From positions 1 to 39,770 of the forward strand of contig JANQMN010000022.1 of the NCBI GenBank assembly GCA_028280065.1: a DNA stretch of 39,770 nt, read 5' to 3'. Numbering within the stretch: position 1 is the stretch's first letter; every line of letters begins with the position of its first letter. The notes under the pieces are model-generated. The model did not search any database. It worked only from the letters and a program-made list of their open reading frames with translations, and was not told where the DNA came from. Position numbers and translations under genes: made by a program. Shown one piece after another: positions 1 through 39,770 of the stretch. This DNA is from Hahella sp. Lineage in GTDB: Bacteria > Pseudomonadota > Gammaproteobacteria > Pseudomonadales > Oleiphilaceae.

Positions 1-348
1 TGCGGGCTTGGCGCAATCATAAACGACCAGACTCTACCCCAACTGCAATGCGAGATCATCGCAGGCTCTGCCAACAACCAGCTGGCAACCGCCGGTCACG
101 GCCTGCAACTACATCAACGCAATATCCTCTACGCACCGGATTACGTGATTAATGCCGGTGGCTTGGTCTATGCCTCTCTGCATCACAAAGGCAAACCACA
201 AAGTTTGATTGAAGAAAAAACTCAGCGCATTGCCGGGACGCTTACTGAAATCTTCACCCAAGCACGTGAACGCCAACAGGCAACCAGCAACATTGCTGAA
301 CATCTAGCGGAACAACGCTTGTATCATAAGTTTTCCGCGGCTGCCTAG
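1..348 (+). CDS. Leu/Phe/Val (Glu-type) dehydrogenase, C-terminal part (5' end outside window)
   Basis: The frame is open from base 1 to a TAG at 346-348, giving the last 115 residues of an amino-acid dehydrogenase. Conserved stretches of the Glu/Leu/Phe/Val dehydrogenase C-terminal NAD domain are visible: CGLGAIIND, AGSANNQLA and YAPDYVINAGG. The family catalyses NAD-dependent oxidative deamination of (branched-chain) amino acids to 2-oxoacids in the cytoplasm. The E1 alpha gene of a 2-oxoacid dehydrogenase starts only 23 bases downstream, so the genes are probably co-transcribed and the oxoacid product could feed the complex. Leucine dehydrogenase is the most likely member, but the N-terminal substrate pocket is missing and specificity cannot be read. 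Confidence 0.85.
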   Translation, partial: CGLGAIINDQTLPQLQCEIIAGSANNQLATAGHGLQLHQRNILYAPDYVINAGGLVYASLHHKGKPQSLIEEKTQRIAGTLTEIFTQARERQQATSNIAEHLAEQRLYHKFSAAA

Positions 349-371
349 CCTGACAAAGAGAGGAGAAACCT

Positions 372-1463
372 ATGCACCAGAATATATTGCAGTTTCAGGT
401 GGCCAGTTATCGTTTCTTGAACGAGCAGGGTCAACTTGAGCAAGCATTGCCCGAATGGACAGCCGATCAGGAACGCATCTTAGCGGCCTATCGAACGATG
501 GTCTTAATTCGCAACTTCGATCAAAAAGCCATCAGCCTGCAGCGTACCGGACAATTAGGCACCTATCCATCAGTGCTAGGCCAAGAGGCGATTGGTACCG
601 CAATTGGTCAATCCATGCGCAAAGATGATGTCCTTGCACCCTACTATCGGGACTTGGCGGCACAAACCCTACGTGGCGTCAGCCTTAAGGAAACCCTGCT
701 GTACTGGGGCGGCGACGAGCGCGGCAGCGCATTTGAAAACTGTCCGGAAGATTTACCCAACTGTGTTCCGATCGCGACTCAGCTTTGCCATGCCGCCGGG
801 GTCGCCACCGCATTCAAGGTGCGCGGCGGGAAGCGCGCAGTTGTCGCTTCCTGCGGCGAAGGCGCAACATCCAAAGGCGATTTCCTGGAATCCCTTAATG
901 TTGCCGGTAGCTGGCAGCTGCCGTTAGTCGTGGTCGTGAATAACAACCAATGGGCAATCTCCACCCCTCGATCAGTCCAAACCGCCTCTGAATCCATTGC
1001 CCAGAAGGCCATCGGCGCGGGTATCCAAGGCGTGCAGGTGGATGGCAACGACTATTTCGCCATTTCCGACGCGATCATCAAGGCAATTGCCAAAGCCCAT
1101 GCCGGAAAAGGCGCAACGCTGATCGAAGCGCTGAGCTACCGGCTCGGCGATCACACCACGGCGGATGATGCCAGCCGATATCGAACCCAGGCAGAACTGA
1201 AAAAAGCCTGGTCCAGAGAGCCAATTCAGCGCCTGCGCCAGTATCTGCTGGACCAAGGTTTGTGGTCAGAGACACTTGAACAGGCTTTGCAAGCAGATAC
1301 CCGCAAACGGATAGAGCAGGAAGTGAAGGCGTATCTCGATACACCGCCGCAGCCGCCTGAAGCCATGTTTGATCATCTTTTTGAAGAGTTGCCGGAAGCA
1401 CTGATCCAACAGCGAGCCGAGCTTATCGCGAACAGTATGCAGACCGGAGGAGGCTTGGCATGA
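372..1463 (+). CDS. pdhA: 2-oxoacid (pyruvate or branched-chain) dehydrogenase E1 component, alpha subunit
   Basis: A 363-residue thiamine-diphosphate enzyme subunit that decarboxylates a 2-oxoacid and, with the beta subunit, passes the acyl group to lipoyl-E2. The ThDP/Mg motif is visible as GEGATSKGD (162-170) closing with NNNQ (190-193). The first acidic residue is Glu rather than the more usual Asp. The loop RLGDHTTADD (257-266) is the typical E1 alpha phospholoop. An AGAGGAGA ribosome site precedes the ATG. The stop overlaps the next ATG (ATGA), so translation is coupled. The sequence resembles the PdhA-type E1 alpha of Bacillus and archaea, but the upstream amino-acid dehydrogenase gene makes a branched-chain role (bkdA) a real alternative. 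No E3 gene is in the operon. Confidence 0.9.
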   Translation: MHQNILQFQVASYRFLNEQGQLEQALPEWTADQERILAAYRTMVLIRNFDQKAISLQRTGQLGTYPSVLGQEAIGTAIGQSMRKDDVLAPYYRDLAAQTLRGVSLKETLLYWGGDERGSAFENCPEDLPNCVPIATQLCHAAGVATAFKVRGGKRAVVASCGEGATSKGDFLESLNVAGSWQLPLVVVVNNNQWAISTPRSVQTASESIAQKAIGAGIQGVQVDGNDYFAISDAIIKAIAKAHAGKGATLIEALSYRLGDHTTADDASRYRTQAELKKAWSREPIQRLRQYLLDQGLWSETLEQALQADTRKRIEQEVKAYLDTPPQPPEAMFDHLFEELPEALIQQRAELIANSMQTGGGLA

Positions 1464-2509
1464 GCAAAATCACTCTAATCGAAGCAGTCAATCTCGCGCT
1501 GCATCGGGCAATGCGGGAAGACCCGAATGTGGTCGCGTTGGGAGAAGATATCGGTACCAATGGCGGTGTCTTTCGCGCAACCGACAAACTACGCGAAAGG
1601 TTCGGTATAAAGCGGGTGATGGATACGCCGCTGGCGGAAACCTTAATCGCCGGGATGACCGTCGGCATGGCCGCCCAGGGCTTACGCCCGGTGGCGGAGA
1701 TCCAGTTCATGGGCTTTATCTACGCGACCTTTGAACAGTTAGTCAGCCATGCCAGCCGGATGCGGAACCGGACCAAGGGTCGCCTGAGCTGCCCGATGGT
1801 ACTGCGAGCGCCATACGGTGGCGGTATTCATGCGCCCGAACACCATAGCGAAAGCATGGAAGCTATGCTGGCCCACATCCCGGGATTGCGGGTCGTGATC
1901 CCGAGTTCCCCGGCGCGGGCTTATGGATTGCTGTTAAGCGCAATACGAAATCCGGACCCGGTGGTGTTCTTGGAACCTAAGCGCATTTACCGCGCGGTTG
2001 CCCAGGAAGTGGCTGACGATGGCCAGGGTCTTCCGTTAGACACCTGTTTTACCCTGAGAGAAGGCAAAGACATCACGCTGGTCTCTTGGGGGGCGATGCT
2101 CCAGGAAACGCTGCAAGCGGCTGATGGGTTGGCAGAAGCGGGCGTCAGTGCCGAAGTCATCGATGTCGGCACACTGGCCCCCATCGATATGTTCAGCATC
2201 GAAGCGTCGGTGGCAAAAACCGGGCGTTGCTGCATCGTCCAGGAAGCACCCCGCCATGTCGGCGTCGGCGCGGAAATTGCCGCCAGGCTTGCCGAAAACA
2301 GCATTTTTGACCTTACCGCACCGGTTCTTCGGATTTGCGGCTACGATACCGTCATGCCGTATTACCGCAATGAGCAACATTTCCTGCCTTCCGCTGCACT
2401 GATTCAGCAAAAAGTCCTGGCTTCGCTGGAACAAGGCAGTGCTTGGGAGGATCAGCAATTTGAACCCGCGCAACCCGCAACGCTCGCAACCGTAAGGAAA
2501 CTGGCATGA
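1460..2509 (+). CDS. pdhB: 2-oxoacid dehydrogenase E1 component, beta subunit
   Basis: A 349-residue transketolase-like E1 beta subunit that completes the ThDP active site with the alpha subunit. The N-terminal block VVALGEDIGTNGGVFRATD (about 24-42) holds the conserved acidic residue that activates ThDP. RAPYGGGIHAPEHHSES in the middle and the C-terminal transketolase domain with ISLVSWG-like strand (ITLVSWGAM) are typical. It is translationally coupled on both sides: the ATGA overlap with E1 alpha at 1460-1463 and with E2 at 2506-2509. Length and domain order are normal for the family. As with its partner, pyruvate versus branched-chain oxoacid specificity is not decided by sequence alone. 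Confidence 0.9.
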   Translation: MSKITLIEAVNLALHRAMREDPNVVALGEDIGTNGGVFRATDKLRERFGIKRVMDTPLAETLIAGMTVGMAAQGLRPVAEIQFMGFIYATFEQLVSHASRMRNRTKGRLSCPMVLRAPYGGGIHAPEHHSESMEAMLAHIPGLRVVIPSSPARAYGLLLSAIRNPDPVVFLEPKRIYRAVAQEVADDGQGLPLDTCFTLREGKDITLVSWGAMLQETLQAADGLAEAGVSAEVIDVGTLAPIDMFSIEASVAKTGRCCIVQEAPRHVGVGAEIAARLAENSIFDLTAPVLRICGYDTVMPYYRNEQHFLPSAALIQQKVLASLEQGSAWEDQQFEPAQPATLATVRKLA

Positions 2510-3645
2510 AATATTTCAAGCTTCCGGACTTGGGAGAAGGTCTGGCAGAGGCCGAGATTGTCGAATGGCATGTCAAAGAAGGAGACTTGGTAAAAGTCGA
2601 TCAGCTCCTGGTATCCGTGGAAACGGCGAAGGCAATCGTTGAAGTACCGAGTCCGCAAGCGGGAACGATTGCCGCCCTATTCGGTGCTCCCGGCGATATC
2701 CTGCATGTCGGCGAGCCGCTGGTAGAGTTTGCCGAAGACGGTGAAGATAGCGGTACGGTAGTCGGTGAGCTGCGTCGCGCCGAACAGTCCAGTGAAGACC
2801 GCTTTATCATTGGCGCACCGCAATCCAGCCTGGCAAGTCATCAACACAGGGTTCGGGCAAGCCCTGCCGTGAGGGCGTTGGCACAGCGCTTGAAAATCGA
2901 CCTACAGCAGATCCACCCTTCCCATGGCGACCTGATTCGGACCGAAGATGTGGAAAAAGCCGCGCAACAGCAACAGCAGTTCGGTCTACCGGAACCCTTG
3001 CGGGGTGTCCGCCGGACCATGGCCAAAACCATGGTCCAGTCCCATGCCGAGGTGGCTCCGGTGGCCCTCTATGAAGATGCAGATATCCATGACTGGCCGG
3101 ATGACACCGATATCACTATGCGTCTTTTGCATGCCATCGCCGCCGCCTGTGAGATGTCGCCGGCTCTGAACGCCTGGTTTGACGGACATACCTTGTCCCG
3201 CCGGGTATTTGAAGATGTTCATGTGGGTATTGCCGTGGATACCGATGACGGCCTGTTCGTTCCGGTGTTACGCAATGTCAGGGAGCGGCCGATGGCAGAC
3301 CTTCGCGAAGGCTTGAACCTGTTGCGGGCCGATGTCAAAGCCCGCAAGATTCCTCCGGCGGAAATGCAGGGCGCGACTATTACCCTTTCTAACTTTGGCA
3401 CCATCGCCGGCCGTTACGCGAGTCCGGTGGTTGTGCCGCCCCAGGTAGCCATTATCGGTGCGGGCAAAACCCGGATCGAAGCGAAAGTGATCAAGGGTGA
3501 AGTCTACCCACGGCGGATATTGCCAATATCGCTGAGTTTCGATCACAGAGCCGCCACCGGCGGTGAAGCGGCGCGTTTCCTGGCAGCCATGGTAAAAGAC
3601 CTGGAACAGGCTACACTTAAGGAAAGAACGCACACTGTTCGCTGA
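2506..3645 (+). CDS. pdhC: Dihydrolipoamide acyltransferase (E2) of the 2-oxoacid dehydrogenase complex
   Basis: A 379-residue E2 core protein that transfers the acyl group from E1 to CoA. Order: one lipoyl domain (about 1-78, lipoyl lysine K42 in VETAKA), a linker, the peripheral subunit-binding domain (about 117-150, RASPAVRALAQRL), and the catalytic domain. The active-site His is H347 in SFDHRAATGG. The family consensus is DHRxxDG, and the position usually occupied by the catalytic Asp is Thr (T351) here. I recall Thr at this position in other gammaproteobacterial E2 proteins, so it may be lineage-typical rather than inactivating. It is the last gene of the operon, 61 bases before a strong terminator. 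The E3 subunit must come from elsewhere. Confidence 0.9.
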   Translation: MKYFKLPDLGEGLAEAEIVEWHVKEGDLVKVDQLLVSVETAKAIVEVPSPQAGTIAALFGAPGDILHVGEPLVEFAEDGEDSGTVVGELRRAEQSSEDRFIIGAPQSSLASHQHRVRASPAVRALAQRLKIDLQQIHPSHGDLIRTEDVEKAAQQQQQFGLPEPLRGVRRTMAKTMVQSHAEVAPVALYEDADIHDWPDDTDITMRLLHAIAAACEMSPALNAWFDGHTLSRRVFEDVHVGIAVDTDDGLFVPVLRNVRERPMADLREGLNLLRADVKARKIPPAEMQGATITLSNFGTIAGRYASPVVVPPQVAIIGAGKTRIEAKVIKGEVYPRRILPISLSFDHRAATGGEAARFLAAMVKDLEQATLKERTHTVR

Positions 3646-3706
3646 CAACGATAATCCAAAACCAAGGTTGCGCTGTAGCGAATAACGTTCTTTGTCTGCT
3701 GCGATT

Positions 3707-3734
3707 GGCGGAGTTACCCTACTCCGCCTTTTTT
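3707..3734 (+). terminator. Rho-independent terminator of the pdh operon
   Basis: A perfect 8-bp stem (GGCGGAGT at 3707-3714, ACTCCGCC at 3721-3728) with a 6-base loop is followed directly by six T. It ends the rightward operon 61 bases after the E2 stop. Confidence 0.93.
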
Positions 3735-3814
3735 CTGTCCTTAGGATTAACGATGCGCGTCGGCATTAGCTCCCCGTTTGGGGATTGAGGTTTTACACAG
3801 TATATCCGTATAGA

Positions 3815-3840
3815 GTTGGCACAAATGTCGATTTGCCAAC
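3815..3840. repeat. Inverted repeat upstream of the GntR regulator gene
   Basis: GTTGGCA(C)AAAT - GTCG - ATTTGCCAAC is a near-perfect dyad: ten paired bases per arm with one extra C on the left. It lies 118 bases before the GntR start and could be an operator for that regulator or another factor. There is no T tract, so it is not a terminator. Confidence 0.5.
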
Positions 3841-3957
3841 AGCCTGTTCCGGCCAGTAGTATATTTTGGTTTTACCGCCGAATACGACAACAAATCACTT
3901 TAGCAGCGTGCACGGCACAATTTTCAACTTATTATAATGGACGGCTAAGAACTTTAG

Positions 3958-4623
3958 ATGAGCTTCAAACCCAAGGAGACCCTGACTGAACAAGTCGCAC
4001 AGCACCTGGAAAACATGATCGTGATGAATCAGTTGCATTCCGGTGAACGGATTTTCGAAAATGCCATGGCCAAGCAATTGGAAGTCAGCCACGGGTCCAT
4101 TCGAGAAGCCTTGCTGCTGTTGGAAAAACGCTACCTTGTTACCAACATTCCCCGCAAAGGCACTTTTGTTACAGAGCTCAACGAACATTTTGTCAAAAGC
4201 CTCTACGAAACGCTGTTGCTCATTCTCAGCCATACCGGAAAGAAGCTTTTACACGGCTGGCAACCCCACGACATGGAACGGTTGGAAGCGCTCTATGAAG
4301 ATATGAGCCAGAGTTTCAAAAAAGGCGATTTGATTCAGTTCCACAAAATCGGCATAGAATACACCCAAGCTTCCCTGGCCTATGCCGACAACTACTTTAT
4401 CGTGACGATGATCAACGATCTATGGCCGTCCGCGAAGCGCTGTAGTTTTATGGCATTAAGACAAGGCCCCGGCGTTATTCATGACAGCCTGGAATACATG
4501 CGCAACTCTTTGGATGCGATTAAAAGCCATGATGAAGGCGGCCTGATAAGCATCCTCACTTCCTATGCCGAAGGACAATGCCAACAGGTGATTGACTGCA
4601 TTGAATCGGAACGGCGCAAGTAA
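3958..4623 (+). CDS. GntR-family transcriptional regulator (FCD/FadR-like C-terminus)
   Basis: A 221-residue protein with a GntR winged helix at the N-terminus: TEQVAQHLENMIV, then ENAMAKQLEVSHGSIREAL (about 34-52) as recognition helix region, and a wing ending RKGTFVTEL near residue 70. The rest is all-helical and of the size of an FCD ligand-binding domain, though weakly conserved to my eye. Such proteins are cytoplasmic, ligand-responsive regulators. The gene stands alone between the terminated pdh operon and a convergent gene. The ATG at 3958 has no clear Shine-Dalgarno. The inverted repeat at 3815-3840 is a candidate autoregulatory operator. The ligand is unknown. Confidence 0.82.
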   Translation: MSFKPKETLTEQVAQHLENMIVMNQLHSGERIFENAMAKQLEVSHGSIREALLLLEKRYLVTNIPRKGTFVTELNEHFVKSLYETLLLILSHTGKKLLHGWQPHDMERLEALYEDMSQSFKKGDLIQFHKIGIEYTQASLAYADNYFIVTMINDLWPSAKRCSFMALRQGPGVIHDSLEYMRNSLDAIKSHDEGGLISILTSYAEGQCQQVIDCIESERRK

Positions 4624-4683
4624 TAGGTACCGGGTCGCCGACAGGCTTGGATATAGTGCTTGCTATCCTGCCAACCGACGCCG

Positions 4684-5277
4684 TTATTTCAGCTTGATAT
4701 GACTGGTGTCCGGCGGTGGCGGTGGCTCAACGGCTTTTTTTTGCCCCATATCGCTTCCCGCGGGAGCCACAGTCAAGTGGCTTAAATCCGGTTCCGGAAG
4801 CGGCAGGTCATCGTGTTCGTCTTCCATCCGAGAACCCACGGGGGCGATATCCCAGTCAATGTCGTGGAGTATATCGTCGACTTTCTCGCCTGCAACCGGC
4901 AGCCCGGTTGCCGTGGTTACCGGCTTGGGTAGAGGCTTAGCAGCTTCCTTTTCCGACGTTGCCGGTGTCTGCGTCTGCTTGGCGGCTGGGAAAGCAGATG
5001 GGCGGCCATTGGTCTGGGCAGGCGCTGGCGCGGCATGTTGCCCGCCCATTTGCCTGATAATGCAGGCCGCGCCATGTTTTTGCAGCAACATCCGGTACTT
5101 TTTCGCGGTGGCGTCGTCCAGGCGATTTTTCAATACGACGGTTTTGCCGGAAAACATCTGCTCAACCTGGGCAGGGCTGGCTTTAAACAATTTGCCGACA
5201 TTTTGTTTTACCTGGTCCAACAAAAAGCCATCGACCAGTTTGCCGTTAAATACCAATTCGAATTGGGTCACCTGCAT
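4684..5277 (-). CDS. Conserved protein with an N-terminal RNA/ribosomal-L7/L12-like-size domain and proline-rich tail, function unknown
   Basis: About 197 residues. I chose the ATG at 5277; a GTG sits one codon upstream. The first 75 or so residues form a compact domain (FELVFNGKLVDGFLLDQV, then AQVEQMFSGKTVVLKNRLD and ATAKKYRMLLQKHGAAC) that I recall at the N-terminus of various gammaproteobacterial proteins of unknown role. The remaining 120 residues are low-complexity: Ala/Pro/Thr-rich linker, then an acidic stretch, and Pro-rich end EPPPPPDTSHIKLK. The short element D-x-S-H-(L/I) occurs twice near the end. There is no signal peptide or membrane segment, so it is probably cytoplasmic. No function is assigned. 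Confidence 0.75.
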   Translation of the reverse strand: MQVTQFELVFNGKLVDGFLLDQVKQNVGKLFKASPAQVEQMFSGKTVVLKNRLDDATAKKYRMLLQKHGAACIIRQMGGQHAAPAPAQTNGRPSAFPAAKQTQTPATSEKEAAKPLPKPVTTATGLPVAGEKVDDILHDIDWDIAPVGSRMEDEHDDLPLPEPDLSHLTVAPAGSDMGQKKAVEPPPPPDTSHIKLK

Positions 5278-5433
5278 CACCTGACTTATCTTGCGGAGTA
5301 TTCTTTATAGTGTAAAACATACTGCAACAATCTCAATTGAAGGTGGTAAACTACCTACTTTTTCAACGTCAGGGTTTAGTTAGCCCCAATCTCGGTTCCC
5401 CCGGCGTTTCACGGCAAGGCGATTGAGGTCTCT

Positions 5434-5952
5434 ATGTGGCATATTGTGTTTTCCCATGGTCAGGAAAGTGGACCTTGGGGCAGCAAAATCAAACGGCTTG
5501 CCAATACCGCTGCAGACTTGGGTTTCAGCTACGCCAGCATTGACTACCGGAGCAGCAAAGATGCAGAACAGCGCGTCGGCATGCTTCTGAACTACCTGGA
5601 GCAGCGAAAATCCGAAGCCAAGGGCGGCACCGCCAACCTTATTCTGGTAGGCTCCAGTATGGGCGCCTATGTCGCCGTTCGCGCTTCCGCTAATATAAAG
5701 CCCAGTGGCTTGTTTCTGCTGGCCCCGGCGCTCGGACTGGCAGGATATCCGGAATTGCCGCCTTATCCGGGCTCCGGCAGCATCGAGGTCGTGCACGGCT
5801 GGCATGACGAGCTCATTCCTGCGGAGCGGGTTATTCAATGGTCCCGACAACATCAAGCAACCCTGCATCTTGTCGATGACGGACACCGTCTATTGGAAGC
5901 CATGCCATTAATAGAACAATGGTTCTCCCGGTTTTTAAAAGATTTGTATTGA
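5434..5952 (+). CDS. Small alpha/beta hydrolase
   Basis: A 172-residue single-domain alpha/beta hydrolase without a lid. The nucleophile elbow GSSMG gives Ser75, the likely acid is Asp125 in GWHDELIP, and the catalytic His is H151 in DDGHRLLE, so the triad is complete. The N-terminal strand carries the usual SHGQESGPWG oxyanion-type loop. There is no signal peptide; it is a cytoplasmic esterase or thioesterase of unknown substrate. It is followed 19 bases later by the DUF2470 gene on the same strand and may share its transcript. Related short proteins are often annotated YqiA/RsbQ-like esterases, but I cannot choose among them. Confidence 0.82.
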   Translation: MWHIVFSHGQESGPWGSKIKRLANTAADLGFSYASIDYRSSKDAEQRVGMLLNYLEQRKSEAKGGTANLILVGSSMGAYVAVRASANIKPSGLFLLAPALGLAGYPELPPYPGSGSIEVVHGWHDELIPAERVIQWSRQHQATLHLVDDGHRLLEAMPLIEQWFSRFLKDLY

Positions 5953-5971
5953 TCAGAGGAGTGTTAACAAA

Positions 5972-6280
5972 ATGTCCCTGGAACCTCTGCCTGTTAAGGA
6001 AACCGCTGAAATCATGGAGCATATGAATCAGGATCACAGCGAAACCTTGGCTAACTACGTGCGCTATTATGGTGGAGTAAAAGATGTCATCAGTGCTGAA
6101 CTAAAGGAAATCACTCATCACGAGCTGTATATCGATACGGTAGCCCACGACTTCTCCTGCAGGCTTGCCGTGCAACTTATCAAGCCCATAAAAAAAATCA
6201 GTGAAGCCCGGACAATTTTGGTGGAAATGGCGAAGCAGGCGAGAGAAGGGCTTCATCAACGAGCCAAGGAAGATAAATAG
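5972..6280 (+). CDS. DUF2470 protein (HugZ C-terminal-domain-like)
   Basis: A 102-residue protein matching the DUF2470 pattern: MEHMNQDHSETLANYVRYYG near the N-terminus and a C-terminal helix KISEARTILVEMAKQARE. In HugZ-type heme oxygenases this domain follows a split-barrel FMN-like domain and supplies a heme-contacting histidine. Here the domain stands alone, so heme oxygenase activity is not implied. The ribosome site AGAGGAG precedes the ATG. It probably shares a transcript with the hydrolase gene upstream. Cytoplasmic; function unknown. Confidence 0.82.
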   Translation: MSLEPLPVKETAEIMEHMNQDHSETLANYVRYYGGVKDVISAELKEITHHELYIDTVAHDFSCRLAVQLIKPIKKISEARTILVEMAKQAREGLHQRAKEDK

Positions 6281-6378
6281 CCATAACTTCACCTGAACTC
6301 CTAAACGAATCAGGCCTTGCCGTTTTCAAAAAAAATCAAGCTGTTACCGGCACTAACTCCCTAAGGTAGCAAACTTGC

Positions 6379-7182
6379 ATGGAAAGCTTATTCGAACTCT
6401 CTGAAGCCTTCCTTCAACTAAGTAAAATTCTAGTGACCATGGTTACCGTGATCGGTCTTGCTTGGGTCGCGGAGCGTATCAGTACAAGATGGGCCAGCCT
6501 TCTCTCCGGATTTCCGCTCGGCACCGCCATTGCCCTGGTTTACCTGGGAATCGAACAGGGGGCCGAGTTTGCGGGGCAGAGCGCGCAATATACCCTCCTG
6601 GGATTTATTTCTGCACAATGGCTATCGTTGGCATATCTATTAGCCTGCCGTTGGCGTTACAGTCTGATGATCGCGCCAATCGCAGCGATCAGTTGTTTTG
6701 CGCTGTGCAACTGGATACTTGGTTTCGTTTCCCTGGACCTTTGGGGCAACTTCGCATTATGTAGCCTGACCACGGCTCTATTTGCCATGGGCTATCGCTA
6801 TCTGCCCAGCGAAGAAATCAGTCGCAATACACAGATGACCCCGGCAGAGTTATTCATCCGGGCGTTGGCATCGGCGCTCATTATCGTGCTGATCACCCTG
6901 TTGGGACATTTGGGAAATTCTCTGATCGCCGGGTTGTTTGCCGCATTTCCCATCACCTATATGCCACTGCTTGTAATTATTCACTACCACTATGGCCGTT
7001 CCGCTGCCAAAGCCATGATCAAGTATTATCCTCTTGGTTTGGGAGCACTCATTATCCACACCCTAATCGTCGCCCTTAGCTACGCGAATGACGGAATTAT
7101 GTTGGGTACGCTTTTCGGGTTTCTAGGCGCAATTGGTTATCTTGGCATGCTGGCCCTACTCAGGCGTCAACCAAGCGTTTGA
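6379..7182 (+). CDS. Integral membrane protein with an internal duplication, function unknown
   Basis: A 267-residue, strongly hydrophobic protein with about eight membrane segments. It appears to be built of two halves. The stretch around RWASLLSGFPLGTAIALVYLG (about 37-57) recurs as NSLIAGLFAAFPITYMPLLV (about 179-198), each ending in a helix with a Gly-rich, FP-containing turn. This points to an inverted or tandem repeat transporter-like fold, but I do not recognise the family. The ATG is 98 bases after the DUF2470 stop. No neighbour hints at a substrate. Confidence 0.72.
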   Translation: MESLFELSEAFLQLSKILVTMVTVIGLAWVAERISTRWASLLSGFPLGTAIALVYLGIEQGAEFAGQSAQYTLLGFISAQWLSLAYLLACRWRYSLMIAPIAAISCFALCNWILGFVSLDLWGNFALCSLTTALFAMGYRYLPSEEISRNTQMTPAELFIRALASALIIVLITLLGHLGNSLIAGLFAAFPITYMPLLVIIHYHYGRSAAKAMIKYYPLGLGALIIHTLIVALSYANDGIMLGTLFGFLGAIGYLGMLALLRRQPSV

Positions 7183-7259
7183 GGCAAACTCTTGTGTTTT
7201 GAGCGATAATCGCCTATTTCTAAAAGCAAGAGCTGTTTTTTTAGGCAAGAAATTGACTT

Positions 7260-7451
7260 ATGTTGACTTTGCAAGATATCTGCTGCCCTTATTGTGGCAA
7301 GACCCAACAAGTGACGGTTGATTGCAGCGTGGAGGTCCAGGACTACTATGAAGACTGCCAGGTATGCTGCCGCCCGATGTCCATGCATGTACTGTGCAGT
7401 TGGGATGGTGATTTACAGGATTTGATTGTGCGTTCTGAAAACGACACGTGA
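7260..7451 (+). CDS. CPXCG-motif cysteine-rich protein
   Basis: A 63-residue protein with paired cysteine knuckles: C9-x2-C12 in CCPYCG and C33-x2-C36 in DCQVCCRP, with further cysteines at 8, 22, 37 and 46. This matches the short CPXCG family, common in gammaproteobacteria, presumed zinc binding and of unknown role. The ATG lies in a short AT-rich leader; there is no strong Shine-Dalgarno. Cytoplasmic. Confidence 0.85.
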   Translation: MLTLQDICCPYCGKTQQVTVDCSVEVQDYYEDCQVCCRPMSMHVLCSWDGDLQDLIVRSENDT

Positions 7452-7541
7452 GTTGCCGTTTCGGCTATAGGCTCGCCTAATCCCGAAGGGCTATTGGGGG
7501 CTTTTCCATGCGGACTTCAGCGATTCTACCGAGATGCAAGG

Positions 7542-7922
7542 CTAAAGGCAGTCAAACTGGCTCACATCATCAAACGCTACGGACACCATGTCGTAGCCCA
7601 TATTGGATAGGTTGCGGATGAGGGGTTGATTGGTGATGATCGAGCGGCAGATCGTATCGACGCTGGCGACTAGATCCTCTTCCGCCACCAGACTTTTACC
7701 GGCCCTGAAGTCCAAAATAATATACTTCATAGCGCCTGTGGCATCTGGCTGTGGCTGTTCGACACTTTGATAGCCGATCAGATCGAGCTGTGTGGTCCGA
7801 GTGTCCAGTTCCGCTAACGCTACGTGGAGCTCTGCCGTTTTTTCCGCTAAGTTCTGGGCATGTATTACGCTGCCTGCCATCAGCAGTCCAATCGCCATTA
7901 AGTAACCGAAAAGCCTTTTCAT
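7542..7922 (-). CDS. Small secreted protein of unknown function
   Basis: 126 residues. The N-terminus is a clean Sec signal peptide (KR, then a hydrophobic core LFGYLMAIGLLMAGSVIHA) with likely cleavage after HAQ or AHA-like residues near 22-23. The mature part is acidic, with two cysteines (one in DTICRSI, one in the last residues QFDCL) that could form a disulfide. I do not recognise the family. It is transcribed leftward, convergent with the cysteine-rich protein gene, and is not obviously part of an operon. Confidence 0.75.
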   Translation of the reverse strand: MKRLFGYLMAIGLLMAGSVIHAQNLAEKTAELHVALAELDTRTTQLDLIGYQSVEQPQPDATGAMKYIILDFRAGKSLVAEEDLVASVDTICRSIITNQPLIRNLSNMGYDMVSVAFDDVSQFDCL

Positions 7923-8103
7923 ACTTCCACTCTCCCCCTGCCTATAGCGCAGTGGTTAACAGCTAGATATATCGTAAAATTACAAACTGGTTAGAATTAT
8001 GCCACAAGTTGCTTGGAAAGTAGACGGAAGTTGACCAAATAACGACCATTTTTCAAATGTTTACAAAGTGCTTTTGGAGTGACAAATAAGATATCTGAAT
8101 TGA

Positions 8104-10755
8104 TCAAGCCGAAGCCTGGACGAGCTTATCGATCTGTTCGGGATAGGCCGTAAGTTGCTCGTAAAGCCCTTGCAAGTCAAATTGGCTGATTAACAGCTCA
8201 AGGTTTTCGGCATAACGGACCAGGGATTCTACCTGGGCGTCTCGCGCCGCTTGTCGGAGGTGACCGGCAAATGCCCTTATCCGTGAAATATCGCCGCTAT
8301 CCTTTACCTCATCCCATTCCTGCCACAAATCCTCGCGCAATGACCGAATGAGCTTTTTAACTGACGAGGCTACATGATTGGCAATGGGAATCGCTGCGGG
8401 TTTGGATACTTCCGTTGCGCTTAGGCCTAGACCGGGTGGCTGTCTGACCTTTGCGGTGGACGGCAGATAAGCAGCCATTACTCTGAACAACACGGCTCGT
8501 TCTATGGGTTTGCGCAGTGCGTCGGCGAATCCCAGCCGATTGATCCGGCCGGACTCATCCGCCATGGTCGAGCCGGTCAAGGCGATAATAGGAATATGGC
8601 GCAGTTGATCGTGCTCCTTGATAATTCGAGTGGCGGAATAACCGTCGAGCCCCGGCATCCGTAAGTCCATTAAAATCAAGTCCGGCCGCTCTTTAACGGT
8701 GAGGTTCACCGCGTCCTTGCCATTAGTGGCTTCATATACTTCCAAAGGCGTGCCTTCGAAGTGTTCGACTAACAATTTACGATTGAGCTCGACATCATCC
8801 ACGACCAGGATTTTCGCCGACTCGAATTTTGGAATATCGATATTATTCGCATCCGCCTTGTGCTCTTCCAGACGGGCGCTAATCGGTACGTGATGAAGCC
8901 TTATTTCAAACCGGGAACCTTCGCCCAACTGGCTGCGAATTCCAATCTCGCCGTTCATCATTTCTATAAGTTTCTTTGAAATCGCAAGCCCCAAACCGGT
9001 CCCGCCATACTGCCGGCTGCTCTGTCCCTCATGCTGCTCGAAGGCATTGAAAATCTTAGCCTGCTGATCCTGGGCGATGCCGATACCGGTATCCTCGACA
9101 GCAATGATCAGTTCGACGAAACCTTCTTCATCCGGCAAATGATCCGCATAGGAACTCAACTCGATATAACCTTGATGGGTGAACTTAATCGCGTTACCGA
9201 CCAGATTGAAAATAATTTGCCGCAGTCTCACTTCGTCCAGAATCAGTGCGTGAGGCAGCTTCGGATCCAAATCGATCCGCAATTCCAGGTTCTTTTGCGA
9301 AACCCGTGCGGAAAAAATTTGCGCGACATCCTGCAGCAGGCGGTGCGGGTCCACGGGAGCGTACTCAATGGTCAGCTTGCCCGATTCGATTTTCGAAAGA
9401 TCCAGTATGTCGTTAATGATGGTCAATAGTGCGCGGCTGCCCTTTTTGATGGCGTCAAGATAGGATTGCTGTTTATTGTCCTTAACAAGCCCTTCAAGCA
9501 ACTCGGTGTAGCCGATGACGGCATTCATCGGCGTACGTATTTCGTGAGACATGTTGGCAAGGAACTCGCTCTTCGCCTTGTTTGCCGAATCCGCCGCCTG
9601 CGCCAGATGTTCCGCTTGTTTCATGGCGGCCCGCAAACGCTCTTCGCTCTTCCGCAACGCCTCCTCCGAACGAATCCGCTCCGTCACCTCATGGGAAAGT
9701 TTACGGTTCCAGTACAGGAATATGATGATGACGACGATTGCCACCGTGGTGATACGCCAGACCAGGGTATAATCGATGGCTTCTTCATAACTGAAGGTGA
9801 TCCATTTCTTATAAATCGCTTCCCGCTCTTCCAGGGTTATGGTCTGCAAGCCTTTGTCGAATATCCGCGTCAACATCGGCCACTCTTTGCGAACGCCGAT
9901 CGAAATATCGTAGGTGTAGGGTGTAATGCCGGTAAGTTTGATATTGCTGATACCGAGCTTGTTCACCAGATAACTGATACTGGGAATATTGCTGATCAAT
10001 ACGTCAATATCGCCGTTCGAAACGCCTAGCAATCCTTCTTCCAAGGTATCGACAAACTGCATGTTTAAGTCAGGATGGCTGATGAGTAAAAAATCCTGGC
10101 TTGCATAGTCTTTCACCACCGCAACCCGCTCCGCGTCAAGTTCTTCCAAGGAGCCGACAAACCGCATTTCCTCCCTGACAGCCATGACAATGGGGTAGGA
10201 TAAATAGGTCTCGGAAAACAACATCCGCCCTTCCCGGCGCGGAGTAATGGCAACGGCCGCAATCGCGTCGATACTCTGCCCGAGTTGCTTGAGGGTGGTA
10301 CTCCAATCCGTATCCTGGGTGCGGTAGAAATCATACTGGAGGCGCTCCTCCAAAAGCCGAATATGATCCGCCACGATGCCCTGATACTCGCCATCGTTAT
10401 CACGCATTTCAAAAGGCGGCCAATTAGGATCACCGGCCAGGCGAATTTCGGGATGCGCCCTGAGCCAGGATCGCTCAAAAGGCGTAAGGATATCGGGCTG
10501 GGACTCCAGTTCTTCTTCCTGGGCGAAGGCAGAATTAGCTGAAAGAGTCGCTACAGCTAACCAAACGAACCATTTGGCAAGGCTGCAAAATTGGCTCAAA
10601 AGCAGGTTGGGTAATAGTGACGGGACCATAAACAGACTTAAATTTGTTTTTAATGCGCCAGGAATGCTCATCCGCAGTCGCCGCATGCGATTTCCCGGAA
10701 AAATCAGCTTTTTTACCGGTGGTGTAACAATAAGCGACCCGGTTAAAATCAGCAA
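8104..10755 (-). CDS. Hybrid sensor histidine kinase with periplasmic SBP_bac_3 domain, receiver and HPt-like tail
   Basis: 883 residues as given; the true start may be internal (an ATG at 10629 would put the signal-like segment ending SANSAFA at the N-terminus). Order: signal/anchor (about 44-78), periplasmic amino-acid-binding-type domain (about 90-325, LAGDPNWPPFEMRDNDGEY and DVLISNIPS), a membrane helix (about 331-348), coiled coil, H-box with phospho-His H404 in MSHEIRTPMN, ATPase with N box (NLVGNAIKF) and G boxes (DTGIGI, GGTGLGL), a receiver (about 648-765) with phospho-Asp D697, and a weak HPt-like helical tail with H832. It is BvgS-like in layout without PAS. It is divergent from a second hybrid kinase 42 bases away. 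The ligand is unknown, probably a small polar solute. Confidence 0.9.
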   Translation of the reverse strand: MLILTGSLIVTPPVKKLIFPGNRMRRLRMSIPGALKTNLSLFMVPSLLPNLLLSQFCSLAKWFVWLAVATLSANSAFAQEEELESQPDILTPFERSWLRAHPEIRLAGDPNWPPFEMRDNDGEYQGIVADHIRLLEERLQYDFYRTQDTDWSTTLKQLGQSIDAIAAVAITPRREGRMLFSETYLSYPIVMAVREEMRFVGSLEELDAERVAVVKDYASQDFLLISHPDLNMQFVDTLEEGLLGVSNGDIDVLISNIPSISYLVNKLGISNIKLTGITPYTYDISIGVRKEWPMLTRIFDKGLQTITLEEREAIYKKWITFSYEEAIDYTLVWRITTVAIVVIIIFLYWNRKLSHEVTERIRSEEALRKSEERLRAAMKQAEHLAQAADSANKAKSEFLANMSHEIRTPMNAVIGYTELLEGLVKDNKQQSYLDAIKKGSRALLTIINDILDLSKIESGKLTIEYAPVDPHRLLQDVAQIFSARVSQKNLELRIDLDPKLPHALILDEVRLRQIIFNLVGNAIKFTHQGYIELSSYADHLPDEEGFVELIIAVEDTGIGIAQDQQAKIFNAFEQHEGQSSRQYGGTGLGLAISKKLIEMMNGEIGIRSQLGEGSRFEIRLHHVPISARLEEHKADANNIDIPKFESAKILVVDDVELNRKLLVEHFEGTPLEVYEATNGKDAVNLTVKERPDLILMDLRMPGLDGYSATRIIKEHDQLRHIPIIALTGSTMADESGRINRLGFADALRKPIERAVLFRVMAAYLPSTAKVRQPPGLGLSATEVSKPAAIPIANHVASSVKKLIRSLREDLWQEWDEVKDSGDISRIRAFAGHLRQAARDAQVESLVRYAENLELLISQFDLQGLYEQLTAYPEQIDKLVQASA

Positions 10756-10796
10756 ATTCTGGGCAAGCTTTTTTACAGGAGACCAACAAGAGTTTC

Positions 10797-12734
10797 ATGC
10801 TCGCCACTCAAAGCAAGACATTCATCACCAAACTCGCCTCACGCTTGAGCCTGACCTATCTGCTGATTAGTCTTTCTGCTCTTGCAGCCGTGGCAGGCTA
10901 CGCCTACCAAAGCGGCCGGAAAAATTGGCAAGATGGGGTGCGGAACGCTGTGTATTCAATTAGTCCTCAACTGCAATCGGCGCTTCAGGTATCGGACAGT
11001 ACATCCGTGCGAAACCTGGCTGAACAGCTGTTTGACACACCTGGTATCGCTGAACTGCAAATTCACCGTGGCAATACCCCACTTGTTCAATTCAACAACC
11101 CGGCAGTGGCAAAGCCTGTAGACGGCTCCAGCCAGCTCCTGATCGCCATCGACAATAGTATTATTCATATTCAACCTCCGGCTGGTTACCTGTGGCGGTC
11201 TTATCAGCAACAAGCACTATTTCCTCTGATTCTGACAATCAGTCTACTGGCAATCTGTATCGCCCTGCACTATATCCATTGGCGCTTTGTCACCATAAAT
11301 CCGCTATCGAACCTGCTAAAGAGAACCCGAAAACTCAATTTTGACCGAACGGAAGCCAAGCTTCTCCCCCTCGGCGAACATCCTGATACCCCGATCGAGA
11401 TCGATGAATTAGCGGCCTTTATCAATCAATGCATGATGACGGTAAGTGAGGAACAACAAAAACGATCTCGCATTGAACAGGAATTAAAACGCTATAAAAG
11501 AAACCTGGGCAGTCTGGTTCAGGCAAGAACCGCCGAACTGGTAGAACTCAATAAGCGCTTCGTAGCCCAACAGTTCGATGCCAAGACCTCAGCTTTGGAG
11601 GCCAAGCAAGCCCGTTGGGATGCGGAAAAAGCCAACCAGGACAAAACCCGGTTCCTCGCTGCCGCGAGCCACGATTTACGCCAACCGTTGCATGCGATGA
11701 GCTTATTCATCGAGGCCCTGGAACCGCTCCTGGAAACGCAAAAGAGTAAAGAAATTCATTTTAACCTAAAGCGTTCGCTGGAAACGATGAAAGAACTGTT
11801 CAACGCATTGCTGGATATCTCCAAGTTGGAAGCGGGCGTGATGCAGCCGAAGATCGAGGATTTTTCAGCGCAACGCATGTTCGATCATTTGGAAGTCGTA
11901 TTCCGTCAACAGGCAATCGAAAAAGACCTGGATCTTCGAATTGTCCCAAGCAAACGCATCCTACGCTCGGATCCGCATTTATTGGAGCAGGTGCTGTATA
12001 ACTTGATTTCCAATGCCATTAAACACACTACCAGCGGCTACATTTTTGTTGGCTGCCGTCAAGCGGGCCAGCACAACCGCTTGTTAGTCTGGGACAGCGG
12101 ACCGGGTATCCCGAAACAGGAACACGATTCCATATTCAAAGAATTCGTTCAGCTAAATAACCCCGAAAGAGACCGGAGCAAAGGCCTTGGATTGGGTCTG
12201 AGTATCGTCAAACGCACCTGCGAACTGCTAAAACACCCAATTAACTTCCGCTCCGAAGTGGGTGTCGGCACACGTTTCGAAATCGTCACGCCAAAAGGAG
12301 AAGCACTGCCGAAACGCCAAACCCGCATGAGACCAGGACAGACCAGTGTCGAAAAAACCAGCCGGGTTTTGGTGATCGACGATGACGCTGCGATTCTTTT
12401 GGGAATGAAAGCTCTGTTGGAATCATGGAAACTAAAACCGATATTGGCAAGATCCATTGAAGATGCGGAACGGGTTTCCCGCCTAAGCCCCCTGAAACCG
12501 GACTTGATAATCAGTGATCTGCGATTGCGGGAAGGAGTGACGGGAATTCAGGCAATCCAGCATATGCATCACCTCTTTCAGTCCAACATTCCGTCAGTAT
12601 TGATCACCGGGGATACTTCACCCGAAAGAATAAAAATGGCGTTTGATTCGCCTTTCCCTTTGTTACATAAGCCTATTAAGCCAGCCCAGCTTAGATCTGT
12701 TTGTAACTCTATCCTAAATTTTCCCGCAAGTTAA
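10797..12734 (+). CDS. Membrane hybrid histidine kinase with C-terminal receiver
   Basis: 645 residues. Two membrane helices (about 20-38 and 141-160) flank a short periplasmic sensor of about 100 residues. They are followed by a HAMP-like/linker region, a long coiled coil (about 215-285), the H-box AASHDLRQPLHAM with phospho-His H292, an ATPase domain with NLISNAIKHT, SGPGIP and GLGLGLSIV, and a receiver (about 520-640) with VLVIDDD and phospho-Asp in ISDLRLREG. The SHDLRQPLHA type of H-box belongs to kinases that commonly pair with LuxR-type regulators. One such regulator lies at 14647-15273, separated by the flavoprotein gene, so they may form a phosphorelay (inference). Confidence 0.9.
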   Translation: MLATQSKTFITKLASRLSLTYLLISLSALAAVAGYAYQSGRKNWQDGVRNAVYSISPQLQSALQVSDSTSVRNLAEQLFDTPGIAELQIHRGNTPLVQFNNPAVAKPVDGSSQLLIAIDNSIIHIQPPAGYLWRSYQQQALFPLILTISLLAICIALHYIHWRFVTINPLSNLLKRTRKLNFDRTEAKLLPLGEHPDTPIEIDELAAFINQCMMTVSEEQQKRSRIEQELKRYKRNLGSLVQARTAELVELNKRFVAQQFDAKTSALEAKQARWDAEKANQDKTRFLAAASHDLRQPLHAMSLFIEALEPLLETQKSKEIHFNLKRSLETMKELFNALLDISKLEAGVMQPKIEDFSAQRMFDHLEVVFRQQAIEKDLDLRIVPSKRILRSDPHLLEQVLYNLISNAIKHTTSGYIFVGCRQAGQHNRLLVWDSGPGIPKQEHDSIFKEFVQLNNPERDRSKGLGLGLSIVKRTCELLKHPINFRSEVGVGTRFEIVTPKGEALPKRQTRMRPGQTSVEKTSRVLVIDDDAAILLGMKALLESWKLKPILARSIEDAERVSRLSPLKPDLIISDLRLREGVTGIQAIQHMHHLFQSNIPSVLITGDTSPERIKMAFDSPFPLLHKPIKPAQLRSVCNSILNFPAS

Positions 12735-12843
12735 CCTGGCTACGGACGAAGTTGACCCAAGGTACACAGGAATCCATGCTAGGCTTCCATTGAAAGGAAC
12801 AATAAGCAAGCGACCTTGCCTGCTTGAATATGCTCACCGGGCT

Positions 12844-14580
12844 ATGACAATGACGACACTGAAAGAATCTTTAGCAATCCTCAAGCAACGCTTTATGGAA
12901 GAGGAAATGATCGATGCTGACTTTCAATCAGATGCTTATCGCCAGTCTTTGGCAGAAGCGAATACGGCGACCTATAAGATTACTGCGTCGAACAGTATGC
13001 TGCTGGAACCCCGTACAATTGCAGAACTGCAGAAAATCCTCGAGATTATTCGATCAAAAAATGAAGAAAATGAAAAGTTCGTAAAACCTGATGAGGAGCC
13101 AATAAAGCACTGCATTAATATTGTCAGCACAATGAAAAACTATGGCTATGGTTGCGCGGACCCTATAGTTGATCAGGCAATATTAATCCGTTTGAAACGG
13201 CTAAATGTACATTCACGGGGAAAGGGGGCTGATGAACCCGAATGGATAGATGATTACGGCAAAGAACTGGGGCTGGTGCGACTAGGACCCGGAGTCACAC
13301 AAAAGAGCCTTTACGCGTTTTTAAAACGGGAAAGGGCTAAGTATTGGATGGACGCCACCGGAGCACCCACTGAAGCGGGGATTCTGTCAAACTATATAGA
13401 ACGTGGATTTGGACACACAATACATGGTGACCATTTTGAACAAATAATGGCGATGGAGGTTCTGCTCACAGACGGCACCGTAGTTAAGACCGGGCATGCC
13501 GGTTATGAAACTGCTAAGAATATAGGTGTCCATAAAGCGGGCGTAGGTCCGGTGCTCCATGGATTGTTTACCCAGTCAAACTTCGGGATCGTGGTCGCCA
13601 TTTATATTAAGCTGATGCCGGCAGTGAAGTATGTCACGCCGTTTTTTATCCGACTGGATAGTGCCGAAGAATTTGCGAGAGCCGCAGTTAAGCTCCGGGA
13701 GCTTAAAATGAAAGGCACTTTAAACAGCCAAATGCACTGCGTTAATGACCATAAAGCGATTCAGGCCATGATGCCTTTTCCGTTGCAGCGCAATCAAAAC
13801 AAAACCCCTCTAAGTAATGCGCTCCTAAAACAGTTAGCAAAAGAAAACAGAGTTGCGGAATGGACGATATCCGGAGCAATTTATGCAGATTCTTGGTTGG
13901 AACGCTTGGACAAAATACTCAAAACCCAGTTGGCACTATGGAAAATAAAATCAACCAGCATGTTTATACCCGAATCAGTTTTTCGGGTTGCATATAGATT
14001 TATTCATTCTGAATTTGTAAAAGCAAAACTGCCCAAACTCCATAATCAACTGGGTGACCAGCTTGTGGTGCTTAAATATCTGATTGGATTAAAAAAAGGA
14101 GAACCGACCAATAAGTTTATGCAATCAGTTTACTGGCGAAAGTTTGGTATGGATACCCGCGACTATGACAAGCTAGATCCCAGAATCGACAAGGTGGGAA
14201 TGATATGGGTGTCGCCTATAGCGCCAGTGACTAAGGAAAATGTACTCAGGCTCGTTGACATTACTTACAGGGGGCAGGAACAATTTGGATTTGAGCCGGC
14301 AATTTCTATGACGATGCTGAATGAAGCTGCCATTGAGTGCGTGGTTTCCATTATTTATGACAAGAATGTGACGGAAGACTGCAAGAAAGCGCTTCGTTGC
14401 CACGATGAGCTGTTGGCGGAGTATATCAAACACGGTTTCATTCCATATCGCTATAGTTCCAGGGCAAAAGCACACTTAGAGCAAACAGTGTCATATCAAA
14501 GCTTGATCATCAAGTTACAGAACTCGTTAGATGCTTCGAAGCTTTTCTCTAGAGTTGGTCGACGTGATGAACTGCCGTAA
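12844..14580 (+). CDS. FAD-linked oxidase of the vanillyl-alcohol oxidase / p-cresol methylhydroxylase type
   Basis: 578 residues from the ATG at 12844; a TTG 54 bases upstream would add 18 residues, and neither start has a clear ribosome site. The N-terminal PCMH-type FAD domain shows NYGYGCADPIVDQAILI (about 99-115), VRLGPGVTQKSLYAFL (145-160) and the pyrophosphate/isoalloxazine region ERGFGHTIHGDHFEQ. A substrate-cap domain of family size follows. VAO-family flavoproteins oxidise phenolic or other alcohols and amines. No cytochrome subunit is next to it, so O2 or another acceptor would be used. The gene is visibly AT-richer than its neighbours (some 60-base lines near 35% GC), which suggests transfer. 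It interrupts a kinase/regulator block. Substrate unknown. Confidence 0.82.
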   Translation: MTMTTLKESLAILKQRFMEEEMIDADFQSDAYRQSLAEANTATYKITASNSMLLEPRTIAELQKILEIIRSKNEENEKFVKPDEEPIKHCINIVSTMKNYGYGCADPIVDQAILIRLKRLNVHSRGKGADEPEWIDDYGKELGLVRLGPGVTQKSLYAFLKRERAKYWMDATGAPTEAGILSNYIERGFGHTIHGDHFEQIMAMEVLLTDGTVVKTGHAGYETAKNIGVHKAGVGPVLHGLFTQSNFGIVVAIYIKLMPAVKYVTPFFIRLDSAEEFARAAVKLRELKMKGTLNSQMHCVNDHKAIQAMMPFPLQRNQNKTPLSNALLKQLAKENRVAEWTISGAIYADSWLERLDKILKTQLALWKIKSTSMFIPESVFRVAYRFIHSEFVKAKLPKLHNQLGDQLVVLKYLIGLKKGEPTNKFMQSVYWRKFGMDTRDYDKLDPRIDKVGMIWVSPIAPVTKENVLRLVDITYRGQEQFGFEPAISMTMLNEAAIECVVSIIYDKNVTEDCKKALRCHDELLAEYIKHGFIPYRYSSRAKAHLEQTVSYQSLIIKLQNSLDASKLFSRVGRRDELP

Positions 14581-14646
14581 CTAACTAGGCGAGAGACTAA
14601 ATTAAAGGGCTTTACGTTAATCAGACTCCGATCCAGTTTCCGTGAC

Positions 14647-15273
14647 TCAAATAATTTTCAACTCCCGCGCCCGATGAACGGCCTGGGTTCGATTAGCCGC
14701 ACTAAGCTCCCTAAATATCGCTGCTATGTGGGCTTTGATTGTCCCAGGAGCAATATTCAATTGGGTGCCGATTTGCTTATTGGAAAGCCCTTCGGCGAGC
14801 AATCTCAATACTTCGGTTTGTCGTGGCGTGAGCATGACTTCCGCCGAAGCTCCCGCAGCGGGAATGGGCGCGCCATTAACGAGATCATGAGGAACATAAA
14901 CGCCACCCGATAACATGAGTTGAATGGCGCTGGAGATGACGGCATTCGATGAGGATTTAGGCAGATAACCGAGTGCTCCCAGTTTGATAGCTTCCTGGAC
15001 CAGTTGCAGCTCCTCGCTGGCGGAAATGACCGCGAACGGTGTGGCTAAATAGCGGTGTTTGAGCTGCGCCAGTAAATCAAGCCCCTGACAGTCCGGCAGC
15101 CCCAGATCCAGCAACACCAGATCGACTTCGCCAAGCTCCGCAAGAAGTTTACTGACCTCTTGTCCCGAGGCAGCTTCGCGAATTTCAGCATCAGGATACA
15201 TGCCTTGGATGATCATCTTCAGGCCACTTCGAAAAATTCCATGATCGTCCGTTATGATAAATGTCAGGCTCAT
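14647..15273 (-). CDS. NarL/LuxR-family response regulator
   Basis: 208 residues from the ATG at 15273 (MSLTFIITDDHG), which fits the receiver start; an upstream in-frame ATG at 15333 would add 20 unlike-family residues. Receiver: acidic pair D9/D10 in ITDDHG, phospho-Asp D56 in LLDLGLPD, K106 in GYLPKSS. The LuxR helix-turn-helix is at about 148-205 (LTPRQTEVLRLLAEGLSNKQ and the recognition helix APGTIKAHIAAIF). It is a DNA-binding transcription regulator controlled by phosphorylation. The likely partners are the hybrid kinases upstream at 8104-12734, particularly the one at 10797. Targets are unknown; the divergent upstream region and the flavoprotein gene are the first candidates. Confidence 0.9.
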   Translation of the reverse strand: MSLTFIITDDHGIFRSGLKMIIQGMYPDAEIREAASGQEVSKLLAELGEVDLVLLDLGLPDCQGLDLLAQLKHRYLATPFAVISASEELQLVQEAIKLGALGYLPKSSSNAVISSAIQLMLSGGVYVPHDLVNGAPIPAAGASAEVMLTPRQTEVLRLLAEGLSNKQIGTQLNIAPGTIKAHIAAIFRELSAANRTQAVHRARELKII

Positions 15274-15572
15274 TGCTATTGTTTTGAAATTCCGTTGCGG
15301 TTCATCGGTATTCATCCTTGAAAATAATTCCAAGGACAGGAGGAATGGTAGCTTTTAATGCCAGCAGATTATAAACCGAATTGGGGAGCCGCTTGAACAG
15401 AATTATCGGTGAATAGAGGGCAAATATGCCTTATTGCTCGTTGTAGCGGATTCAATCACGTACACTTATACTGGCTGGCGTGGACATAGACGCGATTTGC
15501 TTGTGGCGAATTGCAATCCCTGTCTGCTTAATGAAAGGGGGTTAGTCCGCACAAACAGACCGGTCCAACCAA
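15274..15572. other. Intergenic region upstream of the LuxR regulator gene
   Basis: A stretch of 299 bases between two leftward regulator genes. It must hold the promoter of the LuxR-type gene. I see no repeat, hairpin or credible coding frame in it. Confidence 0.5.
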
Positions 15573-16751
15573 TCAGGCAACCGCATATTCGCTATCACCA
15601 CGCGGGTTTGAGCTTGCTACACTTTTCTGCAACTTGCGTAGCAAACTCTTTTGCCAGTAAGCCAGCTTGGATGCTTCATCCTTGGGATGTGGCATGGGTT
15701 CGAAACCGGTCAACACAGGTACTTCAGAATATTCATCCAACTCATCAAGTACCTTCATGCACCTATCTTCGTCTTTGACCTGGACCAACCAGCTTTCAAT
15801 CTGCATCGCCCCTTGATACATAAAGTAGCTATCAAGATTTGCCGGTCCGCAGCTCATTGCCACCGAAAAACCGTTGCGAACCAGAAACCGTCGAATACGG
15901 ATGCGTTGATTAGTGTCTTCAATGACCAATCCGACGGTTCCCCGATGCACGACATTCGAATCATATTCCTCAATGTTAATATGGGCTTTCAATACTGTCT
16001 GCAGGGCATGGACATTGAAGGGTTTATACAAGTAGTCGGAAATATCCAGCCAAGCTCCTTCTCCCGAGTGTAAATCTTCATCGTTGCTGGCCATCATCAC
16101 TATTGGGAGAGAAGCTCCCCACTCGCGGTCCCGGATGGTGGCAACCAGCTTGGTACCCGGCATATCCGGCAGATCCGCATCCACCAGAACGACGGATGGC
16201 CGGTATTGCTTTAACACCATCATTGCTTCCTTGGCCGAGGATGCCATCAGGGGGATAACGCCTATCCGGTCAAGTAACTCGTGTAACACACCCTTGATTT
16301 TTTCATTGGGCTCCACCAGTAAAACGCTCTGTTGTAACACTGTGGCGTTGTATTGATCCGAATTGCCGTACACGACATTTTTTACGAAAGGCCGTGCGCC
16401 ATTACCGACGCTTCCAAGCGGTTCGACACGGAGCTCGGATGTGGTCGATTTACTTGCCGATGAAGGCTCATCGGGGTGCAGCCGAATAGTAGAATCCAAA
16501 TCTATTTTGTCGGTATCGGTCGATGAGTTTTGAATGGGTGCAGTGGCTGGCGCCTTGGCTTTGTTAGCATTCTTACTACCCGTTCCAAGAATGTTAACGT
16601 TCAAAGCGTTGCTGGGGCTCATTTCCCAGTTTAAGTTGAAGTTATTGCTAGTGGCAGGGGGACTGGAACTCTTCCGTTGCTTACTGCTGATCAGATTGGC
16701 CATACGCCTTAGAATACCGGAAGTTGTTTGGGACCGACCTGAATTGGACAC
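15573..16751 (-). CDS. Double-receiver protein without output domain (CheY-like receiver plus CheB-like pseudo-receiver)
   Basis: 392 residues. The first 135 are low-complexity, rich in Ser, Asn, Ala and Pro. A receiver follows at about 142-260, with phospho-Asp D191 (VLVDADLPDMPG) and K243 (YLYKPF). The usual Asp pair is reduced to Glu147 (LLVEPNE). A second receiver-like fold (about 273-375) has IEDTNQR but no phospho-Asp where it is expected (WLVQVKDED). This second part resembles, from memory, the pseudo-receiver at the N-terminus of Pil-Chp type CheB/ChpB methylesterases (pattern DxxLQR, then WLVDLxDEDR, then VPVL-F). No methylesterase or DNA-binding domain is present. It is likely a protein-interaction module in signalling. 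Role unknown. Confidence 0.78.
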   Translation of the reverse strand: MSNSGRSQTTSGILRRMANLISSKQRKSSSPPATSNNFNLNWEMSPSNALNVNILGTGSKNANKAKAPATAPIQNSSTDTDKIDLDSTIRLHPDEPSSASKSTTSELRVEPLGSVGNGARPFVKNVVYGNSDQYNATVLQQSVLLVEPNEKIKGVLHELLDRIGVIPLMASSAKEAMMVLKQYRPSVVLVDADLPDMPGTKLVATIRDREWGASLPIVMMASNDEDLHSGEGAWLDISDYLYKPFNVHALQTVLKAHINIEEYDSNVVHRGTVGLVIEDTNQRIRIRRFLVRNGFSVAMSCGPANLDSYFMYQGAMQIESWLVQVKDEDRCMKVLDELDEYSEVPVLTGFEPMPHPKDEASKLAYWQKSLLRKLQKSVASSNPRGDSEYAVA

Positions 16752-17015
16752 TACGACACCTCTGACTCGACTAGCGAGAATGACTATCTAAAAATTTGAT
16801 GGGAAGATTGAGTAATACTTATTGTGTGCGATAGATGCCGTATAAACAATTGGCCGGAAAGCCTATTTTTTAACCCCTCTTCTATAACTTTTGGCCTATA
16901 AACCGGAGAGGCATGCCGACTAAATCTTACGGATTCAGGTGTTGAGGCGCCGATTTAGAGCGCCGCCGTGGAAGAGTAGGTATCGGTACCGGCAGCAAGA
17001 CTCCGGCTGATAGGA

Positions 17016-18224
17016 CTATTCGTCGGCCATTAAGATTGCTTGATACCCGACCGACAAAAGTGCGTCACGGATTTTCTGTCCATGCTTCCGGTTCTTGACC
17101 TCAATGCTCATGGACAGCGTGGCTTCCTTGGCCTTCACATGCGTAAATACCCGCTGATGATCAACGTCAATGATATTGCCGTCCAGGTCTCCCACCATCG
17201 CAGCCACCCGCGACAATGATCCAGGCGAATCGTCAATGAGCACCTTTAACCTGACAATCCGCCCCTGATGCACCAAATCGCGCATCAAGATGAAGGACAG
17301 CACGCGTGAATCGATATTCGCCCCACACAACACGACACCGACCTTTTGTCCCTTGAAATACTCGGGATGCTGCATCACACCGGCCAATGCGGCGGCGCCC
17401 GCCCCTTCAGCGACGGTTTTTTCAATGTTGATATAGGCGCTTACGGCCTGCTCGATGACTTCTTCCGAGACCAGCAAGACTTGGTCAACCTGACTTTTAA
17501 TGACCTCCAAGGTCAGGTCACCGGGATATTTTACGGCGATACCTTCTGCAATGGTGCTGCCCCCCACCCTGACCGGTTCGCCGCGCAAAAGCTGATGTAC
17601 CGCTGGAAAAGTTTCCGATTGAATCCCGACAATCTTTATGTCCGGCTTGATGGTTTTCGCCGCAATCGCCATCCCGGAAATCAACCCGCCGCCGCCAATC
17701 GGTACCACGATTACATCGAGATCCGGTACATCCTCCAACATTTCAACCGCCACGGTGCCTTGGCCGGCCATGACATATGGGTCGTTGTAGGGGTGGATCA
17801 GCGTCAAATCCTGTTCCTTAGCCAGTTGTTGCGCGTAATCACCGGCTTCCGCCAGGCTCTCTCCGGTAAGAACGACGTCGGCACCCAGCCGCTTGGTATC
17901 TTCCGCCTTCACATTCGGCGTAAAGCGGGGCATGACAATCGTCGCCGGAATCTGCAGCCTACTCGCATGGTAGGCGACTGCCTTAGCGTGATTACCGGCG
18001 GACATGGCGATTACCCCGGTGTTGCATCCATCCGACTGTAACTTAAGCAGTTTGTTAAGTGCGCCACGCTCCTTAAACGAGGCGGTAAACTGCATATTTT
18101 CAAATTTGATAAACAGGTCAACACCCACGATAGAGGAAAGGGTTGTGGATTGTTCACAGTGGGTACGGCGAATACCGTCAGCGATACAGAAGTGGGCTTG
18201 CCGAATATCGTCTAGTGAAATCAT
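17016..18224 (-). CDS. ilvA: Threonine ammonia-lyase (threonine dehydratase), medium form with ACT domain
   Basis: 402 residues from the ATG at 18224; a TTG two codons upstream is the longest alternative. It is a PLP enzyme of fold type II converting threonine (or serine) to 2-oxobutyrate and ammonia, the first step towards isoleucine. The Schiff-base lysine is K53 (positions in the longer form) in FTASFKERGALN, and the phosphate loop is PIGGGGLISG. The C-terminus carries a single ACT regulatory domain (about 325-400). The length of about 400 is that of the medium form, between catabolic TdcB and the 500-residue biosynthetic IlvA. It lies 13 bases after the crotonase gene on the same strand, so the two are probably co-transcribed. 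ilvD lies at the far end of the window but not in this operon. Confidence 0.88.
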   Translation of the reverse strand: MISLDDIRQAHFCIADGIRRTHCEQSTTLSSIVGVDLFIKFENMQFTASFKERGALNKLLKLQSDGCNTGVIAMSAGNHAKAVAYHASRLQIPATIVMPRFTPNVKAEDTKRLGADVVLTGESLAEAGDYAQQLAKEQDLTLIHPYNDPYVMAGQGTVAVEMLEDVPDLDVIVVPIGGGGLISGMAIAAKTIKPDIKIVGIQSETFPAVHQLLRGEPVRVGGSTIAEGIAVKYPGDLTLEVIKSQVDQVLLVSEEVIEQAVSAYINIEKTVAEGAGAAALAGVMQHPEYFKGQKVGVVLCGANIDSRVLSFILMRDLVHQGRIVRLKVLIDDSPGSLSRVAAMVGDLDGNIIDVDHQRVFTHVKAKEATLSMSIEVKNRKHGQKIRDALLSVGYQAILMADE

Positions 18225-18237
18225 AGTCAATCTCTAT

Positions 18238-19029
18238 TCAGGTTTCTTGGTCGGTATTATGACTCAAAGGTTTCCCATGTCGACCGGTTCCCGAAGAGAA
18301 GCTCGCCGCTCCCGCCAATGTTTCGCCGGAATGTATTGATGCCAAGCCTTTGCACATTTCATTTTGCATCGCTTCCTGCTCGGACATCCCCCACTGTTGC
18401 ATCAAGGATAAACGATCGTTGCGCATACAGACTTGCGGATGCATACAGAGTTGCGCCGCGAGTTCCCTGGCGCATTGCAGGGCGGACCCCGTAGCGACCA
18501 GGCGATTGACCAAACCGATATCGTAGGCCTCTTTCGCATCCATCTCACGGCCGGTTAAAACCATATCCATCGCTCTGGAATGGCCAATCAATCGCGGCAA
18601 TCGAATTGTCCCTAAATCAATAAGCGGTACGCCGAAGCGTCGGCAAAAAATACCGAACTTTGCATCTTCCCCGGCCACCCGCAGGTCACACCAAAGCGCC
18701 AGTTCCAATCCACCGGCCACCGCATAGCCTTCAATCGCGGCAATTACCGGTTTTTCCAGCTGGAGACGGGTCGGCCCCATCGGTCCCAGGTTACCGGCTT
18801 CGATAAGCTGCCGTCGATCACCGGCTGCCAGGGCTTGCAAATCCGCACCGGCGCAAAAGTGTTCCCCGGTGCCGGTGAGGATGGCTACATACTGCCGATC
18901 ATCGGCGGCAAAATCTTCAAAACAATCCAACAACTCTTGCGCGGTTTGTGTATCCACGGCGTTGCGCCGCTCTATTCTATCGATAGAAATTACGCTAACA
19001 TGGTCTTGCTTGACGTGTTTAACGGCCAT
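18238..19029 (-). CDS. Enoyl-CoA hydratase/isomerase (crotonase) family protein
   Basis: 263 residues; ATG at 19029 with GGAG eight bases ahead. The crotonase oxyanion-hole segments are present: HFCAGADLQAL (about 57-67) and the GYAVAGGLELAL helix. The segment that carries the second catalytic Glu in true hydratases reads FGVPLIDLGTIRLPRLIG here, so the usual Glu is absent. This is typical of the broad crotonase subgroup with uncertain substrate rather than of FadB-like hydratases. The C-terminal 25 residues (Ser/Gly/His-rich) look dispensable. It lies directly upstream of the threonine ammonia-lyase gene. A role in acyl-CoA metabolism is family-level knowledge only. Confidence 0.85.
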   Translation of the reverse strand: MAVKHVKQDHVSVISIDRIERRNAVDTQTAQELLDCFEDFAADDRQYVAILTGTGEHFCAGADLQALAAGDRRQLIEAGNLGPMGPTRLQLEKPVIAAIEGYAVAGGLELALWCDLRVAGEDAKFGIFCRRFGVPLIDLGTIRLPRLIGHSRAMDMVLTGREMDAKEAYDIGLVNRLVATGSALQCARELAAQLCMHPQVCMRNDRLSLMQQWGMSEQEAMQNEMCKGLASIHSGETLAGAASFSSGTGRHGKPLSHNTDQET

Positions 19030-19095
19030 CGCCTACTCCGTGTGAAATTGCGTTGCATCAGGTTTTTTATTTTATGGACGCCGACCCGATTCGCA

Positions 19096-19413
19096 TCAAA
19101 AGGTGAAAAAAGGGTCCTCTAGCCACTCGATAATAATATCCAAATCAGCGACCTTTACACATTTTACCGCAGCGATCAGATCGAAGTTGAAGTCGTTCCG
19201 GCCGAGCCAGATACCGGCCAAGAACCTTGTTACCTGCTGTTCCCGGGGCGACATCTCGGCTAACGCCAACTCCATGTCGAGCCTATCGAGCTTCCGATTG
19301 CCGACATCAAAAAACGATTTGGCAAAGGGAAACTCATCAAGAAGCGTATTGAACCTGCGCTGTGTAGCCGTTAGGGGAGAAGAGGACATCATCGGGCTCC
19401 GGAAAAGATTCAT
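19096..19413 (-). CDS. Small conserved-looking protein of unknown function
   Basis: 105 residues, possibly 98 if translation begins at the second or third Met (MMSSSPLTATQRRF). It is acidic and helical, without signal peptide or membrane segment. I see the phrases LDRLDMELALAEMSPREQQV and a C-terminus DLDIIIEWLEDPFFTF, which look like real coding sequence, but I do not recognise a family. It lies 22 bases downstream of the hexapeptide transferase gene and 66 bases before the crotonase gene on the same strand, so it may be read through from either. Confidence 0.6.
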   Translation of the reverse strand: MNLFRSPMMSSSPLTATQRRFNTLLDEFPFAKSFFDVGNRKLDRLDMELALAEMSPREQQVTRFLAGIWLGRNDFNFDLIAAVKCVKVADLDIIIEWLEDPFFTF

Positions 19414-19435
19414 TCAAGCAAACGTAAAAATGGCG

Positions 19436-20041
19436 TTAGCTGAACTTAGCAATGAATTGCTCCGCCGACAACTGTCTGAAATCTTCCAGCCGTTGTTGCA
19501 ACAAATCCGCTGACCAATGCCACCAAGCCAGCTTTTCAAGTCCGGCAATAACCTCTTCCTTAAAGCGTTTCCGCAATGGCTGAGCAGCCACCCCAGCAAC
19601 AATGGTGTATGGGGCGACATCTTTTGAAACCACGGCTCCCGCAGCGACAACAGCCCCATTGCCGATGCGGACTCCCGGCAGAATTATCGCCCCATGACCA
19701 ATCCAGACATCGTGGCCGATGGTTACAGCCTGCTCACGCCGCCAATCGAACAGTTCCTGCTCATCTTCCCCCCAACCATATTTTTTACTGCGATAAGTGA
19801 AATGATGCAACGCCACTCTCGGCAAGGGATGATTGCCGGGATTTATCCGTGAATAGGACGCAATCGAACAAAACTTGCCAATGTCGGTATAGATGATTTC
19901 AATATCGTTTCCGACATAAGAGTAATCGCCAAACTGTGTCTCGCTGATTTGGCAACGGTCGCCGATTTCATTGCCGACGCCGAAGGTCACCTTGGTTACG
20001 CAAGAGTCGCTGCCGATTTGTGGCGGGCCAGTTAAGGTCAT
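19436..20041 (-). CDS. Hexapeptide-repeat acyltransferase of the phosphonate-metabolism family
   Basis: 201 residues forming a left-handed beta-helix. Hexapeptide runs are visible as [21 protein letters not shown], then [20 protein letters not shown] and [17 protein letters not shown], with a C-terminal helical cap. The catalytic-type His lies in [12 protein letters not shown]. It matches the transferase family repeatedly found inside C-P lyase clusters (TIGR03308 as I recall it). Its acceptor is not established; acetylation of a phosphonate, as PhnO does, is one idea. Its ATG overlaps the phnP stop (ATGA), so the two are translated together. Confidence 0.82.
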
Positions 20042-20820
20042 GCCTTCTCCCCCGGCATTTTTTCAACGCCAATTTCAAGATGATCCCTGGCGACCTGAAC
20101 TCCAGGCGGCAAGACCTCATGATCCAAAAGGAAGCGATCAAATTCATGACTGATATGCGTCAACCAGGTGGCTCTCGGCTGTAAACTTTCGACAATTTCC
20201 AGCGCTTCATTAAGATTATTGTGATTACTGTTGTTTTTCGGACCCGGAGGATGGGTGCAATCCAAAACCAGAGTATCGAGTTCCCGGCCCTGTAAGAATT
20301 CGGTCGTTTCAGGCGGCAGCCCTCTGGTGTCCGTCAAATAGGCTAATTCGGTTTGTTGATAAGAGAAAAGGTATCCATAAGTAGGTTTTGAGTGCCGGAG
20401 GGGAATCGGCGTGATCGAGAGTCCTGCAAGTTGCCAGTCGACCAGCGCCTTATCCAAGGCCTGAAAGCGTAAGATGCCGGGGTGCTTATATAAGTCATCG
20501 CAACCTTGTTGGTCCGGGGGGTGATAGACGGCAGTTTCGATATTTGCTCCCCACCGCAAATGAAACAAGCCCGCCACATGATCCATATGAAAGTGGGTGA
20601 GCAGCACGTGAGACAAGCTACCTGCGGGAAACACTTCAGTGAGATTTGGCAGGCCCGCATCGACCAGTAACTGCCGGTTTTGCCATTTCAGCAGGGCGCT
20701 ACAGGGGCGCCTTTTAAAAGCAGGATTGATTCGCGCGCGCTCACAGGCGGCACATTCGCATCCATACAACGGCACCTGACCGGCATTACCGGTGCCTAAA
20801 AATGTCAGCGATAACGGCAT
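20038..20820 (-). CDS. phnP: PhnP, 5-phospho-ribosyl 1,2-cyclic phosphodiesterase
   Basis: 260 residues of the metallo-beta-lactamase fold. The metal site motif HFHMDH is at 76-81 (T-H-F-H-M-D-H). The N-terminal cysteines C21, C23 and C26 (YGCECAAC) match the structural zinc loop of E. coli PhnP. The enzyme opens the cyclic phosphate left after C-P bond cleavage, giving ribose 1,5-bisphosphate. The ATG has GGAG eleven bases upstream. It is separated from phnM by a 424-base gap that holds a small opposite-strand gene, so it probably has its own promoter. phnN, which would convert ribose 1,5-bisphosphate to PRPP, is not in the window. Confidence 0.92.
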
Positions 20821-21024
20821 AAAACAATATCTCCACGGTGCTCTGCTAGCATAAAGTCATCTTTCGGAGGAAAAACTGTGCTTTTGTTACAAAAACACGG
20901 GCATATACAGAAAAACGTTACAACCTGCCACCTCTTATTGTCTACCATTTAACCAAGGGAACATATTAATCAGGCGGATATAGCCAATTTGCATGGCTAA
21001 AAGCTCTACTATAGCGGTAAATCT

Positions 21025-21216
21025 ATGACAGTTAGATCCGGTGAAACTGAAAATGCTTGGTATAGAAGCGAACGTTATATACATACAAGCGAAGGCTGGT
21101 ATTTCATTACCCGGGAAAATACCCAGGAAGGCCCTTTTCGCACCATGCAGGAAGCTGAAAACCAGCTTACGCAATATATTCGCCAAGCTAGCCAAGCCGA
21201 TCCTTATAGCGATTAA
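21025..21216 (+). CDS. Small DUF6316-like protein
   Basis: 63 residues with the pattern RSERYIHTSEGWYFITRENTQ-GPF-T, then AENQLTQYIR near the C-terminus. I recall this as the short DUF6316 family of gammaproteobacteria, function unknown. It has no signal peptide and no cysteine, and is aromatic-rich at the N-terminus. It is transcribed against the flanking phn genes and lies in the gap between phnM and phnP, with its stop 28 bases from that of phnM. A weak Shine-Dalgarno and no clear promoter are seen, so expression is uncertain. Confidence 0.68.
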   Translation: MTVRSGETENAWYRSERYIHTSEGWYFITRENTQEGPFRTMQEAENQLTQYIRQASQADPYSD

Positions 21217-21243
21217 CCGATCGCCATTTGACGGATTGGTGCG

Positions 21244-22392
21244 TTAATAGACCTTCTTGCCGGCGCGGAAAACGTGCCGGAGTATAGGCACCTGGGCATC
21301 CTGATAGTCAAAAACGATCAGATCCGCCCGCATATCCACGGCAAGTTCGCCACGGTCCATCAACCCTGCGGCACGAGCCGGTTTTCGGGTAACCGTGTCC
21401 AGGGCGTGCGATAAGCCATAGCCTATAGCCTCATCGGTCAAATTCAATGCAGCCTGTAACAGGCTGGCCGGATAGTAATCGCTGCTCAAAATATCCAATA
21501 GACCTTCTTTAGCCAAATCCGTCGCCGCGACATTGCCGCTATGCGACCCGCCACGCACGACATTCGGCGCGCCCATGAGAATCTGCATGCCTGTCCGCGC
21601 ACAATGGCCTGCGGCTTCCATCGTCGTAGGAAACTCGGCGATGGACATACCATGGCGATACGCCTCTTCGACATGCTCTCTGGTGGCATCGTCATGACTG
21701 GCGACAGGAATACCCCGTAACTTGCAAGAACGCACGATTTGATTTCTATAGGGCTCACTGAAACGGGCACTGCCTTCCTGCTGCTTTGCCATGAACACCT
21801 CCAGCCCGAGGTCGTCCAAATCATATTTACCCTGATAGTAAATTCGATATTTGTCCAGGTTCGCAAACTGTCGTTGCCCCGGAGAATGGTCCATCACCGA
21901 TACCAGCCGCACCAACGGATGATCTATCCATTTCTCGAATAACTCGAGCGTTTCCTCGCGGCTGACTTCGCAACGCAGATGCACAAAATGCTGGGCGCGG
22001 TGTCTATCTTGTTGCTGGGAGTTGGAAACTGCTTCCAGCATGTCATTGAGGTTCTTTCCGCGATCGCCGTTTTCCACGACGTCGCCTAACGACAGCGCAT
22101 CGAAAACGGTGGTGATACCGGCGCTGATTATCTGCCCGTCATGAGACAATGCCGCCGATGCACCGGGCCATTTCACCCCCGGCCTGGGAACAAAGTGCTT
22201 TTCGAGGTTGTCGGTATGGAGCTCTACCAAACCGGGTGCGAGGTATGCTCCTTGGCAATCATAGGCGCCTGGCAAATGGGAACGTCCGGTGCCGAGATCT
22301 TCAATCTTATCGTCCTTCACCACCAGTGTGCCTAGAAACACCTCCCGCGCGGTAATCAAGCGGGCATTCGTCATAATCACTTCACTCGTCAT
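21244..22392 (-). CDS. phnM: PhnM, alpha-D-ribose 1-methylphosphonate 5-triphosphate diphosphatase
   Basis: 382 residues from the ATG at 22392, which has GGAG about eleven bases upstream and overlaps the end of phnL. A further ATG at 22374 is an alternative; the longest frame runs from 22419. The protein is of the amidohydrolase superfamily: N-terminal metal residues in LVELHTDNLEKHF and a conserved ASHDDATREHVEEA. It removes pyrophosphate from the ribosyl-phosphonate triphosphate, giving the substrate of PhnJ. Length is normal (E. coli about 378). It is the last gene of the continuous phnC-M run. Confidence 0.92.
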   Translation of the reverse strand: MTSEVIMTNARLITAREVFLGTLVVKDDKIEDLGTGRSHLPGAYDCQGAYLAPGLVELHTDNLEKHFVPRPGVKWPGASAALSHDGQIISAGITTVFDALSLGDVVENGDRGKNLNDMLEAVSNSQQQDRHRAQHFVHLRCEVSREETLELFEKWIDHPLVRLVSVMDHSPGQRQFANLDKYRIYYQGKYDLDDLGLEVFMAKQQEGSARFSEPYRNQIVRSCKLRGIPVASHDDATREHVEEAYRHGMSIAEFPTTMEAAGHCARTGMQILMGAPNVVRGGSHSGNVAATDLAKEGLLDILSSDYYPASLLQAALNLTDEAIGYGLSHALDTVTRKPARAAGLMDRGELAVDMRADLIVFDYQDAQVPILRHVFRAGKKVY

Positions 22393-23149
22393 TCTGCATT
22401 GGCTCCATCTCCACGACATGGTCGGCTATCTGGCATATGACTTCCTCATCATGAAAAACGCCCAACAGAGCGGCGCCCTGACGCTTTGCCTCCCGCATCA
22501 AACCGATCACAACACCTTTGTTCCTGCTATCCAGCGAGGCGGTCGGCTCATCTAGAAGAAGCAATGGATGTTGCGCCACAAACCCCCTGGCAATATTGAC
22601 CCGCTGCTTTTCACCCCCGGAAAACGTCGCCGGCGGCAGGCCCCAAAGCGTCCTGCCGATGCCCAAACGGTCCAGCAGTTGTTCCGCTCTATCCTGCGCT
22701 TCCGCCAATTCGATGCCGCAGCGAAGCGCCGGCTCCATGACAACCTGCAAGGTAGGCAGTCTAGGAACTACCCGGAGAAACTGACTGACATAGGCGATAT
22801 ATCTGCGCCGGAAGGCTGCTATCTGGCGCGGGTGTGCAGCCGCGAGACGAAAAGGCCCAGGATGATGGCCCATGTGCAAACGGATCTCGCCGCTGTCGAG
22901 CAGATAATTGCCATAAACCAGGCGCAGCACCGTGCTTTTCCCGGCTCCGGATACGCCCCGGAGAATTACACATTCTCCCGCAGCGACAGATAAGCTGAAG
23001 TTTTCCAAGACGCTAAGTTGCCGTTTACCTTGCTGGTGCAGAACAAATGCCTTGCTTACATCCTGCAATTCCACCATTGCAGACTGATGACACCTGGCGG
23101 TTTGCTTATCTCGAACAGGGCTGCTTGTTGCCAATTCACACAGGGACAT
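22382..23149 (-). CDS. phnL: PhnL, ATP-binding protein of the C-P lyase system
   Basis: 255 residues from the ATG at 23149, which has a good GAAGGA ribosome site. Homologues usually start near MVELQDVSKAF, which is an ATG at 23077, so the first 24 residues may be extra. It is an ABC-type ATPase: Walker A GVSGAGKST, signature FSGGEKQR, Walker B LLLLDEPTASLD. Known PhnL works with PhnG-H-I in forming the ribosyl-phosphonate nucleotide, not in transport. A 53-base gap separates it from phnK; the other core genes are packed tighter. It is leftward, like the whole cluster. Confidence 0.92.
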   Translation of the reverse strand: MSLCELATSSPVRDKQTARCHQSAMVELQDVSKAFVLHQQGKRQLSVLENFSLSVAAGECVILRGVSGAGKSTVLRLVYGNYLLDSGEIRLHMGHHPGPFRLAAAHPRQIAAFRRRYIAYVSQFLRVVPRLPTLQVVMEPALRCGIELAEAQDRAEQLLDRLGIGRTLWGLPPATFSGGEKQRVNIARGFVAQHPLLLLDEPTASLDSRNKGVVIGLMREAKRQGAALLGVFHDEEVICQIADHVVEMEPMQNDE

Positions 23150-23202
23150 CTCTGTTCCTTCTTCATCGTTAGCGGATCTTCAGGCTCAACAGGGAAAACT
23201 AT

Positions 23203-24000
23203 TCATGCGGCCAACATCGAAGCCACCAACAACTGACTGTAGGGATGTTGAGGATCGTCGAGAATTTGGTCGGTTAGTCCGGACTCGATAATCTCCCCTT
23301 CGCGCATGACAATCATTCGATCCGCCAGCATCCTGGCCACGGCGAGATCATGAGTTACCAACACCAGGGCAAGGTCTAAGTCGAACACCAAACGCCGCAG
23401 CAAATCAAGTAACTTGGCCTGGACGGAAACATCCAGCCCCCCCGTTGGCTCATCCATAAATACCAGCCGCGGACGAGTAACCAGATTGCGCGCTATCTGT
23501 AACCGTTGCTGCATGCCACCGGAAAAAAGCGATGGCGCTTCGTCAATACGGCTCGGGTCAACTTCGACCATGTCCAGCCATCTGCCGGTTTCCGAGCGAA
23601 TGTCTCCATAATGCCGCCAGGCGTTTGCCATCAGCCGCTCGCCCACGTTAGCGCCGGCACTTACCCGCATTCTAAGTCCCAGGTGTGGATGCTGATGTAC
23701 GAACCCCCAGTCGGTTCGCAGCAGTTCGCGTTTTGCGGCGGTGCTCAGTTGCAGAATATCCAAAGGCTCACCTTTGCCGGAGCGATAACTGAGACTTCCG
23801 CTCTGAGGCGTTAAGTGGGTACTCAGACACTTCAGCAAGGTGGTTTTGCCTGAGCCGGATTCTCCCACGACCGCTAAAACTTCCGCCGAAAACACTTCCA
23901 GATCCAGGTTGGCGATACCCTTGCCATTGCCGTAGTCATACCGCAGTTTCCTTGCCGAAAGAATCGGGGGTTCCATCCCGATTGACGTATCAGAAATCAT
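23203..24000 (-). CDS. phnK: PhnK, ATP-binding protein of the C-P lyase complex
   Basis: 265 residues from the ATG at 24000, which overlaps the phnJ stop as ATGA. The longer frame to 24069 would intrude 73 bases into phnJ and is unlikely. ABC ATPase motifs: Walker A GESGSGKTT, signature FSGGMQQR, Walker B LVFMDEPTGGLDVS. In E. coli, PhnK docks on PhnJ in the C-P lyase core complex. It is like Dpp/Opp-type ATPases in sequence but has no permease partner in the cluster. Confidence 0.93.
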   Translation of the reverse strand: MISDTSIGMEPPILSARKLRYDYGNGKGIANLDLEVFSAEVLAVVGESGSGKTTLLKCLSTHLTPQSGSLSYRSGKGEPLDILQLSTAAKRELLRTDWGFVHQHPHLGLRMRVSAGANVGERLMANAWRHYGDIRSETGRWLDMVEVDPSRIDEAPSLFSGGMQQRLQIARNLVTRPRLVFMDEPTGGLDVSVQAKLLDLLRRLVFDLDLALVLVTHDLAVARMLADRMIVMREGEIIESGLTDQILDDPQHPYSQLLVASMLAA

Positions 24001-24875
24001 CCTGGGTCTCCCTGGCTTGGAGTATGTTCCACCTTTTCGGAAGTTTCCCGGTTCTGTTGTTGCAGGCAATAATCGGTGTCAGAGCACTGGTACCGGCGGC
24101 GACCACGGTCGTCAATAATGATTTCATCGAGAAAACTGCCGGTCGCGCCGCAAAGGGCACAGCAACCCTCCCAGCGCTGGGGTTCAAAGGGGAAGTCTTC
24201 AAAATCCAGCGACTCGACATCCGTATAGGGCGGGATGGCATACAAACGCTTCTCTCGACCAGCGCCAAACACCATTAACGCCGGGCTTTGATGCAACTTT
24301 GGATTATCGAACTTCGGGATCGGCGAGGGGTCCATGACATAACGGCCATTCACCTTCACCGGGTAGGCATAGGTCGTCGCCACATGGCCATATCTGGCAA
24401 TATCCTCATACAGTTTCACATGCATGATGCCGTACTCGCTTAACGCATGCATTGTGCGGGTTTCAGTTTCCCGCGGTTCGATAAAGCGCAACGGTTCAGG
24501 AATCGGCACTTGAAAGACCAGAATCTGTCCTGCCTTGACCGGAATTTCCGGAATTCTGTGGCGGGTTTGGATCAGCGTCGCTTCGGTTGTACGCGTGGTC
24601 GTTTTCACTCCGGCAACATTCTCGAAAAAAGCGCGAATGCTTACTGCGTTAGTCGTGTCGTCAGCGCCTTGATCGATAACCTTCAAATAATCCTCTTTAC
24701 CGATCAGAGCCGCCGTAACCTGCATTCCCCCGGTACCCCATCCATAAGGCATCGGCATTTCCCGGCCGCCAAAAGGTACCTGGTAGCCGGGAATGGCAAC
24801 CGCTTTGAGCAAACAGCGCCGGATCATCCGCTTGCTTTGCTCATCCAGATAGGCGAAGTTATAGCCGGTCTCCAT
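23997..24875 (-). CDS. phnJ: PhnJ, carbon-phosphorus lyase (radical SAM)
   Basis: 292 residues. It breaks the C-P bond of ribose 1-alkylphosphonate 5-phosphate using an Fe-S cluster, SAM and a glycyl/thiyl radical. The conserved C-terminal cysteines are all present: C239 and C242 in CCALCG, C264 in YQCSD and C270 in TDYC. They match E. coli C241, C244, C266 and C272 by constant offset. The Gly-rich PYGWGTGGMQ is near residue 43. The start overlaps the phnI stop (TAATG), so translation is coupled. An about 20-residue tail after the last Cys is polar and variable. All core residues being intact, this should be an active lyase. Confidence 0.95.
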   Translation of the reverse strand: METGYNFAYLDEQSKRMIRRCLLKAVAIPGYQVPFGGREMPMPYGWGTGGMQVTAALIGKEDYLKVIDQGADDTTNAVSIRAFFENVAGVKTTTRTTEATLIQTRHRIPEIPVKAGQILVFQVPIPEPLRFIEPRETETRTMHALSEYGIMHVKLYEDIARYGHVATTYAYPVKVNGRYVMDPSPIPKFDNPKLHQSPALMVFGAGREKRLYAIPPYTDVESLDFEDFPFEPQRWEGCCALCGATGSFLDEIIIDDRGRRRYQCSDTDYCLQQQNRETSEKVEHTPSQGDPG

Positions 24876-26086
24876 TAGCCTGTAACCTCATCCGGGCGGT
24901 CAGCTTGTTGCTGGCGTTCTGAGTCCGTTGCCGCACTTGCGGATTGCTGCCGAAACTCCTGTTGCAGCCTTCGCAATAGCTCCAGTTCGCTTTGAAAATC
25001 CACATAGTGCGGCAGCTTTAAATGGGAGACGAATCCGGAAGACTCGACATTATCGCAATGGGCGAGGACAAACTCGTCGTCTTGAGCAGGGGCATCGATA
25101 GATTCACCGAGTTCCCTGGCGCGCAGTGCCCGGTCCAACAAGGCTACCGACATGGTTTTACGCTCGGCCCGGCCAAAACTTAGCCCATAACCCCGCGTGA
25201 ACCGGGGAGCAAGCTCCCGATTACCTGAAAATTGATTGACCATTTCGCATTCGGTGACATGCATGACACCAATCACAACCGGTTCGGTCAAATCCTCACG
25301 CTCGATCAAAATCTCCACTTCGCCGCTACGAATCTCCCCGGCAAACGGATGATTGCGTCCGTAACCACGCTGCGTGGAATAAGCCAGCGCCAGCAAATAG
25401 CCTTCGTCTCCACGCGCCAACGCCTGTAATCGCGCGGAACGGTCTGCCGGAAACTGCAAGGGCTCTCGGGTGATATCCGAAGGTTGACGGTTTTCCGTTC
25501 GTGCATCCTGACTGTTACATCTATCAGCAACTTCGACTGCGTCGTCTGCGCCTTCTACCAGCGACTGTGCACCAAGCATCTCCAGCACTCTGGGATAGCA
25601 ATTGGTTCCGGCACTATCACAAACCTTTTTGGGTTCACCGGCTTGATCAGTGTCGTTGCAGACGCATTCGGTTTCTCCATTCGCCAACAGGGTAAAGTCA
25701 AGCAGGCGATGGGTATAATCATAAGTCGGCCCTAAAACCTGACCGCCGGGCAGATCTTTAAACGTGGCCGAAATGCGCCGCTCCACCTGCATTTTACTGG
25801 TTGCCAAAGGCAGGGTTTCTCCAAACTTGGGCAAGGTGGTTCGATAAGCGCGAAGCAGAAAAACAGCCTCGGTTAAATCGCCGGCCGCCTGTTTAATCGC
25901 GAGTGCCGCCAGTTCAGGGTCATAGACGGAACCCTCATTCATCACCCGGTCAACGCTCTGCCAAAGCTGCTCCTGAATCTGTTCGACGCTTAACTCCGGC
26001 ACCGCCGGATCACCCCGGCGCAGATCCTTGAGATGCTTATGCGCAGCCCGAATAGCCTTTTCACCGCCTTTCACTGCGACGTACAT
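24875..26086 (-). CDS. phnI: PhnI, C-P lyase core subunit with a cysteine-bearing insert
   Basis: 403 residues against about 354 in E. coli. With PhnG, PhnH and PhnL it installs the phosphonate on ribose in place of adenine of ATP. Conserved blocks: MYVAVKGGEKAI at the start, PTYDYTHRLLDFTLLANGE (about 120-138), GYGRNHPFAGEIRSGEVEI (241-259) and HCDNVESSGFVSHLKLPHYVDF (about 343-364). The extra length lies mostly between 138 and 205 and contains C141, C143, C156, C163 and C190. A polar Gln/Ser-rich tail ends the protein. The ATG has GGAGG eight bases ahead, and the gene overlaps the end of phnH by 16 bases. Confidence 0.93.
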   Translation of the reverse strand: MYVAVKGGEKAIRAAHKHLKDLRRGDPAVPELSVEQIQEQLWQSVDRVMNEGSVYDPELAALAIKQAAGDLTEAVFLLRAYRTTLPKFGETLPLATSKMQVERRISATFKDLPGGQVLGPTYDYTHRLLDFTLLANGETECVCNDTDQAGEPKKVCDSAGTNCYPRVLEMLGAQSLVEGADDAVEVADRCNSQDARTENRQPSDITREPLQFPADRSARLQALARGDEGYLLALAYSTQRGYGRNHPFAGEIRSGEVEILIEREDLTEPVVIGVMHVTECEMVNQFSGNRELAPRFTRGYGLSFGRAERKTMSVALLDRALRARELGESIDAPAQDDEFVLAHCDNVESSGFVSHLKLPHYVDFQSELELLRRLQQEFRQQSASAATDSERQQQADRPDEVTG

Positions 26087-26718
26087 TTAACAGCCTCCAA
26101 GGAGGTCGATCTGGGAATGACCAGAAATTCTTCCTGCCGACAAAAGATAAAATCAAGACCGAGCGGAAATAGCTGCCGGTTTTCCTGCATGGCAGGCAAC
26201 CAAGCGCTGCTCAAGCCAGGCAGGCTAACTGTCCGGATGTCGGCAAATCCAGGGCCTGAGCAGGCTAGGTGCAACATCGCACCGGTGTTAGCTGCAGTCC
26301 CCAGAGATAGATCAACTAAACAAGTGGCCGAGCGGTCCGGATACTCAGGAGTCCCAATCGCCAACCCCTTTAACAAGTCCGCGTCGGCACTTGTGAGGAG
26401 GGCGAACTGCGCCTGACTTGCGATCTCGACAATCGGACTGGCCGTATAAAACTTAATTGCCGTTGTTAACGGATGCCTTTCCGGATCGTCCGCTGCGATC
26501 ATGGCCGGACTCAGCCAAACCGGTGTTTCGACATCGCAGAGGGTGAGCAAAATAGTCCATAAACTACTTGAAATCGACGTTGGTGTATTAATGGCACCGA
26601 GGCTGGCCCAACGGCCAGGTCGGGAAAACCCCTCCAGAAGATACCGATAGCACTGTTGCGATTGCTCGACCGGATTCTCGAAACCGCTTTGATACAGCCC
26701 TTCCGCCGCGAAAGCCAT
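26071..26718 (-). CDS. phnH: PhnH, C-P lyase core subunit
   Basis: 215 residues. The family start pattern GFENPVEQSQQCYRYLLEGFSRPG is clear, and DVETPVWL and a Gly-x-x-x-P-rich core (GTPEYPDRSATCLVDL) follow. PhnH has a PLP-transferase-like fold without PLP and is part of the G2H2I2J2 core complex. It starts 9 bases after phnG and overlaps phnI by 16 bases. Length is normal (E. coli 194). Cysteine content is moderate, unlike PhnI. Confidence 0.92.
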   Translation of the reverse strand: MAFAAEGLYQSGFENPVEQSQQCYRYLLEGFSRPGRWASLGAINTPTSISSSLWTILLTLCDVETPVWLSPAMIAADDPERHPLTTAIKFYTASPIVEIASQAQFALLTSADADLLKGLAIGTPEYPDRSATCLVDLSLGTAANTGAMLHLACSGPGFADIRTVSLPGLSSAWLPAMQENRQLFPLGLDFIFCRQEEFLVIPRSTSLEAVKCTSQ

Positions 26719-26727
26719 GCCTGCGCC

Positions 26728-27162
26728 CTATTCACCTCGAACCATGGTCATAAATTCGACGCGCGTCTCGTCCGCTTTCCGCGACGCCTGTTGCCGTTCC
26801 GCATCGTGAGATTCCTGTAAAGCCTGCAACAACTGGCTATAAATAAGCCGCTGCCAGAAATCAATTTGCAGAAGTGCATCCAACAGTGCCAGATGAAACG
26901 CCACCGGTTTATTGCGCCCCAGACGTACACCACGTCCAAGTTCACCGGTTCGCATGAGCACCGTACAGCGGCTAACGGTAACTTCGCCGAAGTTAAACGG
27001 CTGCCCGCACCCGCCGATCCGCCCGCGAACCATCATCAAACCTATCTCTGCAGGCTGGACAATACGATACTCGGGAACCTGTTGCTGATGACGGTCGACA
27101 AAACGCTGTAGCAACGCCGGTTCCGCGCGAGCCAGAAGACTCAAAGCCTGCGTCCGCTGCAT
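26728..27162 (-). CDS. phnG: PhnG, C-P lyase core subunit
   Basis: 144 residues, normal for the family. The conserved block RGRIGGCGQPFNFGEVTVSRC (about 47-67) and a central G-x-G-R-x-K helix (RLGRNKPVAFHLALLDALLQ) are typical. PhnG pairs with PhnI in the core complex and is needed for formation of the ribosyl phosphonate. It starts 3 bases after the phnF stop. The C-terminus is charged and ends in EFMTMVRGE. Confidence 0.9.
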   Translation of the reverse strand: MQRTQALSLLARAEPALLQRFVDRHQQQVPEYRIVQPAEIGLMMVRGRIGGCGQPFNFGEVTVSRCTVLMRTGELGRGVRLGRNKPVAFHLALLDALLQIDFWQRLIYSQLLQALQESHDAERQQASRKADETRVEFMTMVRGE

Positions 27163-27165
27163 TGC

Positions 27166-27897
27166 CTAGTCCCCGCCATCGGGAAGAGAATCGGCCGCCT
27201 CGGCAAAATCAACCCGCATCTGAATATCGCTGGCGCGGCTGCGGGACACCGCATATTCCACAACCCGGCCGGATTCCCCTTCGACGTTAGTGGACCGGAG
27301 TACCAATACCGGTGCCGTTTTCGGGCATCGTAACAAGGTAGCCTCGCGCAGATCGGGTAGTCTGGCCCTGAACACACAGTGCTTTCTGACCGGCCTGATG
27401 CCATAGTGCGTGTCCAAAATCCGATGCAAAGAGCCGCCGAGATACAACTGGTCCAACTTTGGAAATACATCTTTTGGTAAAAAGTGGGAAATAAGGCAAA
27501 GCGGTGTTTCTTCGACTGTACGCAGGGTATCCAGACGCCAAAGATCAGCGCCTTCGGATAGCCGCATGGCCCGCGCCAATTGTCGATCCGCAGGCTGTGT
27601 CATGCACTCCAGCAACTCGGCATGGGTTGCCAGCCCCAAACCGGAAACGATTTCCGTGAACCTGGGCCGATCGCTAACCTGATATTCCATTACATCGTCA
27701 ATGATGAGGGTGCCTTTTCCGTGTTGCCGGAGCACGATCCCTGCCCGTTCCAACTCATCAATTGCTCGCCGCAACGTATGGCGATTGACTGAAAATTGCT
27801 TTGCCAGCGTGACTTCCGATGGCAGGTAATCACCCACTTTAAATGAAGTTTTGATATTTTCCGCGAGCGTTTCCGCGAGTTGCTGATAGACGGCCAT
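27166..27897 (-). CDS. phnF: PhnF, GntR/HutC-family repressor of the phosphonate operon
   Basis: 243 residues. The winged helix (about 12-66) has AKQFSVNRHTLRRAIDELE as the HTH and RQHGKGTLI as wing; a UTRA effector domain fills about 90-235 and ends in RMRVDF-like RMRVDFAEA. PhnF-type proteins repress phn genes until a phosphonate-derived ligand binds. The gene lies inside the operon, between phnE and phnG, with its own PhoB box and a candidate PhnF operator in the 96-base gap ahead of it. The start has GGAAAG about ten bases upstream. The same 12-base operator-like motif occurs before phnC. Confidence 0.9.
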   Translation of the reverse strand: MAVYQQLAETLAENIKTSFKVGDYLPSEVTLAKQFSVNRHTLRRAIDELERAGIVLRQHGKGTLIIDDVMEYQVSDRPRFTEIVSGLGLATHAELLECMTQPADRQLARAMRLSEGADLWRLDTLRTVEETPLCLISHFLPKDVFPKLDQLYLGGSLHRILDTHYGIRPVRKHCVFRARLPDLREATLLRCPKTAPVLVLRSTNVEGESGRVVEYAVSRSRASDIQMRVDFAEAADSLPDGGD

Positions 27898-27930
27898 GAT
27901 AAAGGACTTTCCGGTTGATCTCAGAGAGAC

Positions 27931-27942
27931 ATCTATACAAGT
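27931..27942. promoter_or_regulatory. Candidate PhnF operator upstream of phnF
   Basis: ATCTATACAAGT on the + strand. It is joined to the 12-bp perfect palindrome GTAGATATCTAC (27941-27952). It matches 11 of 12 bases of the motif upstream of phnC (ATCTAGACAAGT on the - strand at 30766-30777). It lies 34 bases before the phnF start, 22 bp from the third PhoB repeat. The claim that PhnF binds here is inference; HutC-type operators do have TTGTxTAGA-like cores. Confidence 0.55.
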
Positions 27943-27964
27943 AGATATCTACCCTTTCCAAGGT

Positions 27965-27993
27965 ATGCCGTTGATATGACAGAAAAGTGACAC
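27965..27993 (-). promoter_or_regulatory. PhoB-box array (second phn promoter, upstream of phnF)
   Basis: On the - strand the array reads GTGTCAC-TTTT-CTGTCAT-ATCA-ACGGCAT: three 7-base repeats spaced by 4 bases, the last weak. The first two form an almost consensus Pho box (CTGTCAT N4 CTGTCAT). The box begins directly after the phnE stop codon and faces phnF. Confidence 0.72.
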
Positions 27994-28794
27994 TCAAATG
28001 AATTTTTTTCGTATGCGCTGGGATAGGATATCGGTACAGGTGACAGTCGCAATAATGATAATCATCACCGCACAGGTTTCCGGGAACATAAAGCCACGAA
28101 TGCTTTCCCACAAAATAACGCCGATCCCGCCGGCGCCAACCATGCCCACCACCGAAGCGGAACGGACATTCGACTCGAAACGGTAAAGAGAATAGGAAAT
28201 CCAAAGCGGCAATACTTGCGGAATAATCCCATAAATGACTTCCTGCAGTGCACTTGCGCCCGTGGCTCGGACGCCCTCCACCGGTCCGGGTTCTATTGCT
28301 TCCACCGCTTCGGAAAACAGTTTTGCCAGCACCCCCGTGGTATGAACGAATAGCGCCAGCACTCCGGCAAATGGTCCAAGACCCACGGCAACGACGAATA
28401 GCATGGCAAATACCATTTCGTTAATCGCCCGGGCGGCATCCATTAAGCGGCGGACTGGTTGATAGATCCACCAGGGCACGACGTTTTCCGAGGACAGGAT
28501 TCCTAAGGGAATGGCAAAAACGATAGCCAACAGAGTCCCCCATATCGCAATTTGAAAGGTGACAATCGTTTCTTCTAAATAGAGCCGCCAATCGCGGAAA
28601 TTAGGCGGAAAAAAATCGGCAGCAAAAATACCCATATTGCTGCTGTCCGCCCATAGCGCCATTGGCCGCATTTCCGCTCCTTCCCAGGACCAGGCCAACA
28701 CGGCCAGAATCAGTCCCCAAAGGAACAGATTCATGGTTTTTTTCAAAGCGCTTTGGTCTTGCGGCAAAGCAGCGGACAGAGCATTTTCGGCCAT
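27994..28794 (-). CDS. phnE: PhnE, phosphonate ABC transporter permease
   Basis: 266 residues from the ATG at 28794; a TTG at 28824 would add ten residues. There are about six membrane segments and a permease EAA-type loop at [20 protein letters not shown] first hydrophobic helix ([15 protein letters not shown]) anchors the N-terminus. A single uninterrupted permease is present, unlike the frameshifted phnE of E. coli K-12. It couples PhnD-bound phosphonate import to the PhnC ATPase. A 72-base gap with a strong hairpin (28829-28856) separates it from phnD. Confidence 0.92.
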
Positions 28795-28828
28795 GGGATA
28801 ACCTGACAATAAAGAGGGCTTCAAGCGG

Positions 28829-28856
28829 CCGGGGGAGTTCTTTCCAACTCTCCCGG
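28829..28856 (-). other. Stem-loop in the phnD-phnE gap (mRNA stabiliser or partial terminator)
   Basis: CCGGGGGAGTT at 28829-28839 pairs with AACTCTCCCGG at 28846-28856, an 11-bp stem with one G-U pair and a 6-base loop. There is no T tract on the - strand, so it is not a full terminator. Such hairpins after substrate-binding-protein genes commonly let the binding protein be made in excess. Confidence 0.7.
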
Positions 28857-28866
28857 GATATCTGGT

Positions 28867-29859
28867 TTACTGCCAGGCATTCAACGCAGCCAGCTTGCGC
28901 TCGAGACCTTTAAGCTGTGCATCGATGGCAGCAGTTTCCTTAGCTTTCTCGGCACTGCTCATTGCAGTATCGTTTTCGATTTTGACCTTTTGCTTAAATA
29001 GAACCAACTGCCGGATCGGAATCAACTGATTGTTGCTGGAGGGCCGGAACGGTGCCCATTGCAAACCTTTCAGCACCGCAAGCTCACGGGCATCGCCGGT
29101 AGTGCCATAGGTCATGAAGAAGGTGTAAACCTTATCCTTGAGCAAGTCATCCAAAGAAGTGCGCCAAACGATCGGATCGGAAGGAATCAACGGCGACTTC
29201 CAAATAATCTTAATATTCTCCACCATCTCCGGCTTGGTGACCTGTAGACGGCGATAGTTTTCGGTATTATTCGTCGCGAAGTCGACCTTGCCGGTAGCAG
29301 CGGCCAGCAGGTTGGTTTCATGGTTGGAATTCAGCACCCGCTTGAATATTTTCTTCGGATCATCCACTCCCTGATTGGCAAACACATAATAAGAAGGCAC
29401 CAGGAACCCGGATGTCGAATTGGGATCGCCATTGCCGAAAACCAGATCGCCCGGATTGCGGAAGATGTCTTCGAGACTGTTCAACTTACTATCTTTCCGG
29501 GTCACCAGCAGCGACCAGTAACCTGGATTGCCGTCTGAGTCGACAGTCTGGGCAAAGATTTCACCGCCGGCGCGATCCACGGCCTCCATCGCGGACTTGT
29601 TGCCAAACCAGGCGACATCGACCTTGTCAAAACGCATGCCCTGGATAACGCCAGCATAATCCGGGGCAAAAAAAGCCTTCACCTCGACACCGATGTCTTT
29701 TGCCATATCCTGCAGAAACGGGTCCCATATCGTCCGTAGGTTTTGCGATGATTCGGTCGAGATAATGCCGAAATTCAAAACCTTATCGTCCGCTTGAGAC
29801 ATACCCGCAGCAAGAGCGCAGGTAAGTACGGCAAGGCCTTGCTTAATTTTTTTGAACAT
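28867..29859 (-). CDS. phnD: PhnD, phosphonate ABC transporter substrate-binding protein
   Basis: 330 residues from the ATG at 29859, which has GGAGG seven bases ahead; the frame extends to 29913 but lacks a ribosome site there. The N-terminus is a Sec signal peptide (KKIKQGLAVLTCALAAGMSQA, cleavage near SQA-DD). The mature protein shows the phosphonate-binding fold: LNFGIISTESSQNL, then DYAGVIQGMRFDKVDVAWFG and DPNSTSGFLVPSYYVF, whose Ser/Thr run (STSG) normally holds the phosphonate group. A C-terminal helical tail is Ala/Lys/Glu-rich. It is periplasmic and feeds PhnE/PhnC. Confidence 0.93.
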   Translation of the reverse strand: MFKKIKQGLAVLTCALAAGMSQADDKVLNFGIISTESSQNLRTIWDPFLQDMAKDIGVEVKAFFAPDYAGVIQGMRFDKVDVAWFGNKSAMEAVDRAGGEIFAQTVDSDGNPGYWSLLVTRKDSKLNSLEDIFRNPGDLVFGNGDPNSTSGFLVPSYYVFANQGVDDPKKIFKRVLNSNHETNLLAAATGKVDFATNNTENYRRLQVTKPEMVENIKIIWKSPLIPSDPIVWRTSLDDLLKDKVYTFFMTYGTTGDARELAVLKGLQWAPFRPSSNNQLIPIRQLVLFKQKVKIENDTAMSSAEKAKETAAIDAQLKGLERKLAALNAWQ

Positions 29860-29909
29860 GACGCCTCCATAGTTTCTTTGGGTTGTAGAAATTTTGCATA
29901 GTTGCCACA

Positions 29910-30743
29910 TCATGCGGCGGATGGTTGCAAGGAACCGATTTTTCCACTGCCGGCTTCTTCGACCCTCTCCAAATGGGATACGCCATAGAGATTATTGAGC
30001 GTTGCCGGTGTTAACTCGGAGGCCGGCCCGTCAAACACGATTCTACCGTTGTTCAGGGCAATTGCCCGCTGGCAATATTTCAGGGCGTATTCCACCTGGT
30101 GCAAGGTAACGATGACGGTGCGCTTATCTCTTTCATGTATGTCCTTGAGCGTTTCCATCACCCGCCTGGCCGCTTCCGGGTCCAGGGAAGCGATGGGTTC
30201 ATCCGCCAGTAACAGCCGTGCCTGTTGGGTCAGCGCCCGGGCGATCGCAACCCGTTGCTGCTGCCCGCCGGATAGTGTCGATGCGCGCTGTAAGGCAAGT
30301 TCCGCTAAGCCGACTCGTTGCAACGCCGTCACAGCCATCGCCCGTTCTTGGTGGGTGAACAAGCCCAGGCTACCCCGCCAGCGTGGCGTACGCCCCAGTC
30401 TGCCAAGCAGCACGTTGCGCAGGACAGTGAGTCGACCAATGAGATTGAATTGCTGAAAGATAAATCCTATTTGCGCGCGCTGTCGGCGAATATTGCTATT
30501 GAGTTTGCCACGACACTGCACTGTTTCTCCCAGCACCTGAATCGGGCCGGAGGTCTTGTCCGCCTGAACCAAACCGCCGACGTGACGTAATAACGTTGAC
30601 TTACCGGATCCAGACGGTCCTATCAGGGCAACCATTTCACCCTGCTGAATCTTCAGATCCACTTCGTTCAGCGCAACCGTTTTGTGTTTTGCCCTGACAT
30701 GAAAGGACTTGGTAAGCTTCTCAATTTCCACCGCTACCGACAT
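29910..30743 (-). CDS. phnC: PhnC, phosphonate ABC transporter ATPase
   Basis: 277 residues. Walker [11 protein letters not shown] loop [15 protein letters not shown], signature LSGGQQQR, Walker [13 protein letters not shown], and switch His in [10 protein letters not shown]. The ATG has AGGAG nine bases ahead. It is the first gene of the leftward phosphonate operon, behind the PhoB and PhnF-operator region at 30766-30839. Length is slightly above average through an about 20-residue C-terminal tail. It imports phosphonates and possibly organophosphate esters in partnership with PhnD and PhnE. Confidence 0.93.
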
Positions 30744-30765
30744 ACAGGAGCTCCAGGATTGGACA

Positions 30766-30777
30766 ACTTGTCTAGAT
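30766..30777. promoter_or_regulatory. Candidate PhnF operator upstream of phnC
   Basis: ATCTAGACAAGT on the - strand, adjoining the perfect palindrome CTAGATCTAG (30772-30781) and the dyad GACAA-C-TTGTC just downstream. It is 11/12 identical to the motif before phnF. It lies 22 bases after the last PhoB repeat, just downstream of the -10 box, where a bound repressor would cover the transcription start. Confidence 0.6.
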
Positions 30778-30783
30778 CTAGCG

Positions 30784-30789
30784 ATTCTG
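30784..30789 (-). promoter_or_regulatory. -10 element of the phnC promoter
   Basis: CAGAAT on the - strand lies exactly 10 bases after the last PhoB repeat, the geometry of PhoB-dependent promoters, which do without a -35 box. Predicted start near 30777. Confidence 0.55.
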
Positions 30790-30799
30790 GTGAGAACTC

Positions 30800-30839
30800 A
30801 TGACAGTATCATGTCTGTCATATGACACTGAATTGACAG
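30800..30839 (-). promoter_or_regulatory. PhoB-box array upstream of phnC (four 11-bp-spaced repeats)
   Basis: On the - strand: CTGTCAA, GTGTCAT, CAGACAT and CTGTCAT, each separated by 4 bases. The consensus unit is CTGTCAT; the third is the weakest. The first pair is a strong Pho box, and the last repeat sets the -10 spacing. The array faces phnC and leaves 13 bases to the start of the divergent DUF2489 gene. Confidence 0.8.
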
Positions 30840-30852
30840 GAAAGAGCAAAGA

Positions 30853-31314
30853 ATGAATGAAATGACGCAAATTGCCCTCATTATTCTCGGTACAGGCGTC
30901 TGCCTGGTACTCAGCATGGTCATTTACAAACAATGGCGGCAGTTACAGCGGACCAAAAGACTCGAAGCCCTGCAAAGGGAAAAACTAGCCACCTCGAGAG
31001 TAGGCGCGGCGGACAGCATTAAAGTACTGGCAAGGTGCATTTTGGCCGAACAAGTGGAACTTTCGGAAGCCTGTATCCGGATCAAGGTGCTCCTCGATGT
31101 GCTGGACCCTAGCATGCATGAACAGGCCGGCCTTAATATTTTTAACCGGATATACGAAGCCACTGCCCATATGCCGACCCACCAGGCCCGAAAAAAGGTG
31201 GATAAGCGTTTTTTATGGAAGCTGGACAAACAGCGCTGGTCACTGGAAAAGGAGCATCAACAAGAGATTTTAGAGGGAGCTGAAAGGCTATTGCAGCATC
31301 CGGCGCTGAAGTAA
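30853..31314 (+). CDS. DUF2489 protein, single-pass membrane protein
   Basis: 153 residues. One N-terminal membrane helix (about 7-26, IALIILGTGVCLVLSMVIYK) is followed by a charged linker and the DUF2489 domain with SIKVLARCILAEQVELSEACIRIKVLLD (positions about 55-82). AGGAAAGAG precedes the ATG. Function is unknown. It is divergent from phnC, and its start is only 13 bases from the PhoB array, so its promoter must overlap that region or lie further left. Convergent with a small gene at 31341, with a perfect palindrome between. Confidence 0.82.
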   Translation: MNEMTQIALIILGTGVCLVLSMVIYKQWRQLQRTKRLEALQREKLATSRVGAADSIKVLARCILAEQVELSEACIRIKVLLDVLDPSMHEQAGLNIFNRIYEATAHMPTHQARKKVDKRFLWKLDKQRWSLEKEHQQEILEGAERLLQHPALK

Positions 31315-31344
31315 CTAGTGTAGTGTCCCGGGACACTACACTAG
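31315..31344. repeat. Perfect 30-bp palindrome between convergent genes
   Basis: CTAGTGTAGTGTCCC followed by its exact reverse complement, with no loop. It starts one base after the DUF2489 stop codon and covers the stop codon of the gene on the other strand. A stem of this size can act as a bidirectional terminator although no T tract follows on either side. A protein-binding site or a mobile-element remnant are alternatives. Confidence 0.75.
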
Positions 31345-31571
31345 AGTTCAGTTAGGATTTGCTGCAATTCAAGCAGGGTATCCTGCTTATGCGATCTCAT
31401 CACATCTTGAGGTTGTCGGAAATAAAGTGCTTCAAACTGGGTGACGCAATCCACCAACTCTTTCGCCGGCTTAGTCGTATCGTCTGCCGCTTCCATTCTC
31501 AATCCTTTAAACATGTCTTCGACGTGGCGGGTTTGTTTGGCGTTGGTGATGAGATCAGTTAATCGCGGCAT
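31341..31571 (-). CDS. Small protein downstream of the sigma-54 activator gene, unknown function
   Basis: 76 residues from an ATG at 31571 (MPRLTDLITNAKQTRHVEDMF and a C-terminus LLELQQILTEL). It is acidic, helical and without a signal peptide. The frame continues to a GTG at 31694 that overlaps the activator's stop codon as GTGA, adding 41 residues (Phe/Tyr/Asn-rich, unlike coding sequence). I favour the shorter form, but coupled translation of the long form cannot be ruled out. No family recognised. Confidence 0.5.
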   Translation of the reverse strand: MPRLTDLITNAKQTRHVEDMFKGLRMEAADDTTKPAKELVDCVTQFEALYFRQPQDVMRSHKQDTLLELQQILTEL

Positions 31572-31690
31572 TACCGGGTATCCAGGAGTATCAAAACAGC
31601 AGATTGCCTGCCATTCATAGAAAACAACTTGAATATTGTAATGCAAGGTACTGTTAAAATTAAGCAAAAAAGATTTTCTTATCGTTGAAA

Positions 31691-33595
31691 TCACCCCGCT
31701 TCTATAGTTTTAGACTTGAACTCGGACGGATCAATTTGCAGCCGCTTAATTCGGGAAGCAAGTGTCGTGGGTTTCAGGCCCAGTAGCTCAGCGGCCCCCT
31801 CTTTTCCGAAGACCTTCCCTTTGGTTTGCTTTAACGCTTCCACAACACTGGTGACTTCCTGGCGCTTGCGCTCGGCTTCGGTAAGCAGATTGGCAGAGGC
31901 AATATCCGGCTGTTTGTTAATGGATAAGGGTTGTGAAATGAACTCATCGAATTGGAGCGTGCCGTCCTGAGATAGTATCACTTGCCGCTCGATGATGTTT
32001 TCCAGTTCGCGAATATTGCCCGGCCAATGATAACTTTTCAGCTTTTCCAATTGTCCGAGAGAGATCCGCATGCGGCCTTTACTGGCCCGTCGACTGGCCT
32101 TTTGCAGGAAATGCTGTGCCAATACGGGAATGTCCTCAATCCGGTTTCGCAACGGCACGGATTCAATGGGGAACACATTTAACCTGAAATAGAGATCTTC
32201 TCGAAACGCACCTCCCTCTACCAGCTTGGAAAGATCTCTGTTTGTCGCGGCCAATATCCGGACATTGACTTTCCGGGTCTTTGCTTCCCCCACCCTTTCC
32301 AACTGTTGTTCCTGCAGCACCCGCAGCAACTTGCCTTGCAAAGCCAAGGGGATTTCACCTACTTCGTCGAGAAAAAGGGTACCTCCATCGGCGAGTTCAA
32401 AGCGCCCGGGCCGCTCGGCTACCGCGCCGGTAAACGCACCTTTGGCATGGCCGAAAAATTCACTTTCAAATAAATCAGCGGGAATCGCAGCACAGTTAAC
32501 CCGAATCAACGAGCGCTTGCCCCGCTGACTCAAGTCATGGATAGCCCTGGCAATGAGTTCCTTGCCGGTTCCCGATTCCCCGCTAATTAACACCGTGGCG
32601 TCGGTAGGAGCCACCAGTTCGATTTTTTGAATGACACTGGAAATTGCGGCGCTCTTGCCGACGATTTGGTGGTGATTGAATTTCGAGTTAATTTCCTCTT
32701 GGAGATAAGCATTCTCCATTTCCAGACGTCGCTTCAAGCTTTCGACCTCCTGCAGCGCACCCAATAACTTGTGCTGCGCATTCTTTTTTTCGGTTACGTC
32801 ACGGAAAATCACCACCGCGCCTACGATATGGCCATTGTCTTTGATAGGCGTACTCGTGTATTCGACATCTATCGGCGAACCATCCTTACGCCAGAAAACG
32901 TCGTCATCCACCTGGGTTACAATGCCTTCGCGAAACGCCTGGTAGATCGGGCATTCGGCGACGTGGTAGTGGCTGCCGTCGGCATGCCGAAAGTGAATCA
33001 GGGCATGTATGTTTTTGCCGATCAATTCCTCGGTTTGCCAACCTAGAAGCCGTTCCGCCGCAGGATTCACGAAGCTGGTGAGACCGTCTGCATCGACACC
33101 GTAAATGCCTTCACCGGCTGCATTCAGAATAAGTTGGTTTTCCTTTTCGAACTCTTGAAACACCATCGCCATCCGTTGCCATTGTCCGATTCCGGATCGA
33201 TAGTGGCGATGGGCTTCCCCTCGATTTCGCTGGCGCATCAACTGCTCCGCATCCTGGATGGTCATTAACAATTGCGGCCCTTGGTCGGAGTCGACCGCCC
33301 GCGCAGCGACTTCCACCCGTATCTTTTCTCCCGAAGCGGGCTTGGTAACTGTTAGCGTGTCAGACCAAGCGTGCCCCTTAAGAATTGCTTCGTCCGTGAA
33401 AACCACCAACTCCGCCAGGGCGTCCCGAAACAAATTGCTGGCTGACGATTTCTCCAAGGCCGGACGTTCTGCTTGAAAAAACTTGCAGGCTTCGGCATTC
33501 ACGGCCAAAACACTGTTCGCCTCGGGCAGCATCAATAGCTGTGCCAAAGGCGCGTTCCAGAAAGCTGTTTGTACGACTAAGTCCAATGGATTCAC
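31691..33595 (-). CDS. Sigma-54-dependent activator with two PAS-like domains, likely regulator of the cyanate operon
   Basis: 634 residues. N-terminal PAS-like region (about 10-115), second PAS (about 152-268, ILNAAGEGIYGVDADGL), coiled coil (about 275-305), AAA+ domain (about 308-540) with Walker A GESGTGKE (339-346), the sigma-54 contact loop GAFTGA (386-391) and Walker B GGTLFLDEVG (404-413). A Fis-type HTH is at the C-terminus (EGAAELLGLKPTTLASRIKRL). There is no receiver or GAF domain; the PAS domains probably sense a ligand or redox state. The start is GTG at 33595; a TTG at 33586 has AAGGTG ahead of it and may be used. It is divergent from the transporter-cyanase operon, with a sigma-54 promoter and four inverted repeats between. 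Confidence 0.9.
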   Translation of the reverse strand: MNPLDLVVQTAFWNAPLAQLLMLPEANSVLAVNAEACKFFQAERPALEKSSASNLFRDALAELVVFTDEAILKGHAWSDTLTVTKPASGEKIRVEVAARAVDSDQGPQLLMTIQDAEQLMRQRNRGEAHRHYRSGIGQWQRMAMVFQEFEKENQLILNAAGEGIYGVDADGLTSFVNPAAERLLGWQTEELIGKNIHALIHFRHADGSHYHVAECPIYQAFREGIVTQVDDDVFWRKDGSPIDVEYTSTPIKDNGHIVGAVVIFRDVTEKKNAQHKLLGALQEVESLKRRLEMENAYLQEEINSKFNHHQIVGKSAAISSVIQKIELVAPTDATVLISGESGTGKELIARAIHDLSQRGKRSLIRVNCAAIPADLFESEFFGHAKGAFTGAVAERPGRFELADGGTLFLDEVGEIPLALQGKLLRVLQEQQLERVGEAKTRKVNVRILAATNRDLSKLVEGGAFREDLYFRLNVFPIESVPLRNRIEDIPVLAQHFLQKASRRASKGRMRISLGQLEKLKSYHWPGNIRELENIIERQVILSQDGTLQFDEFISQPLSINKQPDIASANLLTEAERKRQEVTSVVEALKQTKGKVFGKEGAAELLGLKPTTLASRIKRLQIDPSEFKSKTIEAG

Positions 33596-33643
33596 CTTTC
33601 ATCTATAGCGTTCTTGAGAGTGCTTTCAAGACTCAGGCCAAAC

Positions 33644-33723
33644 TACGAAAAGTCGTAAAAAATTTCCACGAGAAGTCGTAATTCACGAAATTTCGTAGCA
33701 TCCTCACACTTCGAAAAATCGAA
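33644..33723. promoter_or_regulatory. Four inverted-repeat sites, probable upstream activator sequences
   Basis: TACGA-AAAG-TCGTA at 33644-33657; CACGA-GAAG-TCGTA at 33667-33680; CACGA-AATT-TCGTA at 33684-33697; TTCGA-AAAA-TCGAA at 33710-33723. The shared form is YACGA-N4-TCGTR, with the last site a variant. They lie 46-125 bases upstream of the -24 element, the usual range for sigma-54 enhancers, and 49-128 bases upstream of the activator's own start, so autoregulation is possible. Confidence 0.8.
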
Positions 33724-33768
33724 ATAATTATTTTAATTATCAACAAGTTAAACAAATTTAGCCAAAAC

Positions 33769-33783
33769 TGGCACTGTCATTGC
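33769..33783 (+). promoter_or_regulatory. Sigma-54 (-24/-12) promoter of the cyanate operon
   Basis: TGGCAC at 33769-33774, five bases, TTGC at 33780-33783. This is the textbook consensus TGGCAC-N5-TTGC with the invariant GG and GC 12 bases apart. Predicted start near 33795. Confidence 0.9.
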
Positions 33784-33842
33784 CCAGAAAGAAACAAAGG
33801 CCTGTTTTTTTAATAGTGTCACGCAAATAGATTCATCGCGGT

Positions 33843-33876
33843 TTGCGCGCACGAACCAACTAAGTGCGAGGCGCAA
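33843..33876 (+). other. Stem-loop in the 5' leader of the cyanate operon
   Basis: TTGCGC (33843-33848) pairs with GCGCAA (33871-33876), and GCAC (33849-33852) with GTGC (33864-33867); a GAG bulge lies on the right side and the loop has 11 bases. No T tract follows. It could affect leader stability or bind a regulator; no known riboswitch class is recognised. Confidence 0.45.
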
Positions 33877-33943
33877 GATGCATGCACCAGGCAAGAGAAT
33901 TCAGCAACCACCGAAAATCGTTTAACGCAAAGAGGAAAGCAAC

Positions 33944-35416
33944 ATGACCAACAAGAGCTTAGGCAATCCCTACGACGGTGATATACGGCTAACCCACACT
34001 GTTGGCTGCACGTGCAATGACTGCCGAACCAAACACTTGAATATCAGCGACAGGCAGCGTACCAAGTTGTTGGAGCAACAAGCAGAAAACATGGCGAGCA
34101 GCGATTCAACTGCCCTGTCGGATCCAGGCTCTGGCAACGAACAGTTTGCAAGTTCGGAAGAGATGCTTGACCGGGTTGTCGAAAACGCCATCGTCCGGGG
34201 TGTATTCAACCAGCATGACGCCAGCCGGCGTAAGTTTATCAAACTGGTTGGCGGAGGCACGTTCGCTGCCGCCTTGGCTTCCGTTCTGCCGATGGAACAA
34301 ATCAAAGCCGCTGTGAAGGAAACCACCGGCAAACTGGAAAAAACCAAACTCAAAGTCGGCTTTGTTCCGATAACCTGCGCAACTCCGATCATCATGGCCC
34401 ATCCCTTGGGCTTCTACAGCAAATACGGTCTGGATGTCGAAGTGATCAAAACCGCCGGTTGGGCGGTGGCCAGGGATAAGTCTTTGAATGGCGAATACGA
34501 CGCTTCGCATATGCTGACACCGATGCCGCTTGCCATGACCCTTGGCGCAGGATCGACCGCCGAACCTTACATCATGCCGGCAGTGGAAAATATCAATGGG
34601 CAGGCCATCGTGTTGCACAACAAACACAAGGACAAGCGTGATCCGAAACAGTGGAAAGGATTCAAGTTCGGTGTGCCGTTCGACTATTCCATGCACAATT
34701 TCCTACTGCGTTACTACGTCGCCGAGCATGGCATCGATCCCGACCAGGACATCCAAATTCGGGTTGTTCCGCCACCGGAAATGGTGGCAAACCTGCGCGC
34801 GGGCAACCTGGACGGCTATCTGTCCCCCGATCCTTTCAACCAGCGTGCCGTCTATGAAAAAGTCGGATTTATTCATATCCTCACCAAGGATATCTGGGAG
34901 GGCCACCCCTGTTGTGCGTTCGCCTGTAGCCAGAGATTCGCCACGGAAATGCCCAATACCTACGCGGCGTTGTTCAAATCCATCGTGGATGCAACACACT
35001 ACTCGGCAAAATCCGAAAACCGGGAAGAAATATCCAAGGCCATCGCACCGAAAAACTATCTCAACCAGCCTGAAATCGTTATTCGTCAGGTCCTCACCGG
35101 GCGCTATGTCGACGGTTTGGAGAAGAAGGTTCACGACGTGCCGGACCGCATCGACTTCGATCCCTTCCCCTGGCACTCGATGGCCGTGTGGATTCTGACG
35201 CAGATGAAACGATGGGGGTATATCAACGGCGATGTCGACTACAACAGGATAGCCGAGCAGGTCTACGTGGCGGAAGAAACCAGCGAAGTGATGCGCAAAC
35301 TGGGCTATGAACCACCATCCAAGACCTACGAAAAGTACACCATCATGGGCAAGACCTTCGACTATGCCAAGCCCGATGAGTACGTCAACAGCTTTGCCAT
35401 CAAGAGGGTTTCCTAA
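33944..35416 (+). CDS. NrtA/CmpA-type ABC transporter substrate-binding protein (probably cyanate), Tat signal with long N-terminal extension
   Basis: 490 residues. The start is secured by GAGGA nine bases ahead. The first 93 residues are unusual: polar, with a cysteine group C22, C24, C27 (GCTCNDC). A Tat motif SRRKFIK (94-100) and hydrophobic stretch follow, so the export signal is internal. The mature part (from about 128) has the NrtA/CmpA pattern: KLKVGFVPITCATPIIMA, PYIMPAVENINGQA, DYSMHNFLLRYY. It is the periplasmic binding protein of the permease and ATPase downstream. Cyanate is inferred from the cyanase gene in the same operon; nitrate or another small anion is the alternative. Its stop overlaps the permease ATG. 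Confidence 0.88.
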   Translation: MTNKSLGNPYDGDIRLTHTVGCTCNDCRTKHLNISDRQRTKLLEQQAENMASSDSTALSDPGSGNEQFASSEEMLDRVVENAIVRGVFNQHDASRRKFIKLVGGGTFAAALASVLPMEQIKAAVKETTGKLEKTKLKVGFVPITCATPIIMAHPLGFYSKYGLDVEVIKTAGWAVARDKSLNGEYDASHMLTPMPLAMTLGAGSTAEPYIMPAVENINGQAIVLHNKHKDKRDPKQWKGFKFGVPFDYSMHNFLLRYYVAEHGIDPDQDIQIRVVPPPEMVANLRAGNLDGYLSPDPFNQRAVYEKVGFIHILTKDIWEGHPCCAFACSQRFATEMPNTYAALFKSIVDATHYSAKSENREEISKAIAPKNYLNQPEIVIRQVLTGRYVDGLEKKVHDVPDRIDFDPFPWHSMAVWILTQMKRWGYINGDVDYNRIAEQVYVAEETSEVMRKLGYEPPSKTYEKYTIMGKTFDYAKPDEYVNSFAIKRVS

Positions 35417-36240
35417 TGTCGTTAAATCTGCGGGCGACAGTGGTTTCCCTATTATTTCTGATTATCGTCCTGGGAATCTGGGAAACCCTGAATCAGCCAC
35501 CCGAAGCCACCGAAGCATTGTCGGAATATGAGTTATTGATGGGCGGCGCGGATCAGGAAGCGCGGGTTCCACCGCCTTCTCAAGTTGCCGAGCACGCCTG
35601 GTCGGAACTGAGCAATCCATTCTACGATGCGGGTCCTAACGATAAAGGAATCGGCATACAGCTCGCCTATTCGCTGTATCGGGTATTGACCGGATACTTC
35701 GCCGCCGCCTTGATCGCAATCCCTTTGGGATTCGTCATCGGGATGTCGCCATTGATGTACAAGGCATTAAATCCCTTTATCCAGATCCTTCGGCCGATCT
35801 CCCCGTTGGCATGGATGCCTTTGGCTTTGTTTGTCATAAAAGACTCCGAACGATCGGCAATCTTTGTAATTTTCATCTGTTCCATCTGGCCGATGCTGAT
35901 CAACACCGCGTTTGGTGTCGCCAACGTCAGAAACGACTGGGTGCGGGTTGCCCAAACCCACGAGCTAAGCCCCCTACGCACAGCGTTCACGGTAATACTT
36001 CCAGCGGCCGCGCCGACCATTCTCACCGGCATGCGGATATCCATCGGCATCGCCTGGCTGGTCATCGTCGCGGCTGAAATGCTGGTCGGCGGAACCGGCA
36101 TCGGCTACTACGTTTGGAACGAGTGGAACAACCTGGATTTAAACAGTGTAATTTTCTCAATTTTGATGATCGGCTTCGTGGGAATGTTGTTGGACATGGC
36201 GTTGTCCGGCGTTTCACGACTGGTCCAGTACGAGGAGTAA
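35416..36240 (+). CDS. NrtB-type ABC transporter permease (probably cyanate)
   Basis: 274 residues. The start overlaps the stop of the binding-protein gene (TAATG). One N-terminal helix, a soluble segment of about 60 residues, then five further helices. The permease EAA-type loop lies at RVAQTHELSPLRTAFTVILP, and GGTGIGYYVW near the C-terminus is typical of NrtB/SsuC permeases. The EAA-like loop contacts the ATPase encoded next. It belongs to the sigma-54-driven operon with cyanase. Confidence 0.9.
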   Translation: MSLNLRATVVSLLFLIIVLGIWETLNQPPEATEALSEYELLMGGADQEARVPPPSQVAEHAWSELSNPFYDAGPNDKGIGIQLAYSLYRVLTGYFAAALIAIPLGFVIGMSPLMYKALNPFIQILRPISPLAWMPLALFVIKDSERSAIFVIFICSIWPMLINTAFGVANVRNDWVRVAQTHELSPLRTAFTVILPAAAPTILTGMRISIGIAWLVIVAAEMLVGGTGIGYYVWNEWNNLDLNSVIFSILMIGFVGMLLDMALSGVSRLVQYEE

Positions 36241-36241
36241 G

Positions 36242-37162
36242 ATGATGACAAAGCCATTCTTATCCATTGAAGGCTTGACGAAACGCTTCTCCGCCAAAGG
36301 CAAAGCGGAAGACTTAGTGGTTTTCGACGATGTTTTTCTCAATATCGAGCAGGGGGAATTCGTCTGCATCATTGGCCATTCCGGCTGTGGCAAATCCACC
36401 ATCCTCAATATTCTGGCAGGTCTCGACGAACCGACCTCCGGCGGCGTCATCATGGATGGCAAGGAAATCGCCGGACCAAGTCTAGACCGCGGCGTGGTGT
36501 TTCAAAACTATAGCCTGCTACCTTGGTTATCCGCGCTTCAGAATGTGATCTTCGGCGTCAAGGCCCGCTGGCCAAATTGGACCAAGGGCAAGGTTGAAGA
36601 ACATAGCAGGAAGTATCTGGAGATGGTCGGTTTAGGCGCATCGATGCACCGCAAACCCGCCCAATTGTCAGGCGGTATGCGGCAACGCGTTAGTATTGCC
36701 CGCGCCTTCGCCACCCAACCAAAATTACTGCTGCTGGACGAACCGTTCGGCGCGCTTGATGCCCTGACGAGAGGAGTGATTCAGGACGAACTGATCAAAA
36801 TTTGGAGCGAATCCCACCAGACGGTCTTTATGATCACCCACGATGTGGACGAAGCCATATTGCTGGCAGACAGAATATTGCTGATGACCAACGGCCCCAA
36901 CGCCCGCGTCGCCGAATCGGTAAAAGTCAGTCTGCCGCGACCAAGAGAGCGAGCCCAGATCATCGAGCATCCGGGTTATTACAAGATCCGCAACCACCTG
37001 GTCAACTTCCTTGTGAAACGATCCGGCGAACTCGCAGGAACAAAAAATAGCGATCGGCAACACCCGGAAAATATCGACCCTTTAGCGGAATCGCCCGAAC
37101 CGGTCCCGGCAGATCCGCCGGCAAGGGCTAAGTCTGACCGGCCGTTACGTTCGGTCAGTTGA
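36242..37162 (+). CDS. NrtD/SsuB-type ABC transporter ATPase (probably cyanate)
   Basis: 306 residues. GAGGAG precedes the ATG pair at 36242/36245. Walker [11 protein letters not shown] loop [18 protein letters not shown], signature LSGGMRQR, Walker [13 protein letters not shown] and the switch His in MITHDVDEA. It is closest to nitrate/sulfonate/taurine-type ATPases. A C-terminal tail of about 45 residues (Pro/Glu/Asp-rich, from about 262) goes beyond the ABC fold. It lies one base after the permease stop and 79 bases ahead of cynS. Confidence 0.92.
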
Positions 37163-37241
37163 GAATTTCATGCCGGTTCCGGAAATAACGGGAAAAGAAC
37201 GGCACTTTAACCTCACTAAAACAAACCTGGAGATACCTACG

Positions 37242-37682
37242 ATGGATAAACTAACGATGACCGACACCATTGTGTCCAAAAAACTGGAAAAAGGCCTCAC
37301 ATGGGAGCAAATGGGCAGTGAACTGGGAATGTCGCCAGTGTGGCTGGCCTCTGCCTGCCTTGGTATGAACAGCGCTCCTCCCGAAAAAGCCGCGGCGATT
37401 GCCGAATATCTGGGACTGGATGCCGAAGTCGTAACTGCATTGGAAGCATTTCCAACCAAAAAATGGGACCAAACGGTGCCGACGGACCCCTTGATTTATC
37501 GGCTCTACGAAATCGTCGGTGTTTATGGCGATACCTTGAAAGAGGTAATCCAGGAGAAGTTCGGCGACGGCATTATGAGTGCAATTGACTTCTCAATGGA
37601 AGTGGACAAAGAGGAAAATCCGAAAGGCGATCGGGTACTCCTGACCCTGAATGGCAAATTCCTGCCTTATAAGTCCTGGTAG
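37242..37682 (+). CDS. cynS: Cyanase (cyanate hydratase)
   Basis: 146 residues from the ATG at 37242, which has GGAG ahead. The frame opens 24 codons earlier (37170) but that part has no ribosome site and lacks family likeness. Catalyses cyanate plus bicarbonate to ammonia and CO2, allowing cyanate to serve as nitrogen source. The catalytic trio is intact: R87 and E90 in YRLYEIVGVYG and S113 in DGIMSAIDF, matching E. coli R96, E99 and S122. The N-terminal helical domain is present. Length is a little short of E. coli (156). It shares the sigma-54-driven transcript with the transporter genes. Confidence 0.96.
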   Translation: MDKLTMTDTIVSKKLEKGLTWEQMGSELGMSPVWLASACLGMNSAPPEKAAAIAEYLGLDAEVVTALEAFPTKKWDQTVPTDPLIYRLYEIVGVYGDTLKEVIQEKFGDGIMSAIDFSMEVDKEENPKGDRVLLTLNGKFLPYKSW

Positions 37683-37726
37683 CCAACAGAGTGAATTGAC
37701 CGTCAAATTTTGTTAGCGACACAGTT

Positions 37727-37763
37727 ACCCACCTGGCCGGAAACAAGATTCCGCCTGGTGGGT
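37727..37763 (+). terminator. Hairpin between cynS and the DUF1348 gene
   Basis: ACCCACC pairs with GGTGGGT, and the inner CGGAA with TTCCG, with a 4/3-base internal bubble. Only a weak T-containing run (CGTTTC) follows, so it may stop part of the transcription or protect the cynS mRNA end. Confidence 0.55.
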
Positions 37764-37798
37764 CGTTTCACCCACTATTCTCATAAGAGTTTCTTAGA

Positions 37799-38272
37799 AT
37801 GTCTGAAGAGCAACGCCCGCCTCTGCCGCCTTTCACGGAGGAGACGGCTAAAATCAAGGTACGTAAAGCGGAAGATGCCTGGAATGGAAAAAACCCGGAA
37901 AAAGTATCGTTGGCCTACAGCCCGGACTCCCGCTGGCGCAATCGGGCCGAGTTCCTGCAAGGCCGGCAACAAATTGTCGCGTTTCTGCAACGCAAATGGG
38001 CTCGCGAACTTGATTATCGCCTAATCAAGGAACTGTGGACATACAATGAAAACCGCATCGCGGTGCGGTTTGCCTATGAATGGCGTGACGATAGCGGTCA
38101 GTGGTATCGTTCCTATGGCAATGAAAACTGGCAATTCGATGCACACGGCCTTATGCAAATCCGCATTGCCAGCATCAATGATCTCCCGATCAACGAAGAG
38201 GAACGAAAGTTTCGCTGGCCACAGGGCTCACGGCCTCTCGATCATCCAGGTTTATCGGAACTCGGCTTATGA
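37799..38272 (+). CDS. DUF1348 protein (NTF2/SnoaL-like fold)
   Basis: 157 residues with the DUF1348 pattern: [21 protein letters not shown], then [22 protein letters not shown] and [21 protein letters not shown]. These are cytoplasmic cone-fold proteins with no settled biochemical role. The gene follows cynS by 116 bases, with a hairpin in between, so it may be co-expressed at a lower level. Whether it functions with cyanate metabolism is unknown; the link is positional. Confidence 0.85.
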
Positions 38273-38427
38273 CAGAAACTCTGTAAGTCGGCATTCGCTT
38301 TCGCCGTTCCTTGAAGAATCCGCCAACATCCCTAGCAATCCTTTACCGTGCCATTTATAGACGCCTACTTTTTTGAAGGTTTTTGGGTTTATACTTGGGG
38401 TCCACAGAGTACAAGGATCAAAACACA

Positions 38428-39770
38428 ATGACTGATAACAAACGCCGTTATTCAAGCGAAGTGGTGGATGGTGTAAACAAAGCGGCCAGCCGCGCCATGT
38501 TGCGCGCCACCGGATTTACCGACGACGATTTCAAGCGACCGCAGATCGGTATTGCTTCGACCTGGAGCCGGGTAACCCCTTGCAACATGCATATCAATGT
38601 ACTCGCGGACGAGGCCGGCGCGGGAGCTGACACGGCCGGCGGTAAGAGTGTCATCTTCAATACCATTACCATATCCGATGGCATTGCCAACGGTACTGAG
38701 GGCATGAAGTACTCCCTGGTTTCCCGGGAAGTGATTGCCGACTCGATCGAAACGGTAGTGGGATGCGAAGGCTTTGACGGTCTGGTGGCGATCGGCGGTT
38801 GCGACAAGAATATGCCCGGCTGCATGATGGGGATGGCGCGCCTCAATCGGCCGTCGCTTTTCGTCTATGGCGGCACCATCAAACCGGGTGCAGGACATAC
38901 GGATATCGTATCCGTGTTTGAAGCTGTCGGCGCCCACGCCAAAGGCGAGCTGTCTCTGATAGAGGTCAAACGGATCGAAGAAGAGGCTATTCCGGGTGCT
39001 GGGTCATGCGGAGGTATGTATACCGCGAATACCATGGCGTCCGCCATTGAGGCGATGGGCATGAGTCTTCCAGGCAGTTCGGCGCAGAACGCCGAGTCCG
39101 AGCAAAAGTTGGAAGATTGTCGATCGGCTGGCGAAGCGGTCATGAACCTGCTGGAAAAGAATATTCGCCCACGGGATATCATGACCCGCAAAGCCTTTGA
39201 AAATGCCATCACCGTTGTGATTACATTAGGCGGATCGACCAACGCGGTTTTACATCTGCTGGCCATGGCGGATGTAGTCGATGTGCCGTTGACGCTTGAA
39301 GACTTTGCCGAGCTTGGCAAACGTGTGCCGGTTCTCGCCGATCTGCGACCCAGCGGTAAATACATGATGTCTGAACTGGTAGCGATCGGCGGTATTCAAC
39401 CCTTGATGAAAATGTTGCTGGACGAGGGTCTGTTGCACGGTGACTGCATGACCGTAACAGGCAAAACAATCGCGGAAAATCTGGCGTCGGTCGCCCCTTA
39501 CCCCAGCGATCAGGAAATCATTCATGCTCTGAACAATCCGATCAAGAAAGACAGTCATCTGCGTATTCTCTACGGCAATCTCGCACCTACCGGAGCAGTC
39601 GCCAAGATTACCGGCAAGGAAGGTACGCACTTCAGCGGCACCGCGCGGGTCTTCCACTCCGAGGAGGAAGCCCAGGCAGCCATTTTAGATAGCACTGTAA
39701 CGGCGGGGGATGTGGTCGTGATTCGCTACGAAGGACCTAAAGGCGGCCCTGGGATGCGGGAAATGTTGAG
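38428..39770 (+). CDS. ilvD: Dihydroxy-acid dehydratase (3' end outside window)
   Basis: The frame from the ATG at 38428 ([15 protein letters not shown]) is open to the last base, giving 447 of about 560 residues. The Fe-S motif [10 protein letters not shown] and [15 protein letters not shown] are clear, with the [10 protein letters not shown]-terminal block and the GGPGMREM segment at the window end. It dehydrates dihydroxy-acids to 2-oxoacids in valine, leucine and isoleucine biosynthesis. A 155-base gap with no clear promoter separates it from the DUF1348 gene. TATACT near 38392 is a possible -10, without a good -35. It is probably an independent housekeeping gene. Confidence 0.95.

Follow-up and report, generated by a model that had tools for sequence, protein, structure and literature searches.

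A CynF-type activator and a conserved array of three dyads, its probable docking sites, at the cyanate operon of Hahella sp.

The intergenic region upstream of the cyanate-use genes cynABDS in Hahella sp. is very probably a CynF-type control region, in which activator dimers on three ACGA-N4-TCGT dyads would scaffold the AAA+ hexamer that opens the sigma-54 promoter of cynABDS. The switch is of the CynF type, and its regulator has already been characterised; an earlier note on this DNA had taken a dedicated PAS sigma-54 activator of cyanate genes to be new, a view superseded by the published CynF of cynFABDS (PMC6627978). If anything is new, it is not the switch itself but the way the three-dyad code is now defined and its relation to the sites beside other PAS activators.

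Layout of the control region and the cyn cluster

The window, as we call the whole stretch of 39,770 nucleotides analysed here, carries the following features.

31691-33595, minus strand: cynF-type sigma-54 activator gene, GTG start as listed, divergent from the cyn genes
33644-33657, no strand: dyad 1, TACGAAAAGTCGTA, distal putative operator site, exact YACGA-N4-TCGTR
33667-33680, no strand: dyad 2, CACGAGAAGTCGTA, 23 bp after dyad 1, exact YACGA-N4-TCGTR
33684-33697, no strand: dyad 3, CACGAAATTTCGTA, 17 bp after dyad 2 (near-invariant spacing), exact YACGA-N4-TCGTR
33710-33723, no strand: off-consensus dyad TTCGA-N4-TCGAA, probably outside the array, judged from the pattern and the relatives
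33769-33783, plus strand: -24/-12 sigma-54-type promoter, TGGCACTGTCATTGC, exact TGGCAC-N5-TTGC
33944-35416, plus strand: cynA, NMT1/NrtA-like substrate-binding protein, by domain match
35416-36240, plus strand: cynB, ABC permease of the NtrB type, over the curated NCBIfam cut-off
36242-37162, plus strand: cynD, ABC ATPase of the NtrCD type, over the curated NCBIfam cut-off
37170-37682, plus strand: cynS, cyanase, over the curated NCBIfam cut-off
37799-38272, plus strand: DUF1348/SnoaL-like protein downstream of cynS, possible operon member

All three dyads and the promoter sit between the activator gene and cynA. The divergent sigma-54 activator gene, the cynABDS genes and the -24/-12 sequence upstream of cynA together form the arrangement of a CynF-controlled cynABDS cluster, while no LysR-type gene, as a CynR-type locus would carry, was matched beside the cyn genes among the 10 proteins of 28867-38272 that were scanned. 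Much of the earlier description is borne out by these data: the cyanate-type operon by the scores of its permease, ATPase and cyanase, the consensus promoter at 33769 by its exact match, and the divergent PAS/AAA+ activator by its domain matches and the GAFTGA motif in its sequence. The family models match CynS only from residue 25-29, so its true start is probably the ATG near 37242. For the activator, an alternative TTG start at 33586 has a better-placed AAAGGTG by eye. The DUF1348/SnoaL-like gene is also found 3' of cynS at some related loci. On the other side, phosphonate-use genes adjoin the cyn region (24875-30743 of the window, minus strand), with PhnD and PhnC assigned by family models and the remainder by eye.

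In the 6.68-Mb genome, exact YACGA-N4-TCGTR occurs at 8 places, 3 of them within 54 bp at the cyn locus, and two dyads 17 bp apart occur a single time, also there, which is consistent with a local switch. Four other single dyads (L001-L004, with the place on contig C66 set aside) were rejected as regulon members, having neither a second exact dyad nor a sigma-54 site nearby. The promoter is the sole exact copy of TGGCAC-N5-TTGC within the window, and would place the transcription start of cynA near 33795; rpoN had one match in the genome.

The earlier note had counted four YACGA-N4-TCGTR repeats, of which those at 33644, 33667 and 33684 stand and the one at 33710 does not. The latter is a perfect dyad by itself, and its own pattern occurs once in the window, here, against 0.07 expected occurrences. 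An extra dyad 20-45 bp past dyad 3 is not conserved in the relatives described below: the window and only 3 others of 77 have one within 2 mismatches of 8, and their sequences differ. Breaking the pattern and lacking conservation, this site was rejected as a fourth array member, and the conserved unit of the putative operator is three dyads, not four.

Conservation of the array and its association with the activator

The earlier note had staked its reading on conservation of the dyads beside orthologous activators. From a scan of genome contigs we took the best 80 relatives of a longer list, with 51-68% identity to the window activator. Divergently upstream of the activator, cynA or cynS was present in 78/80 and a cynS match in 72/80; L064 and L114 had neither cynA nor cynS within the stretch examined. 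The best three-dyad array, with a first step of 20-24 and a second of 15-19, was then sought in 79 intergenic regions (that of L114, 15 bases long, was dropped). In 76/79 regions the best array had no more than 5 mismatches in its 24 positions, and in 27 of these it had zero, whereas the best among 1580 dinucleotide-shuffled controls was 6 mismatches, reached 3 times. The dyads are conserved, as that note had required. In the 72 arrays that had 4 mismatches or fewer, the steps were 22/17 (38), 21/17 (23), 23/17 (10) and 22/18 (1), so that the second step was 17 bp in 71 of them. The three exceptions differ in kind. L111 had no array (10 mismatches) despite a CynF-type protein and cyn genes, while L057 (9 mismatches) and L068 (7) had dyads changed symmetrically to ACGC..GCGT, with the usual 22/17 steps kept; co-evolution of these changed dyads with the recognition helix was not supported, the helix being unchanged.

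A promoter-like GG-N10-GC site lay downstream of the array with a score of at least 8 in 78/80 regions and at least 9 in 76/80 (window included, and with the search for L057, L068 and L111 anchored on poor arrays), compared with 145/1600 and 32/1600 shuffles of the same stretches reaching 8 and 9. L064 and L072 had no such downstream promoter. Jumps of 11 bp in Pseudomonas (69/80) and in Colwellia (80/91) might point to helical phasing between dyad 3 and the promoter, but the resultant climbs steadily with period from 9.5 to 12, the distance in Halomonas and its kin is 95 bp, and the lineages are related, so we make no claim of it.

These distances bear on the idea that the main role of the dyads is to let CynF repress its own gene, with cynA activated through other sites. 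Divergent activators often autoregulate, and in the window dyad 1 is about 50 bp upstream of the cynF start. However, dyad 1 lies anywhere from 2 to 316 bp from the activator (to the start of the blast match, not the start codon), whereas dyad 3 and the -24/-12 site are mostly 69-71 or 78-84 bp apart, and we consider this explanation very improbable.

Two scans that did not start from the activator used the pattern of two exact dyads 17 bp apart, which is strict and misses arrays with mismatches. Paired dyads were found in 7/369 genomes of the class, at 9 places (reversed control 0), and in 11/398 genomes of the phylum (reversed control 1). Across both scans, all 16 distinct genomes had such a site beside a CynF-related sigma-54 activator, and cynA or cynS was also at the site in 3/7 class genomes and 11/11 phylum genomes. 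Two of the nine class places (L122, L123), both in G194, were about 4 kb away from the activator of that genome. Because every genome with paired dyads had the activator adjoining, the code is likely usable for target finding; the CynF-type DNA code appears defined well enough to find targets in new genomes.

Starting instead from cyanase, cynS exceeded its cut-off in 24/229 class genomes. The 23 genomes besides our own gave 24 stretches (L177-L200) with 25 cynS matches, some stretches being ended by contig ends; 4 genomes with below-cut-off matches were left out, and the limit of 5 mismatches was taken from the array search in the relatives. The array (0-5 mismatches) was present in 5/5 stretches with full-length CynF and in 0/19 without it (7-9 mismatches anywhere, both strands), a split of 1 in 42504 by hand if the loci are independent. 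This set overlaps the relatives at L198, the same locus as L049, and at L188, from the genome of L116. We may conclude that the array of candidate sites follows CynF, not the cyn genes. In L177 and L180 there is no dyad array, and the sigma-54 activator near cynABDS is a different one, about 40% identical and lacking the N-terminal part of CynF.

This result weighs against the proposal that the dyads belong to another regulator of cyanate genes (NtrC, CynR of the LysR type, a global factor) while CynF acts elsewhere. Ammonium repression in Pseudomonas has indeed been ascribed by its authors to the Ntr system (PMC6627978), but both the absence of the array from the 19 stretches and the presence of dyads at loci that have no cyn genes but an activator with a similar helix (PTTLASR) speak for the CynF-type activator, and leave the proposal very improbable indeed.

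Full-length CynF was found in 0/6 same-genus genomes searched (G001-G006), whose best activator matches (E 1e-75 to 1e-78) covered the AAA+ part only. Since these genomes lack it, the cyn cluster is patchy, and the window genome may have gained cluster and switch together.

The activator and a possible wider dyad code

Family models assign PAS, Sigma54_activat and AAA lid domains to the activator, and the GAFTGA motif and Walker A in its AAA+ sigma-54 interaction domain, together with a C-terminal Fis-type HTH, mark it as an enhancer-binding protein. Two N-terminal regions are delimited as follows.

Residues about 15-115: first PAS-like region, from predicted strand/helix order
Residues 153-267: second PAS domain

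The full-length structure model had a mean pLDDT of 81.3 and a pTM of 0.42, and all 50 among the Foldseek matches listed were sigma-54 activator structures; the strand/helix order of the model suggests that the N-terminal region is a second PAS-like fold. H197, H201 and C215 of the second PAS (residues 197-215, window 32951-33007) are invariant in 45 aligned proteins and could bind a metal or cofactor. That they make up a site specific to cyanate or a metal was rejected, as these residues also occur in relatives with other targets, paralogues included. Against the equivalog cut-offs, the protein scored 314.1 of 558.6 bits for NtrC (PAS, no receiver domain) and 360.5 of 476 for NorR (PAS, no GAF), and so falls short of both.

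A tree of the last 350 residues (38 rows, including 25 of 81 CynF-type proteins, midpoint root) placed the window activator with CynF of Pseudomonas and of other cyn clusters, in a 27-row group with Pseudomonas L092 and L098 and two plasmid rows; its support was 94/92, short of the 95 that earns the tool's star, and some branches are long, the plasmid rows among them. The activator of L127 (PTTLADR, exact dyads) falls in the tree among activators that have no exact dyads, so helix, tree and dyad are not everywhere in accord.

The putative operator dyad is not specific to cyanate, since some activators have it at loci that hold no cyn genes: in G168, G194 and G402, exact dyads accompany PAS-PAS sigma-54 activators with the recognition helix PTTLASR, and the 14-16 kb around these dyads gave no cyn gene matches. 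At one such locus (L125, G194 C2:190000-206000), dyads at 7077, 7094, 10943, 10960, 11493 and 11510 form three paired sites in about 4.5 kb around the activator. The neighbouring genes resemble, by eye, those for an amine oxidase, a cupin and a DsrE-type protein, and the whole is an uncharacterised regulon that uses the CynF code. A 48% identical activator on an Acinetobacter plasmid (L136) adjoins a Nit1C-type cluster and three dyad-like sites, which are spaced 22/18 and depart from the pattern at 1, 2 and 1 positions of 8. At the Loktanella locus (L137), one activator has cynABDS on one side and Nit1C-type genes on the other; it is accompanied by two exact dyads at a 17 bp step, and by no clear third dyad.

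The Acinetobacter and Loktanella loci raise the question of whether the activator is cyanate-specific at all, or instead answers cyanide, nitrile or nitrogen shortage, the cyn operon being one output. We think this unlikely: in the own genome paired exact dyads are solely at the cyn locus, whose adjacent operon holds cyanase, and in P. pseudoalcaligenes (oleovorans) CECT5344 cyanase activity was 176 without nitrogen, 2677 with cyanate and undetected in the cynF mutant (Table 1, PMC6627978).

The paralogues in the own genome (L124, contig C59) and in L129-L131 have recognition helices PPSTLRSK or KPSTLTYR, as against PTTLASR, and no exact ACGA-N4-TCGT. Their loci hold sites with one or two mismatches, such as CACGATATATCGCG, intergenic and upstream of nearby -24/-12 sites. 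The near-dyads beside these paralogous PAS activators, of the form GCGATATATCGC or ACGATATTTCG, lie at the following positions.

L124, 5522-5636
L131, 6077-6121
L129, 7143-7187
L130, 6955-6985

They are perhaps a sister operator code. With near-dyads of this kind beside them, the paralogues serve badly as a negative control, and they suggest that a CGA-N4-TCG code may be more widely shared. It is conceivable, if somewhat short of probable, that a clade of PAS sigma-54 activators (CynF, NitA-like and several uncharacterised) reads one code in variants that share the core CGA-N4-TCG and differ in the flanks, TACGA..TCGTA for CynF, TAYGA..TCATA for NitA-like activators and GCGATATATCGC-like beside the paralogues, with a three-dimer scaffold and a rigid 17 bp step in the case of CynF. 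We judged this likelier once near-dyads turned up beside paralogues. If it is true, cyanate, cyanide and other operons could be cross-wired in hosts with several such switches.

Proposed mechanism and comparison with known systems

What the DNA itself shows is how the region is laid out, that the array is conserved and that it goes with the activator; the three dyads are probably docking sites of the CynF-type activator. In the mechanism we propose, the window activator would be a CynF orthologue or close relative whose dimers bind the three ACGA-N4-TCGT dyads, with centres at about -144, -121 and -104 from the putative start. Enhancer sites commonly lie at such distances upstream. Three bound dimers would serve as the scaffold that nucleates the AAA+ hexamer, as described for NorR; the PAS region would receive the signal, which in Pseudomonas is cyanate present and ammonium absent; and the hexamer would then contact sigma-54 RNA polymerase at the -24/-12 site and open the cynABDS promoter. 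We infer in particular that CynF binds the dyads, that each hexamer takes three dimers, that PAS senses the signal directly and that the operon depends on RpoN in Hahella. The step between dyads 2 and 3 is nearly fixed at 17 bp, which is not a whole number of helical turns, and this suggests that neighbouring dimers touch directly on different DNA faces; it offers a testable geometry for the assembly of activator dimers.

The closest known system is cynFABDS of CECT5344, which the Hahella locus resembles in gene order, orientation, a Fis-type sigma-54 activator and a putative sigma-54 promoter before cynA. In the published account, as far as it is drawn on here, the divergent activator CynF is essential for cynABDS expression, the cynF mutant is without cyanase activity and does not grow on cyanate, and the operon is induced by cyanate and repressed by ammonium (PMC6627978). 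Four Pseudomonas relatives, L092, L098 (P. mendocina, called 97-98% identical to CECT5344 in PMC6627978), L099 and L101, have the array with 23/17 spacing, and their activators, which stand in for that of CECT5344 in this comparison, are 54-55% identical to the window activator. No published description of the triple dyad was found in the CynF literature within our scope, which lay outside Figure S1 of PMC6627978 and the 2008 paper.

FhlA of E. coli was the best NCBIfam match of the window activator by score (383.9 bits), far below the equivalog cut-off of 830. Its recognition helix RTTLLSRM resembles that of the window activator, and the one FhlA target pattern that was searched had no match at the hyc-hyp-fhlA region. 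The thiocyanate dehydrogenase cluster of Thioalkalivibrio is accompanied by a sigma-54 regulator that belongs to a two-component system (PMC5744179). NorR shares with our system the divergent activator and the three enhancer sites, which at norVW of E. coli are required for activation and hexamer assembly (PMC2941729). The comparison concerns this layout, and NorR has a GAF domain binding NO where the window protein has PAS.

NitA of the Nit1C cyanide-assimilation cluster is likewise a divergent Fis-type sigma-54 regulator; unlike CynF, it controls a nitrilase cluster (PMC11049912). The sites beside the Acinetobacter activator, one locus named NitA by position only, read TACGA..TCATA and TATGA..TCATA, in comparison with the strict TACGA..TCGTA of CynF. 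A code so similar beside a NitA-like activator would tie the control of cyanate use to that of cyanide use.
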